From contig NZ_LT629845.1 of assembly GCF_900106785.1 (NCBI RefSeq), forward strand, positions 772,055-836,054: a stretch of DNA of 64,000 bases, in the 5' to 3' direction. Positions within the stretch are counted from its first letter, which is position 1. The number at the start of each line of letters is the position of its first letter. This document shows positions 1 to 64,000 of the stretch, in pieces. The DNA is from Prevotellamassilia timonensis (lineage in GTDB: Bacteria > Bacteroidota > Bacteroidia > Bacteroidales > Bacteroidaceae). Below the pieces are notes generated by a model. It saw only the letters and a program-made list of their open reading frames with translations, was not told the DNA's origin and made no database searches. The translations under genes were made by a program, and so were the position numbers.

Positions 1-41
1 TGGCGCACCCGACAAACCCTGTGGAGTAGGCCGTGCAGATG

Positions 42-1130
42 CTAACCCAAAACTGTTGCTAAACGATACATGAAGAATGGTATGTCTATGACTCCTTTTA
101 CTTGTGCACGAAAGCATTTGATCTTTGAGTTCAACGATTCAGCTGAAGCGTTAGTCTTACGTCCGTCAAAGTAGTTCAGGATTTCATCCTCATAGAATCT
201 GATGGTATCGCGTACGGACTTGATTTCACGCAGAGTGCAGGAAGCCACTTTCTCATACCACCCCTTGAAATTCTGTTTGGCAGTCTCCTTTGTGAGTTTC
301 TTGTTTCTGAATATGGCTCTAAGGGAGTTGATCAGATTGTATGCTTCTTCAAGTTTTGGGTAGAGTGCGAAAAGTATCTTCGCACGCTTTTTCTGCGTTG
401 CGCTCCACTTCTCTCGGCTCATGGACAATTGCTTGCGACATCGTGTCTGTGCCTCTACAAGAGTCTCGCCATTTTCAAGCCTTTTGGGTTCAAAGCGAGT
501 GTTCAGCCTCATAGGCTTTCTTCCGCGCTTGCTCTTCTTCCAGTTCTTCCCATGCCTTTTCCTCATTCGCTCGCGGTAAGCCTTTCTCTGCGCTGCCAGA
601 TTTTCGAGGTATTTGCGAAACTCTGCCTTCTGTCTGTTCGCCTCCTTTACGGCTTTTCGTTTCAGGCGCAGGCGTATCTCTTCGCAGCCCTCTCCACCGC
701 GTTTTACGACATGGAAGCAGTCACGTATGACTGTGGCTTTAGGGAATGCCTCTCGGGCTATGACACGCATGCAATCTGAGAGATCCATCGTGATATTCTC
801 AACCATTTCACGCTTATCTGCAGGTAGTTGCATGAGAACCTTCAGTACGTCAGCAGGATTCGTTCCCTTGACTACTGCTATGATTGCACCCTTGCGACCA
901 TGGGCATCCTTGTTGTGAACGATAGTGTACAGTTCGCCCTGGAGGGAGGTCTCGTCTATGCCTTGCTCCTTACCTACGTTTTGCGGAATAAGAATCCACT
1001 TGGATGCGTGATCCTTCTGCTCCCACGTCTCGAAGTTACTCAGGGCGTCCTTGTATCTTTTGGCAAACGTGGAGCTGTTAATCATGTACGTATAACCAAT
1101 CTGACGAGCGGTTATCGTCTCAGAGTCCAT
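42..1130 (-). CDS. ISAon1-like transposase, DDE domain part
   Basis: This 362-residue protein resembles the catalytic part of ISL3/ISAon1-type transposases. It has a D-rich start to the DDE core (MDLSDCMRVIAREAFP near residue 115, then RDCFHVVKR), a long basic insertion of Arg/Lys-rich sequence around residues 155-240, and a C-terminal ASAESLNSKIK motif typical of the last acidic residue region in ISL3-like enzymes. It starts with ATG inside the end of the upstream ORF (11-nt overlap) and lies in the +1 frame relative to it. The two may therefore act as separate chains or as a fusion made by slippage. The stop codon falls inside the terminal inverted repeat. The ORF appears intact. Confidence 0.8.
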   Translation of the reverse strand: MDSETITARQIGYTYMINSSTFAKRYKDALSNFETWEQKDHASKWILIPQNVGKEQGIDETSLQGELYTIVHNKDAHGRKGAIIAVVKGTNPADVLKVLMQLPADKREMVENITMDLSDCMRVIAREAFPKATVIRDCFHVVKRGGEGCEEIRLRLKRKAVKEANRQKAEFRKYLENLAAQRKAYRERMRKRHGKNWKKSKRGRKPMRLNTRFEPKRLENGETLVEAQTRCRKQLSMSREKWSATQKKRAKILFALYPKLEEAYNLINSLRAIFRNKKLTKETAKQNFKGWYEKVASCTLREIKSVRDTIRFYEDEILNYFDGRKTNASAESLNSKIKCFRAQVKGVIDIPFFMYRLATVLG

Positions 1131-1521
1131 TCGCCCTCTTTAAAAAAAGCGCGAAGTCCTTCGCGTATCGAGTGCCCTTATGCTTCAGTTCAAACTCCTT
1201 GTCAAGGTCAACACTTCTTGTTGTGCCATCCGGCATTGTCCAACGCCTTCTTCGTATGTGAAGTACCGCCTTCTTGTCTCGGGCTGGATAGTCAAGTAAA
1301 CATGATTCTTCCCCAAAACCATTGCTCACGGAATCCTTCATGTCTGGTGTGCGATTGTCGCGCTCATCCAGATAGATGTGAAGCTCTGTTGTGTAAAGAA
1401 CATCCTTGTCCAGAGTACGCTGTGTTGCAAAGTCTGTCACCTCGAAATATTTAAGAACTCCTTCGGGGAGGAAATATGAGGCGAGGCCCTCATACATATT
1501 TTTATTGCCATTCTGATTCAT
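1120..1521 (-). CDS. ISAon1-like transposase N-terminal protein
   Basis: This 133-residue ORF precedes the catalytic transposase ORF and matches what is usually annotated as the ISAon1 family transposase N-terminal region. The C-terminal half is basic, with IRRRRW and a K-rich tail, consistent with DNA binding to the element ends. It begins with ATG about 30 bases inside the inner edge of the right inverted repeat. Near its 3' end the coding strand has a run of seven T (complement of 1142-1148) followed by AAA. This could allow slippage into the +1 frame of the downstream ORF. No separate function is assignable. Confidence 0.75.
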   Translation of the reverse strand: MNQNGNKNMYEGLASYFLPEGVLKYFEVTDFATQRTLDKDVLYTTELHIYLDERDNRTPDMKDSVSNGFGEESCLLDYPARDKKAVLHIRRRRWTMPDGTTRSVDLDKEFELKHKGTRYAKDFALFLKRANGL

Positions 1522-1653
1522 AGTGCAAAGGTACTACTTTTGGGCAATCATGTATCGTTTGGCAACTCAGTTTTTGGGTTAGCATCTGCACAGCCCTCCA
1601 CAGGGTTTGTCGGGTGCGCCGTTTTTGTGCTAACGGGTTAAATAATTGCAGAA

Positions 1654-2571
1654 TTACAATGTTATTGTCAAACCTTCCTTGGCCAAATATGTTTCTTGAA
1701 AGACGGACTTCGCCTCGTTTAGCAATACGTTCTCATCATCATAACGTGAGGAAAAATGTCCAATAACTAATTTGCCGACACTTGCAGCCTTTGCTATTTG
1801 CGCAGCTTGTAATGCAGTTGAATGTAAAGTTTCAATAGCTCTCGCCAAATTGTCTTGTCCGAAAGTTGCTTCATGATAAAGGACGTCAACTCCGCGAAGA
1901 ATAGGCACATTTTGCGGACGATAGCATGTATCGGAGCAATATGCATACGTCCGTCCCTTGTCTGCGGGAAAGACTAACTGCTCGTTAGGTACAACGTGTC
2001 CATCTGGCATAGTCCAATCTGCTCCTTGTTTTATGGAATTTATGGCGTAATACGGAATATCCAAATAATCGATCATGTCGCGACGAATGTGAGGCAAGGG
2101 AGGGCGCTCCTTGAACAAAAAGCCACAACACGGCACTCGATGCCGCAAGGGAATGGTGTAGACCATTACAGAGCGATCCTCATAAATCAAGATCGATTGG
2201 TCGACTGTTGGCAGTGGATGGAAAATGACATCAAAGGCTATGCCCTTGCAAAAGGAATTGAGCTGAGGACGCATGAGTTCTTCTAACTCGGCATGGGCAT
2301 ATATGTGCATGGGTAACGTTCGACCAGCCAAAGACAAGGTTGACAGCAATCCTATCAGACCAAAGATGTGATCGCCGTGCAAATGGGATATAAAGATGTG
2401 TGACAAACGCGAAAACTTTTGACGCGCTTGCCTAAATTGCACTTGTGCACCCTCACCGCAATCAATTAAAAATAGCTTTTCGCGTATGTTTACCACCTGA
2501 GCCGACGGCCAATGCTTCAATGTGGGCATGGCACTGCCGCAACCTAATATGTGTACGTCGAACTTTTCCAT
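1654..2571 (-). CDS. rnz: Ribonuclease Z
   Basis: This metallo-beta-lactamase fold endonuclease removes the 3' trailer of tRNA precursors. It has 305 residues, the usual length of the short RNase Z form. Residues 8-12 (ILGCG) start the fold, and the zinc motif HLHGDH is at 63-68. Further ligands are expected in the SDTCY and YHEATF stretches and in the late GHFSSRY segment, all of which are present. The start is the ATG at 2571, with a TAATTTTG box (complement of 2576-2583) directly upstream. It is divergent from mazG. The insertion sequence ends about 30 bases downstream of its stop. Confidence 0.95.
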   Translation of the reverse strand: MEKFDVHILGCGSAMPTLKHWPSAQVVNIREKLFLIDCGEGAQVQFRQARQKFSRLSHIFISHLHGDHIFGLIGLLSTLSLAGRTLPMHIYAHAELEELMRPQLNSFCKGIAFDVIFHPLPTVDQSILIYEDRSVMVYTIPLRHRVPCCGFLFKERPPLPHIRRDMIDYLDIPYYAINSIKQGADWTMPDGHVVPNEQLVFPADKGRTYAYCSDTCYRPQNVPILRGVDVLYHEATFGQDNLARAIETLHSTALQAAQIAKAASVGKLVIGHFSSRYDDENVLLNEAKSVFQETYLAKEGLTITL

Positions 2572-2760
2572 ATCGCAAAATTACGCAAATCGGCAATAAA
2601 AGTGTAATTTTGTGGTCAAAAAAAGTGGGCGACCCTAAATTGCCATGTCTTTTACCTATTACGCAGGTTTTCAAAATTTGTTTATATAAATCTTAGTTTA
2701 GCCAATATGGTTTGACATCTCAACTGAAGATGTGCACTTACTCATACAAAAATTTAGTTT

Positions 2761-3606
2761 ATGGAAACAGCTAATAAAAATAATAATAGAGGCTCACATA
2801 CGCGAGAGGAACAAATGCAGGCTTTCGGCCGTTTGCTTGATGTACTTGACGAACTACGTGTGAAATGCCCGTGGGACCGCAAACAAACAAACGAGAGTTT
2901 ACGGCCAAACACCATAGAAGAGACATACGAATTGTGCGATGCGCTGATGAAGCACGACACGAAGAATATTTGTAAGGAATTGGGAGACGTGCTTTTGCAT
3001 GTATGCTTTTATGCAAAGATTGGTTCGGAAACACGTGATTTTGACATAGCCGACGTTTGTCGTGAATTATGCGACAAACTTATATTCCGTCACCCCCATG
3101 TGTTTCCACCAAAAGGACAGGACAACAATCACATAGATACAGCACAGCAAGTAAGCGAGCAATGGGAAATGCTGAAACAGAAGGAAAAAGATGGCAACAA
3201 AAGCGTATTGGCTGGTGTGCCAGAAGCATTGCCTTCGCTAATAAAAGCGTATCGAATACAAGATAAAGCGCGCAATGTGGGTTTTGATTGGGAAGAGAAG
3301 TCTCAAGTTTGGGATAAGGTGAAAGAGGAAATAGGAGAATTTGAGACGGAAGTAGAACACATGGATAAAGACAAGGCTGAAGCCGAATTTGGTGATGTGA
3401 TGTTCAGCCTTATCAATGCTGCAAGATTGTACAAGATAAATCCGGACAATGCACTGGAGCGCACCAATCAGAAATTTATTAGACGCTTTAATTATCTTGA
3501 AGCTCACACTATGAAACAAGGACGTAATCTTACAGATATGAGCTTAGAGGAAATGGACGCCATCTGGAATGAAGCAAAGTTGCATGAACGTGATGGCAAT
3601 AAATAA
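2761..3606 (+). CDS. mazG: Nucleoside triphosphate pyrophosphohydrolase MazG
   Basis: The 281-residue protein has two tandem MazG all-alpha domains, as in the E. coli enzyme that hydrolyses (d)NTPs to monophosphate and PPi. The first domain carries the metal-binding pattern EETYE ... KELGDVLLHV (about residues 58-85). The second carries AEAEFGDVMFSLINA near residue 210. The CPWDRKQTNESL signature near residue 38 is typical. The start at 2761 gives the conserved N-terminus after a short Asn-rich leader. The stop lies one base before the preferred menF start codon, so the genes are probably co-transcribed. Confidence 0.93.
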   Translation: METANKNNNRGSHTREEQMQAFGRLLDVLDELRVKCPWDRKQTNESLRPNTIEETYELCDALMKHDTKNICKELGDVLLHVCFYAKIGSETRDFDIADVCRELCDKLIFRHPHVFPPKGQDNNHIDTAQQVSEQWEMLKQKEKDGNKSVLAGVPEALPSLIKAYRIQDKARNVGFDWEEKSQVWDKVKEEIGEFETEVEHMDKDKAEAEFGDVMFSLINAARLYKINPDNALERTNQKFIRRFNYLEAHTMKQGRNLTDMSLEEMDAIWNEAKLHERDGNK

Positions 3607-3607
3607 C

Positions 3608-4636
3608 ATGACGCCCCAGGCTTTTGCACTATTCAAATGTCCTCACGAAAACGTATTTACGCGTATTGAACAATTCAGCAAGCCAAGGACTTTTCAAACA
3701 CTTGAAGATATACCAACGACAGGAGGCTATTTAATTGCACCTTTCGTTTGTTCAGAAGAATGTCCTATATTGTTTATAGAACCTGATGCAACGAGTGTAA
3801 GTGAGATAGAGCCAACTGCAGATGTTAGCGATATTGGCTTTGTAGATGACGCATTAGAAGAAAGAAGGGCATACAGTAAAGCTTTCAAATCTGTATCTGA
3901 GATGTTTGATAATAAGGCTATTAAGAAGCTTGTACTATCGCGCAGATTAAACTGTAAGTTGTCGTCAAACCTTGATGCTGAAAAATTATTTTTGAGAGCT
4001 TGTACTCTTCGACCTAACAATTTTGTTGCGCTTTGGCACACCCCAGTTTCAGGTACATGGCTTGTAGCAACGCCAGAGCCATTACTTGAGCGTACAAATT
4101 CTGTATGGCATACTGTAGCTTTGGCTGGAACACTGCCATGGAACGACAACAAAGACGCTTTATGGGACAACAAGAACAAAGAGGAACAAGTGCTTGTTAA
4201 GGATTTTATTGCAACTACACTCAAGCCAGTAACAGAGGATATGGATATTTCGCCTACATATTCGTTACGCAGTGGTAATATACAGCATTTGTGTAATGAC
4301 ATTACTTTTACATTGAAGGACAATGTTAATCTGTGCCAGGTGCTACAGACTTTACACCCAACTCCTGCGGTGTGTGGACTGCCACGCGAAAAATCAAAGT
4401 CGGCCATATTAGAAATAGAACCCACTTCCCGGTTTTATTATGCGGGATTTAGCGGACCATATTTGCTGGAAGAGCAGACCATGCTGTATGTATCATTGCG
4501 CTGCATGCAATTAAATGCAAACATGGCGACCCTTTATGCTGGCGGTGGCATCATGCCTGAAAGTAAGGAAAACGAAGAATGGGAAGAAACTGTTAGGAAA
4601 ATGGCGACCATGAGGCAGCTGATAAAACGAAATTAA
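3608..4636 (+). CDS. menF: Isochorismate synthase
   Basis: This member of the chorismate-binding superfamily converts chorismate to isochorismate, the entry step of menaquinone synthesis. The family end is clear: EIEPTSRFYYAGFSGPY, then a stretch with YAGGGIMPESKENEEWEET, which holds the chorismate- and Mg-binding residues. KKLVLSRRL near residue 105 is the start of the core domain. I place the start at the ATG at 3608 (342 aa). Upstream in-frame ATGs inside mazG (3569, 3584, 3593) are possible but would overlap that gene. The next gene, menD, follows after 7 bases, which supports the MenF role over entC or pabB. Confidence 0.88.
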   Translation: MTPQAFALFKCPHENVFTRIEQFSKPRTFQTLEDIPTTGGYLIAPFVCSEECPILFIEPDATSVSEIEPTADVSDIGFVDDALEERRAYSKAFKSVSEMFDNKAIKKLVLSRRLNCKLSSNLDAEKLFLRACTLRPNNFVALWHTPVSGTWLVATPEPLLERTNSVWHTVALAGTLPWNDNKDALWDNKNKEEQVLVKDFIATTLKPVTEDMDISPTYSLRSGNIQHLCNDITFTLKDNVNLCQVLQTLHPTPAVCGLPREKSKSAILEIEPTSRFYYAGFSGPYLLEEQTMLYVSLRCMQLNANMATLYAGGGIMPESKENEEWEETVRKMATMRQLIKRN

Positions 4637-4643
4637 AATAAAA

Positions 4644-6269
4644 ATGTATTGCGACACAACACAAGTAAACCAATTAACAGCACTACTCGTAGCTTACAAT
4701 ATACGCAATGCCGTGGTGTGTCCTGGGTCGCGTAATGCGACGATTGTTCATAATTTGTATGAAATACATCGACAAGGCAAAGTAAGCATACACCCTGTTA
4801 CAGACGAACGCAGTGCAGCATTTGTTGCCCTGGGAATGTCTTTGGCTACTCAAGAACCAACAATAGTGTGTGTCACATCAGGCACAGCATTGCTTAATTG
4901 TGTGCCGGCTGTTGCCGAGGCGTACTACCGACACTTGCCGTTACTTGTTATTTCGGCAGATAGACCACTACAGTGGATTGGCCAATATGACGGTCAGACT
5001 CTGCAGCAAACTGGTGCTTTGGAACCTTATTGTAGAACGGCACAAATCAATCCGCCACGAAGCGAAGGTGACTGCTGGGTTAATAATTTGCATATCAATG
5101 AGGCCCTTAATAGCCTATATCATGGTGAGGGCGGACCTGCACATATTAACGTGGCAATAGAAGAGCCTATGTTTAGCTTTAATACGGTGCAGTTGCCCAA
5201 TGAACGCGTAATTAGCGTAACTTGCCCTACAAGTAGCACTCCAATACCACAAAACATTGTTGACATTATAGCGAATGCTAAATTGCCAGTGCTCTTAATT
5301 GGCCAATATGAAAAGGGCGACATTCGTAAGGAAGTTGCTGATATCGTTGTAAACGAGCAGATGCTTGTATTGCCTGAAATTATATCAGATGTGCCAGGCA
5401 ATTATTTGATGAATGCTTTTGACTATCTTTCGACGCAAGCTGATGCATTAGAACCTGATTTGGTGGTGCAAATTGGAGGAAACTTTATCCACAAATCATT
5501 CAAAAGTCTGTTACGCAATACCTCATGTCGTGTAATACGAATAGACGAGGGACAAGGTTTGATAGACACTTTCTGCCATTTGCAATACAAAATTCAATCA
5601 GCTGTTCAGCCAGCCTTGGCACAACTATCAATGAAACTTCCCCGAAAGCATGAGGGTGTTGCCAAAGCTGAACGCAGGCTTGCCGATACCGCAAAGATAT
5701 TAGAAGAGGGATTATTGGCAGATGAGGAGCATTTGACAATGAATTGTGTCATTAGGCATTTGTATATGAAAATGCAAACACTCGCTTGTGATTATACATT
5801 GCATTTGGCCAACAGCTCATCAGTAAGAATAGCTGGCAATTATTTCAAGTCGGGTGTGCAACCAATCCTTTGCAACCGTGGCGTTAACGGCATTGAGGGC
5901 TCATTGTCTGCGGCTGTTGGATATGCGATGAAGATGTGGGGACTTAGCATTGTCATAATAGGCGATTTAAGTTTCTTCTATGATGCGAATGCCTTATGGA
6001 ACGTGTCACTACCGTCAAATCTGCGAATATTGTTGCTCAATAATAATCATGGCGGTATCTTTGACCAGTTGAAGGGATTAGAGAAGTCACCGGCACGCGA
6101 CAAATTTATAGCTGCTGGACAACAGACTTATACGGCTGCAGGAATTGCACAAACATTCCATATAGGTTATACTGGCGTTCAAAATTTTGACGACCTGCGT
6201 CCTGCCTTAGAACATTTTATAGTACCCGATGGCGGTTCACAAATTGTTGAGGTATTTGTTAATGGGTGA
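4644..6269 (+). CDS. menD: SEPHCHC synthase MenD
   Basis: Thiamine-diphosphate enzyme that joins isochorismate and 2-oxoglutarate to give 2-succinyl-5-enolpyruvyl-6-hydroxy-3-cyclohexene-1-carboxylate in menaquinone synthesis. It has 541 residues, normal for the family. The conserved cofactor glutamate is in VTDERSAAF (E55). The PGSRNA motif near residues 27-32 and SADRP near 109 are typical MenD features. The ThDP/Mg loop GDLSFFYDANALWN begins at residue 440. It forms an operon with menF just upstream. The later pathway genes (menB, menC, menE, menH) are not in this window. Confidence 0.95.
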   Translation: MYCDTTQVNQLTALLVAYNIRNAVVCPGSRNATIVHNLYEIHRQGKVSIHPVTDERSAAFVALGMSLATQEPTIVCVTSGTALLNCVPAVAEAYYRHLPLLVISADRPLQWIGQYDGQTLQQTGALEPYCRTAQINPPRSEGDCWVNNLHINEALNSLYHGEGGPAHINVAIEEPMFSFNTVQLPNERVISVTCPTSSTPIPQNIVDIIANAKLPVLLIGQYEKGDIRKEVADIVVNEQMLVLPEIISDVPGNYLMNAFDYLSTQADALEPDLVVQIGGNFIHKSFKSLLRNTSCRVIRIDEGQGLIDTFCHLQYKIQSAVQPALAQLSMKLPRKHEGVAKAERRLADTAKILEEGLLADEEHLTMNCVIRHLYMKMQTLACDYTLHLANSSSVRIAGNYFKSGVQPILCNRGVNGIEGSLSAAVGYAMKMWGLSIVIIGDLSFFYDANALWNVSLPSNLRILLLNNNHGGIFDQLKGLEKSPARDKFIAAGQQTYTAAGIAQTFHIGYTGVQNFDDLRPALEHFIVPDGGSQIVEVFVNG

Positions 6270-6377
6270 TTGTCCATTATAATAATATCTGACATTTTGA
6301 ACACCATCATGGCATGCAAAGTTTAGCTGTAACGCAAAATAAACAATCTGAAAATGTAGCGTAACACAAAAAATAAC

Positions 6378-6385
6378 TAACTTTG
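6378..6385 (+). promoter_or_regulatory. Possible -7 box for pfp
   Basis: TAACTTTG fits the Bacteroidetes -7 consensus TAnnTTTG and lies 111 bases before the pfp start. No good TTTG -33 element is seen at the usual spacing, so this is tentative. Confidence 0.4.
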
Positions 6386-6495
6386 CAAAGGAAATATTTC
6401 GGGATTTTTCATGTAGTTGGCCTGTGCTGACAATACACGGAATATCACTTAATAATACGAACCAACTTAAAAGACGAATATTAACTTCAATTTTC

Positions 6496-8136
6496 ATGGA
6501 AAAAAGCGCATTACAAATTGCACGTGCTGCTTACCAGCCCAAGCTGCCCGCAGGCTTGCGTGGCAATGTAAGTATCAAAGAAGGTGAACCCACTCAAAGT
6601 GTAGGTGATCAAGAGGAAATCAAGAAATTGTTCCCTAACACATATGGTATGCCTTTGGTAGAGTTTGTTCCCACAAACGAAAAGAAAGAGTATGCTCCAA
6701 TGAATATTGGCATCATCCTTTCGGGTGGTCAGGCTCCTGGCGGTCACAATGTGATTTGCGGTCTGTATGATGAACTCAAGAAGCAGAACCCCGCAAACAA
6801 GCTTTACGGCTTTTTGATGGGACCTGGCGGTTTGGTTGACCACAAGTACATCGAACTTACTGATGCCATCATAGACGATTACCGCAATACTGGTGGTTTC
6901 GACATGATTGGTTCTGGCCGTACTAAACTTGAGGAAGAAGATCAGTTTGAAAGTGGCTTGAAAATTATTCGCGAGTTAGGCATCAAAGCTGTCGTGATTA
7001 TCGGTGGTGATGATTCGAATACTAACGCATGCGTGTTGGCTGAGTACTATGCTGCTCATAACTGCGGCGTACAAGTTATCGGTTGCCCTAAGACTATTGA
7101 TGGCGACTTGAAAAATGACCAGATCGAAACTTCATTCGGTTTTGATACTGCATGCAAGACTTACGCAGAGGTTATAGGTAACATTCAGCGTGATGCCAAT
7201 TCAGCACGTAAATATTGGCACTTTATCAAGTTGATGGGTCGCTCAGCCAGCCATATCGCATTGGAATGCGCCCTTCAGTGCCAGCCTAATGTATGTATCA
7301 TCAGCGAAGAGGTTGAAGCAAAGAACCAAACTCTTGATGACATCGTAACATATATTGCTGAGATTGTTGCAAAACGTGCAGCTAATGGTAACAACTTTGG
7401 TACTGTATTGATTCCGGAAGGTTTGATTGAATTCATTCCTGCAATGAAAAAGCTTATTGCTGAATTGAATGACCTTTTGGCTACACCGGAAGCTGCAACT
7501 GTAGCAGCAGCTGAACAACGCGCCTGGATTCTTGGCAAATTGTCAAAGGAGAATGCTGCTATCTACGATAGCCTTCCCGAAGGCGTTGCCAAGCAGCTTA
7601 CAATGGAACGTGACCCTCACGGAAACGTACAAGTCTCGCTCATTGAAACCGAGAAGCTCCTCTCTGAAATGGTTGGCAACAAACTTGCTGCATGGAAGAA
7701 GGAAGGTAAGTTTGTAGGCAAATTCTCTGCACAGCACCACTTCTTTGGTTACGAGGGTCGTTGCGCAGCACCTTCAAACTACGATGCAGACTATTGCTAT
7801 GCACTCGGTACAAGCGCAGCACAGCTCGTTGCTAATGGCAAGACTGGCTATATGGCTATTGTAAAGAACACTACTGCACCTGCAGAACAATGGGTAGCCG
7901 GCGGTGTGCCTATTACTATGATGATGAATATGGAACGCCGTAACGGCAAGATGAAGCCCGTTATCAAAAAGGCTTTGGTTCGTTTGGATGGTGCTCCTTT
8001 CAAGAAGTTTGCTGAGCATCGTGCAGAATGGGCTGAAAAAACTTGCTTCGTTTATCCTGGTCCTATTCAGTACTGGGGTCCATCTGAAGTTTGTGACCAA
8101 TGCACTGCTACTCTGAAATTAGAACAGGGTAAATAA
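6496..8136 (+). CDS. pfp: Diphosphate-dependent phosphofructokinase
   Basis: This 546-residue long-type phosphofructokinase phosphorylates fructose-6-phosphate with pyrophosphate, a reversible glycolytic step. The deciding motif is GGDDSNT at residues 170-176. The second aspartate, where ATP enzymes have glycine, marks PPi use. PKTIDGD at 198-204 carries the catalytic aspartates. The long C-terminal insert (about 300-450) is normal for this clade. I start at the ATG at 6496 ([13 protein letters not shown]). The 24 codons upstream are AT-rich and unlike the family N-terminus. A terminator hairpin follows at 8175-8238. Confidence 0.95.
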
Positions 8137-8174
8137 TAACATGCTCTTCAAATAATGAAGAGTTGATATAGAGC

Positions 8175-8238
8175 GAGGATAAACGATAGCAATCGTGGTG
8201 AAGTATATTCTTTAATACATTGTATATCGTTTATCCTC
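8175..8238 (+). terminator. Rho-independent terminator after pfp
   Basis: Perfect 14-bp arms (gaggataaacgata at 8175-8188 and its complement at 8225-8238) enclose a 36-base loop. They are followed directly by tttttacttttt. The T-tract ends three bases before the next gene's start codon. Confidence 0.75.
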
Positions 8239-8253
8239 TTTTTACTTTTTAAT

Positions 8254-9177
8254 ATGGTCCTAAAGAATCCTTCAAATAGAAAAACAGTGAGAGTAAATTG
8301 CAAGAAGAGTAGGGGAGGTGCATACAAACCAACACGAAGCCGTCGCACATATTCTCGCAGCAAGAGACATACCTCTTTGAAGGAGAAGGCGATATCAGCA
8401 TTTCGCAATATCAACCAAAAGGCGCGAATTCTTTTCATCAGACTTTCTATTATCTGCTTAGTTGGCATTTTCTGCTATTTTGTGTACATCTATTTTGTAG
8501 TACCATACAGCCTAAAATGGCAAGCTCTGAATGGCAATGAAATGTATCCAGAGGGTTTCTCTATTCATGGTATAGATATAAGTCATCATCAAGGTGACAT
8601 AGATTGGCATAAGGTTAAAAATGCGACTGTAAACGGAGAAACTATAAGCTTTATATTTATCAAAGCGACAGAAGGTGAAAATCATCTTGATAAAAATTTC
8701 AACGACAATTTCTATCAAGCAAGAGACAATGGTTTCTTACGCGGTGCATATCATTATTTCAAACCTAATGTGTCAGCCACTGTACAAGCTAAATACTTTC
8801 TTAAACAGGTTCATCTTGAAGAGGGTGACCTTCCCCCTGTGCTTGATATCGAGGAGAAAGGCAATCTTTCTGTAGAAAAATTACGAAAAGCTTCACTCAC
8901 TTGGTTAAGGGTGGTGGAAAAGGAATATGGCGTTCCCCCTATAATCTACACAAATTACAAATTCAAGAAAGACTACCTAAATACAAAAGAGTTTGACAGA
9001 TATCCATACTGGATTGCACACTATTACGTACACTCATTAACATATAGCGGCAAATGGCGTTTTTGGCAACACACAGATTGCGGACACATTGACGGAATAA
9101 AAGGAAATGTAGATTTGAATATATACAATGGTTCTATGTATGATTTGAAACGCCTCTGTATAGTAAAGGATTGGTAA
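8254..9177 (+). CDS. GH25 family lysozyme, membrane-anchored
   Basis: This 307-residue protein is a glycoside hydrolase family 25 muramidase-like enzyme, expected to cut peptidoglycan between MurNAc and GlcNAc. The N-terminus is very basic (residues 1-62). One membrane segment follows (about 64-85, with IICLVGIFCYFVYIYFVV). The catalytic domain then begins with GIDISHHQGDIDW near residue 108. FIFIKATEG, the GAYHYF segment and VLDIEEKG carry the DXE-type catalytic acids. The topology implies a periplasmic catalytic domain. No downstream Met precedes the domain except far inside it, so the start at 8254 is kept although it sits only a few bases after a terminator T-tract. Confidence 0.88.
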   Translation: MVLKNPSNRKTVRVNCKKSRGGAYKPTRSRRTYSRSKRHTSLKEKAISAFRNINQKARILFIRLSIICLVGIFCYFVYIYFVVPYSLKWQALNGNEMYPEGFSIHGIDISHHQGDIDWHKVKNATVNGETISFIFIKATEGENHLDKNFNDNFYQARDNGFLRGAYHYFKPNVSATVQAKYFLKQVHLEEGDLPPVLDIEEKGNLSVEKLRKASLTWLRVVEKEYGVPPIIYTNYKFKKDYLNTKEFDRYPYWIAHYYVHSLTYSGKWRFWQHTDCGHIDGIKGNVDLNIYNGSMYDLKRLCIVKDW

Positions 9178-9381
9178 GTCGCATTAAGGAAGGGCTATTT
9201 ATTTTAGCAGAGAATTAAGTTTGTCATAAACAAATGGAATATGAACGAAATAGGAGAAATTTTCCTTGCCACTCCGAACTTCTGCGATTCTCAGCACATT
9301 CTACTGCAATAGAATTGCATTTCTTACACGAATTTATAAACAAAGCCACTTCAATTAAAATTACAACTTGTATGAGAATGC

Positions 9382-9412
9382 TTTGTAAATCAAAAGGAAA
9401 ATAGTAACTTTG
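9382..9412 (+). promoter_or_regulatory. Bacteroidetes-type promoter of rpsP
   Basis: TTTG at 9382-9385 and TAACTTTG at 9405-9412 are separated by 19 bases. This matches the established TTTG-N17-20-TAnnTTTG primary sigma consensus of Bacteroidetes. The rpsP start codon is 53 bases downstream. Confidence 0.8.
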
Positions 9413-9465
9413 CAGCGCCGTTACGAGATAATGGCATAATTCAAACCTATAAAAATAAAAAACAA

Positions 9466-10026
9466 ATGGCAACAAGAATCCGTTTGCAGCGTCATGGCCG
9501 TAAGAGCTACGCTTTTTACAGCATTGTAATCGCTGACGTAAGAGCACCACGTGATGGTAAGTTTACTGAAAAGATTGGTACATACAATCCCAACACCAAT
9601 CCTGCAACAGTAGATTTGAATTTTGAACGCGCCTTGTATTGGGTAGAAAATGGTGCACAGCCTACTGACACCGTACGCAACATCCTTTCTAATGAAGGTG
9701 TGATGCTCATGAAACACCTTAATGGTGGTGTACGCAAGGGCGCATTTGATGAAGCTGCAGCAAAGGCTAAATTTGATGCTTGGAAGCAAGCTAAGGACGC
9801 AAAGGCAACTGCCGCTGCTGACAAGAAGGCTGCTGACAAGAAAGCTGCTGCTGAAGCTCGTCTCGAAGCTGAAAAGAAGGTTAACGAAAAGATAGCAGAG
9901 AAGGTAGCTGAAAAGAAGGCTGCTGAAGCTGCTGCTAAAGCAGAAGCCGAAGCTGCCGCAAAGGCTGCTGCAGAAGCTGAAAACGCTCCCGCAGAGGAAG
10001 CTACAGAAGCACCTGCTGAAGCTTAA
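9466..10026 (+). CDS. rpsP: 30S ribosomal protein S16 with long tail
   Basis: Residues 1 to about 85 are a standard S16 ([20 protein letters not shown], then [16 protein letters not shown]), a small-subunit assembly protein. The chain then continues to 186 residues, roughly twice the usual bacterial length. The extension is low-complexity and rich in Ala, Lys and Glu (about residues 95-186), ending [10 protein letters not shown]. It is predicted to be helical or disordered. Such tails are common on Bacteroidetes S16, so I read it as genuine rather than a frame error. The gene stands alone, with its own promoter upstream and a terminator just downstream. Confidence 0.95.
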
Positions 10027-10052
10027 TTTATTCGTTCTTTTGAGCAATCGAG

Positions 10053-10086
10053 TAGGAGATAAGTGCTATCAAGTACTTATCTCCTA
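10053..10086 (+). terminator. Rho-independent terminator after rpsP
   Basis: Perfect 12-bp stem (taggagataagt at 10053-10064, complement at 10075-10086) with a 10-base loop, followed by tttttctt. It lies 27 bases after the rpsP stop. Confidence 0.85.
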
Positions 10087-10149
10087 TTTTTCTTATTTGG
10101 GCATAATAAATTGGGTAGAGCTTGTCTATAGCTTGATGGACCGTCCTAC

Positions 10150-10320
10150 TTATTGTACTCCTTGGTATAATACCCAGACCATATTCGCAAGAACATAGAC
10201 TTCATTAGTAGGACTATACTGATACGTACGAATAGTGCCGCAAAATCCTTCTACGCTCTTTCGCATATCTATGCCTTGAGTATAGAGATGGTAGATGTTA
10301 TTTTCGTTCAGACAAAACAT
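10150..10320 (-). pseudogene. IS66 Orf2 (TnpB) remnant
   Basis: A 56-codon minus-strand ORF beginning MFCLNENNIYHLYTQGIDMR and continuing KSVEGFCGTI matches the start of IS66 TnpB proteins. These carry a Y-x-x-xxxDMRKSxxxL-type motif, and NEVYV precedes the normal FLNRRR segment. After VYV the frame is lost, and the expected RRRNRIKLL continuation is absent or displaced. This is a short, broken copy about half the normal size. An IS66-like terminal sequence lies upstream at 10365-10390. The identification is by recognised motif, not by a search. Confidence 0.6.
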
Positions 10321-10364
10321 AAGTACTTTTTGTCTGTAAAATTCAGACTTTATAGGAGCCTTTT

Positions 10365-10390
10365 CAATACGACTTGCATGGGATGCTTAC
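10365..10390 (-). repeat. IS66-like terminal repeat, copy 1
   Basis: Read on the minus strand this 26-mer begins gtaagcatcccat and matches 60181-60206 in 23 of 26 positions. Here it points into the TnpB remnant. At 60181 it points into the TnpC-like remnant. This is the arrangement expected of terminal inverted repeats of related IS66 elements. Confidence 0.6.
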
Positions 10391-10423
10391 CTTTGATGCT
10401 ATTCTGTGAACTCCAAATAAGAC

Positions 10424-10470
10424 ATAAGCTGCATTGAAAGATTCTCTTCGAATCTTACAATGCAGCTTAT
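10424..10470 (-). terminator. Hairpin terminator after spt
   Basis: Inverted repeat: ataagctgcattg at 10424-10436 and its complement at 10458-10470, with an inner stem of agattc/gaatct type. It lies about 40 bases beyond the spt stop on the minus strand. The T-tract on that strand is weak. Confidence 0.6.
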
Positions 10471-10510
10471 AATATTGTCAAATCCTTTATTGTATTGTTA
10501 TAGAAATGCG

Positions 10511-11698
10511 TTATTTAATTATGCCTAACTCGCAGAACACCTTGCGCAAGGCGGCTACAGCACGATCTACTTGTTCTTTTGTATGAGTGGCCATTAAAGC
10601 TACACGCACGAGCGTGTCTTGAGGGGCGCATGCTGGTGGAATCACTGGATTAATGAACACACCTTCATCAAAGGCACGCGCTGTTGCAACAAAAGTCTTT
10701 TCTGTATCACGCACATACAGCGGAATGATAGGTGATTCTGTGTCGCCTATTTCGAAGCCCTCTTCCTTAAATCGTTTCAATGCGTAACGGGTTACATCCC
10801 ACAGAGCTTCAATACGTTCAGGTTCATTCTGAATGATATGCAAAGCTTCAAGCGCACAAGCTGTAGCAGCAGGCGTATTTGAAGCAGAGAAAATGTATGT
10901 ACGCGCATTATGGCGTAACCAATTTATGATACTTTCGTCTGCAGCAATAAATCCACCGATTGAAGCAAGAGACTTACTAAATGTGCCCATGATCAAGTCT
11001 ACCTCGTCGGTCAAGCCAAAATAGTCGCACACACCACGTCCCTGATGACCGAATACTCCAATACCATGTGCTTCATCTACCATGATAGTGGCATTGTACT
11101 TATGCTTAAGTTTTACGATTTCAGGCAGATTGGCCAAATCTCCTTCCATAGAGAACACACCATCTACTACAATCAGTTTGACAGACTCGGGAGCACATTT
11201 TTGTAATTGACGCTCCAAATCAGCCATATCATTGTGCTTATATTTCAGACGCTTTGAGAACGATAAACGACAGCCGTCCACAATAGAGGCATGATCGCGA
11301 TCGTCGCAGATGATGTAATCCTCACGTCCTGTAAGAGCGGGAATAACACCAGAATTTACAGTAAATCCCGTAGAGAAGCATAAAGCATCGTCCTTACCTA
11401 CAAATTCGGCCAGTTCTTTTTCGAGTTGCAAATGCAGGTACAACGTACCATTAAGGAAACGCGAACCAGCACAACCTGAACCATATTTTTCCATGGCCTT
11501 AATACCTGCCTCAATAATGCGTTCGTCACCGGGCAGTCCGGTATACGCATTTGAGCCAAACATCAACACGTGATGTCCACCCATCTCAACCTCGGTACCT
11601 TGTTTACCTTCAATTGCACGGAAATAAGGATATACACCCTTTGCTTTGTATTGTTGTGGCAAGGTGTATTTTGCTAATCTGTCTTGTAATATGCCCAT
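10511..11698 (-). CDS. spt: Serine palmitoyltransferase (alpha-oxoamine synthase)
   Basis: PLP enzyme of 395 residues in the alpha-oxoamine synthase family. In Bacteroidales the enzyme of this type condenses serine with an acyl-CoA to start sphingolipid synthesis. Family residues are visible: DHASIVDGC (H137) that stacks on PLP, VDEAHGIG with the PLP aspartate (D208), and the Schiff-base lysine K242 in GTFSKSLASIGG. Glycine-C-acetyltransferase (kbl) and AONS (bioF) are close relatives. The N-terminal MGILQDRLAKY and the absence of biotin or threonine-catabolism neighbours favour SPT. The gene stands alone, with a TACCTTTG box (complement of 11766-11773) upstream. Confidence 0.82.
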   Translation of the reverse strand: MGILQDRLAKYTLPQQYKAKGVYPYFRAIEGKQGTEVEMGGHHVLMFGSNAYTGLPGDERIIEAGIKAMEKYGSGCAGSRFLNGTLYLHLQLEKELAEFVGKDDALCFSTGFTVNSGVIPALTGREDYIICDDRDHASIVDGCRLSFSKRLKYKHNDMADLERQLQKCAPESVKLIVVDGVFSMEGDLANLPEIVKLKHKYNATIMVDEAHGIGVFGHQGRGVCDYFGLTDEVDLIMGTFSKSLASIGGFIAADESIINWLRHNARTYIFSASNTPAATACALEALHIIQNEPERIEALWDVTRYALKRFKEEGFEIGDTESPIIPLYVRDTEKTFVATARAFDEGVFINPVIPPACAPQDTLVRVALMATHTKEQVDRAVAALRKVFCELGIIK

Positions 11699-11924
11699 TT
11701 TTTATTTTCTTGTTATAGCGCATTGAGGGTCAATCAGCGCCATTCTTTGTTCGTTATTATATGAGCAAAGGTAAGCATTTTTTTATAAATGGCTAAGTGC
11801 TTAGTTAAAAAAATGCACGTTATTGTATTTTCTGTGCTATTGCTCATAAATGGTTAGCTAATAATCTATGTTTTGTCAAGCTTGCAATGAAGATTTCGCT
11901 GATAGTTACCATTGAGTTACTTAT

Positions 11925-13880
11925 TTATTTCAGTACTACACGATCGCCTAATACTTTTGCCAATTTACGCTCAATCTGGCTTAATTGCATATACTCCTTC
12001 ATTAAGGATTCGGCCTTTAAGGTGTCAGTCTGTAACTGGGGATTGCGCAGTTGTATTAGTATTTGTTGCAATTGACCTTTTATCACTGCATGCTTGTAGT
12101 CGTGTAGTATGCGTGGTACAATATCATCGAGTTTATACTTATCTTCGACATATTGCTCACGTTGCCGGCTACTCAAAATAAAATCATCTTGGCCCACCAT
12201 TGCAGCAAATTTACTAATTCGTGGATCGGGGTGATTAAGGAAATAGGGTAGGGATTCCCACTCCTTGTTGGCTGACAACCTCAATGCCTCGGTCAATATT
12301 TGGTTGAGTAGAGGAGTAGTAAGAGTTAGCCCGTCTGACTTGAGGCTGTCTTCAATAAACGCAGCAACAGTAACTTGACCTTCAGAGTTTGCACTGCTTT
12401 CAGTTCTAAGCGCATCAATATACATATTCCCGAATTTCACGACCAAAGACGCCAACATCTCCTCTTCAGCATTACCTTTAACTGTGTTATTCGCATGAGA
12501 CGGAGTACCATGTTCGTCAGAACCATCAGGCTGTTGTTTGTTTTCATCACCCGAATAGTCTGATGATACCTGTTTGCGGTGCTGCTTGTTTATTTCATTA
12601 ACAATCAGTTCTTCATTAACTGACAGGGAAACAGCACTTTCCTTGATATACATCTGACGCACGACCTCATTGGGAATAACAGAGATACTATGAACCACAT
12701 CTGTTATCAATTCGGCACGTTTGATAGGGTCTCCTTCCGCACCTTTCAAGAGAAGGTTTGTTTTGAATTTAATGAAATCTACTTGGTGCTGATCAATGTA
12801 GTTTTGAAAATCCTCAGCCCGGTGTTTGCGTGCAAAACTGTCCGGGTCATCGCCATCTGGCAACAAAAGAACCTTGATATTCAGGCCCTCGGCAAGTAAC
12901 ATATCTATACCACGCAAACTTGCCTTAATACCTGCAGCGTCACCATCGTAAAGTACCGTTATGTTTTCAGTAAAACGATGTAACAGACGTATTTGTCCCT
13001 CTGTTAACGATGTACCAGACGAAGCGACAACATTTTCCACTCCAGATTGATGCATGGATATAACGTCCGTGTATCCTTCTACCAAGAAACATCTACCATG
13101 TTTCACGATAGCTTGTTTTGCTTGGTAAAGTCCATATAGCTCATGGCTTTTGCTATATATCTCGCTCTCTGGAGAATTGACATATTTACCAACGTTCTTG
13201 TGCTTTTCAGTATTCAGGACTCTGCCGCCAAAAGCCACAACACGCCCGGAAACAGTGTGCACAGGAAAAATGACGCGACCATGATATCGATCGAACAAGT
13301 GTCCATCTTCTGTTTGATAACACAATCCCGTTTTAAGCAAGTATTCTTTACTAAAACCATGTGCCATGGCAGCGTTAGCAAAAGCGTCACGTTGTTCTAA
13401 CGAATATCCAAGATTGAATTTTCTAATTATATCATCTCGAAAACCACGCGAACGGAAGTATGCCATGCCGATTGCAACGCCATCAACGTTATCATGCAAT
13501 ATATTTTGAAAATAATTGTTGGCCCACTCATTTAGAGCGAACATACTTTCACGTTCGCTCTGTTCAATTCGCTCTGTATCGGTCAACTCTTTCTCTTTGA
13601 CTTCGATACCATATTTGCGTCCTAACCATTTTATTGCCTCTGGATAGGTCATCTGCTCCAGTTCCATCAAGAAGTGAACAGCATTGCCGCCTTTTCCACA
13701 TGAGAAGCATTTGCACAGTTGCTTAGCTGGTGATACGCTAAAGGAAGGTGTACGTTCGTTGTGAAATGGACATAAACCTTTGTAATTTGCACCAGATTTG
13801 CGTAAGGTCACAAATTCCTTCACCACATCTACAATATCTGTGGCGTCCATTACTCGCTGAATAGTAGCCCTGTCAATCAT
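11925..13880 (-). CDS. dnaG: DNA primase
   Basis: DnaG makes RNA primers at the replication fork. The 651-residue chain shows the CHC2 zinc domain near the N-terminus (CPFHNERTPSFSV, then CKCFSCGKGG at about residues 38-66). The primase catalytic core follows, with the Toprim motifs LVEGYTDVISM (about 268) and LYDGDAAG (about 313). The C-terminal third, which would contact the helicase, is weakly conserved and includes a polar stretch around residues 440-470. Start is ATG at 13880 (MIDRATIQRVMDAT), the usual primase N-terminus. It overlaps no neighbour. Confidence 0.95.
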   Translation of the reverse strand: MIDRATIQRVMDATDIVDVVKEFVTLRKSGANYKGLCPFHNERTPSFSVSPAKQLCKCFSCGKGGNAVHFLMELEQMTYPEAIKWLGRKYGIEVKEKELTDTERIEQSERESMFALNEWANNYFQNILHDNVDGVAIGMAYFRSRGFRDDIIRKFNLGYSLEQRDAFANAAMAHGFSKEYLLKTGLCYQTEDGHLFDRYHGRVIFPVHTVSGRVVAFGGRVLNTEKHKNVGKYVNSPESEIYSKSHELYGLYQAKQAIVKHGRCFLVEGYTDVISMHQSGVENVVASSGTSLTEGQIRLLHRFTENITVLYDGDAAGIKASLRGIDMLLAEGLNIKVLLLPDGDDPDSFARKHRAEDFQNYIDQHQVDFIKFKTNLLLKGAEGDPIKRAELITDVVHSISVIPNEVVRQMYIKESAVSLSVNEELIVNEINKQHRKQVSSDYSGDENKQQPDGSDEHGTPSHANNTVKGNAEEEMLASLVVKFGNMYIDALRTESSANSEGQVTVAAFIEDSLKSDGLTLTTPLLNQILTEALRLSANKEWESLPYFLNHPDPRISKFAAMVGQDDFILSSRQREQYVEDKYKLDDIVPRILHDYKHAVIKGQLQQILIQLRNPQLQTDTLKAESLMKEYMQLSQIERKLAKVLGDRVVLK

Positions 13881-13966
13881 AAATTACAGAATAGGGGGTG
13901 TTATACGTTGATCGGTAATTCGCTATTAAACATAACATACATTCTTTTCAAAACGAGAGAGTGATG

Positions 13967-14449
13967 TCAATCCTGCGATATAGCATTGGCAAAGAGCCGG
14001 GCCGCGGTTCTGACCATTTCAGAGCATGGTCTCTTTTTGTAATAAGAATCTGTGCGTTCAGAGGCTTGTGCTGTGATTTCAGCATTTGGTTTAAGTCCGA
14101 GAAGTTCCGCGCAAATGATACTACCGTTTATTTGCTTAAAAGATTCAGCAAGTTTTTGTACCATTGCGTAATTGCGGCTTTTACCTTCACGGTCAGAGCC
14201 GATGGTTGTACCACTTTGTAAACCTGCCAAAACAAACATACCACAAGCTGCACCACAAGTTTGTCGCATACGACCAATGCCACCTCCAAATGATGCCGAC
14301 ATGAGCAAAGCCTGTTCCTGCGTAAATCCGTAGAGATCAGCAAATGCTCCAACTACGCTTTGTGAACAATTATATCCTTCTTTGAAAAGCTGTACTGCGC
14401 GATCAACACGCAAATCAGCCTCTTCTGGCGTAATATGAACTTTTACCAT
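13967..14449 (-). CDS. C_GCAxxG_C_C family protein
   Basis: This 160-residue protein belongs to the C_GCAxxG_C_C family, named for its spaced cysteines. The motif is seen as CSQSVV (about residue 29), TCGAACGMFVLAG (about 65-77), then CAEL (about 113) and a late CSEM. The pattern suggests metal or FeS binding. The molecular function of the family is not established. Similar proteins are often near redox or membrane transport genes, but here it follows dnaG in the same orientation with a gap of about 86 bases, which gives no functional clue. Start ATG 14449. Confidence 0.85.
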   Translation of the reverse strand: MVKVHITPEEADLRVDRAVQLFKEGYNCSQSVVGAFADLYGFTQEQALLMSASFGGGIGRMRQTCGAACGMFVLAGLQSGTTIGSDREGKSRNYAMVQKLAESFKQINGSIICAELLGLKPNAEITAQASERTDSYYKKRPCSEMVRTAARLFANAISQD

Positions 14450-14529
14450 TTTATCTTGCAGTTAAACGATATATCTTGTTACCTTTGCACAAAGGTTTGA
14501 ACTTTGTGTAAATAACAAGCATATTATAA

Positions 14530-14938
14530 ATGACTAATTATTTTGTACGATATTTGCTGCTTCTCTTGCCAACAATACTAATATCATGTAAAGATGGTTT
14601 TGATAAGGAATTAGAGAGAAAAGCAAAAGAATTTACTACTAACAGATGTCCCATTGAGGTAGAAAGTGGAACAACTCTTGACAGTTTAACGTACGATTCA
14701 AATCGAAGGATATATACGTCATATTATTTCACTTAACGGAACGAATGAGCCGTTTTACAGCAGCAATGCTCCCCTACTCCATCAAATGCTTTTGCAGCGT
14801 CTGAAAAGCAGCGCTGATTACAAAGACATAAAGGCGGCAAAGGTCACCTTTGGCTTTATCTATATATCTAAAACAGACGGACACACTGTATATCATACTG
14901 AAATCGGACCAGCCGAATACGAAGTAAATAGACAATAA
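14530..14938 (+). pseudogene. Small lipoprotein gene broken by a frameshift
   Basis: The first frame (14530-14736, 68 codons) starts MTNYFVRYLLLLLPTILISC, a lipoprotein signal with lipobox ILISC. It ends in an early stop right after RRIYTSYYFT. From about 14720 the +1 frame reads on without a stop, as LNGTNEPFYSSNAPLL, to a natural stop at 14936-14938 (ending YEVNRQ). This looks like one protein of about 136 residues split by a single-base change near 14720-14733. It could be a real mutation or a sequencing error. A TACCTTTG box at 14480-14487 may drive it. No family recognised. Confidence 0.65.
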
Positions 14939-15032
14939 AGAACAGCATCTTATCGTCATATCTACTAAGTCCTCCGAGGCCTGATCGCATTCAAAATGTT
15001 TTATTACTTAACAGCGTGCCTACACAAAAAAC

Positions 15033-15281
15033 TTAATTCATTTGTTTAAGAGCACAGGCTAACTGATCCGGGCATGATGTAGACTTGTTGCCACATTTTA
15101 TGCCGCAAAGACGTGAAATAACATCATCTTTGTGCATACCCTTAATCAAAGCACTAATGCCCTTCAAATTTCCCGGGCACCCTCCTACAAATGACACATC
15201 AGAAACACGATCGTCATCAGTAAGTTCTATATGTATCAACTTGGAGCAAGTACCCTGAGGTTGAAAATCCATTTGTTTCAT
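15033..15281 (-). CDS. TSCPD domain protein (TIGR03905-like)
   Basis: A small protein of 82 residues from the ATG at 15281. An upstream TTG at 15290 is also possible. It has the TSCPD motif near the C-terminus (STSCPDQLACAL) plus GGCPGNLKGI in the middle and CGIKCG. This domain also occurs at the C-terminus of some class II ribonucleotide reductases. The free-standing version is described as a conserved family of uncertain function, probably binding a metal through its cysteines. It lies downstream of the hairpin that follows yebC. Confidence 0.8.
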   Translation of the reverse strand: MKQMDFQPQGTCSKLIHIELTDDDRVSDVSFVGGCPGNLKGISALIKGMHKDDVISRLCGIKCGNKSTSCPDQLACALKQMN

Positions 15282-15294
15282 TTGAATCAAATTA

Positions 15295-15376
15295 AAAATA
15301 CGGGTAAACAGTTTGTAGCAAACGAAGGAAAATTCTCCAGTTGTTTGTCTCGCTACAAACTTTTTACCCGTATTTT
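15295..15376 (-). terminator. Long hairpin between yebC and the TSCPD gene
   Basis: Arms 15295-15319 and 15352-15376 pair over about 25 bases with one internal mismatch of three bases (aca against ttt). The loop is 32 bases. On the minus strand the hairpin follows the yebC stop and is followed by TTTTTAATTTG, so it probably ends yebC transcription. It reads as far as the TSCPD start region. Confidence 0.65.
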
Positions 15377-15410
15377 GTGCGTTATTCTATCCAAGGGAAG
15401 ATACACCGTA

Positions 15411-16142
15411 TCAATCCTCAGCAGGCTTCATATTAGTGTAAACAGTTTGTACGTCGTCAAAGTCTTCAAGACGCTCAACCATTTTATCAATGCTTTCACG
15501 TTCTTCGGGAGTAACGTCCTTCACATCGTTTGGAATATATGTAAACTCTGCAGCAAGCACTTCGAAACCATTTTCCTCGAGATGCTTTTGAATCTGAGCG
15601 AAACATTTAGGATCACCATATATGGTAACGCTATTTTCTTCACTGTCCTCGTCAAATTCGTCCTCCACACCATAATCTATAAGGTCGAGAATGAGTTCGT
15701 CCATATCAACGCCTTCCTTCTTACGAATGGTGAATACAGCCTTATGGTCAAAGAGATAAGCAAGCGAACCCATTGTACCAAGGTTGCCGTTAAACTTGTT
15801 AAATACCGAGCGAACGTCGCCAACGGTGCGAGTAGCATTATCGGTCAGAGTATCAACAAAAATGGCTACTCCATGGGGGCCGTAGCCCTCATAAGTCATA
15901 GTCTTGTAATCGCTTTGATCCTTACCGCAAGCATTCTTTATTGCACGCTCAATATTATCTTTGGGCATATTTTCACGCTTGCATGTTGCGATGATTGCAC
16001 GAAGTGTCGGATTATTTTCGGGTTCAGGACCGCCTGCCTTTACAGCAACAGCTATCTGTTTTCCCAATTTCGTAAATGTACGTGCCATGTGGCCCCAACG
16101 CTTCAATTTCGTAGCTTTTCTGTATTCAAAAGCTCTTCCCAT
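15411..16142 (-). CDS. YebC/PmpR family DNA-binding regulator
   Basis: This 243-residue protein is a clear YebC/TACO1 family member. It starts MGRAFEYRKATKLKRW and contains the typical RAIKNACGK and YEGYGPHGVAIFVDTLTDN segments, followed by the acidic region EDEFDEDSEEN. Members have been described as transcriptional regulators and, more recently, as factors that relieve ribosome stalling. The sequence does not decide between these. Same strand as pheT, 61 bases downstream of its stop, so the two may be co-transcribed. Confidence 0.92.
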   Translation of the reverse strand: MGRAFEYRKATKLKRWGHMARTFTKLGKQIAVAVKAGGPEPENNPTLRAIIATCKRENMPKDNIERAIKNACGKDQSDYKTMTYEGYGPHGVAIFVDTLTDNATRTVGDVRSVFNKFNGNLGTMGSLAYLFDHKAVFTIRKKEGVDMDELILDLIDYGVEDEFDEDSEENSVTIYGDPKCFAQIQKHLEENGFEVLAAEFTYIPNDVKDVTPEERESIDKMVERLEDFDDVQTVYTNMKPAED

Positions 16143-16203
16143 GTGTTATTATATTTAGTTTGGTTTGAAAATCAATGAATAATGTGCTCGTCAGGAAAAA
16201 CTA

Positions 16204-18669
16204 CTAACGAAGTACAGCGCCCAGCTGCTTCTCAAGGTTAGCGACAATTTTTTTCATAATGGCATCCGTCTGTTTGTCATTCATTGTCTTCGTTTCGTCC
16301 TGCAATACGAAGTTCACCGCATAGCTTTTTTTACCTTCAGGCAAGTTATCGCCTTCGTAAACATCAAAGAGCTCAACCTTCTTCAATAATTTCTTTTCAG
16401 AGTTGCGAGCTATTTGCTCAATCTGTGCAAACTCCACATTTTTATCAATCAAAAGGGCCAAATCTCGGCTTACAGCCGGATATTTGCTGATTTCCTTGAA
16501 AGACACGGTATTCTTCTGCAGTTTATTCGTCAACATAGACCAATTTATTTCAGCGTAATAAACCTCTTGGTCTATATCAAAGCGTGATGTAATAGCTTTT
16601 GCCACAAGTCCCAACTCTACCAGGACCTTGCCATTCCTATCAGAAACAGACAAGCTCTTAGCAAAGATATCATTAGAACCCTGTCCAATGCGCATACCAC
16701 CAAGTTCATAACCCAGTCGTACCAAGATGTTCATCACATAGGCCTTCAACTGGTAAACAGAAGTAGCTTCGTTTGCATGAGCCCACGAACCTTCTATATG
16801 ATTCCCGGTGAGCCATAGACCGATGAAATGAGCCTGGCTATATGCATTAAGCGAATGGTCTGCAGTGTGTTTTTTTGAATTATAGTAATAGCAGTTACCA
16901 GTTTCAAAGAAACGCAGATTTTTGCTCTTACGATTAACGTTGTGTGCGATGCTCTCCAAGCCACCAAACAACAAAGTCTGACGCATCACGTTCAAGTCGC
17001 TACTCAACGGATTTAACACCCGTACCAATTCGGCAGGTGCATATGTTTCAAGTCCGTCATAATAGCTTTCCTTTGTAAGAGAATTATTCAGTATTTCGCG
17101 GAAGCCTTGTCCAACAAGTTGCTCAGCTATTATATTCTCTAATTTATTTGAACGATCCACATCCCCCTTAATTGTCAGGCTCGACTTTACAGAGGTAGGA
17201 ATTTCAACATTGTTGTAACCATAAATACGCAAGATATCCTCCACCACATCGCAAGGGCGTTGTACATCAACACGATAGGCTGGAATCTCAAGTGATATGC
17301 TGTCCTCAGTTTCGCCAACGATCTTCATATCAAGCGAAGTAACAATTTCCTTTATCACCTCAACAGGAATCGTCTTGCCAATCAAATCGTGAACATACTT
17401 GTAGTCAAGCTTTACTTCAAATTTCTTCACCAAGCCTTCGGCTTCCACATCTTTGATATCCATGCTTATAGTACCGCCGGCCAATTCCTTAACCAGCATA
17501 GCTGCAACTTTAAGTGCATATATCTGGCCGTCGGGGTCCACGCCACGTTCAAAACGGAAAGAGGCATCTGTACTTAAGCCGTGACGGCGAGCGCTTTTTC
17601 TTATCCATGTTGGGTGGAAATATGCACTTTCTAACAGCACGTCCTTTGTTGTATCATAGGTGCCAGAACCACGTCCGCCCATCACACCAGCGATACACAT
17701 CGGTTCTTTTGCATTACAAATAGCCAAATCACGGTCTGTCAATGTGTGCTCCACGCCATCAAGCGTTTGGAATTTTGTACCATCAGGCATTGCCTTAACC
17801 ACAATTTTATTTCCGTCTATCATGTCTGCATCAAAGCAATGCAACGGCTGTCCATAAGCCATCATTACGTAATTCGTAATGTCAACAATATTGTTGATGG
17901 GACGCAATCCTATTGTGTTTAATTTTTCTTTAAGCCATTCAGGACTTTCCTTCACCTCGCAGCCCTTGATAGTAACTGCACAATAGCGCGGACATGCTTC
18001 AGTATTTTGGACATCAATATCGATATTCAAGTCATTGTTGTCTACCTTAAAGCCCGACACGTCCATGCGATGTAGAGACGTCTTATAACCGTTACGAATA
18101 AGCCACGCATACAAATCGCGGGCTACACCATAGTGTGAGCAAGCATCAGCGCGATTGGGGGTTATGTCAACCTCAATTACCCAATCACTCTCCAAGTTGT
18201 AATACTGAGCAGCTTTCATGCCAGTCACAGCATCCTCGGGCAATACGATGATGCCATCATGGCTCTCACCTACCCCGATTTCGTCCTCTGCACACAACAT
18301 GCCATAGCTCTCAACACCTCTCAACTTCGACTTCTTTATAGTAAAGCATTGATCGCCATCGTATAATTTTGTACCGAGCGTTGCTGCGATAACCTTCTGT
18401 CCAGCAGCCACATTCGGAGCACCGCACACAATTTGTACAGGTTCACCTGTGCCCAGATCCACCTGGCACACATGCATGTGGTCACTATTTGGGTGCGGCT
18501 CACATGTCAAAACGTGTGCTACGACAAGACCTTCCAAGCCTCCTTTAATAGCTTGAATTTCTTCTACACCATCAACTTCAAGTCCTTCACTTGTTAGCGC
18601 ATCAGCTACCTCTTGCGGATTAAGGTCGAAATCGACGTATTCTTTAAGCCACTTGTATGATATATTCAT
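16204..18669 (-). CDS. pheT: Phenylalanine-tRNA ligase beta subunit
   Basis: This 821-residue subunit works with PheS (not in this window) to charge tRNA-Phe. Domains in order: N-terminal tRNA-binding OB fold (about 40-150, with VCGAPNVAAGQKV), B3/B4 editing domain (about 215-390), B5 domain, a core synthetase-like fold, and the C-terminal anticodon-binding FDX-ACB domain (about 730-821, KYPAVSRDLALLID). Its length is normal for the bacterial beta subunit. Start ATG 18669 (MNISYKWLKEYVDFDL). pheS is unlinked, so pheST is split here. A consensus promoter lies directly upstream. Confidence 0.97.
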   Translation of the reverse strand: MNISYKWLKEYVDFDLNPQEVADALTSEGLEVDGVEEIQAIKGGLEGLVVAHVLTCEPHPNSDHMHVCQVDLGTGEPVQIVCGAPNVAAGQKVIAATLGTKLYDGDQCFTIKKSKLRGVESYGMLCAEDEIGVGESHDGIIVLPEDAVTGMKAAQYYNLESDWVIEVDITPNRADACSHYGVARDLYAWLIRNGYKTSLHRMDVSGFKVDNNDLNIDIDVQNTEACPRYCAVTIKGCEVKESPEWLKEKLNTIGLRPINNIVDITNYVMMAYGQPLHCFDADMIDGNKIVVKAMPDGTKFQTLDGVEHTLTDRDLAICNAKEPMCIAGVMGGRGSGTYDTTKDVLLESAYFHPTWIRKSARRHGLSTDASFRFERGVDPDGQIYALKVAAMLVKELAGGTISMDIKDVEAEGLVKKFEVKLDYKYVHDLIGKTIPVEVIKEIVTSLDMKIVGETEDSISLEIPAYRVDVQRPCDVVEDILRIYGYNNVEIPTSVKSSLTIKGDVDRSNKLENIIAEQLVGQGFREILNNSLTKESYYDGLETYAPAELVRVLNPLSSDLNVMRQTLLFGGLESIAHNVNRKSKNLRFFETGNCYYYNSKKHTADHSLNAYSQAHFIGLWLTGNHIEGSWAHANEATSVYQLKAYVMNILVRLGYELGGMRIGQGSNDIFAKSLSVSDRNGKVLVELGLVAKAITSRFDIDQEVYYAEINWSMLTNKLQKNTVSFKEISKYPAVSRDLALLIDKNVEFAQIEQIARNSEKKLLKKVELFDVYEGDNLPEGKKSYAVNFVLQDETKTMNDKQTDAIMKKIVANLEKQLGAVLR

Positions 18670-18699
18670 TGCTTTGTGCTATAAATTTATATTTTCGGG

Positions 18700-18730
18700 C
18701 AAAAGTACATTTTTTTTTGCTGATAGCAAA
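18700..18730 (-). promoter_or_regulatory. Bacteroidetes-type promoter of pheT
   Basis: On the minus strand, TTTG (complement of 18727-18730) and TACTTTTG (complement of 18700-18707) are spaced by 19 bases. This fits TTTG-N19-TAnnTTTG. It lies 30 bases before the pheT start. Confidence 0.8.
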
Positions 18731-18844
18731 GAAATACCCACGATTAACTGCCGCATTTCGGCTATTAAGTAGGTATTCAAAAAACAGTTTATATAATCAT
18801 GTTTACATTCCCCCACAAATCTGCCAGCATCTCCCCCAAAACAA

Positions 18845-18885
18845 TTCAGACCAAGGTCACAATCAAAATATGACCTTGGTCTGAA
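18845..18885 (-). terminator. Terminator of the nqr operon
   Basis: A perfect 15-bp stem (ttcagaccaaggtca at 18845-18859, complement at 18871-18885) with an 11-base loop. It begins seven bases beyond the nqrF stop. The following T-tract on the minus strand is short (TTGTTTTG). Confidence 0.8.
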
Positions 18886-18891
18886 CCAATT

Positions 18892-20160
18892 TTATCCGCC
18901 AAAATTATCATACATGATGCTTTCGGGCTCTACGCCTAAGCTATCAAGCATTCCTACTACAGCTTTCGACATCGGTCCGGGGCCGCACATGTAATATTCA
19001 ATATCCTCGGGAGCGTCATGATCCTTCAGATAGGTATTATACATCACCTGGTGTACAAATCCAGCCGTGTACTTTACGCCTGCAGCATCGGCTGCGGGGT
19101 CTGGTCTGTCGAGCGCAAGATGGAAATGGAAATTTGGGAAATCCTTTTCCAATTGCAAGAAATCCTGCAAGTAGAACACCTCGTTCAAAGCACGAGCACC
19201 ATAGAAATAATGCATTTCACGGTCTGTGCAATGAAGCGTACGAGTCATGTGCATTATCTGTGCACGAAGCGGAGCCATACCTGCGCCACCGCCTACCCAT
19301 ATCATTTCCTTTTTTGAGTCGAAATGTGGGTGGAAGTCACCATAAGGACCACTCATAATAACTTTATCGCCAGGCTTGAGCGTGAAAATATAAGAAGAAG
19401 CGATACCAGGATTTACATCCATAAACCCACTTCTATCAGCCTTAAAGGGCGGTGTTGCAATACGCACGGTGAGCATAAACACATCTCCCTCTGCAGGATA
19501 GTTTGCCATCGAATATGCACGCACTGTCGGTTCAGTATTGACACATTTCAAGGGGAACAATCCGAACTTCTTCCATGCGGGAAGGTATTCCTCGCCAATA
19601 AGGCTCTTATCTATATCCTTATCATAGTCCATGCTGAATGCAGGGATTTTTATCTGAGCATAAGAACCTGGTAAGAAGTCCATGTGTGCACCTTGTGGCA
19701 ACTGAACTTTGAACTCCTTGATAAAGGTTGCAACGTTCTTGTTTGAGATAACAGTACACTCATACTCTTTTACGCCAAGCACGCTGTCGGGCACCTTGAT
19801 TTCGAGATCACCTTTCACTTTGCACTGGCAACCGAGGCGCCAATGCTCCTTCACTTGTTTGCGAGTAAAGTGTCCTTTTTCAGAATCCAATATTTCGCCA
19901 CCGCCTTCAACTACTTGGCACTTGCACTGTCCGCAACTGCCTTTGCCACCACATGCCGAGGGCAAGTAGATGCCGTTTTCAGAGAGCGTAGTGAGAAGGC
20001 TGCTACCTTGTTCTACCTCTACCTTATCTTTGCCATTGATGGTAACAGTCACTTTGCCACTGGGCGAAAGGTATTTCTTAGCGACGAGCAAAATGACCAC
20101 CAAAAGGAGTATAATCACCAAGAATACCCCAATACTTGATAAAATTAAATTCAAATCCAT
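18892..20160 (-). CDS. nqrF: Na+-NQR subunit F
   Basis: NADH-oxidising subunit of the sodium-pumping NADH:quinone reductase. Counting from the upstream TTG reading (two residues before the chosen ATG), one N-terminal membrane helix spans about residues 7-29. A ferredoxin-type 2Fe-2S site follows, with C72, C78, C81 and C113 (CGGKGSCGQCKC ... GCQC). A ferredoxin-reductase FAD/NADH module comes next, with RAYSMANYP binding FAD and the late YMCGPGPM motif of the NADH site. I choose ATG 20160 (422 aa); the longer reading begins at a TTG at 20166. It is the last gene of the nqrABCDEF operon, followed by a strong terminator. Confidence 0.96.
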   Translation of the reverse strand: MDLNLILSSIGVFLVIILLLVVILLVAKKYLSPSGKVTVTINGKDKVEVEQGSSLLTTLSENGIYLPSACGGKGSCGQCKCQVVEGGGEILDSEKGHFTRKQVKEHWRLGCQCKVKGDLEIKVPDSVLGVKEYECTVISNKNVATFIKEFKVQLPQGAHMDFLPGSYAQIKIPAFSMDYDKDIDKSLIGEEYLPAWKKFGLFPLKCVNTEPTVRAYSMANYPAEGDVFMLTVRIATPPFKADRSGFMDVNPGIASSYIFTLKPGDKVIMSGPYGDFHPHFDSKKEMIWVGGGAGMAPLRAQIMHMTRTLHCTDREMHYFYGARALNEVFYLQDFLQLEKDFPNFHFHLALDRPDPAADAAGVKYTAGFVHQVMYNTYLKDHDAPEDIEYYMCGPGPMSKAVVGMLDSLGVEPESIMYDNFGG

Positions 20161-20178
20161 TGTCAATTCTTGTTGTGA

Positions 20179-20805
20179 TTAAATGTTCAAACCTGAGAAA
20201 CACATAAACGCCATGGCCATCAAACCAACGGTGATAAACGTGATGCCAAGTCCCTGCAAAGGCTTCGGCACATTGGTATAAGCCATCTTCTCACGAATTG
20301 CAGCCAATGCCACAATAGCCAACAGCCAACCAATACCAGAACCCAATGCATAGACTAAAGCATCTACCACATTACCTATATATTGAGTGCTACCAGGTTC
20401 CATGCCTATGCGTTGCTGCATGAAAAGGCTGGCACCCATGATGGCGCAGTTTACAGCAATGAGTGGCAAGAATATACCAAGCGCAGCGTAGAGTGATGGC
20501 GAAAAGCGTTCTACAACCATTTCAACCAACTGCACGATACCAGCAATCACTGCAATGAACAAAATAAAAGAAAGGAAAGACAAGTCAACGCCTTGAATAA
20601 GACAATCAGGGCCGAGCACCTTTGTTTGCAACAAGTAATCAACAGGCACGGTGATTAAAAGCACAAACGTTACGGCCACGCCAAGTCCCAAGGCTGTCTT
20701 GACATTCTTAGATACTGCCAAATAAGAGCACATACCCAAAAAGAATGCAAATATCATATTGTCCACGAAAATGGAGCGGACAAACAGACTTAATAGATGT
20801 TCCAT
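20179..20805 (-). CDS. nqrE: Na+-NQR subunit E
   Basis: An integral membrane subunit of 208 residues, largely hydrophobic, with about six transmembrane segments. It is related to NqrD and RnfA and lines part of the Na+ path. Start is placed at the ATG at 20805 ([20 protein letters not shown]), the normal family N-terminus. The longer reading to 20856 adds 17 unrelated residues. The Cys in [12 protein letters not shown] and the one in [10 protein letters not shown] correspond to the paired cysteines expected to bind the intramembrane FeS centre with NqrD. The stop is 18 bases from the nqrF start. Confidence 0.95.
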
Positions 20806-20903
20806 TATTAGAATTATATTATATGATGTTAGAACACGGACATACGGGTCACTCACATAAACCGAATTATATCACGAGCCGTATATCCCTATCAGGGTAT
20901 GTA

Positions 20904-21533
20904 TCAAGCCTCCTTATTGATTGCTCGCAAGGCCCAAATCAAGCAACCCAACAATATGAGTGCCATGGCGGGCATTGTCATCATACCATTGTTCACATAG
21001 AAACCGCCATTAGACGCATAGATACATTCGGGTATCACACGCAAACCGAGCAAGGTTCCATTGCCAAGAAGTTCGCGTACAAATCCCACTGCCACAAGCA
21101 CCCAGGCATAACCCAATCCATTGCCTATACCGTCCAGGAAAGATTCCCACGGACCATTCATCATGGCAAAGGCTTCGAGGCGTCCCATCAAAATACAGTT
21201 TGTAATGATAAGACCTACATATACAGAAAGCTGTACACTTACATCGTAGGCATACGCCTTCAACACCTGCGACACGAGCGTCACAAGGGCAGCCACCACC
21301 ACCAATTGTACAATGATACGTATACGATTGGGTATGGTCTTACGCAAAAGCGAAATTATAACATTCGAAAAAGCCGTAATTACTGTCACCGAAAGACCCA
21401 TCACAATAGCGGGTTCTAACTGAGAGGTTACAGCCAAAGCCGAACAGATACCCAATACTTGTACAGCCACAGGGTTGTTCAAGTTAAGAGGCCCTGTCAA
21501 GGCATCTCTGTTTTCTTTTGAAAATAAACTCAT
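20904..21533 (-). CDS. nqrD: Na+-NQR subunit D
   Basis: Membrane subunit of 209 residues, homologous to NqrE and RnfE, with about six transmembrane helices. Visible family features are the VLGICSALAVT segment near the N-terminus and ITNCILMGRLEAFAM, each carrying one cysteine expected to ligate the shared FeS site. Start at ATG 21533 (MSLFSKENRDALTGPL); the 14 codons upstream are unlikely to be translated. Gap of 98 bases to nqrE, longer than elsewhere in the operon. No terminator is seen in it. Confidence 0.95.
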   Translation of the reverse strand: MSLFSKENRDALTGPLNLNNPVAVQVLGICSALAVTSQLEPAIVMGLSVTVITAFSNVIISLLRKTIPNRIRIIVQLVVVAALVTLVSQVLKAYAYDVSVQLSVYVGLIITNCILMGRLEAFAMMNGPWESFLDGIGNGLGYAWVLVAVGFVRELLGNGTLLGLRVIPECIYASNGGFYVNNGMMTMPAMALILLGCLIWALRAINKEA

Positions 21534-21634
21534 ATTAGAAAAAGAGTTTAGAGGTTTATTATTAAAGCCAAACAACTGCGATTACATATTTTCGATAGTT
21601 CAATACCATATCGCAGTAACTCAACTGCTTTTAC

Positions 21635-22351
21635 TTATTTCTTAGTTTTTGAGAAGTAGCCTATATACTGCTGCAAGCCATCGTGTATCATGTTTGCCAC
21701 ACCATTCGATGTCAGTGTAGCACCTGTGATACCATCTACTTGATAATTCTTCTTCTCAGGTTCAACCTTGCCATTTTTCACTACAGTCAAAGCTATTTCG
21801 CTGTCGTTAGAATTTGCAAAGAGTTGCTTACCTTTGAACTGATCTTGGAATTTTTCTTCCGCAATCAAGGCACCAAGTCCGGCAGTTTCACTCTCATGAG
21901 AGAAATAAGCACCATATACGGTTTGCAGATCTGCGTTAATGGCCATATAGCCCCAAAGGCCACCCCAAAGACCGCGGCCTGTCATAGGAACCACATACTT
22001 TGTTTCGCCATTAACCTTGCAGATATAGACGGGCAAGCAATTAGCGCTTATGTTCTTGTTCTCAACTTTGAAACCATCGTTTTCCTTGCTTTTGCCTTCT
22101 GCCACAACAGAGCCGTCAGCCTTTACAATCATGTCAGACATCACGCATTCATTGTACTTGCTTTCAATGTCCTGCGCATCATTCAATCCTCGCACATTCA
22201 AAGCAGCAAGTATTTGCTTTTTTTTGTCCAAGGCCACGTTCTTGTCCTGCGTTGGCTTTAAGGCAGACGAAACAAACGCGAGCAAGAATGCAACAATAAC
22301 AACCATTACCGTTGCATAGACGATAGTATATGAATTTTTATTTGTATTCAT
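21635..22351 (-). CDS. nqrC: Na+-NQR subunit C
   Basis: The 238-residue subunit has one N-terminal membrane helix (about residues 8-27) and a periplasmic FMN-binding domain. FMN is attached through a threonine in the motif SGATxT-like sequence, here GITGATLTSNG near residue 209. The upstream GLWGGLWGYMAIN segment is typical. Its flavin transferase (ApbE) is not encoded in the window. Gap of about 100 bases to nqrD. Confidence 0.95.
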   Translation of the reverse strand: MNTNKNSYTIVYATVMVVIVAFLLAFVSSALKPTQDKNVALDKKKQILAALNVRGLNDAQDIESKYNECVMSDMIVKADGSVVAEGKSKENDGFKVENKNISANCLPVYICKVNGETKYVVPMTGRGLWGGLWGYMAINADLQTVYGAYFSHESETAGLGALIAEEKFQDQFKGKQLFANSNDSEIALTVVKNGKVEPEKKNYQVDGITGATLTSNGVANMIHDGLQQYIGYFSKTKK

Positions 22352-22426
22352 TTTGTGTCATTTAATGGTTATCGGCAAGAATGGACGTGCTTCAACGCAT
22401 CATTCCTTGCTTATTACCTAATTCAA

Positions 22427-23593
22427 CTACTTACCAGCTCGTTTAATACGTTTGTTGATATTGCTTTGCACAAAACAATAGTCAATCAGCGGTGCAAACA
22501 TATTCATAAACAATATGGCCAGCATCATGCCTTCGGGATAACCCGGATTGAGTACTCTAATCAATATGGCCAAGGCACCAATCAGGAAACCATAAATATA
22601 TTTACCCTTTTCGGTGCGTGCACTCGTAACGGGGTCTGTTGCCATAAATACAGCACCAAAGCAGAAACCACCTGTTGTCAGATGTTCAAACCAAGGCATA
22701 TTCGCTGCTGCATTAGCCGACAAGCCAAGCATATTGAAAAGCACGGCCACTAAGGCGCCACCTACAAATACACTGACCATTGTGCGCCACGAAGCGATTT
22801 GAGTAAAAAGTAAGATAATCGCACCTATTGCTATGGCAATCACTGATGTTTCACCAATTGAACCAGGTATTAAACCAAGTATAGTGTCACTCAAACTTGC
22901 CGTAGGCATACTACCCGAAGCCACCTCTCCAAGAGGCGTTGCCATCGTTGTTCCATCGGGGAGCACATATCCCAAGCCACATACTTGTTCGTTCGCTACC
23001 CAAACCTTGTCACCACTCATGCTCGTTGGGTATGAGAAGAACAAGAATGCGCGTGCTACTAAAGCAGGGTTAAAGATATTCATGCCAGTGCCACCAAATA
23101 TTTCCTTGCAGAAAATAACCGAGAAGGCAACAGCCAAAGCCAACATCCACAATGGGCAATTTACGGGCACAATAAGTGGTATCAAAATACCTGTCACGAG
23201 GTAACCTTCTTGTATTTCCTCATGCTTCCACTGCGCTACCGCAAACTCAATGCCAAGTCCTACAACATAAGATACGACAATTTTGGGCAATACCAGCAGT
23301 AAACCATACAGAAACATCGATATAGCCGAAGTTTCAGCCAGTTTGCCGGCAGCAAGCGCATTTTGGTATCCAATATTGTACATACCGAACAACAGTGCCG
23401 GCAAAAGCGCTATAACGACGAAAGACATTATTCGCTTTGAGTCAATGGCATCGTGTACGCTGACACCCACCTTTGACGTCGTATTTGGCACGAGCATGAA
23501 AGTCTCCATTCCTTCAAAAACTGAACGGAAAGCCTTCAGTTTGCCACCCTCCTCAAAGGTCGGGCGTAATTTATCAAATATTTGCTTTATCAT
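22427..23593 (-). CDS. nqrB: Na+-NQR subunit B
   Basis: The largest membrane subunit, 388 residues with about ten transmembrane segments. It holds covalent FMN and riboflavin and forms the main Na+ channel. The DGTTMATPLGEV stretch (about residue 215) lies where the covalent FMN threonine is found in characterised NqrB. NIFNPALVARAFLFF and FGAVFMATDPVTS are strong family signatures. Start ATG 23593, six bases after the nqrA stop, which implies translational coupling. Confidence 0.96.
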   Translation of the reverse strand: MIKQIFDKLRPTFEEGGKLKAFRSVFEGMETFMLVPNTTSKVGVSVHDAIDSKRIMSFVVIALLPALLFGMYNIGYQNALAAGKLAETSAISMFLYGLLLVLPKIVVSYVVGLGIEFAVAQWKHEEIQEGYLVTGILIPLIVPVNCPLWMLALAVAFSVIFCKEIFGGTGMNIFNPALVARAFLFFSYPTSMSGDKVWVANEQVCGLGYVLPDGTTMATPLGEVASGSMPTASLSDTILGLIPGSIGETSVIAIAIGAIILLFTQIASWRTMVSVFVGGALVAVLFNMLGLSANAAANMPWFEHLTTGGFCFGAVFMATDPVTSARTEKGKYIYGFLIGALAILIRVLNPGYPEGMMLAILFMNMFAPLIDYCFVQSNINKRIKRAGK

Positions 23594-23599
23594 TGTCTT

Positions 23600-24952
23600 T
23601 TATGCGTTTTCTTTTCTCAGTATATCCAAGCCTTCACGTACAATTCGCTGCAGTTCGAGCTTTGATGAATCAATAAATTCCGCCACAGCGAAATCCTCTG
23701 GAGCCACCTCATAGATACCCAAAGCTTCCTGGCGGTCTATATCACCTGTGAGAATAGCCTTAATCAAATAGCTTGGATAAATGTCCATAGGGAACACACG
23801 TTCATACTCTGCACTCATAATCATGTGGCGTTCACCACCCTTGACACGGCAATCCAGGTCGTATGATTTCTTTTTGCCAAAGAGCCACGAGAAATAGCTA
23901 TGACTTGTTGAGAAATCATTAAGACGGGGTGCAATCCAGCCGAATGCTTCGTTTACATCATCGCCCTCGGGTATTACACACACCTCTGTGCTGAATGCTC
24001 CAAGGGAATCAGTAATTGCAGATTTATAGCCGACAAACGGATTTCCGTTGATAATGCGTGTATGCTCCACATTATCAATTTGACCCTTCAGTATATCAGC
24101 CAATGGAGCGCCAATTATGGTTTCTACATAATGAGGTTCCTTTACACATGAGCCTGCCACCGCAATACGTCTTGTAAGAGACAACTTGCCGGTACGGATC
24201 AAACGACCCAACACGAGTGCCATCTCGGCTCCAAGTGTCCAAACAACCTCACCCTTATTGACTGGCGACACGTGGTTTATCTGCACGCCCACATTGCCCG
24301 AAGGGTTGGGACCATCAAAAACGCTTACTTCTGCCTCCTCAATAGGCAAAATCTCCGAATTTATCTGCTCAGGACAGATGCCCAGATGTACTTTGGCTAT
24401 CTTAGCCAAGGCGCGAATACCAAGTTTGAAATCCTGTTCGAAACCTTTCACTACAACGCCAAAGTCTGCTGCCAAGGGCATTTTGTTGAATGCAGAAACG
24501 AAAATGGCTTTCGGAGCTTCATTCGGATTGGCAACCACATCATAAGGACGCTGGCGCATAAATGCGAACAGACCACTTTCAAGCATCAGTTCTTTTACTT
24601 CATCGCCTGTAAGCTTAGATAAATCCTTTACTCCAAAGTCCTTAAACTCTTGTGTTTCATTGGCTTTAATACGGAAACGCAGCAATTTGCGACGCTCGCC
24701 ACGCTCAACGCCCACCACTGTACCACTAACAGGTGATACGAACTGGACACGTTCTGTAGCTTTGTCTACAAACAGGGCCTGCCCTGCCAGCACATTGTCG
24801 CCCTCTTTTACAACAGTACGTGGTACAATGCCTGGAAAATCTGCAGGCATTACCGCATACTCGCTACTTAGAGCAGCTGCTGAAAGCTTGGCTGTGGCTT
24901 CACCTTTTAATTTAAGGTCTAAGCCTTTCTTAATTTTGTACAAAGTTTTCAT
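23600..24952 (-). CDS. nqrA: Na+-NQR subunit A
   Basis: Cytoplasmic, quinone-interacting subunit of the sodium-translocating NADH dehydrogenase. It has 450 residues from the ATG at 24952 (MKTLYKIKKGLDLKLKG), the standard NqrA N-terminus. The longer frame to 25003 runs back into the promoter and is rejected. The N-terminal barrel-sandwich (biotinyl-like) region includes VVKEGDNVLAGQALF and FVSPVSGTVVGVERGERR. First gene of nqrABCDEF. A consensus promoter lies 24 bases upstream of its start. Confidence 0.96.
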   Translation of the reverse strand: MKTLYKIKKGLDLKLKGEATAKLSAAALSSEYAVMPADFPGIVPRTVVKEGDNVLAGQALFVDKATERVQFVSPVSGTVVGVERGERRKLLRFRIKANETQEFKDFGVKDLSKLTGDEVKELMLESGLFAFMRQRPYDVVANPNEAPKAIFVSAFNKMPLAADFGVVVKGFEQDFKLGIRALAKIAKVHLGICPEQINSEILPIEEAEVSVFDGPNPSGNVGVQINHVSPVNKGEVVWTLGAEMALVLGRLIRTGKLSLTRRIAVAGSCVKEPHYVETIIGAPLADILKGQIDNVEHTRIINGNPFVGYKSAITDSLGAFSTEVCVIPEGDDVNEAFGWIAPRLNDFSTSHSYFSWLFGKKKSYDLDCRVKGGERHMIMSAEYERVFPMDIYPSYLIKAILTGDIDRQEALGIYEVAPEDFAVAEFIDSSKLELQRIVREGLDILRKENA

Positions 24953-24975
24953 TAAACGAATAAATAGATTTTGCG

Positions 24976-25006
24976 CAAAATTACATATAAAAAAGTATTT
25001 CACAAA
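24976..25006 (-). promoter_or_regulatory. Bacteroidetes-type promoter of nqrABCDEF
   Basis: On the minus strand TTTG (complement of 25003-25006) and TAATTTTG (complement of 24976-24983) are separated by 19 bases, an exact consensus match. It lies 24 bases before the nqrA start. Confidence 0.85.
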
Positions 25007-25400
25007 AATTTTTGCTTTGACATTTAAGACTTAACCGACTATCAACCGCAAAATTTTGATATGCCCCTGCCAATTACTTCTAATTATTAGCTGTATTCCG
25101 ACCTTCCCTGCAACATCTGCACACTATCTACACATTGCCAAACGTGTTTTGTCTGCACTCTACACTTTTCTACTGTAAAGTCCTGATAGTCAACGGATAA
25201 AAGCGTGTAGACAACGCCGTTTTCTGTATGCACAACCGTCTGCACGCTGTCACTGGCGGCAAAGTGCACTTACAGCATAGGTTTAGCGTTTTCAGAGTAT
25301 AGGGAGGGCGGAAATTCAATTACTCCGACAATTTTTACGCTCTCCCTATGCCGTCAAAACCTGTTGGCGTAACACGTTCCACACCTGTGCATACGATACA

Positions 25401-25486
25401 GTGCAGTAAGTGCAGTAAGTGTGTAGATAGTGCAGACAGAGTGTAGATGGTAGTGTAGATAGTGTAGATAGTGTAGATGGTAGTGC
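25401..25486. repeat. Imperfect tandem 9-mers (GTGTAGATA-like)
   Basis: Repeated units such as gtgtagata, gtgtagatg and gtgcagtaa occur in near-tandem order. Similar words occur at 51590-51630. Too degenerate and too short-spaced to be a CRISPR array. Confidence 0.7.
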
Positions 25487-25658
25487 ATATAAAAATTGGG
25501 GTTGTCTACACTACGTAACTCTTTGACTATCAACAATATTTCATACAAAGGTGCAGAGTGTAGACATTTTACGTAAAAAGTGCTGTGAGAGGAAACTGCA
25601 CAGACTTTTGCATGGTTCTTATTTAGCTATTTGTGTATTAAGACTTTTCTTTTTTATT

Positions 25659-25734
25659 GCTTCTATATAACAAAGTTCAAATATCATCTTTGTTATTATC
25701 TCAACTTGTTTGCCATTCTGGCAAAGGGAACTGT
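25659..25734 (+). repeat. 76-bp direct repeat, copy 1
   Basis: The segment from gcttctatataacaaagttc to ggaactgt is repeated at 33847-33922 with one difference (g/a). The two copies are in the same orientation and flank the whole hsd locus. Confidence 0.9.
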
Positions 25735-25954
25735 CAGATAAAAACGCCGAAACGCAACTTTTTTCGTCTTAAACCCTTTATAAATAGGACTTCATGCTCT
25801 TTATTCAAAAAGTAAGCCCCTATAGTTAACTGTACATAGCCGCAGAGCTTTTATTAGCATAAAAGCGAATCACGAAATATGACAGCGACCACGTTGTCCG
25901 TGACAGGCTGTTTATGCTTTGGAGTTTTACCAGAAAGCAATATATTACTATAGC

Positions 25955-26254
25955 ACTCACGGATTGCACCGATTGCACGGATTCTTTCGCTCACGCGACG
26001 TGCTTTAGCACCACGGAGATGACGGATTTGACGGATTTTGTGAGCATTGCATGCTCACTTCGCCATTAGCTCGTTGCTACGACCAGGTCCCTTACTACAT
26101 GATCTGTGCTAACATATTTCGCCACGGGTACGTTACGGGCCAATAGCGAAGTGAGCATGCAATGCTCACAAAATCCGTAAAATCCGTCATCTCCGTGGTG
26201 CTAAAGCACGTTGCATGAGCGAAAGAATCCGTGCAATCGGTGCGATCCGTGAGT
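25955..26254. repeat. Large inverted repeat, 110-bp arms
   Basis: The arm at 25955-26063 (beginning actcacggattgcaccgatt) is the near-perfect complement of 26145-26254. An 81-base spacer separates them. Each arm contains cggattgca/gacggattt-like words. No ORF spans it. Confidence 0.85.
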
Positions 26255-26346
26255 ATAATATCAGAGTGGTTTCACAGGACAGCAATATTTTTTTTAATAA
26301 CTCTCCGGTAAATAAGTTGTCAGAAACACGCTGCAAAAAGCGCAAG

Positions 26347-26521
26347 CACTAATGGGGGCGACGCGTCCCGCTTCGGTTTTTTCAGCAGCCTCGACTCGCG
26401 TCGGGCATTAAGGCAAAGGCTCACAGACAGGCGTGTAATTAGTGCTGTCTGTGAGCCTTTATTTAGTGTATGAGCCTTTGCCTTAATTGCCCGAACGCGG
26501 GACGCGTCGCCCCCATTAGTG
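26347..26521. repeat. GC-rich palindromic element, copy A
   Basis: Outer arms cactaatgggggcgacgcgt... at 26347-26371 and their exact complement at 26497-26521 enclose further nested hairpins (gcaaaggctcacagacag near 26413 and its complement). The same outer arm, longer, occurs at 33961-34081. Confidence 0.85.
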
Positions 26522-26599
26522 GTAGCGTTTGGTGATAGCGTTTGATGCTTGAATTCTTTCGCGTGGTTACGTTTTACCGGACAGTAATTTACTCTTAGC

Positions 26600-29500
26600 T
26601 TATGCTGTAATCGAAATCACATTATGTATCTCCTTTATGAAATCTTTAAGGCAAACAAACTGGTTGCCAAAAACATTGCGCCAAGGATAACGCTTCAATG
26701 GATATTCTGTGAAGTCACTTAGCAGAATGTCACCATTCACGCTAATATAGTCGAGAATATTCTTCAAGTATTGCTCTTGCTCCGAAGTCAGATTTGCCCC
26801 CTTAATGAATTGAGCATACTTCTCTAAAGCCTTCTTGCGGTCGATACCTTTAATAACACGGATAAAAGCAGCTACATTGTTATTGTAGCGTTTCCCTACT
26901 GTGATTCTGTTATATTCCTCACGTGTGCCAAGTTCCTCCCAAAAGATGCGTTGAAGTTCTTCTATGTCAGCAGGTGACAATTGTTCGAAGTTCTGAATCT
27001 TGTTCAAGGCTTCATTATCATTATGGCATGCCAGATATTCTATCACACGTTGTTTGTAGGTCGCCTTTAATGCAACTCTTGCAGCTTCATCATCAGCCGT
27101 TGTGGTGTCTTCAATGTCGATAATGAATTTGCGGTCGCCACGCCCCTCTTCAAGGATATGGACCAACTCGCGCAATTCCTTGCGTACACGTTCTAATCGG
27201 TCAATCGTACTTGTTTCCCAAAATCGAACTGTCTGTACTTCACGAATGGTGTCGATACGCTCCTTTACAACAGGTATCGAAGCTTTAGCCTCCAACATTC
27301 GAGCTATGGCAATTACGCCCGTTCTGCACTTATCTGCATTGACGGTACTATCAACCTTTTCCAGCTGCAAGTGAAGCATCAGTATATCGAACTTCTTAGC
27401 AGCCTCGTTTTCGTTAGGACGAGGCAATAGTGAGGCAATGCCCTTAAGTTTGGCCACATCAACATCGCTCAGACATACCCAGGCGTCCATGCTGCGATAT
27501 GGCTCAACTTGGGCAATCTTTTCCCTCACATCTATTCTTGCCACACTGAGACTATCTACTTGTTTATGAAGCATCTCCTTCAATTCATCGTGTAATCTCT
27601 TGTCTGCTTCTTTTTCCTGGTGTTCTGCCGACTGCAATGCAAAGGCTATGTCAAGCCGCAGAGAAAAGAGTCTTTCGGTTAAGGATTTGACCGTTACCGG
27701 ATCTGCCCCTTCTGTGTGTACCGAGAAATACTCAAAGTTATTACACCAATCGAAGATGTAGAACTCTTCCTTATCCTTGTTGCCAAAGAGTCCAGGGCAG
27801 AGTCGGGTGCCACGACCTATCATCTGCATGAACTTAATCTTGGATTTTACGCGCTTAAAGAATACGAGATTGAGGACAGACGGCACGTCCACACCCGTGT
27901 CGAGCATATCCACGCTGACAACAATCTGTGGCATTTTCTCAGGCTCTTCGAAATCAAGAATCAAGTCCCCGGCATATTTCACATAGTTGTCAATCAGCTG
28001 GCAGTATTGTACTCCCTTTTCAGGATAAAGCTCGCGAAATCTCTTCACTATCTGCTCAGCGTGCATATGGTTCATGGCAAAGATAATGGTCTTGCCCACT
28101 TCTTCCCCACTCTGCACTTTCAGTCCCTTTTCCATCAGCTCTTGAAGCACCTTGTCGATGGTATTATTGTTAAAAAGATAGTTGAAGATTTCCTTTGACT
28201 CTATGTCACGATGATAGTCTTCACCATCGCCCATGCCGGCCAAAGCCTTCTCGTAATCCCAAACTTCTTCAAGTTTGTCTTGCTGGTCTTTAGACAGGTC
28301 GTCCCATTTGATGCCGGTCTCCATAATTTTGGAATGAAACTGTAGCGTTTTGTAAGGTACGAGATACCCGTCGGCTACGGCCTCCTCATAATCATAGCTA
28401 TAATTTGGCGTACCATTATCCAGTTGCAGCAGGTCGTAAGTGCTACGGTCTATCTCGTCGCGCGGGGTGGCAGTAAGCCCTATAAGCAAAGAGTCGAAAT
28501 AGTTGAATATCGCACCATAGCGACCAAACACACTGCGGTGCGCCTCGTCTATAATAATAAGGTCGAATCTGCCAATGGTGAACTTCTTCTCGTCCTTATC
28601 TATATAGTTTATCATGGTCTGATAGGTAGAGAACATGATACGTGCCTGCATGTAAGGCTCCTTATCCTCGTTCAATACCGACATCGGCACATCGGGCAAC
28701 AATGCTTTGTAGTTTTTGTGTGCTTGGTTGACAAGAGCCGTGCGGTCAGCCAGGAACAGCACATTTTTCGCCCAGTCGTTGCACATCAATATGTCGCAGA
28801 GTGAGATGCTGACGCGGGTCTTTCCTGTACCTGTGGCAAGGACGAGAAGGCCACGACGATGTTGCTGGTTCAACCATTCTATAATACTCTTGATAGCTGT
28901 TTGCTGATAAGGGCGGTTGGTGATATTCTCATTGATGCGGAGGTCACAAATCTTTGCACGTTTTCTCTTCTGAATCAGACGTTCAAGGTCGTCCATTGAA
29001 TGGAAAGAACAAACCGGCCTGTCCGTATAGCCCAGGCCATCAATCACCTGGGTATTAAACCCATTCGTATAATAGATGACAGGTCTTACGCCATACTTCC
29101 GCTCCAGGGCATCGGCATATAGCATGGCTTGCCGGCGCCCTTCACCCACCTCGTGAGTGGTGGCCTTTGCTTCGATAACAGCCAAAGGTTTACCGCCACG
29201 GCTGAACAGCACATAGTCGGCATAGCCTTTTCCTGATGTGGTAGGCATTCCTTCCACTTCAACTTCTATGCAAGCCATTCCGCCCTGCACATCGCCTTTC
29301 ACTTCAAGTATATCCCACCCTGCTTCGATGAGCATATAGTCGATAAAATATTTGCGTGTAATGGCTTCGCTTGCAAGGCTTTCCTTTGGTATGTTGGGAG
29401 ATTGTGGGTGTTCTATGTTCTCCTTTGATGCACTATTCACCACGTCCATTTCTACTTGCGGACTTGGAGCTGTTGTCAGCACAGGCCCTGTTATCCTGTC

Positions 29501-29941
29501 AGGAATGAGTGTTGCATCAAAAGCCGGGATACTACTCATGGCTCCCCAACGGTACATAAATCCTGCCACAACATTATAAAGCGCACGCAGGCAACGGAAT
29601 GCTTTTACACGTTTTACGGGTTCACCACCATCATGACTGGCAGAGTTACCAATTTTTTGAACCAGGCGTATGTCGTCACTCAGTCTGTAGTCGCGATTGA
29701 TAAAGGCATAAGTCTCTGGCTTATGAAGCATGTCGTTGAGGGTTTCACGATCAGCAATCTGTACGTCATTTATCCTCAACATATTCTTCACAAGCCATTC
29801 CAAAGCTTTGCGCGAACTATTGGCTGAAGCCTCAGGGAATGTCGTCTGCAAAGATTCAGCCATATCGCAGTATTCGTGCAAGCGTTTGAAGCCTGGCACT
29901 TCCTCTGCCAAAAGCAGGATATAATCGAAATTCTTAGCCAT
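26600..29941 (-). CDS. hsdR: Type I restriction enzyme R subunit
   Basis: The 1113-residue motor and nuclease subunit. Order: a DUF4145-like N-terminal region (1-140); the restriction nuclease domain with YADY (about 241) and IEAKAT (about 255-260), giving the D...ExK pattern; the DEAD/DEAH helicase with LATGTGKTR (about 368-376) and IIIDEAHRS (about 461-469); motif TATPRDE; the second RecA domain with VSVDMLDTGVDVP and QMIGRGTRL; and an EcoEI-type C-terminal domain. It cuts DNA lacking the specific methylation after translocating it. No break is seen. The start, ATG 29941, is six bases after the stop of the small winged-helix ORF. Confidence 0.95.
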   Translation of the reverse strand: MAKNFDYILLLAEEVPGFKRLHEYCDMAESLQTTFPEASANSSRKALEWLVKNMLRINDVQIADRETLNDMLHKPETYAFINRDYRLSDDIRLVQKIGNSASHDGGEPVKRVKAFRCLRALYNVVAGFMYRWGAMSSIPAFDATLIPDRITGPVLTTAPSPQVEMDVVNSASKENIEHPQSPNIPKESLASEAITRKYFIDYMLIEAGWDILEVKGDVQGGMACIEVEVEGMPTTSGKGYADYVLFSRGGKPLAVIEAKATTHEVGEGRRQAMLYADALERKYGVRPVIYYTNGFNTQVIDGLGYTDRPVCSFHSMDDLERLIQKRKRAKICDLRINENITNRPYQQTAIKSIIEWLNQQHRRGLLVLATGTGKTRVSISLCDILMCNDWAKNVLFLADRTALVNQAHKNYKALLPDVPMSVLNEDKEPYMQARIMFSTYQTMINYIDKDEKKFTIGRFDLIIIDEAHRSVFGRYGAIFNYFDSLLIGLTATPRDEIDRSTYDLLQLDNGTPNYSYDYEEAVADGYLVPYKTLQFHSKIMETGIKWDDLSKDQQDKLEEVWDYEKALAGMGDGEDYHRDIESKEIFNYLFNNNTIDKVLQELMEKGLKVQSGEEVGKTIIFAMNHMHAEQIVKRFRELYPEKGVQYCQLIDNYVKYAGDLILDFEEPEKMPQIVVSVDMLDTGVDVPSVLNLVFFKRVKSKIKFMQMIGRGTRLCPGLFGNKDKEEFYIFDWCNNFEYFSVHTEGADPVTVKSLTERLFSLRLDIAFALQSAEHQEKEADKRLHDELKEMLHKQVDSLSVARIDVREKIAQVEPYRSMDAWVCLSDVDVAKLKGIASLLPRPNENEAAKKFDILMLHLQLEKVDSTVNADKCRTGVIAIARMLEAKASIPVVKERIDTIREVQTVRFWETSTIDRLERVRKELRELVHILEEGRGDRKFIIDIEDTTTADDEAARVALKATYKQRVIEYLACHNDNEALNKIQNFEQLSPADIEELQRIFWEELGTREEYNRITVGKRYNNNVAAFIRVIKGIDRKKALEKYAQFIKGANLTSEQEQYLKNILDYISVNGDILLSDFTEYPLKRYPWRNVFGNQFVCLKDFIKEIHNVISITA

Positions 29942-29947
29942 ATATCG

Positions 29948-30211
29948 TTATTTCTTTTTGTACGTTCGGTTTTTGTTGCCACCTTGTACTTCAATATAGC
30001 CGAACTCTGTAAGTTGGCGTAGGTAACGTTTGGCGGTAGTTTGAGTTAGGTTGAATTGCTTGGTGATGGCCTCTGTGGTGATCTCTTGCCTTTCATCTGC
30101 AAAAGTTAAAATATCTGCCAATTTCTTAGCTAATGCTTGCTTTATCGACCATTTCCTCTGCAAAATCAGTTTTATCGACCTTTCCCTCTGTCATTTACTT
30201 GACAAATTGGT
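29948..30211 (-). pseudogene. Short winged-helix protein, probably frameshifted
   Basis: The 29948-30163 frame encodes 71 residues that begin at a TTG and contain no Met. They form a winged-helix pattern (EITTEAITKQFNLTQTTAKR, YLRQLTEFGYIEVQ) with a basic tail. In the next frame an ATG at 30211 reads MTEGKVDKTDFAEEMVDKA and stops just after the region where the first frame would take over. A single-base shift near 30140-30160 would join them into a natural-looking protein of about 85 residues. Alternatively the TTG start is real. It sits between hsdS and hsdR and may be a regulator or the tail of a lost gene. A 30-base repeat unit occurs twice at its 5' end. Confidence 0.5.
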
Positions 30212-30292
30212 CGATATCCCATTTCAGATGCCTACACTTGAAATATCTGAATATCTTCATTCTCTCTTGTGTCTATCAGAGCTTGAATGTAT

Positions 30293-31471
30293 TTATTCAA
30301 ACCAATACTGCATACGAGCTGCAAGGAGGGTTTCAAGGTCTATAATAGCTTTCTGAACCTCAGCCTTCTGATGTTCTATCTGCTCTATGCACTGGGCAAA
30401 GAGGTGTTGGAGAGGGAGGGGAGGGAGACAAAGAGGTATTTCTCTTACGTCTTTCATGTTTATCTGTTTTAGTGTAATTCCCCTTGTATATTCTGCAATA
30501 TGCTGTTGTATAGATGGATTTGATATTTGATAATATATAAACCATTTGTTGCAAGACGGACCGCATTCAATAGGTGTAATGCCTCGAGTAACATTGCAAC
30601 CTTTCAATTCGGGAGAAGCCATAGCAACTAATCCTGTGGTTCCTCGTACGCACATTAATATTTCATCACCCTTTAATATTGTTCGCTTATACGAATCAGA
30701 TATCTCTTTGGTCGTGTTTTTTAGTCCTTGACGGGATATAAAAGTTTCAGTCATGTCAACAGGACGAACTACTGGCACACCATTTTCTAAACCATCACCA
30801 GGTTGTACAATACCATAGGATATAGAGCAATCATCTGATACAATTTCCTTTAACTTCATTACTTCCCACCCCTTATCATTCTCCACAGGGTCTCCGAACA
30901 TCTCATAGAAGATGCTTTGGGCGAGGTTATCGAAATCTTTCAGTTGCTCTTTCTTCAGACGAATCAACTCTTTAATTTTGTCAAGTTCGGAAACTATCGC
31001 AAGCTGGGTGGACTTGGGAGGGAGGGGGATGGTATGTTCTTTTAACCATTCTGTACTCATATTCAGCTGTGCAATACCACGAGCAGACCGAATTGCAGCT
31101 CTCTCGAAAACATCAGAATTAAATAGATGAAAAAGGTAATTTAGGCTTATCTCATCAGATTTTGTTCTTATGCATGCTACACGTTGATTTAATGCTGCAG
31201 GGAGCATGCTCTTTTGTAACATGCCTACTCTTCCGACATTTCCTGTCAGAGACATAACTAAATCTCCTTCACGCAATGAATATTGCGTCAAATTCTTAAT
31301 GTCATCATCTGAATAATATTTAGGATCATTGTCTATAACATATCCTTTCTGTACATTTGTAATTCTAATAATTCTTGTACCAGAATTCGTATATTTAGAA
31401 CTCTTGAAAGCATATCCATTAAGGATATTACAAACCTCTCCTAACTTCTTATATTCCCACCCTTCTCTCAT
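30293..31471 (-). CDS. hsdS: Type I restriction-modification specificity subunit
   Basis: HsdS (392 residues) sets the DNA target for both methylation and cleavage. It has two target-recognition domains, about 1-170 and 195-370. Each ends in a conserved helical region (STQLAIVSELDKIKELIRLK near 157, and LPLQHLFAQCIEQIEHQKAE near 355). The repeated IPLPP/IPLCLPPLP lead-ins are typical. Only one copy is present, and no invertase or silent cassette is seen nearby. The ATG overlaps the stop of a 35-codon ORF by 4 bases (ATGA). Confidence 0.93.
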   Translation of the reverse strand: MREGWEYKKLGEVCNILNGYAFKSSKYTNSGTRIIRITNVQKGYVIDNDPKYYSDDDIKNLTQYSLREGDLVMSLTGNVGRVGMLQKSMLPAALNQRVACIRTKSDEISLNYLFHLFNSDVFERAAIRSARGIAQLNMSTEWLKEHTIPLPPKSTQLAIVSELDKIKELIRLKKEQLKDFDNLAQSIFYEMFGDPVENDKGWEVMKLKEIVSDDCSISYGIVQPGDGLENGVPVVRPVDMTETFISRQGLKNTTKEISDSYKRTILKGDEILMCVRGTTGLVAMASPELKGCNVTRGITPIECGPSCNKWFIYYQISNPSIQQHIAEYTRGITLKQINMKDVREIPLCLPPLPLQHLFAQCIEQIEHQKAEVQKAIIDLETLLAARMQYWFE

Positions 31472-31575
31472 ACTCTTTCTTCCTTATTATTTACTTCATG
31501 TTGCATCATGAATAATTGTGTTAGTCGTTCTATAGCACGAAACCAATGGCTGGATTTATGCTTCTTAATGTCCAT
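31468..31575 (-). CDS. 35-residue ORF between hsdM and hsdS
   Basis: The ORF begins two bases after the hsdM stop and ends in an ATGA overlap with the hsdS start, so it fills the gap exactly. The peptide starts MDIKKHKSSHWFRAIERL and ends MQHEVNNKEERV. It is basic in the first half, with an amphipathic-looking helix (WFRAIERLTQLFMMQ), and charged at the end. I recognise no family. The tight coupling on both sides argues for translation, either as a real small subunit or as a leader coupling hsdS to hsdM. It could also be a remnant of an hsdM or hsdS extension. Confidence 0.5.
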   Translation of the reverse strand: MDIKKHKSSHWFRAIERLTQLFMMQHEVNNKEERV

Positions 31576-31577
31576 AT

Positions 31578-33077
31578 TTATTCCACCAACATTCCCTTCA
31601 GTTCCTCAAAGCCTTTGACATATTCGCCCTCGGTTTGCTGCAAGCGTGCGAGAATGTCTTTTACTGGTTCGTACTCCACCTTCTCACGCTCCACCTCCTT
31701 ATATTTATTGATAGAGAGGTCGTAGTCGTTGGCAATGATTTCCTCTACAGGCACAAAGAAACTTTGCTCCTTGCGGGTGCGGCTGGCCTCTGCCTCAAGA
31801 TTTTTGAAACGGGCAACTACATCGGGAATATCATTGTCGGCAATGGGTGAGCGCTTGTCGTCGAGCGAGAATCCATCGGCTTTCATGTCGTAGAACCACA
31901 CCTTGTCGGTTCCGCCGCAGTTTGTTTTGGTAAAAATGAGGACTGCGGTAGACACACCGGCATAAGGCTTGAATACGCCACTCGGCATAGAGATAACGGC
32001 ACGGAGTTGTTGCTTTTCTACAATCTCCTTGCGAATGGCAACGTGGGCTTTTGATGTGCCAAACAACACGCCATCGGGCACAATGCTGGCACAACGGCCC
32101 CCTAACTCGAGCGAGCGAACGAACTGAGCCAAGAAGAGCAGTTCGGTTTTGGTGGTATTGGCATAAGCCAAAATCTTCTTGTTAACATTGCCCTTGTCGA
32201 GACTGCCAGCAAAGGGTGGATTGGCCATAATCAGACTGTAACAACCTTGATCCTCATTCTGCTCAGAAAGAGAATCTTTCCAGGCCAGCTCAGGTGCCGT
32301 CACATCATGAAGCATCAGGTTCATGGCACCAATGCGGAGCATCGTTTGGTCGGTGTCATAGCCATTGATCATAGATGTTTTGATATGGTGAACTTCCTCG
32401 GCTGCATAGAATGCCGTTTCGTAGTGCTTTTTGATGTATTTCACAGCCTCGACAAGGAAACCAGCGCTTCCCATGGCTGGGTCGCAGATGTAATCTTGTG
32501 GGGTTGGCTCCATCATTTCAACTATCATACGTATGATATGGCGGGGTGTGCGAAACTGGCCGTTGGTGCCAGAAGCTGCCATCTTGCCAAGAATGTACTC
32601 ATACACATCGCCCATGGTGTCGCGATTGTTCATGTCCAACGCGTCCACACCGTCCACAATCTTGGTTAGCGTGCGAGCGTTTGGCACCAAAAAGATGGCT
32701 GTTTTCATGTATCGACTGTAAGCACTCTCTTCGCCTGTACCGATATGCTTGATGAACTCGAATACGTTCTGACGAATCATGTTATACATGTTCTCAGAAC
32801 CTGTATTGCGAAACACCGACCAACGCATGCTTTCGTAAGGCACTTCTTGATTGGTATCAGGATTCAGCCACATCTGTCCGGCGGGGAATGTCGGATTCTT
32901 TACTTCGGAGTCGAAATCGCGGGCATTGTCTTCCTCTTGAAGTTGCTTGTCGTCCAGCATCTTCATGAAGAAGATATAGGTCATCTGTTCAAGAACGGTG
33001 ATAGGGTTGGTGACACCTGCCACAAAGAAGGTGTCCCATATCTGGTCTATCTGGTTCTTAATTTCACCTGTAATCAT
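31578..33077 (-). CDS. hsdM: Type I restriction-modification methyltransferase
   Basis: N6-adenine methyltransferase subunit of the type I enzyme, 499 residues from ATG 33077 (MITGEIKNQIDQIWDTFF). The longer frame adds 23 unrelated residues. The N-terminal HsdM helical domain covers about 1-150. The AdoMet motif DPAMGSAGFLVE is at about 199-210. The catalytic motif IV, NPPFAG, is at about 285. The order hsdM, ORF35, hsdS, wHTH, hsdR on one strand indicates a single operon. No sequence evidence links it to phase variation. Confidence 0.95.
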   Translation of the reverse strand: MITGEIKNQIDQIWDTFFVAGVTNPITVLEQMTYIFFMKMLDDKQLQEEDNARDFDSEVKNPTFPAGQMWLNPDTNQEVPYESMRWSVFRNTGSENMYNMIRQNVFEFIKHIGTGEESAYSRYMKTAIFLVPNARTLTKIVDGVDALDMNNRDTMGDVYEYILGKMAASGTNGQFRTPRHIIRMIVEMMEPTPQDYICDPAMGSAGFLVEAVKYIKKHYETAFYAAEEVHHIKTSMINGYDTDQTMLRIGAMNLMLHDVTAPELAWKDSLSEQNEDQGCYSLIMANPPFAGSLDKGNVNKKILAYANTTKTELLFLAQFVRSLELGGRCASIVPDGVLFGTSKAHVAIRKEIVEKQQLRAVISMPSGVFKPYAGVSTAVLIFTKTNCGGTDKVWFYDMKADGFSLDDKRSPIADNDIPDVVARFKNLEAEASRTRKEQSFFVPVEEIIANDYDLSINKYKEVEREKVEYEPVKDILARLQQTEGEYVKGFEELKGMLVE

Positions 33078-33677
33078 AATATGTATTGTATTTCTATTTA
33101 TTAGAACTGCCCATAAGCTCATTGCCGGGGCAAACATCGTAACCATCTTCGCTCACAATGACTTGTGTGATGTTCACGTATGGCAAATGTAATTTAATGA
33201 ATTGATGGATAATACGGTGTAAAGATACTCTTTTTTATTAAAACTCCCGTGAATTTCAATAAAGCTTGTAATAAAATGCCTGAATTCTTTGTGATTTGAG
33301 TTGTACGTCATGCACTTTACTGAAGTTTCGGATTTAGATTCGCACGGTCTGCTCTAACACGGGGAGACCCAGGGTGTCGCTTCGTTTGCCATGGGCTTGA
33401 GTTGTCTTACTACGTTCGTTCAACGTGCTTACTTCGTACGTTCAACGTGTTTACTTCGTTCGAAGTAAACGCTTACTACGTTCGATGTGGCATGACCTGG
33501 GCTTGGGTTTGTACTCTCATCACTCCCACAAGTGCATCATCTTTTCGTTTGACAACGGACGATCGCCGCCATTATTCGCCCCGCACTTGCTATATACGAA
33601 AGTTGAGTTCGAAGAATACGTACGTATTCGTTATTTCACTGAAGTTTCGGATTTAGGTTCGCACGGCCTGAAAGGCC

Positions 33678-33720
33678 AACAGCACTTAGCCCAGGGCAAT
33701 GCCCTGGGCTAAGTGCTGTT
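33678..33720. repeat. Perfect 20-bp hairpin
   Basis: aacagcacttagcccagggc at 33678-33697 is the exact complement of 33701-33720, with a three-base loop. There is no adjacent T-tract, so it looks like a repeat rather than a terminator. Confidence 0.85.
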
Positions 33721-33846
33721 GAGGCTGTCGCCCTAAAAGGGCAAAAGCATTCCCGAATTTATTTCAAGCTTTTGCCCTTTCAGGTAGGGTGTTCAAAATA
33801 GGCATCAAAAGCGAGACCGTTTTAGGAAATTCTATTCGTTGTCATG

Positions 33847-33922
33847 GCTTCTATATAACAAAGTTCAAATATCATCTTTGTTATTATCTCAACTTGTTTG
33901 CCATTCTGGCAAAAGGAACTGT
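33847..33922 (+). repeat. 76-bp direct repeat, copy 2
   Basis: Same sequence and orientation as 25659-25734 with one difference. Here it is followed within 40 bases by the palindromic element. At the other copy about 600 bases, including the 110-bp inverted repeat, intervene. Confidence 0.9.
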
Positions 33923-33960
33923 TCGGTGAAAAGTAAACATGCGAACGGACTCAAGCACCA

Positions 33961-34081
33961 AACGCAAGCACTAATGGGGGCGACGCGTCCCGCGTCGGGA
34001 AAAGATTCAGCTATTATTTAGTGAGTCTTTCCTTTTAATTATCCCGACGCGAGACGCGTCGCCCCCATTAGTGCTTGCGTT
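33961..34081. repeat. GC-rich palindromic element, copy B
   Basis: Arms of 40 bases (33961-34000, beginning aacgcaagcactaatggggg, and the complement of 34042-34081) match at 39 of 40 positions around a 41-base centre. The outer 25 bases are shared with copy A at 26347-26521. Confidence 0.9.
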
Positions 34082-34194
34082 TTTTTACAGCGCGTTTCGG
34101 GCAACTTAAAATGCCTCAAAAACAGTCGCGCTTTTGATGCCGATTTTGAACACCCTACCTTTCAGGCCGTACTCGTCCAAATCCGGAACTTGAG

Positions 34195-36531
34195 TTATTT
34201 CACTACCAAAGCACACGCTATTTTGTGTGCTAAAGACTGGTAATGCGCGTTGGCTTTATTTGCATCAAGTTTACGCTGGAGTTTGGTAAGCTGCTGATAA
34301 ACAGTTGATGTGACATCGCCAGTTGGGTATGTGCGTAAATATGCAATCAAATTTTCTACCGTCTCATTCTGTAATGCACGCAAATAGGCCGAAGGCTCGG
34401 CTGTGGCAAATAATTGATTGACAAGTGCGGGCAGATAATCTGAAACAGGATACGTAGATGTAAGTCTGCGCAGTGTGCCTGCCGACGACATGTTGCTAAC
34501 TATACGTGTGCCTATACGGTTGAGGTAGTCCTGAGGACTGGGTAAAATGCGGCTGATGTATGGTTGGTCGATAAGCCATTGCGGGGCTGCAATCACATTG
34601 TCGCACAGGAATTTGAATGCACGTTCTTGCTTGGCACGTGGCTCGTCGGTGTACATGCTACCTGCCTCGTCCACTGTTTTGTAATCGTAATATACACCGC
34701 CCAAATTGCGCATAACGTGCATGCAATAGCGCATGTATTGGTTGATGACTTGCGTGTAGACACTGCTCAAATTGCTGCCATAGATGTCGCCACTTTGATA
34801 TGTCCATTCGGGCAAAACTTTCAGCTCGCGTTTTAAGTTGAGCATGCCATAATAACTTGCTTTCATGGCATCGTCGCCCAGGTCCTCGGTTTGGCAGCGT
34901 GCATCGTTGGTACGGTTTGTTTCACCATCGCCAAACCAAAGTCTCCGGTTGTTTGCAAGACGCTGCGATGTAATCTTTTCCAGTTCCCAGTGGTCGCTTA
35001 TGTCGTCATAGGCCTCGAACATGGGTTTATAGCCCCACTCTATGGCCCAGCAATCATAATCGCCTATGCGCGGGAAGATGCCTGCACGTGGAATGCTGTC
35101 TTCGGGTTGTGCCACGTAGTTGAAACGTGCATAGTCCATGATGCTTGGTGTGTGACCATGTTCTATGACAAAGGATCTTGACCTTAAACTGTCGACAGGC
35201 ACTGTTGACGAAGATCCAAAATTGTGACGCAGCCCAAGAGTGTGTCCCACCTCATGCGATGACACAAAACGAATGAGTTGGCCCATGAGGTCGGTATCGT
35301 ACTTCATCTTTTGTGCAGCCTCGTCAAGTGTACCTGCTTGTATCATGTACCAATCGTGCACCAATGTCATCACGTTGTGATACCAGCAAATGTGGCTCTC
35401 AAGTATCTCGCCAGACCGGGGGTCGTGCACATTGGGGCCATAGGCATTCTCAATGGGTGAAGCCAAATAGCGAATGCACGAGTAGCGTGCATCTTCCATC
35501 GACATTGTGGAATCGTTTTCGGGCCACTCCTTTGCCATGATGGCATTTTTGAAGCCTGCCTGTTCAAAGGCTTTCTGCCAATCATTCACGCCTTGAATTA
35601 AGTAGGGGCGCCATTGTTTGGGGGTGGCAGGATCGATATAGTAGACAATGGGCTTACGCGGTTCGACCAGAATGCCACGTTTCATCAGTTCAGCATCGGC
35701 ACTGTCCTTTGGTTCGAGACGCCAGCGCGTGATAAAACGTTTGGGCTCAACACGTTGCTGATTGTCTGAAAACAATGTAAAGTCATCGGTGAAATATCCT
35801 ACGCGAGGGTCGAACAAGCGACGTTGCATGGGAACCTTTGGCAACAATACAAATGAGGTGTTTAACCCCACAGTCACCTTGCCAGTGAACGCTGCAGAAG
35901 CGTTGGCTGTTGTTGATGAGGCCCATGTCTTTACGGTACGTATCTCGGTGTTCATGGGAAAGGTTTTTATACTTTCTATGTATGAACTACCGGGCAACAT
36001 GGCCTGTAAACCCAACTGCGCTTTAAGGGCGCGCGGTATGCCTAACGCCGAATTATCCTCAAGGAACAAGGGGCTGACTTTAGCTGTGATCTTGCCATTT
36101 GACTGGCCGTCGATTTTCAGGGTTGCTATTATAGGGTCTGAATTGCTTATTACAACCGCACGGTTGATTTTATCAACACTGTCGGCTGTATTTATAAGCA
36201 ATCGTGAGCGCAAGAGCAATTTGTCTGTTCCAACCTTCTGAAAGTATACGGTTTGCTGATTGGCTAATTCACCACCATACTTATCCGTACCGCCAGGGGT
36301 TGAAGTGAAACGCACAGTAACAAGGAATTCTCGATTTAACAGGCTGTCGGGTATGGAGAAGGACCAATCATTGCCTGACTGCGAAACGTCGAACAACCCT
36401 TTCGTGATTTTAGCCTTTGCTTGCACACTTGTTGCGGGTGTTGGCTGTTTCGTATTTTTGCGCGCTGAACATGGCATTCCGAATGTCGCGACAGCTATGG
36501 CAGCGATGCCAAGATTACGAAGATCTATCAT
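34195..36531 (-). CDS. Zinc metalloprotease, DUF5117/DUF5118 type
   Basis: The gene encodes an exported protein of 778 residues from ATG 36531 (MIDLRNLGIAAIAVATFGMP), with a signal peptide probably cut after CSA. The metzincin-like zinc site HEVGHTLGLRHN lies near residue 424. The flanking DUF5118 (about 40-85) and DUF5117 (about 95-290) regions are as found in Bacteroidetes periplasmic or outer-membrane proteases. The longer frame to 36609 has no signal and is rejected. Substrate unknown. Monocistronic on the minus strand. Its stop abuts the repeat region next to hsdM. Confidence 0.87.
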   Translation of the reverse strand: MIDLRNLGIAAIAVATFGMPCSARKNTKQPTPATSVQAKAKITKGLFDVSQSGNDWSFSIPDSLLNREFLVTVRFTSTPGGTDKYGGELANQQTVYFQKVGTDKLLLRSRLLINTADSVDKINRAVVISNSDPIIATLKIDGQSNGKITAKVSPLFLEDNSALGIPRALKAQLGLQAMLPGSSYIESIKTFPMNTEIRTVKTWASSTTANASAAFTGKVTVGLNTSFVLLPKVPMQRRLFDPRVGYFTDDFTLFSDNQQRVEPKRFITRWRLEPKDSADAELMKRGILVEPRKPIVYYIDPATPKQWRPYLIQGVNDWQKAFEQAGFKNAIMAKEWPENDSTMSMEDARYSCIRYLASPIENAYGPNVHDPRSGEILESHICWYHNVMTLVHDWYMIQAGTLDEAAQKMKYDTDLMGQLIRFVSSHEVGHTLGLRHNFGSSSTVPVDSLRSRSFVIEHGHTPSIMDYARFNYVAQPEDSIPRAGIFPRIGDYDCWAIEWGYKPMFEAYDDISDHWELEKITSQRLANNRRLWFGDGETNRTNDARCQTEDLGDDAMKASYYGMLNLKRELKVLPEWTYQSGDIYGSNLSSVYTQVINQYMRYCMHVMRNLGGVYYDYKTVDEAGSMYTDEPRAKQERAFKFLCDNVIAAPQWLIDQPYISRILPSPQDYLNRIGTRIVSNMSSAGTLRRLTSTYPVSDYLPALVNQLFATAEPSAYLRALQNETVENLIAYLRTYPTGDVTSTVYQQLTKLQRKLDANKANAHYQSLAHKIACALVVK

Positions 36532-36654
36532 ATTGTAATTGTATGTTTGTGAGTTAGCGACAGTGGCCGACAAGCACGCGATATTGTTAAAGATGCGTAC
36601 AGAACACATGTGCGTGTGAGTTAACTGTCGACCTCTGTCACTTCAAAAGTGTTT

Positions 36655-37356
36655 TTATTTACTTTTGTTTGTCAACACCTTTACAAAGGTTTCATACCCC
36701 TTGTCCAAACGGTGTAGCTGGTAAGGCTCTATATGCAGTGAAAAGACTGCCGGGATATTATGAATGTCAAAATATTGCTTTAATACACTTGCCATATTGT
36801 ATGCTAATTGGTTATTTAGCATCAACAAAGCCCTTGCGTAGTGTGCAATTGTTTCTGTTTCGAATGATTTGAGCAAGTTGAACATGACGTAATAACACGG
36901 TAGTGTGCCTGCCTTTATTAAAAGTTGCACAGCCTTTTCTCGTTCGTCGTCGTAATAAATATTGACCAAACACGTGACCTCATCAACAGACCGCAAATGC
37001 GGCAGGAATGCATCTACTACTTTCTGCTTGTCAATTGCGGTAGACAATTCTACATGTTGCTTGAGTATTTGCTCGCAAAGTGTCAAATGCCCCTTTTCGT
37101 AGAGTGAAACCGCGGCTTTTAAGAAAGTACCAAGATAGGCTTTAGTATTGACGGGTACAATGTTTATAAACAGATGCCAGAACGTGGAACTATCGCACAT
37201 CGTCAGTACATCGTTTGCCATCATATATCCTGCCGTCCGAAAGTCCGAAGCCCTGAGATTGGACAATACTTGCAGCAGCAACTCTGCATTGCCTGATTTT
37301 ATACAAGAGACCATTCTATCTTTGAGAATGGGATTGTAATGTTTGAATGTGCTCAT
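36655..37356 (-). CDS. Hypothetical helical protein
   Basis: I do not recognise a family for this 233-residue protein. It appears entirely alpha-helical, with repeated hydrophobic helix pairs (for example SGNAELLLQVLSNL, KAYLGTFLKAAVSLYEKG, HYARALLMLNNQLAYNM), which suggests a HEAT- or TPR-like solenoid. There is no signal peptide or membrane segment, so it is probably cytoplasmic. The start codon overlaps the end of a MITE-like repeat (37355-37543), which would form its entire upstream region. Confidence 0.6.
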   Translation of the reverse strand: MSTFKHYNPILKDRMVSCIKSGNAELLLQVLSNLRASDFRTAGYMMANDVLTMCDSSTFWHLFINIVPVNTKAYLGTFLKAAVSLYEKGHLTLCEQILKQHVELSTAIDKQKVVDAFLPHLRSVDEVTCLVNIYYDDEREKAVQLLIKAGTLPCYYVMFNLLKSFETETIAHYARALLMLNNQLAYNMASVLKQYFDIHNIPAVFSLHIEPYQLHRLDKGYETFVKVLTNKSK

Positions 37357-37543
37357 AAGTAGATGTCCAAAATTATTTTATACAATCAGTAGGTGCCATT
37401 TTCACATCGAAAGCACATTCTCGAGACGCATCTGTTACCTTCGGCCTCGCTCACATAGCCCGCTATGCTTTCTCACCCGAAGGGAACATCTGCGCCACGA
37501 TAACGCACTTTCAATGTAAAAATAATTTTGAACACCTACTTAT
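37355..37543. repeat. MITE-like element with terminal inverted repeats
   Basis: The ends at 37355-37379 (ataagtagatgtccaaaatt ...) and the complement of 37519-37543 match at 23 of 25 positions. The first about 75 bases recur, diverged, from 49276. Each end carries an outward TAATTTTG, resembling a -7 promoter box. No ORF inside. Confidence 0.7.
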
Positions 37544-37624
37544 CCTTTTTCTTTAAGTGGGAATTCGGATTTCGTTGACATGTTGAGGGTTATTGCAGAG
37601 CTACATGAATGCAAGTAACGATGC

Positions 37625-39043
37625 CTAACGTCTTTCTAACAGGACGACATTCTCCACATGATGTGTTTGTGGGAACATATCCACGGGCTGCACAGCAACT
37701 ACTCGGTAGGCGGCGTCGAGTGATTGCAAATCGCGTGCTTGAGTTGCAGGATTGCAGCTGACGTATACTATTCGCTCAGGTGCTGCAAATAAGATGGTGT
37801 TAATAACGTCGTTGTGCATGCCAGCGCGTGGTGGATCTGTAATTATGACATCAGGTCTGCCATGCGTTTCAATAAAGTCTTGGTTTAATATATCCTTCAT
37901 ATCGCCGGCATAGAACAGAGTGTTGTCAATGCCGTTGATTTGGGAGTTAACTTTAGCATCTTCAATAGCCTCTGGCACATATTCTATACCTATAACTTTT
38001 TTAGCTTGATGGGCTACGAAGTTGGCTATTGTGCCTGTGCCTGTATACAAGTCGTAAACCAGTTCTTCTCCTGTGAGTTTGGCAAAATTACGAGCAACTT
38101 TATACAATTCGTACGCTTGCGCTGTGTTGGTTTGATAGAAACTCTTTGGGCCAACCTTAAAGCGCAAGTTCTCCATTGTTTCATAGATAAAGTCTGTCCC
38201 GAAATAGGTATGCACTTCCAAATCGCCAATCGTATCGTTGCACTTGGTGTTGTTTACCCACAACAACGAGGTAACCTGAGGGAAATTGCTGTGTACGTAC
38301 TCTAAAACACCCTGAGCCTGCTGCTCTTCCTCTGATGACTTGATGCAGAACTGAATGAGCAACATTATTTCGTGTGTGTCAGATGTGCGTATCATCATAT
38401 TGCGCAAGAGACCATGACCGCCACGAATGTCATAAAATTCCAGACCATGCTGCAAAGCATACTGACGTATGCCATTACGCAGGCTATTATTGACATCGTC
38501 CATCAAGTGGCAAATGTCTATATCAAGTATCTTGTCGAAGGCACCAGGAATATGGAAGCCTACGGCATCCATTACGTCAAATTTCGCTCCTGAAGCAATT
38601 TCTTGCTGTGTCAACCAACGTTTGTTTGAAAAACCAAATTCAAGTTTGTTACGATAATGTGTTTGGTGAACACTACCCAAGATTGGCATTATTTCGGGTA
38701 ATTCAATCTTACCGATACGGGTCAAATTGTCTACTACTTGCTTTTGCTTGTAATGCAGTTGCTCTGTATATGGCAGGCATTGCCATTTGCAGCCGCCACA
38801 TACACCAAAGTGCTTGCAGAAAGGCTCACTGCGCTTGTCCGAATACTTATGGAACTTGATGACCTCAGCTTCGGCATAGCTGTGTTTTTTGCGACGTACC
38901 TGCAAGTCTACCACATCACCTGGTACTGCATACGGAACAAATACTACGAGATTATCGACTTTTGCAATAGCCTTTCCCTCGGCAGCTACGTCGGTGATGG
39001 TTATATTTTCAAGGATAGGTAATGCTTTCTTTTTACGAGTCAT
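37625..39043 (-). CDS. rlmD: 23S rRNA (uracil-5-)-methyltransferase
   Basis: The enzyme (472 residues) methylates C5 of a uracil in 23S rRNA (U1939 in E. coli numbering for RlmD; RlmCD types have two sites). An N-terminal TRAM domain (about 8-65) is followed by the 4Fe-4S cysteines in CKHFGVCGGCKWQ (about 76-89). The AdoMet fold has VYDLYTGTGTIANF (about 330), and DPPRAGMH carries the catalytic-base region. The nucleophile cysteine is in YVSCNPATQARDL near residue 431. The family is firm; the exact target position is inferred. Confidence 0.9.
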   Translation of the reverse strand: MTRKKKALPILENITITDVAAEGKAIAKVDNLVVFVPYAVPGDVVDLQVRRKKHSYAEAEVIKFHKYSDKRSEPFCKHFGVCGGCKWQCLPYTEQLHYKQKQVVDNLTRIGKIELPEIMPILGSVHQTHYRNKLEFGFSNKRWLTQQEIASGAKFDVMDAVGFHIPGAFDKILDIDICHLMDDVNNSLRNGIRQYALQHGLEFYDIRGGHGLLRNMMIRTSDTHEIMLLIQFCIKSSEEEQQAQGVLEYVHSNFPQVTSLLWVNNTKCNDTIGDLEVHTYFGTDFIYETMENLRFKVGPKSFYQTNTAQAYELYKVARNFAKLTGEELVYDLYTGTGTIANFVAHQAKKVIGIEYVPEAIEDAKVNSQINGIDNTLFYAGDMKDILNQDFIETHGRPDVIITDPPRAGMHNDVINTILFAAPERIVYVSCNPATQARDLQSLDAAYRVVAVQPVDMFPQTHHVENVVLLERR

Positions 39044-39060
39044 TTATTTTAGTAATTGAG

Positions 39061-40110
39061 TTACACTTCGGACTTATCTAACTTGTATATCAACTGTGGC
39101 ATAGCATATTGTGCAAGTTTCGAATCTTCGACCAGTGTCCAACCGGTTCCGTCGAAATGGACAGGGACGTCAAATTTTATGCTATACAACGAGGCATAAA
39201 TGATTTGATGAGTCAGCACATGCTTTATTTCAGCGTGCAGGAAACTCCAAGCGCCCTTTGACTTTATAGATTTGATGTCGTCAGCCTGTTGTATTTCGTT
39301 GATGTCTGGTTTGTGATCAAACTCTAACAACAAATATTCATACAGGCCCTTCCATATATCTTTCTTGCTACGGCGATGCAACCATGTGCCTGTGGGTGTG
39401 ACCACCTTGACATACACAAAAAACCTTTGTCTTTGAGCTGTTTTGCGCGATTTTACAGGATATCCACCCACATTGTGTTCATTTGCAGCCACACAAGTAT
39501 CATTCAATATACATTGCGCACAGTTGGGATTGGACGGCACGCATTGGGTGGCGCCAAAGTCCATAAGGCCTTGGTTGTAATCGGCATATTGCTGTTTTGG
39601 TAAAATATGCTGTGCAAATGCAGCAAAATGCTTTTTCCCTTGAGTGGTGTCAATTGGTACACTTATGCCATAATACCGACTGAGCACACGATAGACATTG
39701 CCATCGACTACAGCATATGGCATATTATATGCAAACGAACATATTGCCGCAGCTGTGTAATCGCCAACACCTTTTAGGGCACGCACATTGTCGTAATCCT
39801 GTGGGAATACGCCACCTTTCTCCATTATTTGTTTTGCGGCTTTGTGCATATTGCGTGCTCTGCTGTAATAGCCAAGTCCTTGCCACACACGTAACACTTC
39901 ATCTTCTGAAGCATTAGCGAGACTTTCAATAGTTGGGAAGGTGTTCAAAAAGCGCAAGTAATAGTCATGCCCCTGTACTATTTGAGTTTGTTGCAAAATA
40001 ATCTCCGACACCCATATTTTGTAGGGATCGGAGATATTTCGCCATGGCAGTTCACGTTTATTCTGTGCATACCATGCCAATATCAACTGTGGAAAAGATA
40101 GTTCACTCAT
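39061..40110 (-). CDS. mutY: A/G-specific adenine DNA glycosylase
   Basis: MutY removes adenine mispaired with 8-oxoguanine. The 349-residue chain has the HhH-GPD catalytic domain (LPWRNISDPYKIWVSEIILQQTQ, then LKGVGDYTAAAICSFAY and the aspartate in VDGNVYRVLSRYYG). The iron-sulphur loop C-x6-C-x2-C-x5-C follows in CVPSNPNCAQCILNDTC (about 190-206). A C-terminal NUDIX-like domain reads the 8-oxoG. The ATG shares one base with the manC stop (TAATG), so the two are translationally coupled. Confidence 0.95.
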   Translation of the reverse strand: MSELSFPQLILAWYAQNKRELPWRNISDPYKIWVSEIILQQTQIVQGHDYYLRFLNTFPTIESLANASEDEVLRVWQGLGYYSRARNMHKAAKQIMEKGGVFPQDYDNVRALKGVGDYTAAAICSFAYNMPYAVVDGNVYRVLSRYYGISVPIDTTQGKKHFAAFAQHILPKQQYADYNQGLMDFGATQCVPSNPNCAQCILNDTCVAANEHNVGGYPVKSRKTAQRQRFFVYVKVVTPTGTWLHRRSKKDIWKGLYEYLLLEFDHKPDINEIQQADDIKSIKSKGAWSFLHAEIKHVLTHQIIYASLYSIKFDVPVHFDGTGWTLVEDSKLAQYAMPQLIYKLDKSEV

Positions 40111-41165
40111 TAGTGGAATAACTTAATCCGCTGCTCTTCGGACAATCTGCATACGAGCAATTTCCCCTCTTTCTCAGCAACTACATATCCATCAAGGCCT
40201 TCGACTATAACCTCTTTTTTGTTGCACGTATGAACTATCGTGTTGTATGTATCATATAATTTGATGTTATCTCCGATACATACATTACCATATTTATCCA
40301 TATCAGACTGTTCGCGTAAAGAATTCCATGTACCTAAATCGCTCCAAGAGAAAGAGGCTGGAAATACAAATATCTCTTCTGCTTTTTCCAATATGGCATA
40401 GTCAACCGATATGTTCTTGCACTGAGGATACGATTCGTCTATCTTATTTTGTTCCTTGTCCGTACCATAGTAAGGCATAAGTCCTTCAAAGATGGACGAG
40501 ACCTCTGGTTCATACACTCTGAACGCGTTTATAATGGTGTTTACATTCCAAATGAAGATACCTGAATTCCACAGATAATTAGGACTTTGGATATACTCCT
40601 TTGCAACCTCTAACGTGGGCTTTTCCTTAAATTCGTCAACTCTAAAAATATTATGTTTGCGCGATGACGAATAAGTAAGGTCCGCTTTAATGTAGCCATA
40701 TCCTGTTTCAGGACGAGTGGGCTTGAGCCCCAAAGTAACGACCGCATCAGTTTCTGCAGCGAAAGACAAGGAATCGTCAATTGCCGACTGGAAAGCCTGT
40801 ATGTCTACCACCAAATGATCTGACGGGCTGACAACAATGTTGGCTTTTGTATTGAGTTTCTTTATTTTCCAACTAACATAGCAAATACAGGGGGCTGTAT
40901 TGCGGCGACAAGGCTCGCACAAAATATTGCTTGAAGGGATTTCAGGAAGTTGTTCCATAACAATTTCCCGATACTTCTCAGCTGTGACCACCCATACATT
41001 CTCTTTGGGTATCAAGCCGTTAAAACGCTCCAAGGTTAACTGTATCAATGTACGCCCACACCCTAAGATGTCGAGGAACTGCTTTGGCAGTTCTTCACTA
41101 CTAATAGGCCAGAAGCGACTACCAGCACCTCCAGCAAGTATCACCAAATAATTGTTCTCGTTCAT
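40110..41165 (-). CDS. manC: Mannose-1-phosphate guanylyltransferase
   Basis: The enzyme (351 residues) makes GDP-mannose from GTP and mannose-1-phosphate for glycan and nucleotide-sugar synthesis. The nucleotide-binding signature is GGAGSRFWPISSEELPKQF at about residues 12-30. Typical later segments are VSPSDHLV (about 110), GYGYIK and FKEKP. It lacks the C-terminal phosphomannose isomerase domain, so it is the short, monofunctional form. Gene order manC-mutY with a one-base overlap. No other capsule or LPS genes are adjacent. Confidence 0.92.
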   Translation of the reverse strand: MNENNYLVILAGGAGSRFWPISSEELPKQFLDILGCGRTLIQLTLERFNGLIPKENVWVVTAEKYREIVMEQLPEIPSSNILCEPCRRNTAPCICYVSWKIKKLNTKANIVVSPSDHLVVDIQAFQSAIDDSLSFAAETDAVVTLGLKPTRPETGYGYIKADLTYSSSRKHNIFRVDEFKEKPTLEVAKEYIQSPNYLWNSGIFIWNVNTIINAFRVYEPEVSSIFEGLMPYYGTDKEQNKIDESYPQCKNISVDYAILEKAEEIFVFPASFSWSDLGTWNSLREQSDMDKYGNVCIGDNIKLYDTYNTIVHTCNKKEVIVEGLDGYVVAEKEGKLLVCRLSEEQRIKLFH

Positions 41166-41249
41166 TGTGAATGATATTATTTAATAACCCGTTGGCAAAA
41201 CCTGTGGGTAATGGGTTAACAAGTTGGTTGGTTGACAAATACGCCCTTA

Positions 41250-41633
41250 TCAGTCATCTACTTCCATATTGCCTTGCACATACACTCTGACAATAGAGTT
41301 TGAGGCGTTAGAGCGCACTGTTATAGCTTTCTTAAAGAAGCCCTTGAATTTGCCTTTACCATTATAGGACACCTTTATCACGCCCTTTGCTCCTGGTGCA
41401 ATGGGATCTTTGGGAGGAGTTGCCACCGTACAACCACAAGACCCAAATGCCTGCTGTACGACCAAGGGCTTGTCACCTGTATTTACAAATACAAATTCGC
41501 AAGTTTGTACTTTGTCCTCCTTGAACGTTCCTAAGTTGATTGAGGTCTTTTCAAATTTAATAACCGCTTGTGCCATCGCGCTCATTCCGAAGAGTGCAAC
41601 AACCATCAAAGAAAACAAACGTTTCATATTCAT
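41250..41633 (-). CDS. DUF1573 periplasmic protein
   Basis: A 127-residue exported protein with a signal peptide (MNMKRLFSLMVVALFGMSAMA, cut before QAV). It has a DUF1573 immunoglobulin-like domain: INLGTFKEDKVQTCEFVFVN, then the AFGSCGCTVATPP motif with paired cysteines. The family is common in Bacteroidetes and of unknown role. An ATG two codons later (41627) is equally good. A TACATTTG box with a TTTA upstream element (complement of 41677-41684 and 41704-41707) may be its promoter. Divergent from ruvC. Confidence 0.85.
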   Translation of the reverse strand: MNMKRLFSLMVVALFGMSAMAQAVIKFEKTSINLGTFKEDKVQTCEFVFVNTGDKPLVVQQAFGSCGCTVATPPKDPIAPGAKGVIKVSYNGKGKFKGFFKKAITVRSNASNSIVRVYVQGNMEVDD

Positions 41634-41759
41634 ATTTCGATTATAATGTTTCCTTAAAGAATATACTTGAACAATGCAAATGTACAAGTTAATCTTTGAA
41701 TGATAAAATTTTGCATAAATAAATACGACAAATTCCGTGTTTATACGTACTTTTGCAGT

Positions 41760-42323
41760 ATGGCAACACTCGAAAAAGTAATTCTCGGAATAGACCCAGG
41801 CACAAACATTTTAGGGTATGGCGTGATTAAGCTCCGCGGTAATAAAGCTAAGATGGAAGCCATGGGGGTGATCGATTTGCGAAAGTGCAAAGACGTTTAC
41901 CTCAAATTAGGCAGAATACACGAAAGAGTGCTTGGCATAATTGAAGCGTTCAAACCAGATGAAATGGCTATTGAGGCTCCCTTCTTTGGTAAAAACGTGC
42001 AAAGTATGCTCAAACTTGGACGCGCACAAGGTGTGGCTATTGCCGCTGCCATAAGTCGCGATGTGCCCATACACGAATATGCTCCACTTAAAATCAAACA
42101 GGCCATCACCGGAAACGGGCAAGCGAGCAAAGAACAAGTGGCATCTATGCTTCAACGTATGCTACACATTCCCGACGAAAGCATGCTGCCTTTTTATGAT
42201 GCTACTGATGCATTAGGCGCAGCATATTGTCACTTCCTTCAGAGTGGACGTCCCGAAACAACAGACAAACTGCCACATTCCTGGGCCGCATTTGTCAAAC
42301 AAAATGCCAGTCGGATACACTAA
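41760..42323 (+). CDS. ruvC: Holliday junction resolvase RuvC
   Basis: RuvC (187 residues from ATG 41760, MATLEKVILGIDPGTNILGY) cuts Holliday junctions with RuvAB. The first catalytic aspartate is in GIDPGT (about residue 12). The EAPFFGKNVQS segment carries the second acidic residue. YDATDALGAAYCH near the end provides the last pair. The in-frame extension to 41700 is AT-rich and unlike the family. A TACTTTTG box ends five bases before the ATG, so the leader is very short. Confidence 0.94.
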   Translation: MATLEKVILGIDPGTNILGYGVIKLRGNKAKMEAMGVIDLRKCKDVYLKLGRIHERVLGIIEAFKPDEMAIEAPFFGKNVQSMLKLGRAQGVAIAAAISRDVPIHEYAPLKIKQAITGNGQASKEQVASMLQRMLHIPDESMLPFYDATDALGAAYCHFLQSGRPETTDKLPHSWAAFVKQNASRIH

Positions 42324-42360
42324 ATGTTGCTTACGCTATTATATTTATAAAGCCTACCTT

Positions 42361-42843
42361 ATGAAACATATATTTATCCTCGTTTTAGGCTTAATCCTTG
42401 GCACGGCGAATGCTGAGGCTCAAGATGTTTATAATCTTGTCTTGGGCAGTGCTACCCGGATTATAAACAACCCTACCAGCAATTTTACAAACGTACAAAT
42501 CGCTCAATTCAAACGTACGGCTTTGACCTATATGAAAAGCAAGGCTCTTGAAATTTCAGACACAATTCCTTCGGCGTTGCTTGACACACAAGCATATTAT
42601 ATGTCGGAGTTTATCACTTTATTTATTGATGACATCGTAAAAAGCAAGCGATTAAGCGACGACAAACGCAAACAACGCATTCTCATGTTTACCGATGCCT
42701 CCATTTCAAATCCGTTGTTCAACGACCCTGACAAAGATACCACAATGTCCTTTATGACTGATGGCAACGAACTCACTCCTTTTTCTTTAGATACTGACTG
42801 GCACAAAGCATACGCCGCGGCTATATCACAGCTAAGGAAATAG
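42361..42843 (+). CDS. Hypothetical exported protein
   Basis: From ATG 42361 this encodes 160 residues with a clear signal peptide (MKHIFILVLGLILGTANAEA, cut before QDV). The mature part is helical and polar: IAQFKRTALTYMKSKALEI, then FITLFIDDIVKSKR. I recognise no domain. The longer frame overlaps the ruvC end and is rejected. It lies 37 bases after ruvC on the same strand, so it may be co-transcribed. Probably periplasmic. Confidence 0.7.
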   Translation: MKHIFILVLGLILGTANAEAQDVYNLVLGSATRIINNPTSNFTNVQIAQFKRTALTYMKSKALEISDTIPSALLDTQAYYMSEFITLFIDDIVKSKRLSDDKRKQRILMFTDASISNPLFNDPDKDTTMSFMTDGNELTPFSLDTDWHKAYAAAISQLRK

Positions 42844-42930
42844 CTGTTGAACATTCATCATCAAAGTTGGAATGACTTTATGTAGCAAATACCTAACATA
42901 TAATTATAAACCTAATTCTCACATAATTCC

Positions 42931-43248
42931 ATGTACGACATCCAATTAAACGAGAGTGGCACACGCCACCTTAATGTTACCGAACAAAATCTACAAACTA
43001 TTAGGAAGTATGGGCTGTTTGACGGTCTCGTTGGCTCAACGGGCTACATAACTGAAGCCGAGCTCGACAAACTTAAGCTTAACATTCGCTCGCTCATCGC
43101 CTCTATGGCCGAGAACTCAAAAGACCTTCTCGACTTGTGCATCGATGTCATATACCACGACAAGATGAAGGCTTATGGTCTTAAAAATCTTATTGCCACA
43201 TACAGTCAGTGGGCTGCAAACGCTTCAAATGTTACTGAGGTCGAATAA
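42931..43248 (+). CDS. Hypothetical protein
   Basis: A 105-residue cytoplasmic protein, mostly helical after residue 40 (EAELDKLKLNIRSLIASMAE). It contains LNESGTRHLNVTEQNLQT near the start. There is no signal or membrane segment and no family I can name. Codon use resembles its neighbours. It sits between the exported protein and the YgiQ gene on the same strand, with gaps of about 90 and 120 bases. Confidence 0.65.
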   Translation: MYDIQLNESGTRHLNVTEQNLQTIRKYGLFDGLVGSTGYITEAELDKLKLNIRSLIASMAENSKDLLDLCIDVIYHDKMKAYGLKNLIATYSQWAANASNVTEVE

Positions 43249-43367
43249 GCAAATCCCCTACCCCTACAGAAATTTTGTTGACAACTTATTCCCGTTCACA
43301 TAATCTCTGACAGAATACTTTGCCGAACCATACAACAAATTTTTCCTATCCACACAAAACAATAAAC

Positions 43368-45371
43368 ATGCAATTAACAGACTGGCTCCCAACCACACGT
43401 AAAGAAATGGAACTGCGTGGCTGGGACGTAGCAGACATAATCTTATTTTCAGGAGATGCGTATGTTGACCATCCTTCCTTTGGGGCAGCCGTTATAGGCC
43501 GCCTGCTCGAATATGAGGGGTATCGTGTCTGCATAGTTCCACAGCCAGACTGGCATGGTGATTTTCGAGATTTCAAGAAGCTCGGTCGCCCACGCATGTT
43601 TTTCGGTATTGCGCCCGGCTGTATGGATTCTATGGTTAACAAGTATACAGCCAACAGGCGTTTGCGTTCTGAAGACGCATATAGTCCTGACGGCCGCCAC
43701 GATATGCGTCCGGAATACCCTACTATTGTGTACTCCCAGATTCTCAAACAACTTTATCCCGACGTACCCGTCGTACTTGGCGGCATTGAGGCGTCACTCC
43801 GACGTGTGACGCATTACGATTATTGGAAGGAACAACTAAAGCCATGTATCTTGGCCGAAAGTCAGGCCGACCTAATCGTTTATGGCATGGGAGAGTTGCC
43901 CATGACAGATCTGTGCCGAACCATTGACGAGCACTTACTACACGGACGCGACGAAGCATTTTGCTCCACCAAACAGTTTAATAGCCTCTTGCGTAAGTAT
44001 CCTATCAAGCAAACAGTGAGTTTGCAATTACCAACTGACATTCCAGGTGGTTTTAAGGAGGACGACATCGAATTATATTCGCATGAAGACTGTTTGGTCA
44101 ACAAACGACATTATGCCGAAAACTTCAAACACATTGAAGAGGAAAGCAACAAATTACACCCGCAACGCATCTTGCAGGCCTTAGGTGACAAGTATGTTGT
44201 GGTTAATCCACCATACCCACCTATGTCGACAAAGCAAATTGATCATTCATTCGACCTGCCGTATACAAGATTGCCCCACCCCAAATACAAGGGGAAACGC
44301 ATACCGGCCTACGAAATGATTAAATTCTCTGTCAACATTCACAGAGGTTGCTTTGGCGGTTGTGCATTCTGTACCATTTCTGCCCATCAAGGCAAGTTTA
44401 TAATGAGTCGCTCAAAGGAAAGTATCCTTAAGGAGGTACGCCATATCACGCAAATGCCAGACTTTAAGGGATATCTTTCCGACCTCGGAGGACCGTCCGC
44501 TAATATGTACCAAATGAGGGGCAAAAACCAAGAACTTTGCGGCAAGTGCAAACGCCCCTCTTGCATTTCACCAGCAGTTTGTCCAAATCTTAATGCTGAC
44601 CATGCCCCACTTATCGACATCTACAAGGCTGTTGATAGCATACCAGGCATAAAGAAAAGCTTTATTGGCAGCGGTGTAAGATACGACTTGCTGCTTCACC
44701 ATTACAAGGACGATAAATTAGTGTTGGCTGCGCAAGCCTACACAAAAGAACTGATTACGCGCCATGTGTCTGGCCGACTGAAAGTGGCACCCGAACACAC
44801 GTCTGACGCTGTGCTTAAATACATGCGGAAGCCGTCATTTCAGCTATTCCATGAATTCAAGAGAGTGTTTGACAGAATAAACCGCGAGGCTGGACTTAAT
44901 CAACAGATCATACCCTATTTTATATCCTCGCACCCTGGTTGTACCGAAGTGCACATGGCTGAGTTGGCTGCTGAAACGCGTGACATGAATTTTCAGCTTG
45001 AACAAGTGCAAGACTTTACGCCTACTCCCATGACAGTATCCACCGAAACATGGTATTCGGGGTATCACCCTTACACACTTGAGCCCGTCTATTCTGCACA
45101 CACACCTCAAGAGAAACTTAAGCAACGCATGTTTTTCTTCTGGTATAAGCCCGAAGAGCGCCAACGCATCATTAGTGAACTTAGGAAAATAGGGCGACCT
45201 GATCTCATTGCACGTTTATACCCTCAAAACGCCTCATACAACGCAAATCAAGAGCGTAAGGAAGGGTACGGAATGTCACGCCAGAAAAGGAGCAACTACA
45301 CGCAACGCAATGTGCCAGCGAACAAGCGTAAGCCTAAAAACAAGACAACTTCAAAGAGTAATCGCAAATGA
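43368..45371 (+). CDS. YgiQ family radical SAM protein
   Basis: The protein (667 residues from ATG 43368, MQLTDWLPTTRKEMELRGWD) is a YgiQ/UPF0313-type radical SAM enzyme. It has an N-terminal B12-binding-like region (DIILFSGDAYVDHPSFG), the SAM cluster motif in HRGCFGGCAFCTIS (C328, C332, C335), and CGKCKRPSC plus a basic Lys/Arg/Asn-rich tail (about 630-667). The reaction is unknown. The alternative start at 43320 would be a TTG. Its stop overlaps the next start by four bases (ATGA), so it is coupled to the Wzi-like gene. Confidence 0.9.
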   Translation: MQLTDWLPTTRKEMELRGWDVADIILFSGDAYVDHPSFGAAVIGRLLEYEGYRVCIVPQPDWHGDFRDFKKLGRPRMFFGIAPGCMDSMVNKYTANRRLRSEDAYSPDGRHDMRPEYPTIVYSQILKQLYPDVPVVLGGIEASLRRVTHYDYWKEQLKPCILAESQADLIVYGMGELPMTDLCRTIDEHLLHGRDEAFCSTKQFNSLLRKYPIKQTVSLQLPTDIPGGFKEDDIELYSHEDCLVNKRHYAENFKHIEEESNKLHPQRILQALGDKYVVVNPPYPPMSTKQIDHSFDLPYTRLPHPKYKGKRIPAYEMIKFSVNIHRGCFGGCAFCTISAHQGKFIMSRSKESILKEVRHITQMPDFKGYLSDLGGPSANMYQMRGKNQELCGKCKRPSCISPAVCPNLNADHAPLIDIYKAVDSIPGIKKSFIGSGVRYDLLLHHYKDDKLVLAAQAYTKELITRHVSGRLKVAPEHTSDAVLKYMRKPSFQLFHEFKRVFDRINREAGLNQQIIPYFISSHPGCTEVHMAELAAETRDMNFQLEQVQDFTPTPMTVSTETWYSGYHPYTLEPVYSAHTPQEKLKQRMFFFWYKPEERQRIISELRKIGRPDLIARLYPQNASYNANQERKEGYGMSRQKRSNYTQRNVPANKRKPKNKTTSKSNRK

Positions 45372-46900
45372 GACCTTTCAAAATAACTGTTGCTGCATTA
45401 GCCATGTGCGGCGTAAATTGTTCAAATGCATGCTGGGCACAGAATGCGCTCGAACGCAGTGCACATCAAATGCACTACGACATCGAGATGAACGCTACCT
45501 TCTCGCATGGCGACTCACCACTTTGGTTGGCCTCTAACCGCTATGGTCTGCCATCGGTTAATGGCAACAATGGTTATCTAAGAACGGCCATCAAGCGCGA
45601 CGCGTCAGTAGACTCACTGCACAAATGGCGAATTGGCTATGGTGCTGATGTCGCTATTGCATATAACAACGAAAGCACACTCCATATACAGCAACTATTT
45701 GCCGACTTCGACTATAAACTGATGCGGCTCACGATAGGTGCCAAACAACATTCGCTAAACCTTAAAAACCAACAACTCAGTAGCGGTGGACAGACATTGG
45801 GCATCAATTCTCGCCCCATGCCAGAAGTGCGACTTGAAATGCCAGAATATTGGAACATCACAGGTAAGCGCCACCATTGGGCAGCCATACGCGGACATAT
45901 TAGCTACGGGCTTACAACCGACGGCGGTTTCCAAGCTGACTACACAAGAAATGACCCACTCGCCCATTATGCAAAGAAGGCCATACTACATACAAAATCG
46001 GGATTTCTACGTTTAGGCAATGCACAGAAGTTTCCGTTATTATTCGAAGGTGGCTTAGAAATGGCCACCATGTTTGGCGGCGTCTCATATAAGAGTCTTA
46101 CTTGGGACGGCAATGAAAGCAACTCACCTGTACATCTCAGCCACGGGTTCAAGGACTTTGCAAAAGCTTTATTCGCCCTGGGTAGCGACCCCACTGATGG
46201 CGAACAATACGGCAATGCCGCAGGCAACACCCTGGGCAGTTGGTTGGCACGCCTAACCTGGCAAGCAAGTAATTGGAGTGTTAGCTGTTACTACGATCAT
46301 TTTTTCGAAGATCACTCGCAAATGTTCTTGCAATATGGTTGGCTTGACGGCATGGTAGGTTTTGAAATCAAACTTCCACAAAATCGGTTCGTAAGTAACG
46401 TCGTGTATGAGTATCTTAAAACAACCTACCAAAGTGGACCACTCTACCACGACCACACCGAGGCCATACCCGACCAAATAAGTGCTGGCGACAATTACTA
46501 CAATCACAATCTTTATTGTGGCTGGCAACATTGGGGACAGGCTATTGGCAATCCTCTTTTTAGTTCGCCACTTTACAACCACACCGCCGACCTCACCTTC
46601 ACATCAAATCGTTTCAAGTCGCACCACTTGGCTATTGCAGGCCAACCTTTGCCCTTTCTCAGTTACCGTATGTTCTACAGCCACCAACGCAGTTTGGGCA
46701 CATACAACACCCCTTTTTATCGTGCACACACCTCACACGACCTGTTATTAGACGTGAGATGGAGTCCTGAACGCCTTGGCAAGCTACGCACAAGCGGTTG
46801 GCATGTTGGCGCAGCTTTCGCTTTTGACAGAGGCAGTCTTGTTGGCAACAATACAGGATTTCAACTCAATATTTCAAAAACCGGACTTCTTACAAAATAA
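45368..46900 (+). CDS. Capsule assembly Wzi family protein
   Basis: The gene encodes an outer-membrane beta-barrel protein of 510 residues with a signal-like N-terminus (MRPFKITVAALAMCGVN, then CWAQ). It belongs to the Wzi family, which in E. coli K30 anchors capsule at the surface. Alternating aromatic/polar strands run through the whole length (for example RLTIGAKQHSLNLKNQQL), and the region around FADFDYKLMRLTIG resembles family members. No capsule polymerase genes are adjacent, so the ligand is unknown. It overlaps the YgiQ stop by four bases and is followed after one base by a lipoprotein gene. Confidence 0.8.
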   Translation: MRPFKITVAALAMCGVNCSNACWAQNALERSAHQMHYDIEMNATFSHGDSPLWLASNRYGLPSVNGNNGYLRTAIKRDASVDSLHKWRIGYGADVAIAYNNESTLHIQQLFADFDYKLMRLTIGAKQHSLNLKNQQLSSGGQTLGINSRPMPEVRLEMPEYWNITGKRHHWAAIRGHISYGLTTDGGFQADYTRNDPLAHYAKKAILHTKSGFLRLGNAQKFPLLFEGGLEMATMFGGVSYKSLTWDGNESNSPVHLSHGFKDFAKALFALGSDPTDGEQYGNAAGNTLGSWLARLTWQASNWSVSCYYDHFFEDHSQMFLQYGWLDGMVGFEIKLPQNRFVSNVVYEYLKTTYQSGPLYHDHTEAIPDQISAGDNYYNHNLYCGWQHWGQAIGNPLFSSPLYNHTADLTFTSNRFKSHHLAIAGQPLPFLSYRMFYSHQRSLGTYNTPFYRAHTSHDLLLDVRWSPERLGKLRTSGWHVGAAFAFDRGSLVGNNTGFQLNISKTGLLTK

Positions 46901-46901
46901 T

Positions 46902-47378
46902 ATGATTATACACATCAAGCATCTGCTACTGGTTTGCGGTTTGGCCATAATGGGCGCAACGTCATGTTCCAAGCTATCAACAAATGGCCCCATTGATGGC
47001 ATGTGGCGTTTAGAGGAAATGTACAGCAAGCCTTTTTCGACATGCAACTATTATAGCGAATACACAGACAAACGGTCAGAAGGCATATACTGGAAGTTTC
47101 AACTTAATCTTCTATCTATAACTTCAACAGCAATGCTTAATGGCCATACCACCGAAACCATTGCACGCTTCAACTACGACAAGGATCGATTGCAAATCAC
47201 AAAAACCTACATACACTTCCGCGATCGAGACAGTCTGCTGACAGACGCTAACACCAGCATTTTACAATCCATTGGCATACGAGGCAATGCAAGCAATTAT
47301 GACATTAAAAGACTGACATCGTCAAGCATGATTTTATGCTCTGAAAATGACAGCTTGGTGTTTTATAAACTACATTAA
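46902..47378 (+). CDS. Lipocalin-like lipoprotein
   Basis: A 158-residue lipoprotein, with signal MIIHIKHLLLVCGLAIMGA and lipobox ATSC. The mature part has the pattern of short lipocalin-like domains (DUF4847-like): GMWRLEEMY near the start, then IYWKFQLNLLSITS and a final strand SMILCSENDSLVFYKL. Assignment to a named family is tentative. The start, 46902, follows the Wzi stop by one base, so the two are coupled and may work together at the outer membrane. The longer frame from a TTG at 46776 is rejected. Confidence 0.65.
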   Translation: MIIHIKHLLLVCGLAIMGATSCSKLSTNGPIDGMWRLEEMYSKPFSTCNYYSEYTDKRSEGIYWKFQLNLLSITSTAMLNGHTTETIARFNYDKDRLQITKTYIHFRDRDSLLTDANTSILQSIGIRGNASNYDIKRLTSSSMILCSENDSLVFYKLH

Positions 47379-47606
47379 AGGTTGCCACTTATTCTGAAAT
47401 AGACAAATCTCTCAAAAACAGCATAAGCCTTGATGTTGACGATGCATAAAGTAGATTTTCAAAATTAGCTTATACCATCATATTCAGAGTTGGTCGAAAT
47501 ACCTTGGTACATTGTTGCCCCATAAGTTTAAGTCTCGTAGCTCGTTACACACGTTCGTCAGCTTAAACATCTGTAACAAACATTGCTCCAATTCATGTAA
47601 AACAAC

Positions 47607-48509
47607 TTATCTACTGCCTATAAACAAGCATATCATACCTAAAAGCACGAAGAACAAATCAATGGCTTTTGACCGAAGATTCTTTTCCTTCATTAGCATG
47701 GCGCCAAAAGCGAAAGATACAATAACACTGCCACGACGCACCATCGATACCACTGCTATCATGGCACCTGGACATGATAAAGCATAGAAATAGGCCATAT
47801 CAGCAGCCGTTAGGAACAACGAAATCAGCAAAATGCTCCAACGCCACTTAAAGGGAGATGTGCGTTTGCGTTGTGGAAGCCATATCAGCAGCATTACAAC
47901 GGTCATCATGACAGCCTGATACTGATTATACCAAGCTTGAACAAAATAGCGGTTTAATCCAGCCCCACCTTCAGTTACTGGAGCCATCAAATATTTGTCA
48001 TATAGGCCACTTATAGCACCAAGAAATGCTGCAATCACTAATAAACATATCCAACCATTATGTGAAAAACATATACCCTCTTTTTTACCACTTCGACTTA
48101 ATAAGAAAAACGAAACTATTGCCAGTAGGACACCTGCCCACTGCCATAGATTTAGACTCTCACCATATATGAGCAAGGCACCGACGAGCGTCATTACTGG
48201 TCGAGTAGCATTTATAGGACCTACAATAGTCAAGGGTAAATGCTTCATCGCATAGTAGCCACATACCCACGACGAAAGCACAATCACAGCCTTAACTAAT
48301 ACCAGGGTATGTTCATGCCACCCGCCACAAGGTACAACCATACTCATGCCGCAAGCCGAAGACACAATCAGTGGCAGGAAGAATAGAGCGCATACCGATG
48401 TATTAATCATCAACACAGGCAATACAGCATTGCCCTGCAATGATTGCTTTTTGAATACATCATAGAAACCCAATAAACAAGCTGATAAAAAAGCCAGAAA
48501 TATCCACAT
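47607..48509 (-). CDS. EamA/DMT family transporter
   Basis: The membrane protein (300 residues) has ten predicted transmembrane helices in two EamA repeats, the drug/metabolite transporter layout. Examples are [21 protein letters not shown] at the N-terminus and TIVGPINATRPVMTLVGAL in the first repeat. Substrate unknown. Start at ATG 48509, which overlaps the truA stop by one base (TGATG). A GTG one codon earlier is possible. It is therefore coupled to truA. Confidence 0.88.
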   Translation of the reverse strand: MWIFLAFLSACLLGFYDVFKKQSLQGNAVLPVLMINTSVCALFFLPLIVSSACGMSMVVPCGGWHEHTLVLVKAVIVLSSWVCGYYAMKHLPLTIVGPINATRPVMTLVGALLIYGESLNLWQWAGVLLAIVSFFLLSRSGKKEGICFSHNGWICLLVIAAFLGAISGLYDKYLMAPVTEGGAGLNRYFVQAWYNQYQAVMMTVVMLLIWLPQRKRTSPFKWRWSILLISLFLTAADMAYFYALSCPGAMIAVVSMVRRGSVIVSFAFGAMLMKEKNLRSKAIDLFFVLLGMICLFIGSR

Positions 48510-49267
48510 CACTCTATCTCCTCAAATATTGTATTGTCGTATTTTATATCTACCAACGAAAGTGCATTTCCAGGCATTGAATCTCCTGCAGCACAACGAT
48601 CCTTCTTTTTTATAACCGACTTAAAGTCTTGCAAAGTCATTCGTCCTCGTCCAACTTCAATCAATGTTCCAACAACAGCACGCACCATGTTACGAAGGAA
48701 ACGGTCTGCTGTAATTTCAAATTGCCACAAGTCGTCATCTATTTTACTCCAATGTGCACACACAACCCGACATATATTCGTTTTAGTATCCGTGTGTAAT
48801 TTTGAAAAACTCGTGAAGTCGTTAACCTGAAGTAGATACTTAGCCGCCTCGTTCATCAAATCGAAATCCAATGGGTAAGTTATGCGTGTGGCATATTGCC
48901 TTTCAAAAGGATTCTTTTTAGTATATATCCGATAGTGATAGGTGCGCGCCTTTGCATCAAATCGTGCGTGTGCGTCGTCACGTACTTTTACAACTCGACT
49001 GACTGCAATATCCTGTGGCAGAATTCTATTTAGTTTGTCAGTCAACCACGAACCATCAATCTCGCTACTTGAATCAAAGTGTGCCACCATCATGTGAGCA
49101 TGAACGCCCGCGTCCGTACGCCCCGCCCCTGTAACACTACAGTTTGCATCGCGAAGCAATTTGCGCAAGCAATCATTCAGTTTCTCCTGTACACTCATAG
49201 CATTTGGCTGTATTTGCCAGCCATGATATGCAGAGCCATCATACGAGAGGTATATAAAATATCGCAT
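48509..49267 (-). CDS. truA: tRNA pseudouridine synthase A
   Basis: TruA makes pseudouridine at positions 38-40 of the tRNA anticodon stem. It has 252 residues from ATG 49267 ([18 protein letters not shown]), the typical start. The catalytic aspartate is in [14 protein letters not shown] (about residues 49-62). Further family stretches are [14 protein letters not shown] and [18 protein letters not shown]. The longer frame to 49306 runs into a repeat and is rejected. A fragment of the MITE-like repeat lies directly upstream. Confidence 0.95.
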
Positions 49268-49275
49268 ATAAGTAG

Positions 49276-49350
49276 ATAAGTAGGTGTTCAAAATTATTTT
49301 ATACAATCAGCTGATATCATGTCCACATTGAAAGCACGTACTCGGGCATA
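49276..49350. repeat. Partial copy of the MITE-like element
   Basis: ataagtaggtgttcaaaatt ... acaatcag (49276-49310) matches the left end of the element at 37355. The similarity continues, weaker, through the cacatTgaaagcac segment. A matching right end is not seen. It lies just upstream of truA. Confidence 0.65.
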
Positions 49351-49481
49351 TCTGTTCACTCTCTTCTGACAATATAGCCCCAAGCTATAAACGAAAACAA
49401 GCAACGCACCCCATATTTAGAACATGAGTTTGCATTGCTTGCTTGTAAACAAAACTGTATTGTGCTTATATCAGAGAAGCA

Positions 49482-49931
49482 TTAAGCCTCTTCAGCAACA
49501 ACCTCGAAAGGAATTTCAACAGGAACTTCCTTGTGGAGGTGGATTGTAGCTGTATAAGAACCAACTTCCTTCACATCCTTTACAGTGATGATCTTACGAT
49601 CAATCTCGAAGCCGAGCTTGTTCAGGGCCTCAGCAATGTGAAGTGCATTTACAGAACCATAGATAGCGCCAGTTGCACTAACCTTTGTTGCAATCTTGAT
49701 GGGTTCAATAGCAGAAAGCTTAGCAGCCAAAGCTTCAGCGTCAGCCTTAATCTTGGCCAACTTGTGAGCACGCTGCTTCAAGTTTTCAGCCAACACCTTC
49801 TTAGCTGATTCAGATGCAATGATAGCCTTGCCGGTAGGAATAAGGTAGTTACGGCCATAACCGTCCTTTACTGTTACGATATCGTCCTTATAACCCAGAC
49901 CAATAACGTTTTCTTTCAATATAATTTCCAT
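49482..49931 (-). CDS. rplI: 50S ribosomal protein L9
   Basis: L9, 149 residues, with the N-terminal RNA-binding domain (MEIILKENVIGLGYKDDIVT, then GYGRNYLIPTGKAI) joined by a long central helix (about 45-75) to the C-terminal domain. Normal length. Third gene of rpsF-rpsR-rplI, the usual order. 21 bases separate it from rpsR. Confidence 0.97.
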   Translation of the reverse strand: MEIILKENVIGLGYKDDIVTVKDGYGRNYLIPTGKAIIASESAKKVLAENLKQRAHKLAKIKADAEALAAKLSAIEPIKIATKVSATGAIYGSVNALHIAEALNKLGFEIDRKIITVKDVKEVGSYTATIHLHKEVPVEIPFEVVAEEA

Positions 49932-49952
49932 ATCTTATTACCTCCTCTGTTA

Positions 49953-50222
49953 TTATTTCATCAAATCGGTTACGAAGGGAAGGAGAGCCAAGTGACGGGC
50001 ACGCTTTACAGCCTGAGCCACACGACGCTGATACTTCAATGAAGTACCTGTGATGCGACGGGGAAGGATCTTACCCTGCTCATTCAAGAACTTCTTCAAA
50101 AATTCAGGATCCTTGTAATCAATGTACTTGATACCGCTCTTCTTGAAACGGCAATACTTTTTCTTCTTGACATCCACAGTGGGGGGAGTCAAATAACGAA
50201 TCTCAGATTGTGCTTGTGCCAT
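49953..50222 (-). CDS. rpsR: 30S ribosomal protein S18
   Basis: S18, 89 residues. The core [20 protein letters not shown] and [17 protein letters not shown] are typical, with the N-terminal [11 protein letters not shown] segment. It pairs with S6 in the platform of the small subunit. The start, 50222, follows the rpsF stop by three bases. Confidence 0.97.
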
Positions 50223-50225
50223 TTT

Positions 50226-50570
50226 TTAGTCCTCCTTCTTGTTAAACTTGTTACGACGTTTTGCAGCATACTCTGCTGCGTACTTCTCGTTCTTTACAGT
50301 GAGATAACGAATTACGCGTTCGTCACGTCGATAGGCGATTTCGAGCTTGGCAATAGCCTTAGGCTCAGCCTTGAATTCGATAAACTCATAGAAGCCAGTG
50401 GACTTTTTCTGAATGGGATAAGCCATAGTCTTGAGTCCCCACTCTTCTTCATTGATAATCTCAGCGCCTGCAGCGGTGAGAATACCTTTGAATTTTTCAA
50501 CCGTTTCCTTCATCTGTTGGTCAGACAAAACGGGAGTCATAATGAAAACGGTTTCGTACTGATTCATCAT
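50226..50570 (-). CDS. rpsF: 30S ribosomal protein S6
   Basis: S6, 114 residues with the ferredoxin-like fold: [39 protein letters not shown] and [13 protein letters not shown]. The C-terminus is a basic Lys/Arg-rich tail. Two consecutive ATGs (50570 and 50567) can serve as start. First gene of rpsF-rpsR-rplI, with a promoter just upstream. Confidence 0.97.
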
Positions 50571-50613
50571 AATTTTAATGAACTAATAGGTTTTATATTG
50601 CAAAATTGCGGTG

Positions 50614-50645
50614 CAAAATTAAGGATTTCTTTTCGTCCGAGCAAA
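50614..50645 (-). promoter_or_regulatory. Promoter of rpsF-rpsR-rplI
   Basis: On the minus strand TTTG (complement of 50642-50645) and TAATTTTG (complement of 50614-50621) are 20 bases apart. This fits the Bacteroidetes consensus. The rpsF start is 43 bases further. Confidence 0.75.
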
Positions 50646-50780
50646 TACAAGCCATAAAAATCTGCCACAAACTGCTCATTTTTACGTTCTCACGACAATT
50701 ATGACCGTACTTTCAAGTACAACCAAACACAAAAAGAACGAATACGCTGTGCGCATGCCCCACAAACAACTCTGAAAAAA

Positions 50781-50814
50781 GGCAGCAACAATCTTTATTA
50801 AAATTGCTGCTGCC
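50781..50814 (-). terminator. Terminator of the SRP RNA-tRNA operon
   Basis: A 12-bp stem with one mismatch (ggcagcaacaat at 50781-50792 against the complement of 50803-50814) and a 10-base loop. On the minus strand it is followed by six T. Confidence 0.85.
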
Positions 50815-50819
50815 CTTCG

Positions 50820-50892
50820 AGCCGAAAGCGGGACTCGAACCCGCGACCTATTCATTACGAATGAATTGCTCTACCAACTGAGCCATTTCGGC
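50820..50892 (-). tRNA. tRNA-Thr (CGU anticodon)
   Basis: A 73-nt cloverleaf: acceptor GCCGAAA/TTTCGGC, D arm GGCTCAGTTGGTAGAGC, an anticodon stem ATTCA/TGAAT around loop TTCGTAA (anticodon CGU, threonine), and a T arm GCGGGTTCGAGTCCCGC. CCA is not encoded. Last gene of the stable-RNA operon. Confidence 0.95.
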
Positions 50893-50906
50893 CTTGTCAT
50901 GTTTTG

Positions 50907-50980
50907 AGCCTCTTGTCGGATTCGAACCAACGACCCCGAGATTACAAATCACGTGCTCTGGCCAACTGAGCTAAAGAGGC
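50907..50980 (-). tRNA. tRNA-Thr (UGU anticodon)
   Basis: A 74-nt cloverleaf: acceptor GCCTCTT/AAGAGGC, D arm AGCTCAGTTGGCCAGAGC, anticodon loop TTTGTAA (UGU, threonine) and T arm GTTGGTTCGAATCCGAC. The anticodon stem CGTGA/TCTCG has one central T-T mismatch. CCA is not encoded. It begins 4 nt after the SRP RNA. Confidence 0.93.
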
Positions 50981-50984
50981 GGGT

Positions 50985-51080
50985 GGGTAAGCTAACTGCA
51001 TCGCGCCGCTACAACCAACTACCTTTGCTGCGGTCAAGCCCTGGAGGATTCGAAGGGAGCTGGCCGTGCAGCACTTACCC
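50985..51080 (-). ncRNA. ffs: Signal recognition particle RNA (small bacterial type)
   Basis: The 96-nt RNA folds into one long hairpin closed by GGGTAAG/CTTACCC and CTGCA/TGCAG. The apical part shows the SRP signature: CCT-CCAGG on the 5' side and GCAGCAA-AGG on the 3' side, then GGTAGTTGG. These correspond to the CAGG and AGCA asymmetric and symmetric loops that bind Ffh. The tip is a TTGA-type loop rather than GGAA. The RNA functions in co-translational targeting of membrane proteins with Ffh, which is not in this window. The assignment rests on motif and fold, read by eye. Confidence 0.85.
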
Positions 51081-51136
51081 ATAATATTGTGCTCAACTAC
51101 GAATGAGTAAATCCTCATTTTTCGTTTTTGCGAGTG

Positions 51137-51168
51137 CAAAGATAATGCTTCCTGTCATTGTAACCAAA
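51137..51168 (-). promoter_or_regulatory. Promoter of the SRP RNA-tRNA operon
   Basis: On the minus strand TTTG (complement of 51165-51168) and TATCTTTG (complement of 51137-51144) are 20 bases apart. It lies 57 bases before the SRP RNA. Confidence 0.75.
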
Positions 51169-51790
51169 TAAAAACGCGTATATTTTTATTTGGTATACAA
51201 ACAAAAGTCGCAAAACGACCGTTTTTATACACAGTATTAGACCACGAAAAAATGGTTTCCCAAAAACAGGATTTAGGTACTTGTCTCCCCTTTTTATTAT
51301 CTACACTGTTTTTGTCTACACTCTGCACTTTTGGTTAATATATCATTGATATTCAATAGAATACGAAATGTATACACCAATACATTCCATATACACTACC
51401 ATCAGCACAGCATACACGCTGTCTACACCCGTGTACACATTATGCGCTAACGCTTGTGCCAGGGCATTTATTCTGTATTGAGGGAGCGAAAATTTAATTG
51501 CTCCAACTGAATTTTCTATTTCCCTATACAGAAAATACGGGTTCGCAATGCAGAAGAACCTGTTTAATAGTACCGACAAATGTAGAAGAGTGTAGACAAG
51601 TGCAGATAGTTGTGTAGATTGTAATTAACCGTGTCTACACTTCATAACAACCTTAAAATCAGATATTTTAGGATAAAAGTGCAGAGTGCAGACAATTTGC
51701 AAGAAAAGCCCTTGTGGGTGTTCGATAAGTAGCGGCTTAGTAAGAACCATACAATAGACCAGGCTACAGGAACAATTAAAATGCGTTATG
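51169..51790. other. Non-coding region with words shared with 25.1-25.6 kb
   Basis: No gene is supported. The region contains gtctacactctgcactttt near 51313 and its complement-like gtgcagagtgcagacaat near 51680. It also has a hairpin-like stretch tattgagggag ... tccctata (51477-51530) and gtgtagata-like words at 51590-51630. The same set of words, in the same order, occurs at 25290-25575. The minus-strand ORF at 51343-51579 has no recognisable features. Confidence 0.6.
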
Positions 51791-51793
51791 TGC

Positions 51794-51824
51794 TTTGTAT
51801 TGAAAGTGTTTAGCGGTATCTTTG
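51794..51824 (+). promoter_or_regulatory. Promoter of uvrB
   Basis: TTTG at 51794-51797 and TATCTTTG at 51817-51824, with 19 bases between, fit the Bacteroidetes consensus. The uvrB start is 78 bases downstream. Confidence 0.75.
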
Positions 51825-51901
51825 CATAATGCTCACTTTGAAAGGGGCAACAAAATTAGCGTCGCAAAGACTTTATACTTTGGCGACTAAAATACGTCAT
51901 C

Positions 51902-53944
51902 ATGAAAGAATTCGATTTACAATCAAAATACAAACCGACAGGCGATCAACCTGAAGCCATACGCCAACTGACAAACGGCGTACTTGACGGCACCCCGGCA
52001 CAGGTGTTGTTAGGCGTAACCGGCTCTGGCAAGACATTCACAATAGCAAACGTTATAAAGAATGTAGGGAAACCCACATTAGTACTCAGCCATAATAAAA
52101 CGCTTGCGGCTCAGCTGTATTCAGAATTCAAGGGATTTTTCCCCAATAATGCCGTAGAATATTATGTATCCTACTATGACTATTATCAGCCTGAGGCGTA
52201 TATTGCATCAACTGATACGTATATAGAAAAAGACCTTGCCATCAACGAGGATATTGACAAGTTAAGACTTGCTGCCACCTCGGCCCTACTTTCTGGACGC
52301 AATGATGTGATTGTTGTCTCATCGGTATCATGCATATATGGCATGGGAAACCCTGCGGCTTTTTATGAGAATGTGATCGACTTGAAGGTTGGCAAGATAC
52401 TTTCCATGAACAGTCTGCTTAATCATCTCGTTTCGAGTTTGTACACCCGTAATGATGTAGCACCAAAGGCAGGTAATTTCAGGGTTAAGGGGGATACAAT
52501 TGATATTTATCTGGCCTATGCCGATGAATTGATACGTGTATGTTTTTGGGACGATGAGATAGATAGCATTGAAGATATTGATGCCATATCGGGCACAAGG
52601 CTCAACACCTATGATGAATACAAGGTGTACCCAGCCAATCTTTTTCTCACATCAAAAGAGACTCAAGAACTTGCCATCCGTAATATACAGGACGATTTGT
52701 GCAAACAGGTAAAGGCATTTGAGGAAGAAGGCAAGATGCTTGAAGCCAAACGTCTGAAAGAGCGTGTGGAGTATGACATCGAAATGATACGCGAGCTTGG
52801 GCATTGCGCTGGAATTGAAAACTATTCGCGCTACTTCGACGGCCGCGAACCTGGCACAAGACCATTTTGTCTGCTCGACTTTTTCCCGAAGGACTTTCTG
52901 ATTGTTATAGATGAAAGTCATGTAACTGTGCCACAAATCCGAGCTATGTATGGAGGAGACAGGTCACGCAAAGAAAGCCTTGTCAACTATGGTTTCCGAC
53001 TACCTGCGGCTCTTGACAATCGGCCCCTCAAATTCGATGAATTTCATGAGATGGCCAAACAGGTCATTTATATAAGCGCCACCCCGGCTGAGTATGAACT
53101 CAAAGAGAGTGAGGGGGTTGTTGTCGACCAAGTTATCCGTCCGACCGGACTTCTCGATCCGCCCATCGAAGTGCGTGACACAGACTTCCCCGTAGACGAT
53201 TTAATGCACGAAATTCACAAATGCAAGGAGAACGAAGAACGCGTGTTGGTGACGACACTCACAAAACGCATGGCTGAGGAACTAACAGATTATCTGCTCA
53301 AGAATGGTATCAATACTGCCTATATTCATAGCGACGTTGACACCTTGGAACGCGTACAAATTATGGAGGATCTGCGCCGAGGCATTTACGATGTGCTCGT
53401 GGGAGTCAATTTATTGCGTGAGGGATTAGATTTGCCAGAGGTAGCCCTTGTAGCGATACTTGATGCGGACAAGGAAGGCTTTTTGCGATGCGAGCGTTCG
53501 CTTACACAGACTGCTGGCCGAGCAGCCCGTAATGTAAACGGACGTGTAATCATGTATGCAAAGGAGATAACACAGTCTATGCAACAAACTATTGACGAGA
53601 CGAACCGCAGACGCACAAAACAGATTGCCTATAACATGGCGCATCATATTACACCGCAGCCTATTTTCAAACCGATTGAAAGCAATGAATTGGTTGAAAT
53701 GCAACGTAATAAGCAAAATATGAAGCAAGCAGCCGATGCCTCTCATAACACATATAACATACAACGCAACAGCGATTTAAGCATTGCCGCTGAGGCAAAG
53801 CCAAGCTACGGGCATAAAACAAAGACTGAAAGTATTGAACAAAAGAAGGAACGGCTGCAAAAAGCCATGAAAAAGGCAGCGGCAGACTTTGACTTTATAT
53901 TGGCGGCTCAACTGCGTGACGAATTACTTTCATTGGATAAGTAG
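51902..53944 (+). CDS. uvrB: Excinuclease ABC subunit B
   Basis: UvrB (680 residues) is the damage-verifying helicase-like subunit of nucleotide excision repair. Walker A GVTGSGKT is at about residues 38-45. The beta-hairpin region YYVSYYDYYQPEAYIASTDTY is at about 90-110. Motif DESH is near 338, and the helicase motifs RTGLLDPP and QTAGRAARN follow. The C-terminal UVR domain that contacts UvrC is at about 645-680 (LQKAMKKAAADFDFILAAQL). Full length, standing alone on the plus strand with its own promoter. Confidence 0.97.
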   Translation: MKEFDLQSKYKPTGDQPEAIRQLTNGVLDGTPAQVLLGVTGSGKTFTIANVIKNVGKPTLVLSHNKTLAAQLYSEFKGFFPNNAVEYYVSYYDYYQPEAYIASTDTYIEKDLAINEDIDKLRLAATSALLSGRNDVIVVSSVSCIYGMGNPAAFYENVIDLKVGKILSMNSLLNHLVSSLYTRNDVAPKAGNFRVKGDTIDIYLAYADELIRVCFWDDEIDSIEDIDAISGTRLNTYDEYKVYPANLFLTSKETQELAIRNIQDDLCKQVKAFEEEGKMLEAKRLKERVEYDIEMIRELGHCAGIENYSRYFDGREPGTRPFCLLDFFPKDFLIVIDESHVTVPQIRAMYGGDRSRKESLVNYGFRLPAALDNRPLKFDEFHEMAKQVIYISATPAEYELKESEGVVVDQVIRPTGLLDPPIEVRDTDFPVDDLMHEIHKCKENEERVLVTTLTKRMAEELTDYLLKNGINTAYIHSDVDTLERVQIMEDLRRGIYDVLVGVNLLREGLDLPEVALVAILDADKEGFLRCERSLTQTAGRAARNVNGRVIMYAKEITQSMQQTIDETNRRRTKQIAYNMAHHITPQPIFKPIESNELVEMQRNKQNMKQAADASHNTYNIQRNSDLSIAAEAKPSYGHKTKTESIEQKKERLQKAMKKAAADFDFILAAQLRDELLSLDK

Positions 53945-54061
53945 ACTTTTTGCAATATAATTCGAGTGTCAGCCCACCGACCTATATGCACTCCGCCCAT
54001 AAGGCAAAACGACACACCGCCTCTCACAAGAGCCATACATCTGCCAAGCCCTTCAGCATGC

Positions 54062-54871
54062 TCAATTAAGGAAAATGGCCGAGTAAATTCGTCCTGAATT
54101 TATGCCCAGTTTTCGAGCCGAAAAGAATACATCACTATGCACATAAGTACAAACATTGGTAATCTGTATGTTTGAAAGCTTTACGCCAGCCTCTTCCAAC
54201 AGATATACGTTGGCAGCCCATAGGTCAATATGGGGCTTTGACCATGTTGTATTATCGATTATGCTTGTAGGAAATCCAGCCTCTTCGAATGCTATTCGAA
54301 CCTCGTTGCCCACTTCAAAAGCTTGTTGCGATATGCTTGGACCTATAACGGCCACACAATCCGATGCAATGGTTCCATACTTTTCATGCATCATGCTCAA
54401 GGCATTTTGACTGATACGTTTAACTGTGCCGCGCCAGCCTGCATGTATGGCTGCAACCGCTTGATGCACTTTGTCATGGATTAGTACGGGTACACAGTCG
54501 GCAGTAGATATCCCAATGCACTGCCTCGGCTCATCTGTAATCAAAGCGTCTATGTCTTGCAACAGGTCTGTCTGTTCTTGACGCGTAAGCGACAAAAAAG
54601 CTTTGTCTATACAGCGGACATTAGAGGTATGTGTCTGTCTTGGTACCCATAGGTTCTGCACTGGAACCCCCAACTTTTCACATAGCCATGCTCTGTTGCG
54701 TTCTACCCTCCCCTTGTCATCACCACAGTAGTGTGTCACATTGAAAGCTGCATATGCACCCATTTGGTTTATCTCATCACCACTTAAATTAAACGGGGAC
54801 AAACGAGTTGTAGAGAATGCGGTAACCTCGTTTGAAAGTTCGTATTTTAACAAGCTCTTATTTTCCATCAT
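54062..54871 (-). CDS. pgeF: PgeF/YfiH family (multi-copper oxidoreductase fold) protein
   Basis: A 269-residue protein of the YfiH/YlmD/DUF152 family. Members were first called polyphenol oxidases and later shown to act on purine nucleosides or to correct peptidoglycan composition. The conserved HAGWRGT motif lies near residue 145 with its histidine. TADCVPV near 123 provides further zinc ligands, and QTHTSNV near 80 another histidine. Two tandem ATGs at 54871 and 54868. It lies downstream of obgE on the same strand. Confidence 0.88.
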   Translation of the reverse strand: MMENKSLLKYELSNEVTAFSTTRLSPFNLSGDEINQMGAYAAFNVTHYCGDDKGRVERNRAWLCEKLGVPVQNLWVPRQTHTSNVRCIDKAFLSLTRQEQTDLLQDIDALITDEPRQCIGISTADCVPVLIHDKVHQAVAAIHAGWRGTVKRISQNALSMMHEKYGTIASDCVAVIGPSISQQAFEVGNEVRIAFEEAGFPTSIIDNTTWSKPHIDLWAANVYLLEEAGVKLSNIQITNVCTYVHSDVFFSARKLGINSGRIYSAIFLN

Positions 54872-54941
54872 AGTGCGTCAGATATGAAAAAAGAGTACGG
54901 AATAGAAAAACAACCGTACTCTCTATTACTATATATGTTTA

Positions 54942-56108
54942 TTAGTCTTCCAAGTCTTCAATATCGTATATTTCTTCGTCGGCAGAATCGTCATCATCTT
55001 CGTCGGATATGTCGTAGTCTGCTTGCCAATCGGCAAAATCGGTGGCCAGGACACTGGCCTCACGGTCACGATGCACAATCGACCCACCTTCGGCAACCGA
55101 CTGCAGTTTATTGCTTTCGCTATTCAATTCTTCCCAAAGAATGTCTTTTAGTCGTTCTATTCCAAAACCAGTAACTGATGATATGTAAACTACTGGCAAG
55201 TCGTTAGGCAATTCGGCCTTAAGCATGTCCATGAGTTCATCGTCAAGCAGGTCACATTTCGTCACAGCTAATACGCGATGTTTGTCGAGCATACCAGGAT
55301 TAAATTTAGACAATTCGCCCAATAGCACATTATATTCCTTGGCTATGTTGTCTGTATCGCCAGGAACCATGAATAGCAACAACGAATTTCGCTCAATGTG
55401 GCGTAAGAAGCGCAAACCTAACCCGCGACCTTCACTTGCACCCTCAATAATACCAGGTATGTCGGCCATCACAAAAGACTTGTGATCGCGATAGGCCACC
55501 ACACCAAGGCTCGGCTCCATTGTCGTGAACGGATAATTTGCTATTTTAGGGCGAGCAGAAGACAAGCTTGATAACAGAGTTGATTTTCCAGCATTCGGAA
55601 ATCCAACCAAACCGACATCGGCCAATAGTTTCAACTCTAATATAACCATCATTTCCTGCATTGGTTCGCCTGGTTGTGCGTACCGAGGAGCCTGATTGGT
55701 TGAAGTACGGAACTGCCAATTACCCAGTCCGCCACGACCGCCCTTGAGTAACATCACCACTTGTCCGTCTTCGGTGACATCGCAAATATACTTACCAGTT
55801 TCTGCATCGTAAGCAACTGTACCTGGCGGCACGTCGATGTACCTATCTTCGCCATCTGAGCCGTGTGAGCAACATTTTGATCCATTTCCACCATTTCCAG
55901 CAAAAACATGACGTTCATAGCGCAAGTGTAACAGAGTCCAATAATTGTGGTTCCCACGCAGATAAACATTGCCACCTCGTCCACCATCTCCACCATCTGG
56001 TCCGCCATTAGGTTGATATTTGGCACGATGCATATGCATTGAGCCGCGTCCGCCCTTACCCGAGCGGCAATATATTTTTACGTAATCTACAAAATTCGAT
56101 TCAGCCAT
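54942..56108 (-). CDS. obgE: Obg family GTPase
   Basis: ObgE (388 residues) is a ribosome-associated GTPase involved in 50S assembly and stress control. It has the glycine-rich Obg fold (about 1-158, with [15 protein letters not shown] and [10 protein letters not shown]), then the G domain: G1 GFPNAGKST (about 167), G3 DIPG, G4 TKCD, G5 ISSVTG. The C-terminus is acidic ([11 protein letters not shown]). Start ATG 56108. Between adk and pgeF in a minus-strand run. Confidence 0.97.
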
Positions 56109-56214
56109 AATTGTTCAATAAGCAAATGTGACGTTTTGCCAAAGTGCAAATGTGACACCAAGCCACGTACGAGTTTCGCACGTGTGGCAAGGCGTCACAA
56201 TAGCAAATTGAATA

Positions 56215-56784
56215 TTAGAATTTATCAATCACTGCACAAAGAGCAGCGTTGATTTCTTCGAGAGAGCCATAACCTTTTACAGCATGGCGTTTCCCTTCAT
56301 TTTCATACCAAGTGATGAGCGGTGCCGTTTGTGCGTTGTATACGTCAAGGCGTTTCTTTATAGTCTCTGCATTATCATCAGCACGACCAGAAGTTTTGCC
56401 TCTATTGATAAGGCGCTCCATCAACATATCCTCAGGTACATCAAGTTCAAGCATGCCAGCTACTTCAGTGTTGCGGTCGGCAAGCATCTTTTTCAGAGCT
56501 TCGGCTTGTGGGATTGTACGGGGGAAACCATCAAATATCACACCCTCACAAGGGCAAAGCGAATCATAGGTAGCGGCAAGGATATCAATCATCAACGAAT
56601 CGGGGATGAGTTGACCGTTGTCAATATAGCCCTTAGCTGTCTTACCCAGCTCTGTTCCATTCTTGATTTCAGCACGCAGCACATCGCCTGTTGAAATGTG
56701 CTTAAAACCATACTTCTTCACCAGCAAATCACTCTGTGTGCCTTTTCCTGAACCAGGAGCGCCAAAGATTACAATATTCTTCAT
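56215..56784 (-). CDS. adk: Adenylate kinase
   Basis: Adenylate kinase (189 residues) interconverts ATP + AMP and 2 ADP. The P-loop GAPGSGKGTQ is at 7-16. The AMP-binding STGDVLRAEI follows, then FDGFPRTIPQAEAL and the LID region RGKTSGRADDNAET. The short LID form without zinc cysteines fits the length. Gene order hpt-adk-obgE is common in Bacteroidetes. Confidence 0.97.
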   Translation of the reverse strand: MKNIVIFGAPGSGKGTQSDLLVKKYGFKHISTGDVLRAEIKNGTELGKTAKGYIDNGQLIPDSLMIDILAATYDSLCPCEGVIFDGFPRTIPQAEALKKMLADRNTEVAGMLELDVPEDMLMERLINRGKTSGRADDNAETIKKRLDVYNAQTAPLITWYENEGKRHAVKGYGSLEEINAALCAVIDKF

Positions 56785-56822
56785 TGTCTTGTTTATATAT
56801 TAGTTTAGTTAAGATTCCTGTT

Positions 56823-57359
56823 CTAATCTGTTACCGTATATATGCTCGGCAGATTGCGACCTTCTCCATCATAATCGAGGCCATAGCCTACTATGAAATC
56901 GTTTGGTATTTCGAAGCAGCAATAGGGGATATCCAAATCAACCTTCAAATTGCCGGGCTTTACCAACAAGGCTGCGATACGTATGTCGCGCGGTTGTTTC
57001 TCGGCGAGCATCTGCAACAGGCTTTTCATTGTCAATCCTGAGTCTATGATGTCTTCAATGATCACCACAGTACGGTCTTTTATATCGTCCTTCAAGCCTA
57101 TCAACTGATGAACCTTACCTGTCGACGCCGTACCCTCGTACGATGCCATTCGTACAAACGTTATTTCGCACGGTGTGTCAATGCCGCGCATCAAGTCAGC
57201 TGCAAAAATGAAAGAACCATTCAATACAGCAAGGAACAAGGGCTTCTTGTCCTTCAGATCTTTGCTTATTTGCGAGGCAATTTCAGCCACACGTGCTTTA
57301 ATCTTTGCTTCGGGTATTGATACCGAAAAGTTACGGTCACGTACTTTAATTTTGCCCAT
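56823..57359 (-). CDS. hpt: Hypoxanthine phosphoribosyltransferase
   Basis: The enzyme (178 residues) salvages hypoxanthine (and usually guanine) with PRPP. The PRPP-binding motif VVIIEDIIDSGLTMKSLL is near residues 93-110. LNGSFIFAADLMRGI near 45 forms the flexible-loop region. FVVGYGLDY-type sequence near the C-terminus (FIVGYGLDYDGEGRNLP) recognises the base. Start ATG 57359. First gene of hpt-adk-obgE-pgeF. Divergent from mutS2. Confidence 0.95.
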   Translation of the reverse strand: MGKIKVRDRNFSVSIPEAKIKARVAEIASQISKDLKDKKPLFLAVLNGSFIFAADLMRGIDTPCEITFVRMASYEGTASTGKVHQLIGLKDDIKDRTVVIIEDIIDSGLTMKSLLQMLAEKQPRDIRIAALLVKPGNLKVDLDIPYCCFEIPNDFIVGYGLDYDGEGRNLPSIYTVTD

Positions 57360-57500
57360 CAGATTGTGTATTTACAGATACCACAGTTTTGTAACAGAAT
57401 TGCCGCACGCACATCAAGACCTGTCCTAAAAGAGGTGTTGTCAGCGCGTACTGTCGGCGCAATCTCGTATTATTTCGCTGCAAAAGTACTATTTTTTTTG

Positions 57501-57508
57501 TACTTTTG
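57501..57508 (+). promoter_or_regulatory. Possible -7 box of mutS2
   Basis: TACTTTTG fits TAnnTTTG and lies 22 bases before the mutS2 start. A -33 element at the usual spacing is not clear. Confidence 0.45.
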
Positions 57509-57530
57509 CCTTCAAATACAAGCAAGATAA

Positions 57531-60140
57531 ATGATTTATCCCGAAAATTTTGAACGTAAAATAGGCTTTAACGAGATACGCACGTTATTAAAAGGACGAT
57601 GTTTGTCAAGTCTTGGCACAGAATGGGTTGATAAAGAACTTCATTTTATGCACGACTTCGAACAAATAAAACAAGCCCTTGACGAGGCAAGGGAATATAA
57701 AATATTTGAAGAACAGACTGACGAGGAGGTTGAAACAGAATTTTTCGATGTACGCGAGGCTCTGTTACGTGCGCGTCCAGAACGCACATTTCTCGAAGAG
57801 CTCGACTTGTTTAATCTTAAACGCTCCATCGCATCCGTTCTGTCGTATGCAAAACTTTTTACCCAAAAGGTTGACGATGAAGCCCTTTCTACAACCGATG
57901 CGGACACCGAGAATAACAGAGGACAAATTAAGTACCTTTATCCGGCCTTGGGCAAGATGGCATGCGACGTGGCCGTATTTCCCGACATCATACGACGCAT
58001 TGACAATATCTTAAACAAATATGGCAAGGTAAAAGATACAGCATCGCCAGAATTGCTCTCATTGCGTCATCAAATTGAAATAACGACCAGAGGTATATCC
58101 CATAGTTTGCGCTCCATCATCAACGAAGCTCAAACATCTGGGTATATTGATCGCGATGTAACCCCTACTCTGCGCGACGGGCGTTTGGTTATACCCGTAG
58201 CCCCTGCATTGAAGCGCAAAATAAAGGGCATCGTACATGATGAGAGTGCAACGGGAAAGACTGTCTTTATCGAGCCATCGGCCGTGGTTGATGCCAACAA
58301 CAAAATTCGCACACTCCGTGCAGCCGAGCGCCGGGAGGTTATTCGTATATTGCAGGAAATAACCATTGAGATACGTCCACACATCCCTGAACTCATAAGT
58401 TCATTGCACTTTTTGGCTCATGTTGATTTTTTACGAGCATTAAATGCATTCAGCAATAGTTTTGGCGCTATTGTGCCGAACATACAGCCAAAACCAAGCA
58501 TCAGTTGGATGCGTGCTATACACCCATTGCTACAACACTCGTTAGCCAAGCATGGAGGAAAGGTTGTGCCACTTGATGTAGAACTGCGCCCAGGACAGCG
58601 TATTCTGCTTATATCTGGCCCAAATGCTGGCGGAAAATCTGTCTGTCTGAAAACTGTTGGATTGTTGCAATATATGCTGCAATGCGGCATGCCTGTACCT
58701 GCCGGCGAAGACTCGTGTCCAGGCATTTTTGATGATATCATGATAGATATTGGCGATGAACAGAGCATCGAGAACGACTTGTCAACCTACTCATCACATC
58801 TTCAGAACATGAAAGTTATGATGAAGTCTGCAAATTCGCGTAGTCTCCTGCTTATCGACGAATTTGGAGGGGGTACTGAACCACAAATTGGCGGCGCAAT
58901 GGCACAAGCTATTCTTAAGCGTTTCATTGACAATTTGAATTTCGGCATTATTACCACCCACTATCAAAATCTGAAACATTTTGCAGAACAGACACGTGCT
59001 GTAGTAAATGGTGCCATGCTTTACGATAGCAAACTGATGCAGCCATTATTCAAACTTAAGGTTGGTAATCCTGGTAGTTCTTTTGCCATCGAAATTGCAC
59101 GAAAGATGGGTATCCCCGCCGACGTGATTGATTATGCTTCAAAATTGGTTGGGAAAGATTATGTCATGAGCGACAAATATGTACAGGACATTGTTCGTAA
59201 CAAAGAGTATTGGGAGGCTAAGCGCCGAAACATTACCTTAAAAGAACAACAATTAGAAAGTACCATCGCACGGTATGAACGGGAGATGACAGACTTCCAG
59301 CTGGAGCGCAAAAGGGTGATGGCTGATGCGAAAGCCGAAGCCAAACACTTAATAGAACAGTCGAATGCCCGTATTGAAAATACAATTCGAAACATTCGCG
59401 AGGCGCAAGCTGAAAAGGAGAAGACTAAAAATCTAAGGAACGAACTTGCCGAATTTAAGACTCAAATTGAAACAGATACCGACGAGCAAGACCGCATTGC
59501 ACGCAAAATTGCCAAAATTCAACGTCGCCAACAGCGTAAAGCTGACGGTGGCGACAGTGCTAAAGCCAAAAGCGCGGCTGAACAAAAAATTGCAGCAACC
59601 AAACTCCGCAATCTTTCTAACAGCTGTAATAGTCAGTCGTCTGTATCGCCTTCAAACAATAACAAAGTCCTACGTGCCGGGAGTTATGTACGCATCATAG
59701 GGCAATCTTCTATTGGACGAATTGAAAGCATATCTGGCAAAAGTGCGCGCGTATTATTCGGCATGCTCTACACCCAAGTGCCTGTTAGCCGCCTCGAATC
59801 TTGCGAAGCACCCAAAGAGGAAAATACTGCTCTCACGCAAAATGCCACGTTCGTCAGCAAGGAAACGCGCGACGCTATGTACGAGAAACGCCTGCATTTC
59901 AAGCCTGAGATAGACATTCGTGGCATGCACATTGACGAGGCATTGACTGCTGTGTCATATTTTATTGATGACGCCATACAACTGGAACAATCAAAAGTGC
60001 GCATATTACATGGCACTGGCACTGGGGCCTTGCGCGAGTTGGTACGCAATTATCTAAAAACAGTACCCGGTGTCAAACATTTTCACGATGAGCATGTACA
60101 ATTTGGCGGTGCTGGCATAACAGTGGTTGACCTTGCATAA
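57531..60140 (+). CDS. mutS2: Endonuclease MutS2
   Basis: MutS2 (869 residues) is a MutS-like ATPase lacking the mismatch-recognition N-terminus. It acts on branched DNA or on collided ribosomes, depending on species. The lever/clamp region runs from about 1 to 330. Walker A GPNAGGKS is at 363-370, and LLIDEFGGGTEPQ follows near 442. A coiled coil fills about 555-690. The C-terminal Smr domain has DIRGMHIDEAL (about 794) and LHGTGTGALRE (about 826). Length is slightly above the norm because of the basic linker (about 665-710). The stop is followed by the IS66-like remnant. Confidence 0.96.
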   Translation: MIYPENFERKIGFNEIRTLLKGRCLSSLGTEWVDKELHFMHDFEQIKQALDEAREYKIFEEQTDEEVETEFFDVREALLRARPERTFLEELDLFNLKRSIASVLSYAKLFTQKVDDEALSTTDADTENNRGQIKYLYPALGKMACDVAVFPDIIRRIDNILNKYGKVKDTASPELLSLRHQIEITTRGISHSLRSIINEAQTSGYIDRDVTPTLRDGRLVIPVAPALKRKIKGIVHDESATGKTVFIEPSAVVDANNKIRTLRAAERREVIRILQEITIEIRPHIPELISSLHFLAHVDFLRALNAFSNSFGAIVPNIQPKPSISWMRAIHPLLQHSLAKHGGKVVPLDVELRPGQRILLISGPNAGGKSVCLKTVGLLQYMLQCGMPVPAGEDSCPGIFDDIMIDIGDEQSIENDLSTYSSHLQNMKVMMKSANSRSLLLIDEFGGGTEPQIGGAMAQAILKRFIDNLNFGIITTHYQNLKHFAEQTRAVVNGAMLYDSKLMQPLFKLKVGNPGSSFAIEIARKMGIPADVIDYASKLVGKDYVMSDKYVQDIVRNKEYWEAKRRNITLKEQQLESTIARYEREMTDFQLERKRVMADAKAEAKHLIEQSNARIENTIRNIREAQAEKEKTKNLRNELAEFKTQIETDTDEQDRIARKIAKIQRRQQRKADGGDSAKAKSAAEQKIAATKLRNLSNSCNSQSSVSPSNNNKVLRAGSYVRIIGQSSIGRIESISGKSARVLFGMLYTQVPVSRLESCEAPKEENTALTQNATFVSKETRDAMYEKRLHFKPEIDIRGMHIDEALTAVSYFIDDAIQLEQSKVRILHGTGTGALRELVRNYLKTVPGVKHFHDEHVQFGGAGITVVDLA

Positions 60141-60180
60141 CCGCAAGGACACCACAAACAATCTGCACCACAAAATTATG

Positions 60181-60206
60181 GTAAGCATCCCATACAGGCC
60201 GTATTG
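60181..60206 (+). repeat. IS66-like terminal repeat, copy 2
   Basis: This 26-mer, beginning gtaagcatcccat, matches the complement of 10365-10390 in 23 of 26 positions. It faces the TnpC-like remnant and so marks the outer end of that relic. Confidence 0.6.
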
Positions 60207-60210
60207 TAGA

Positions 60211-60258
60211 AAACAAATAAGCCAAAGTCAATCTATCAGGACTTTGGCTTATTTGTTT
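60211..60258. terminator. Perfect 18-bp hairpin, possible bidirectional terminator
   Basis: aaacaaataagccaaagt at 60211-60228 is the exact complement of 60241-60258, with a 12-base loop. A T-rich tail follows on the plus strand and an A/T-rich one on the other. It overlaps the stop codon of the IS66-like remnant and could end mutS2 transcripts. Confidence 0.65.
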
Positions 60259-60591
60259 TATACGTAATGGTAAGGTAATAATGTTTCTGGATTGTAATTA
60301 TTTTGCGCAGCGATTTTGAGAAACGTCTTGGATAACCAATCTTTGGGATTTATCCCCAAAAGTTCAAAGGTTTGGATAAGCGTTGATATCACAGCTGATC
60401 GTCAAAGCGTTTCTTTGATAATATTATATCGTTTCCGCCTTTTGGTTCCAAGTCTGATACCTTCCATGAGTAGTACCATTTTATCCCATCTTATATCTAC
60501 AAAAGCAGTTGCATTTTTGATGATGGAATATGGAAGGACTGAGCCTGCCTTGTTCAAGCCGTTTGTAATATACTACAAACCCTCCACGTTC
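60258..60591 (-). pseudogene. IS66 TnpC-like C-terminal remnant
   Basis: On the minus strand the last open stretch reads AVISTLIQTFELLGINPKDW, LSKTFLKIAAQNNYNPETLL, then PYHYV and a stop at 60258. This is the form of the IS66 transposase end (typically an x-LLxTCKLNGINPxxWL...LLP pattern). An in-frame TGA (in ...IIKETL) and other losses occur upstream, and only about 110 codons remain. The matching terminal repeat is at 60181-60206. Identified by pattern only. Confidence 0.55.
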
Positions 60592-62034
60592 TCAATATTC
60601 AAAGATCCAATCAAGATTATCATAAGGGCACCACTTTGCGTAAAGTTCATTTATATAGTAAGCGACGCCAAAGCGTTCCTTGCCCAACTCTTTAGCAGAC
60701 TTATATAGTCTAATATCATTTTGCCTTTCGAGTGTATCCATTCCAGCCTCTATCCATTGCCCAATATTATCACCGTCTTCGTGAAGCATCATTTCTCCAT
60801 GCCAAAAATCAGCTTTATGTGTACCTTCATACTCCTTAGGCATTTCCATATTCACTTCCGAATAATACTGACTGAGGTATTTATATGGTGATTCCAGATA
60901 AAGCCAATTGTGTTCAACAGAATATAAAGCTTCATCGATACCTGTTACAGATGAACCATTCTCATCGGACTCTTGAACATCAAATATTCGATAAGTCCCG
61001 TCTTCCAATTTTCTAAATCTAAATCTTCCAAGAAGAACAAAGCTTCTGCAAACATATATCCATCCATTATCTAGATAGAAACTGTATCGATCTTCCCATC
61101 CTGGCTCAAACGACTTGATGATACGCCGATGTAACTCAGGAGAGATGACCTTTTCTTTAAAAGAGGTTGTTATATGAGTGAAGTGATGATATTCGATATT
61201 TGTACGAGCATCATTCTTTGCCCCAAATACCCTTGCCCATTCTTTTTGTCGTTTAATCTTTGATATAGTTCTATGATACCGTTCGTTGATCTTCAAAGGT
61301 ATGCAAATATCATTGACACAATGATTTTCATCAGCGTATTTCTTCTTGATGAAGTAGTTGCGACATCCATACATAGCTTCAGCGATAGCTCCTGTTAATG
61401 TACCCAAAAGTCTTTTATTTCCTTCCATTCTCATGGCATTGTGCAAAGCACTACCGAAGTCGAAAGCATTGTAAAATGCATCCCAAGCTCTGAGAATGTA
61501 GGGTATAGGAGATTCTTGATTCCGCCAGTCCCAATCGTGACGGCAACCTTTGAAAACACCTCCAAGTTCTGCATAGACTTCATCCTTTGTCTTACCATTT
61601 CTCAACAAGTATATTATCTTACGAAGGAATTGTAAGGAGTACCATGCTTCTTTCTCAATGTTTTGTTCAAAAATTAGACCGCAGTTGTCCTGATTTTTCT
61701 CTTGATACCATGCGCAAGGAATCACTCTTACCATTGCAATTCCTATGGCCATTGTATTATAGTTGTAGTTATAGTCTTGCTTTTCAATCCACTCCTTAAC
61801 TCCTTCAGAGTAGCATACGATATCGTCATGGACAACACGAAACCATGGACGAATGTATTCCTGATATTCTGCTTCGTTCATGAATAGATTAAAGTCAAGT
61901 GCATCTGCAGTTGCAAGCACAGAAAGCCCAAATTCAGAGAGCAATGCTTTCTCTGAAATCAAGAATGGGTAAAACTTCTCATGATCGTTTTCCCAAGTCC
62001 ATGCTGCTAAGTCACCAATAATTGCGCCAATCAT
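60592..62034 (-). CDS. ADP-ribosylglycohydrolase-like protein, motif-poor
   Basis: The 480-residue protein starts MIGAIIGDLAAWTWENDHEK, the typical opening of ADP-ribosylglycohydrolases. It keeps a later AIGIAMVRVIPCAWY (the usual GNGAAMRVSP site) and TLTGAIAEAMYG near 212-223. The metal-binding DD (usually FTDDT near residue 40-60) is replaced by SVLATADALDF. The GDxDT motif near 205 is replaced by EGNKRLLGT. It is therefore probably not an active hydrolase, but may bind ADP-ribose or have another role. Residues about 230-480 are an extension I do not recognise. Last gene of the four-gene cluster, 20 bases after the EVE-like gene. Confidence 0.6.
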   Translation of the reverse strand: MIGAIIGDLAAWTWENDHEKFYPFLISEKALLSEFGLSVLATADALDFNLFMNEAEYQEYIRPWFRVVHDDIVCYSEGVKEWIEKQDYNYNYNTMAIGIAMVRVIPCAWYQEKNQDNCGLIFEQNIEKEAWYSLQFLRKIIYLLRNGKTKDEVYAELGGVFKGCRHDWDWRNQESPIPYILRAWDAFYNAFDFGSALHNAMRMEGNKRLLGTLTGAIAEAMYGCRNYFIKKKYADENHCVNDICIPLKINERYHRTISKIKRQKEWARVFGAKNDARTNIEYHHFTHITTSFKEKVISPELHRRIIKSFEPGWEDRYSFYLDNGWIYVCRSFVLLGRFRFRKLEDGTYRIFDVQESDENGSSVTGIDEALYSVEHNWLYLESPYKYLSQYYSEVNMEMPKEYEGTHKADFWHGEMMLHEDGDNIGQWIEAGMDTLERQNDIRLYKSAKELGKERFGVAYYINELYAKWCPYDNLDWIFEY

Positions 62035-62054
62035 ACAAAGTTTCTGTTATAGTG

Positions 62055-62450
62055 CTACTCAAAGCATTTATCGATGAAGTTTATCTGTTCTTTATTGAGA
62101 ACAGAATACTGAACATATCTACTGATACCTATCGATTCCAGTTCATTATATCCAAGTTCTTCGCCTTCATACATGGCTGCAACAGGAGTGAACTCAAAGC
62201 AATCATTATCAGGAACAAATGGAGCCAACCAACATTTTTCGTCTTGTCTTGGCACGCTTGTGTTGGTTACTTCTAATTTGTATCTGATTTGATAATGTCC
62301 TTTACCTGACATAAAAAGATACACGATGTCACCAACATTAAGTTTCTTGTCAGACTTGTACCAATAGAGTTTGCCGTATAAAGCAATACTCTTTGTATGA
62401 TCAAGGAAACTTTCATTTCCTTTAAGTAATACGTGCTTAATTGCTTTCAT
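62055..62450 (-). CDS. EVE/PUA-like domain protein
   Basis: The small protein (131 residues) has the layout of EVE or PUA-like domains: MKAIKHVLLKGNESFLDH, WYKSDKKLNVGDIVYLFMSG near 30-50, and HYQIRYKLEVTNTSVPR near 52-68. These domains bind modified bases in DNA or RNA and are often joined to nucleases in defence loci. The C-terminal part (YNELESIGISRYVQYSVLN) resembles the helical cap seen in some such proteins. Its start is one base after the stop of the nuclease-like gene. Assignment by pattern, not by search. Confidence 0.6.
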   Translation of the reverse strand: MKAIKHVLLKGNESFLDHTKSIALYGKLYWYKSDKKLNVGDIVYLFMSGKGHYQIRYKLEVTNTSVPRQDEKCWLAPFVPDNDCFEFTPVAAMYEGEELGYNELESIGISRYVQYSVLNKEQINFIDKCFE

Positions 62451-62451
62451 A

Positions 62452-63210
62452 TCAATCTTCTGAACCTTTGTGTTTAATATCTTTGAAAAACTTTGCCATG
62501 ACTATCAATCCTGGATATGCTCTATCATTGTCATAATAAACCATATCTTTATCCATCTCCCATACAGACATAAAATCTGGAGATACAACTGTCTTTAAGT
62601 CTTTGTAAAGTCGGTCAAGCATCACTCTTTCTTGTGAGATATAAGTCTCGCGTATATTGTCAGTCGGATTTGTGCTGCTGTGAGACGTAACGAAATGCAG
62701 ACCAAGGCGAATTACACCTTTTGTTTTTTCCTCAAAGTGTTTTATATCGTCTTTTACATTTCCAAGTTGAATGATATTCATGGTTCTCCATCTTTGCAGT
62801 AAGCGCCCATCGTTTGTGCATGGTGTTTCGAAATTGTCGTAACTATGCTTCACTTCAATAACAACGCTGTAGTCTTTATAAATACACCAATAGTCAATAC
62901 GTCCTTGAGAGTTCTCAATTTCTAATCCCTTCTTTTTGCTGTTTCGAGTCATCGGATATTCAGCAAACGCAAGTCCTTTGCAGAGTGAAACCAATACTGG
63001 CATAATCAGAGTGTCTAATTGACGTTCTCTAAAGACAAATGGTGGCTCATAAATATTATACTTGGTAGAGTTGAAAGCCAATGCATGTTTAGCCATACCT
63101 ATGAAAAGTTTCTTTGTCAATTCATAGGCAACATCATAATATGCTTCATCAGATTCCTTTGCCGAGAAAAGAAAACTTTGGGAGTTTCTTATTGAGTGAC
63201 GAAATTTCAT
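62452..63210 (-). CDS. PD-(D/E)XK nuclease-like protein
   Basis: The 252-residue protein has a restriction-endonuclease-like core: GRIDYWCIYKDYSVVIEVKH places D106 and E119-x-K121 in the PD-(D/E)XK arrangement, with E62 or nearby acids as the extra ligand. The N-terminal half is helical (YYDVAYELTKKLFIGMAKHA). There is no HsdR-like helicase. The C-terminus has MSVWEMDKDMVYYDNDRAYP, of unknown role. Second gene in the cluster, 18 bases after the DUF3800-like gene. I infer a nuclease from the motif. No target can be read from the sequence. Confidence 0.65.
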   Translation of the reverse strand: MKFRHSIRNSQSFLFSAKESDEAYYDVAYELTKKLFIGMAKHALAFNSTKYNIYEPPFVFRERQLDTLIMPVLVSLCKGLAFAEYPMTRNSKKKGLEIENSQGRIDYWCIYKDYSVVIEVKHSYDNFETPCTNDGRLLQRWRTMNIIQLGNVKDDIKHFEEKTKGVIRLGLHFVTSHSSTNPTDNIRETYISQERVMLDRLYKDLKTVVSPDFMSVWEMDKDMVYYDNDRAYPGLIVMAKFFKDIKHKGSED

Positions 63211-63228
63211 ACCAACTTGAAAATTAGG

Positions 63229-64000
63229 TTATTCTACTTCTATTAGTTTTTTGAGCGTACTATATTCAGGATCATCTAACATGAAAATAGTGCCATTACT
63301 TCCTAATCTAATTGCATTATAGCACAGTTTCAATCGATGTAGCATAGGTTCAATTATCCCTTGTGTCTTTTTTATGAAGTCTTCGACCTCGCTTTTCTTG
63401 GATGGCAACTTGTAACCTTTATTGCTACTTGCTATTATCACACCATAATCTCGGAGCTTGGCTATAATTCTATTTCGGAAAGACTGAGTTGAAAGTCTTT
63501 CAAATCCCTTTCGTTCCAAATCATTTTGCAGTTCTTGTGTTGAAATGTATCTTCTCACAGAATTGTTCATGAAACGGAATAAAAGATAGTCAAGAACTGC
63601 AATTTGCATTTTTGAATTTTCATCAGCGTCTTTATTCTCGAATTCCTGCTTGAATGCCAACGCTTTTCTAAAACATAAGTTAGCTACAGTTGCATCATCC
63701 CGACTATCAAAATTAATCTGATCTTCCACACGGAATGTTACTGGATCTCTTGGAAACTCCTGTATTCCTATGATTTTCTTGCCTAAATATGTTTTGTAAT
63801 TAGAACCCTCAGCCTTACTTTTTTTGTTTTCATCATAGCAGAATGCTAAACATCCAGACATAATGTCTGCTAATTGAACAAGAACACCATGTTCACTTTT
63901 ATTAAAACGGAAATTAAACTCATCAAATAAAGAAAGAGCAGGATTATGGTCCTTAATATATTCTGAAAATGATTGCATAAACTCATTGCTACCAGTTTCA
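63229..64000 (-). CDS. DUF3800-like protein with C-terminal winged helix (partial)
   Basis: The frame is open to the window edge, so the N-terminus is missing. The visible 257 codons include ETGSNEF before the Met at 63978. VLVQLADIMSGCLAFCYDE near residue 32 of that Met-started reading matches the end of the DUF3800 (RNase-H-like) fold, where LADxxAG is typical. A winged helix follows: ISTQELQNDLERKGFERLST, then FRNRIIAKLRDYGVIIASSN. It is the first visible gene of the minus-strand cluster. The RNase-H catalytic acids of DUF3800 would lie mostly in the missing part, so activity cannot be judged. Confidence 0.55.
   Translation of the reverse strand, partial: ETGSNEFMQSFSEYIKDHNPALSLFDEFNFRFNKSEHGVLVQLADIMSGCLAFCYDENKKSKAEGSNYKTYLGKKIIGIQEFPRDPVTFRVEDQINFDSRDDATVANLCFRKALAFKQEFENKDADENSKMQIAVLDYLLFRFMNNSVRRYISTQELQNDLERKGFERLSTQSFRNRIIAKLRDYGVIIASSNKGYKLPSKKSEVEDFIKKTQGIIEPMLHRLKLCYNAIRLGSNGTIFMLDDPEYSTLKKLIEVE

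Follow-up and report, generated by a model that had tools for sequence, protein, structure and literature searches.

The window analysed here, a stretch of 64,000 nucleotides of the Prevotellamassilia timonensis chromosome (G000:C17:772055-836054), ends in a cluster of four real open reading frames (ORFs). All four lay on the minus strand, and their coordinates bore out the spacing of 18, 1 and 20 bases given in the first-pass annotation. Gene 1 (63229..64000; listed as ORF 63229-63999, open at the edge) encoded a DUF3800 protein truncated by the window edge, and gene 2 (62452..63210) a 252-aa PD-(D/E)XK-type nuclease candidate with D106, E119 and K121. These were followed by gene 3 (62055..62450), encoding a 131-aa EVE/PUA-like protein, and gene 4 (60592..62034), encoding a 480-aa predicted pseudo-ADP-ribosylglycohydrolase (pseudo-ADPRH). 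The GC contents of the four genes ranged from 0.349 to 0.384; the median of the 27 mechanical window ORFs of at least 300 aa, gene 4 included, was 0.446. The gene next to the cluster was mutS2 (ORF 57531-60140, identified by eye). L002, the locus sequence that extends past the window, was read by eye and showed a tandem pair of transposase units near the cluster, as well as an integrase region. An assignment of the cluster to this neighbouring integrase region was considered and dropped; the cluster sits past a GH20 gene, two transposase units and mnmE. The cluster was not found within up to 10 kb past mutS2 in any of the 15 genus relatives fetched. In these 15 the genes after mutS2 differed and no GH20 gene was present there, and therefore no empty site could be demonstrated.

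The first-pass annotation had placed an IS66 relic beside the cluster and had read the position at mutS2 as a defence island. The relic was present, but it was wider than claimed, with IS66 ends on both sides. The cluster thus lies inside an IS66 relic and not merely beside one, which is new in this analysis, and a cassette between IS66 ends replaces the defence island. The IS66-type terminal inverted repeat (TIR) on the left, GTAAGCATCCCATACAGGCCGTATTG, was located at 60181..60206 on the plus strand, and the opposite TIR at L002 6621-6646 (C17:836620-836645), beyond the window. Both TIRs flanking the four genes were nearly complete (26/26 and 25/26). A 7-bp direct repeat, AATTATG, lay flush outside the left TIR (60174..60180, unstranded), and its right copy at L002 6647-6653, again beyond the window; the left flank terminates in AAATTATG and the right flank opens with AATTATGC. 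A 7-bp flush match of this kind occurred in 335 of 3,000,000 position pairs drawn at random from the window.

Two full-length copies of this IS, each of 2138 bp, were found in the same genome (C17:402568-404705 and 441121-443258). They end in the same repeats, encode TnpB_IS66 and DDE_Tnp_IS66 and have 8-bp TSDs. Around the four genes, IS bases 1-76, 240-439 and 1923-2138 were retained, and bases 77-239 and 440-1922 were gone. The tnpC 3′ end with the IS right end (bases 1923-2138) occupied 60181..60396 on the minus strand with 88% identity, and the tnpB 3′ part (bases 240-439) occupied 60396..60596 on the same strand with 90% identity; bases 440-1922, which comprise most of tnpC, were absent between the two. 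These 3′ pieces of tnpB and tnpC were the only transposase remnants, so the element has no intact transposase genes of its own. Further IS66 relics in the same genome also retain TIRs. Within the genus, this IS66 was present in one of 58 genomes, its own genome alone; it was not found in plasmids, and its TIR was not found in viral contigs.

The whole of gene 1 extends past the window (L002 5284-6441, 385 aa counted from ATG). The DUF3800-like assignment was upheld with the full-length protein, which scored 50.9 bits against Pfam DUF3800 (PF12686; cut-off 21, E 3.5e-13), and the in-window part stayed under the cut-off (19.5 bits vs 21). D7, E8, E56, D129 and D174 were invariant in 4/4 aligned sequences, and these acidic core residues may be catalytic. 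The PADLOC candidate PDC-M04A matched residues 5-205 (E 4.5e-9). Among 344 genomes of the order, own genome included, three strong relatives of gene 1 were detected. In G061 the neighbour was a type I restriction enzyme, in G170 a GajB-type helicase and in G298 a ThsA protein; G062 and another site in G061 gave weak matches, which were left out of this neighbourhood count. Nine plasmid records also contained gene 1 relatives, and the three records examined carried none of genes 2-4. In viral contigs, the gene 1 alignment found two contigs and the single sequence none.

For gene 2, the nuclease-like reading held in part: D106 and E119-x-K121 were invariant in 3/3 sequences, but the family match was under the curated-family cut-off in Pfam (PDDEXK_9, 14.3 vs 25.5 bits). 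The best E-value over three family members was 0.0011, and a PDB profile search with the three-sequence profile gave zero matches. The search for gene 2 covered 61 relatives plus 395 genomes of the phylum, own genome included. Relatives without genes 1, 3 or 4 were found in G039, close to a contig end, and on the phage-like contig L065. No match was found in phages or plasmids; in viral contigs, the gene 2 alignment hit one contig and the single sequence none.

The EVE-like assignment of gene 3 was supported at the profile level. In an hhalign comparison with the EVE profile, gene 3 obtained a score of 34.6 (probability 65.7), and the top score of 200 column shuffles was 22.3, but Pfam EVE (PF01878) matched none of the six gene 3 family members. 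There was no significant library match, and a PF01878 search of the own genome found none. Gene 3 is thus a candidate EVE-like protein by profile comparison only. The AlphaFold2 model of gene 3 alone (mean pLDDT 35.6) was too poor for a fold search. Gene 3 was searched for in the 344 order genomes, own genome included, and restriction- or defence-type genes were identified with PADLOC within ~3 genes at three of the five other gene 3 loci (own genome, G257 and G057). The relatives in G376 and G214 had no clear defence neighbour by eye. Gene 3 had no match in plasmids, and its alignment had none in viral contigs.

Residues 1-232 of gene 4 matched canonical ADPRHs, which confirmed the ADP-ribosylglycohydrolase-like start proposed earlier, though the metal-binding aspartate pairs and the TH motif were lost. 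The middle region, to about residue 378, was common to its clade, and the C-terminal stretch 410-480 recurred in one G237 protein. Distant relatives matched parts of residues 1-266 with 25-32% identity. Against PF03747, the ET71 relative had an E-value of 0.00034, under the cut-off, and gene 4 itself 0.21. By eye, the TDDT position read SEFG, SIYS and SDYA in the three clade members, the GGDSDT position read EGNKRL, QGNLNL and PGNRQV, and the THNHPEG position was without TH in 3/3; NGSAMR was partly retained in gene 4, as GIAMVR. TDD(T/S) was retained in 15 of the 16 distant relatives having that region. In ADPRHs, TDDT and GGDSDT carry the metal-binding aspartates. Since the aspartate pairs and TH were lost in all three members, gene 4 is a predicted pseudoenzyme of a small ADPRH clade, and an active ADP-ribosylglycohydrolase was dropped as a candidate.

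In all three clade members, the gene immediately upstream encoded a nucleic-acid protein of defence type. The upstream partner was EVE-like gene 3 for gene 4 itself, a PDC-S02 nuclease protein (E 3e-149) for the relative in G115, and a HIRAN protein (PDC-M03B, E 5e-7) for the relative in ET71. The G115 PDC-S02 protein showed weak EVE-likeness (probability 15). A structure model of gene 4 with one relative had a mean pLDDT of 36.6, too poor for a fold search. Gene 4 was searched for in the 344 order genomes, own genome included. Two distant matches were found in plasmids, from Pseudomonas, at about 25% identity over residues 1-231, and the gene 4 alignment had no match in viral contigs. The contig scan with gene 4 gave one relative; because this type of scan detects close relatives only, the rarity of gene 4 is not proven.

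The four-gene set was found in no other genome, neither in the 344 order genomes searched with genes 1, 3 and 4 nor in the 61 relatives and 395 phylum genomes searched with gene 2. No relatives of any two of the four genes were adjacent in the other genomes searched. When 19 fetched relative loci were checked with all four proteins, none (0/19) held two families, and each held at most one. In G039, separate contigs carried a relative of gene 2 and a distant ADPRH; in G057, an EVE-like gene and a distant ADPRH shared a contig, about 136 kb apart. Each family recurred singly, often adjoining known defence genes. Genes 2-4 had no PADLOC match at E 1, and PDB profile searches with all four genes gave no credible match (best E 0.86, 0.1, 0.048 and 0.027, to unrelated proteins). 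A conserved four-gene system was therefore rejected, given the absence of the set from the other genomes searched and of paired families from the 19 loci. The first-pass annotation had proposed a neighbourhood check for linkage of the four genes elsewhere; the set was unlinked in the genomes sampled, and its own test thus went against it for the four-gene set. Its association of the families with defence was sustained, in that relatives of genes 1, 3 and 4 have defence-type neighbours. As the set was unseen in other searched genomes, it looks locally assembled, and possibly portable, rather than an established system.

We tentatively proposed, at somewhat short of an even chance, that the locus is a recently assembled four-gene defence-type cassette between the ends of a transposase-less IS66 element, with genes 2-4 cooperating. 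The EVE-like protein of gene 3 would recognise a modified base or another mark in invading nucleic acid, and the PD-(D/E)XK protein of gene 2 would cut the nucleic acid so marked. The dead ADPRH of gene 4 would serve as a gate that binds a ligand or a protein; binding of ADP-ribose-like groups may persist, but their hydrolysis is not expected. The product of gene 1 (DUF3800) might be a second, independently acting nuclease. An IS66 copy would have brought the four genes along or picked them up, and the cassette could be mobilised in trans by the full-length copies in this genome. In favour of this reading are the IS66 remnants around the genes and the full-length copies elsewhere in the genome, the low GC, the absence of the cluster after mutS2 in the 15 genus relatives, the PDC-M04A match of gene 1 and the defence-type neighbours of relatives of genes 1, 3 and 4. 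Against it stand the failure to find the set in the other genomes searched or two families at any of the 19 loci, the gene 2 relatives that occur without the other three genes, the two gene 3 relatives lacking a clear defence neighbour, the Pfam results for genes 2 and 3, the missing PADLOC matches of genes 2-4, the poor structure models, the weak EVE-likeness of the G115 protein and the flanking repeat, which at 7 bp is one short of the TSDs of the full-length copies.

Two other explanations were also plausible, if on the doubtful side. One is that unrelated defence-type genes piled up by accident at a site that collects insertions, so that they are co-located and do not cooperate. That no two of the four families were linked elsewhere, in the genomes and the 19 loci searched, agrees with this, as do the occurrence of the families singly beside other systems and the transposase units and integrase region seen by eye nearby in L002. 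However, the tight same-strand spacing of 18, 1 and 20 bases inside one IS66 end pair, the uniformly low GC of the four genes and the position of the gene 4 clade behind a defence-type nucleic-acid protein in 3/3 cases all argue for more than an accident. The other, about equally possible, is that a resident IS66 copy received the cluster by insertion or recombination, and that the cluster was never cargo of the IS. The heavy deletion of the IS (bases 77-239 and 440-1922) fits such a history, and the original IS insertion would leave an identical-looking flanking repeat. Against it, the TIRs are near intact (26/26 and 25/26) and the interior is mostly gone, as selection for end-driven mobility would leave; this argument is not decisive, because other relics in this genome retain TIRs too. 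A role other than phage defence, for instance in stress or in plasmid/transposon control, with RNA as the target of DUF3800, is unlikely. An association of DUF3800 with putative ncRNAs (PMC10910872) speaks for such a role, and the defence-type genes that adjoin relatives of genes 1, 3 and 4 speak against it.

The proposed defence cassette has a more specific form, which we considered a long shot. Genes 2-4 would be a new restriction module in which the conserved, catalytically dead ADPRH reads ADP-ribose marks, or signals of ADP-ribose type, that arise when a phage attacks; it would thereby license a PD-(D/E)XK nuclease guided by the EVE-like protein, the whole having spread between IS66 ends. 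The signature of such a module would be the clade of dead ADPRHs that follow EVE-like, PDC-S02 or HIRAN proteins. If the cassette defends its host, IS66 ends would enclose a whole multi-gene defence set and not one resistance gene, and a predicted inactive ADP-ribosylglycohydrolase would join the nucleic-acid restriction toolkit. The pseudo-ADPRH clade is a testable marker for further modules of this kind.

Among known elements, the cassette resembles the tIS66 elements, IS66 copies that carry passenger genes (for example ISPa75-fosZ; PMC12888890), in its IS66-type TIRs beginning GTAAGC, the passenger genes inside and the apparent repeat of the target sequence at the ends. However, the cassette has no intact transposase genes, only the 3′ pieces of tnpB and tnpC, and it carries four cargo genes instead of one and a flanking repeat of 7 bp where tIS66 has 8 bp. 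The ARG-centred immune systems (PMC9503650) likewise combine an ADP-ribosylglycohydrolase-type domain with restriction-endonuclease-fold partners. In contrast to these systems, gene 4 is without the metal-binding and TH motifs, and genes 1-4 match no Nudix, WYL, phosphatase or chaperone family. PDC-M04 is shared through gene 1, which matches its component A, over the residues and at the E-value given above, as well as DUF3800; in contrast, no further component lies beside gene 1, and genes 2-4 match no PADLOC model. The PDC-M prefix presumably marks a multi-gene candidate in PADLOC naming. PDC-S02 has a weakly EVE-like domain and a nuclease in a single chain, whereas genes 2 and 3 are separate and do not clearly resemble the G115 protein, with best pairwise BLASTP E-values of 0.075 and 0.021. 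It nevertheless offers the nearest parallel: in G115, this protein, which ends in a NucS-type nuclease, sits immediately ahead of a gene 4 relative with 43% identity, in an order analogous to that of genes 2-4.

The four genes lie on the minus strand at the edge of the window (G000:C17:772055-836054), in a genome of 3.48 Mb in 17 contigs. In reading order they are gene 1 (DUF3800; 63229 to beyond the window edge, whole at 5284-6441 of L002, a fetched locus extending past that edge), gene 2 (PD-(D/E)XK nuclease candidate; ORF 62452-63210), gene 3 (EVE-like; ORF 62055-62450) and gene 4 (predicted pseudo-ADP-ribosylglycohydrolase; ORF 60592-62034). The ORF coordinates bore out the four same-strand genes and the gaps of 18, 1, and 20 bases described in the first-pass annotation. 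Gene 1 encodes 385 aa from an ATG, and a longer alternative frame with a TTG start is also present. Genes 1-4 had GC contents of 0.349, 0.365, 0.354, and 0.384; the median for the 27 mechanically called window ORFs of 300 aa or more (gene 4 included) was 0.446.

The cluster sits within an IS66 relic. The first-pass annotation had recognized the relic but placed it beside the cluster, whereas its inverted repeats lie on both sides: one 26-bp repeat at L002 2236-2261 (window 60181-60206) and the opposite one at L002 6621-6646. The same repeats end two full-length IS66 copies of 2138 bp (C17:402568-404705 and C17:441121-443258), which are 100% identical to one another and each flanked by 8-bp duplications; the copy tested encodes TnpB_IS66 and DDE_Tnp_IS66 proteins. 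What survives of the cluster element is 88-92% identical to such a copy: IS bases 1-76 ahead of gene 1, and IS bases 240-439 together with 1923-2138 beyond gene 4. It lacks the beginning of tnpB and almost the whole of tnpC, and therefore should make no transposase of its own. The 7-bp sequence AATTATG abuts both element ends flush in the flanks; a 7-base flush match occurred in 335 of 3,000,000 random position pairs of the window. An 8-bp duplication that lost one base would explain this repeat. The IS66 element was detected in one of 58 genus genomes, its own. In none of the 15 genus relatives fetched did the stretch after mutS2 (up to 10 kb apiece, 5.8 kb in one) match the cluster or the IS; other genes occupied it.

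Further IS66 relics with terminal inverted repeats occur elsewhere in the genome, and one at window 10095-10390 retains IS bases 1-210 and 1177-1250 (~91-92% identity). Past a GH20 gene and adjoining mnmE (names by eye), L002 9370-12473 holds a tandem pair of transposase units whose ORF translations are identical, spaced 1624 bases apart. After mnmE, L002 14052-19942 resembles an integrated mobile element, with integrase-, helix-turn-helix-, replication-, and Fic-like genes (by eye).

No two of the four families were found side by side in any other genome searched, and none of the 19 fetched relative loci held more than one. The four-gene set is therefore unique within the genomes searched, where the co-occurrence that the first-pass annotation asked to see was not found, and the name "system" is not earned.

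Gene 1 matched DUF3800 as a whole protein (E 3.5e-13) and the PADLOC candidate defence component PDC-M04A (E 4.5e-9), and its D7, E8, E56, D129, and D174 were invariant in all four aligned sequences. For the winged helix that the first-pass annotation placed in this protein, the one supporting hit is weak, to TIGR00122, a model of the BirA DNA-binding domain (E 0.022). Among 344 order genomes, gene 1 had three strong relatives, adjoining a type I restriction enzyme in G061 (E 0), a GajB-type helicase in G170 (E 1.7e-223), and a ThsA protein in G298 (E 4.5e-175); weak matches were found in G062 and at a second place in G061. The next gene in G170 encodes a DUF6602 protein with PADLOC nuclease matches, a pairing that loosely recalls genes 1 and 2. 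In an IMG/VR contig of 67.7 kb (L067 4983-7697), a PDC-M36A-type protein (E 4e-25) comes after a DUF3800 relative.

The PD-(D/E)XK reading of gene 2 was partly supported: D106, E119, and K121 were invariant in all three sequences, but the matches to Pfam PDDEXK_9 (E 0.041, and 0.0011 in the G039 relative) fell below the cut-off. Among 395 phylum genomes, its own was the sole match. The G039 relative lies close to a contig end, and another (51% identical) lies at 4137-4907 of L065, a phage-like IMG/VR contig, among tape-measure- and endolysin-like genes (by eye). A nucleoside deoxyribosyltransferase-like ORF (by eye) partly overlaps this L065 relative.

The EVE assignment of gene 3 drew no match to the Pfam EVE model in any family member, but its six-sequence profile scored 34.6 against an EVE profile, above all controls (best of 200 shuffles, 22.3; reversed profile, 13.2; four unrelated alignments, at most 15.7). 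Relatives occurred at five other places in the 344 order genomes, and restriction- or defence-type genes lay near three of them (PADLOC). The second copy in the same genome (L060 8860-9258, C17:880859-881254; 52% identical) has a type IIG restriction enzyme-methyltransferase and a DrmD-like helicase downstream in divergent orientation. The G057 relative (52%) lies close to type III-like, DndH-like, and PbeA-like proteins, and two genes separate the G257 relative from a type I methyltransferase. By eye, the G376 relative had no such neighbour, and the G214 relative is fused to a helix-turn-helix.

Gene 4 had two close relatives, in G115 (43%) and Bacteroides sp. ET71 (41%). According to PMC9503650, the family active site comprises a binuclear metal site and a conserved TH motif. 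Across gene 4 and these relatives, the TDDT place reads SEFG, SIYS, and SDYA and the GGDSDT place EGNKRL, QGNLNL, and PGNRQV, so that both aspartate pairs are lost in all three; one acidic residue is left at the TDDT place in two, and the THNHPEG place lacks TH in all three. NGSAMR is partly retained in gene 4, as GIAMVR. TDD(T/S) survives in 15 of the 16 distant relatives covering the region, and 16 of 17 retain the last motif (by-eye counts). The framework around the lost sites is retained, which makes this look like a conserved, catalytically dead clade rather than one decayed gene.

Directly upstream of the G115 relative is a PDC-S02 protein gene (E 3e-149) with a NucS-type end (NucS_C, E 1.6e-8); its N-terminal domain gave no Pfam EVE match and resembles EVE only weakly (score 26.3 at probability 15, against 18.9 for the best of 100 shuffles). 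In ET71, the upstream gene encodes a HIRAN protein (Pfam E 1.7e-6; PDC-M03B E 5e-7), and another gene farther up encodes EVE and AAA domains (Pfam EVE E 8.6e-7). With gene 4 itself behind EVE-like gene 3, a defence-type nucleic-acid protein thus stands ahead in all three, a small number whose members were all found via searches begun from gene 4. The last 71 residues of gene 4 recur (44%) in a 292-aa G237 protein, which follows an ASCH-like protein (weak Pfam match) and adjoins another PDC-S02-type protein in an array after a type I specificity subunit (L041 5032-8201).

The best reading, from families and neighbours, is that the cluster may be a two-part defence cassette. In one part, the EVE-like reader, the PD-(D/E)XK nuclease, and the dead ADP-ribosylglycohydrolase would work jointly; in the other, the DUF3800 nuclease would work by itself. 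No fold was confirmed because both predicted structure models (gene 3; gene 4 with a relative) were poor. No publication combining these parts was found in a literature search mostly short of full texts and subscription journals, and the main text of PMC7641849 contained neither "DUF3800" nor "ADP-ribosyl."

The individual parts have published counterparts. IS66 elements carrying passenger genes are known as tIS66 (PMC12888890). DUF3800 has been reported adjoining Cas12a2, and a published AlphaFold2 model of a different DUF3800 protein was described as a catalytically rearranged RNase H fold (PMC10910872). In archaea, standalone EVE proteins have been reported as partners of helicase-nuclease restriction systems (PMC7641849). 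PMC9503650 predicts immune systems in which an ADP-ribosylglycohydrolase is central and nucleases are its partners.
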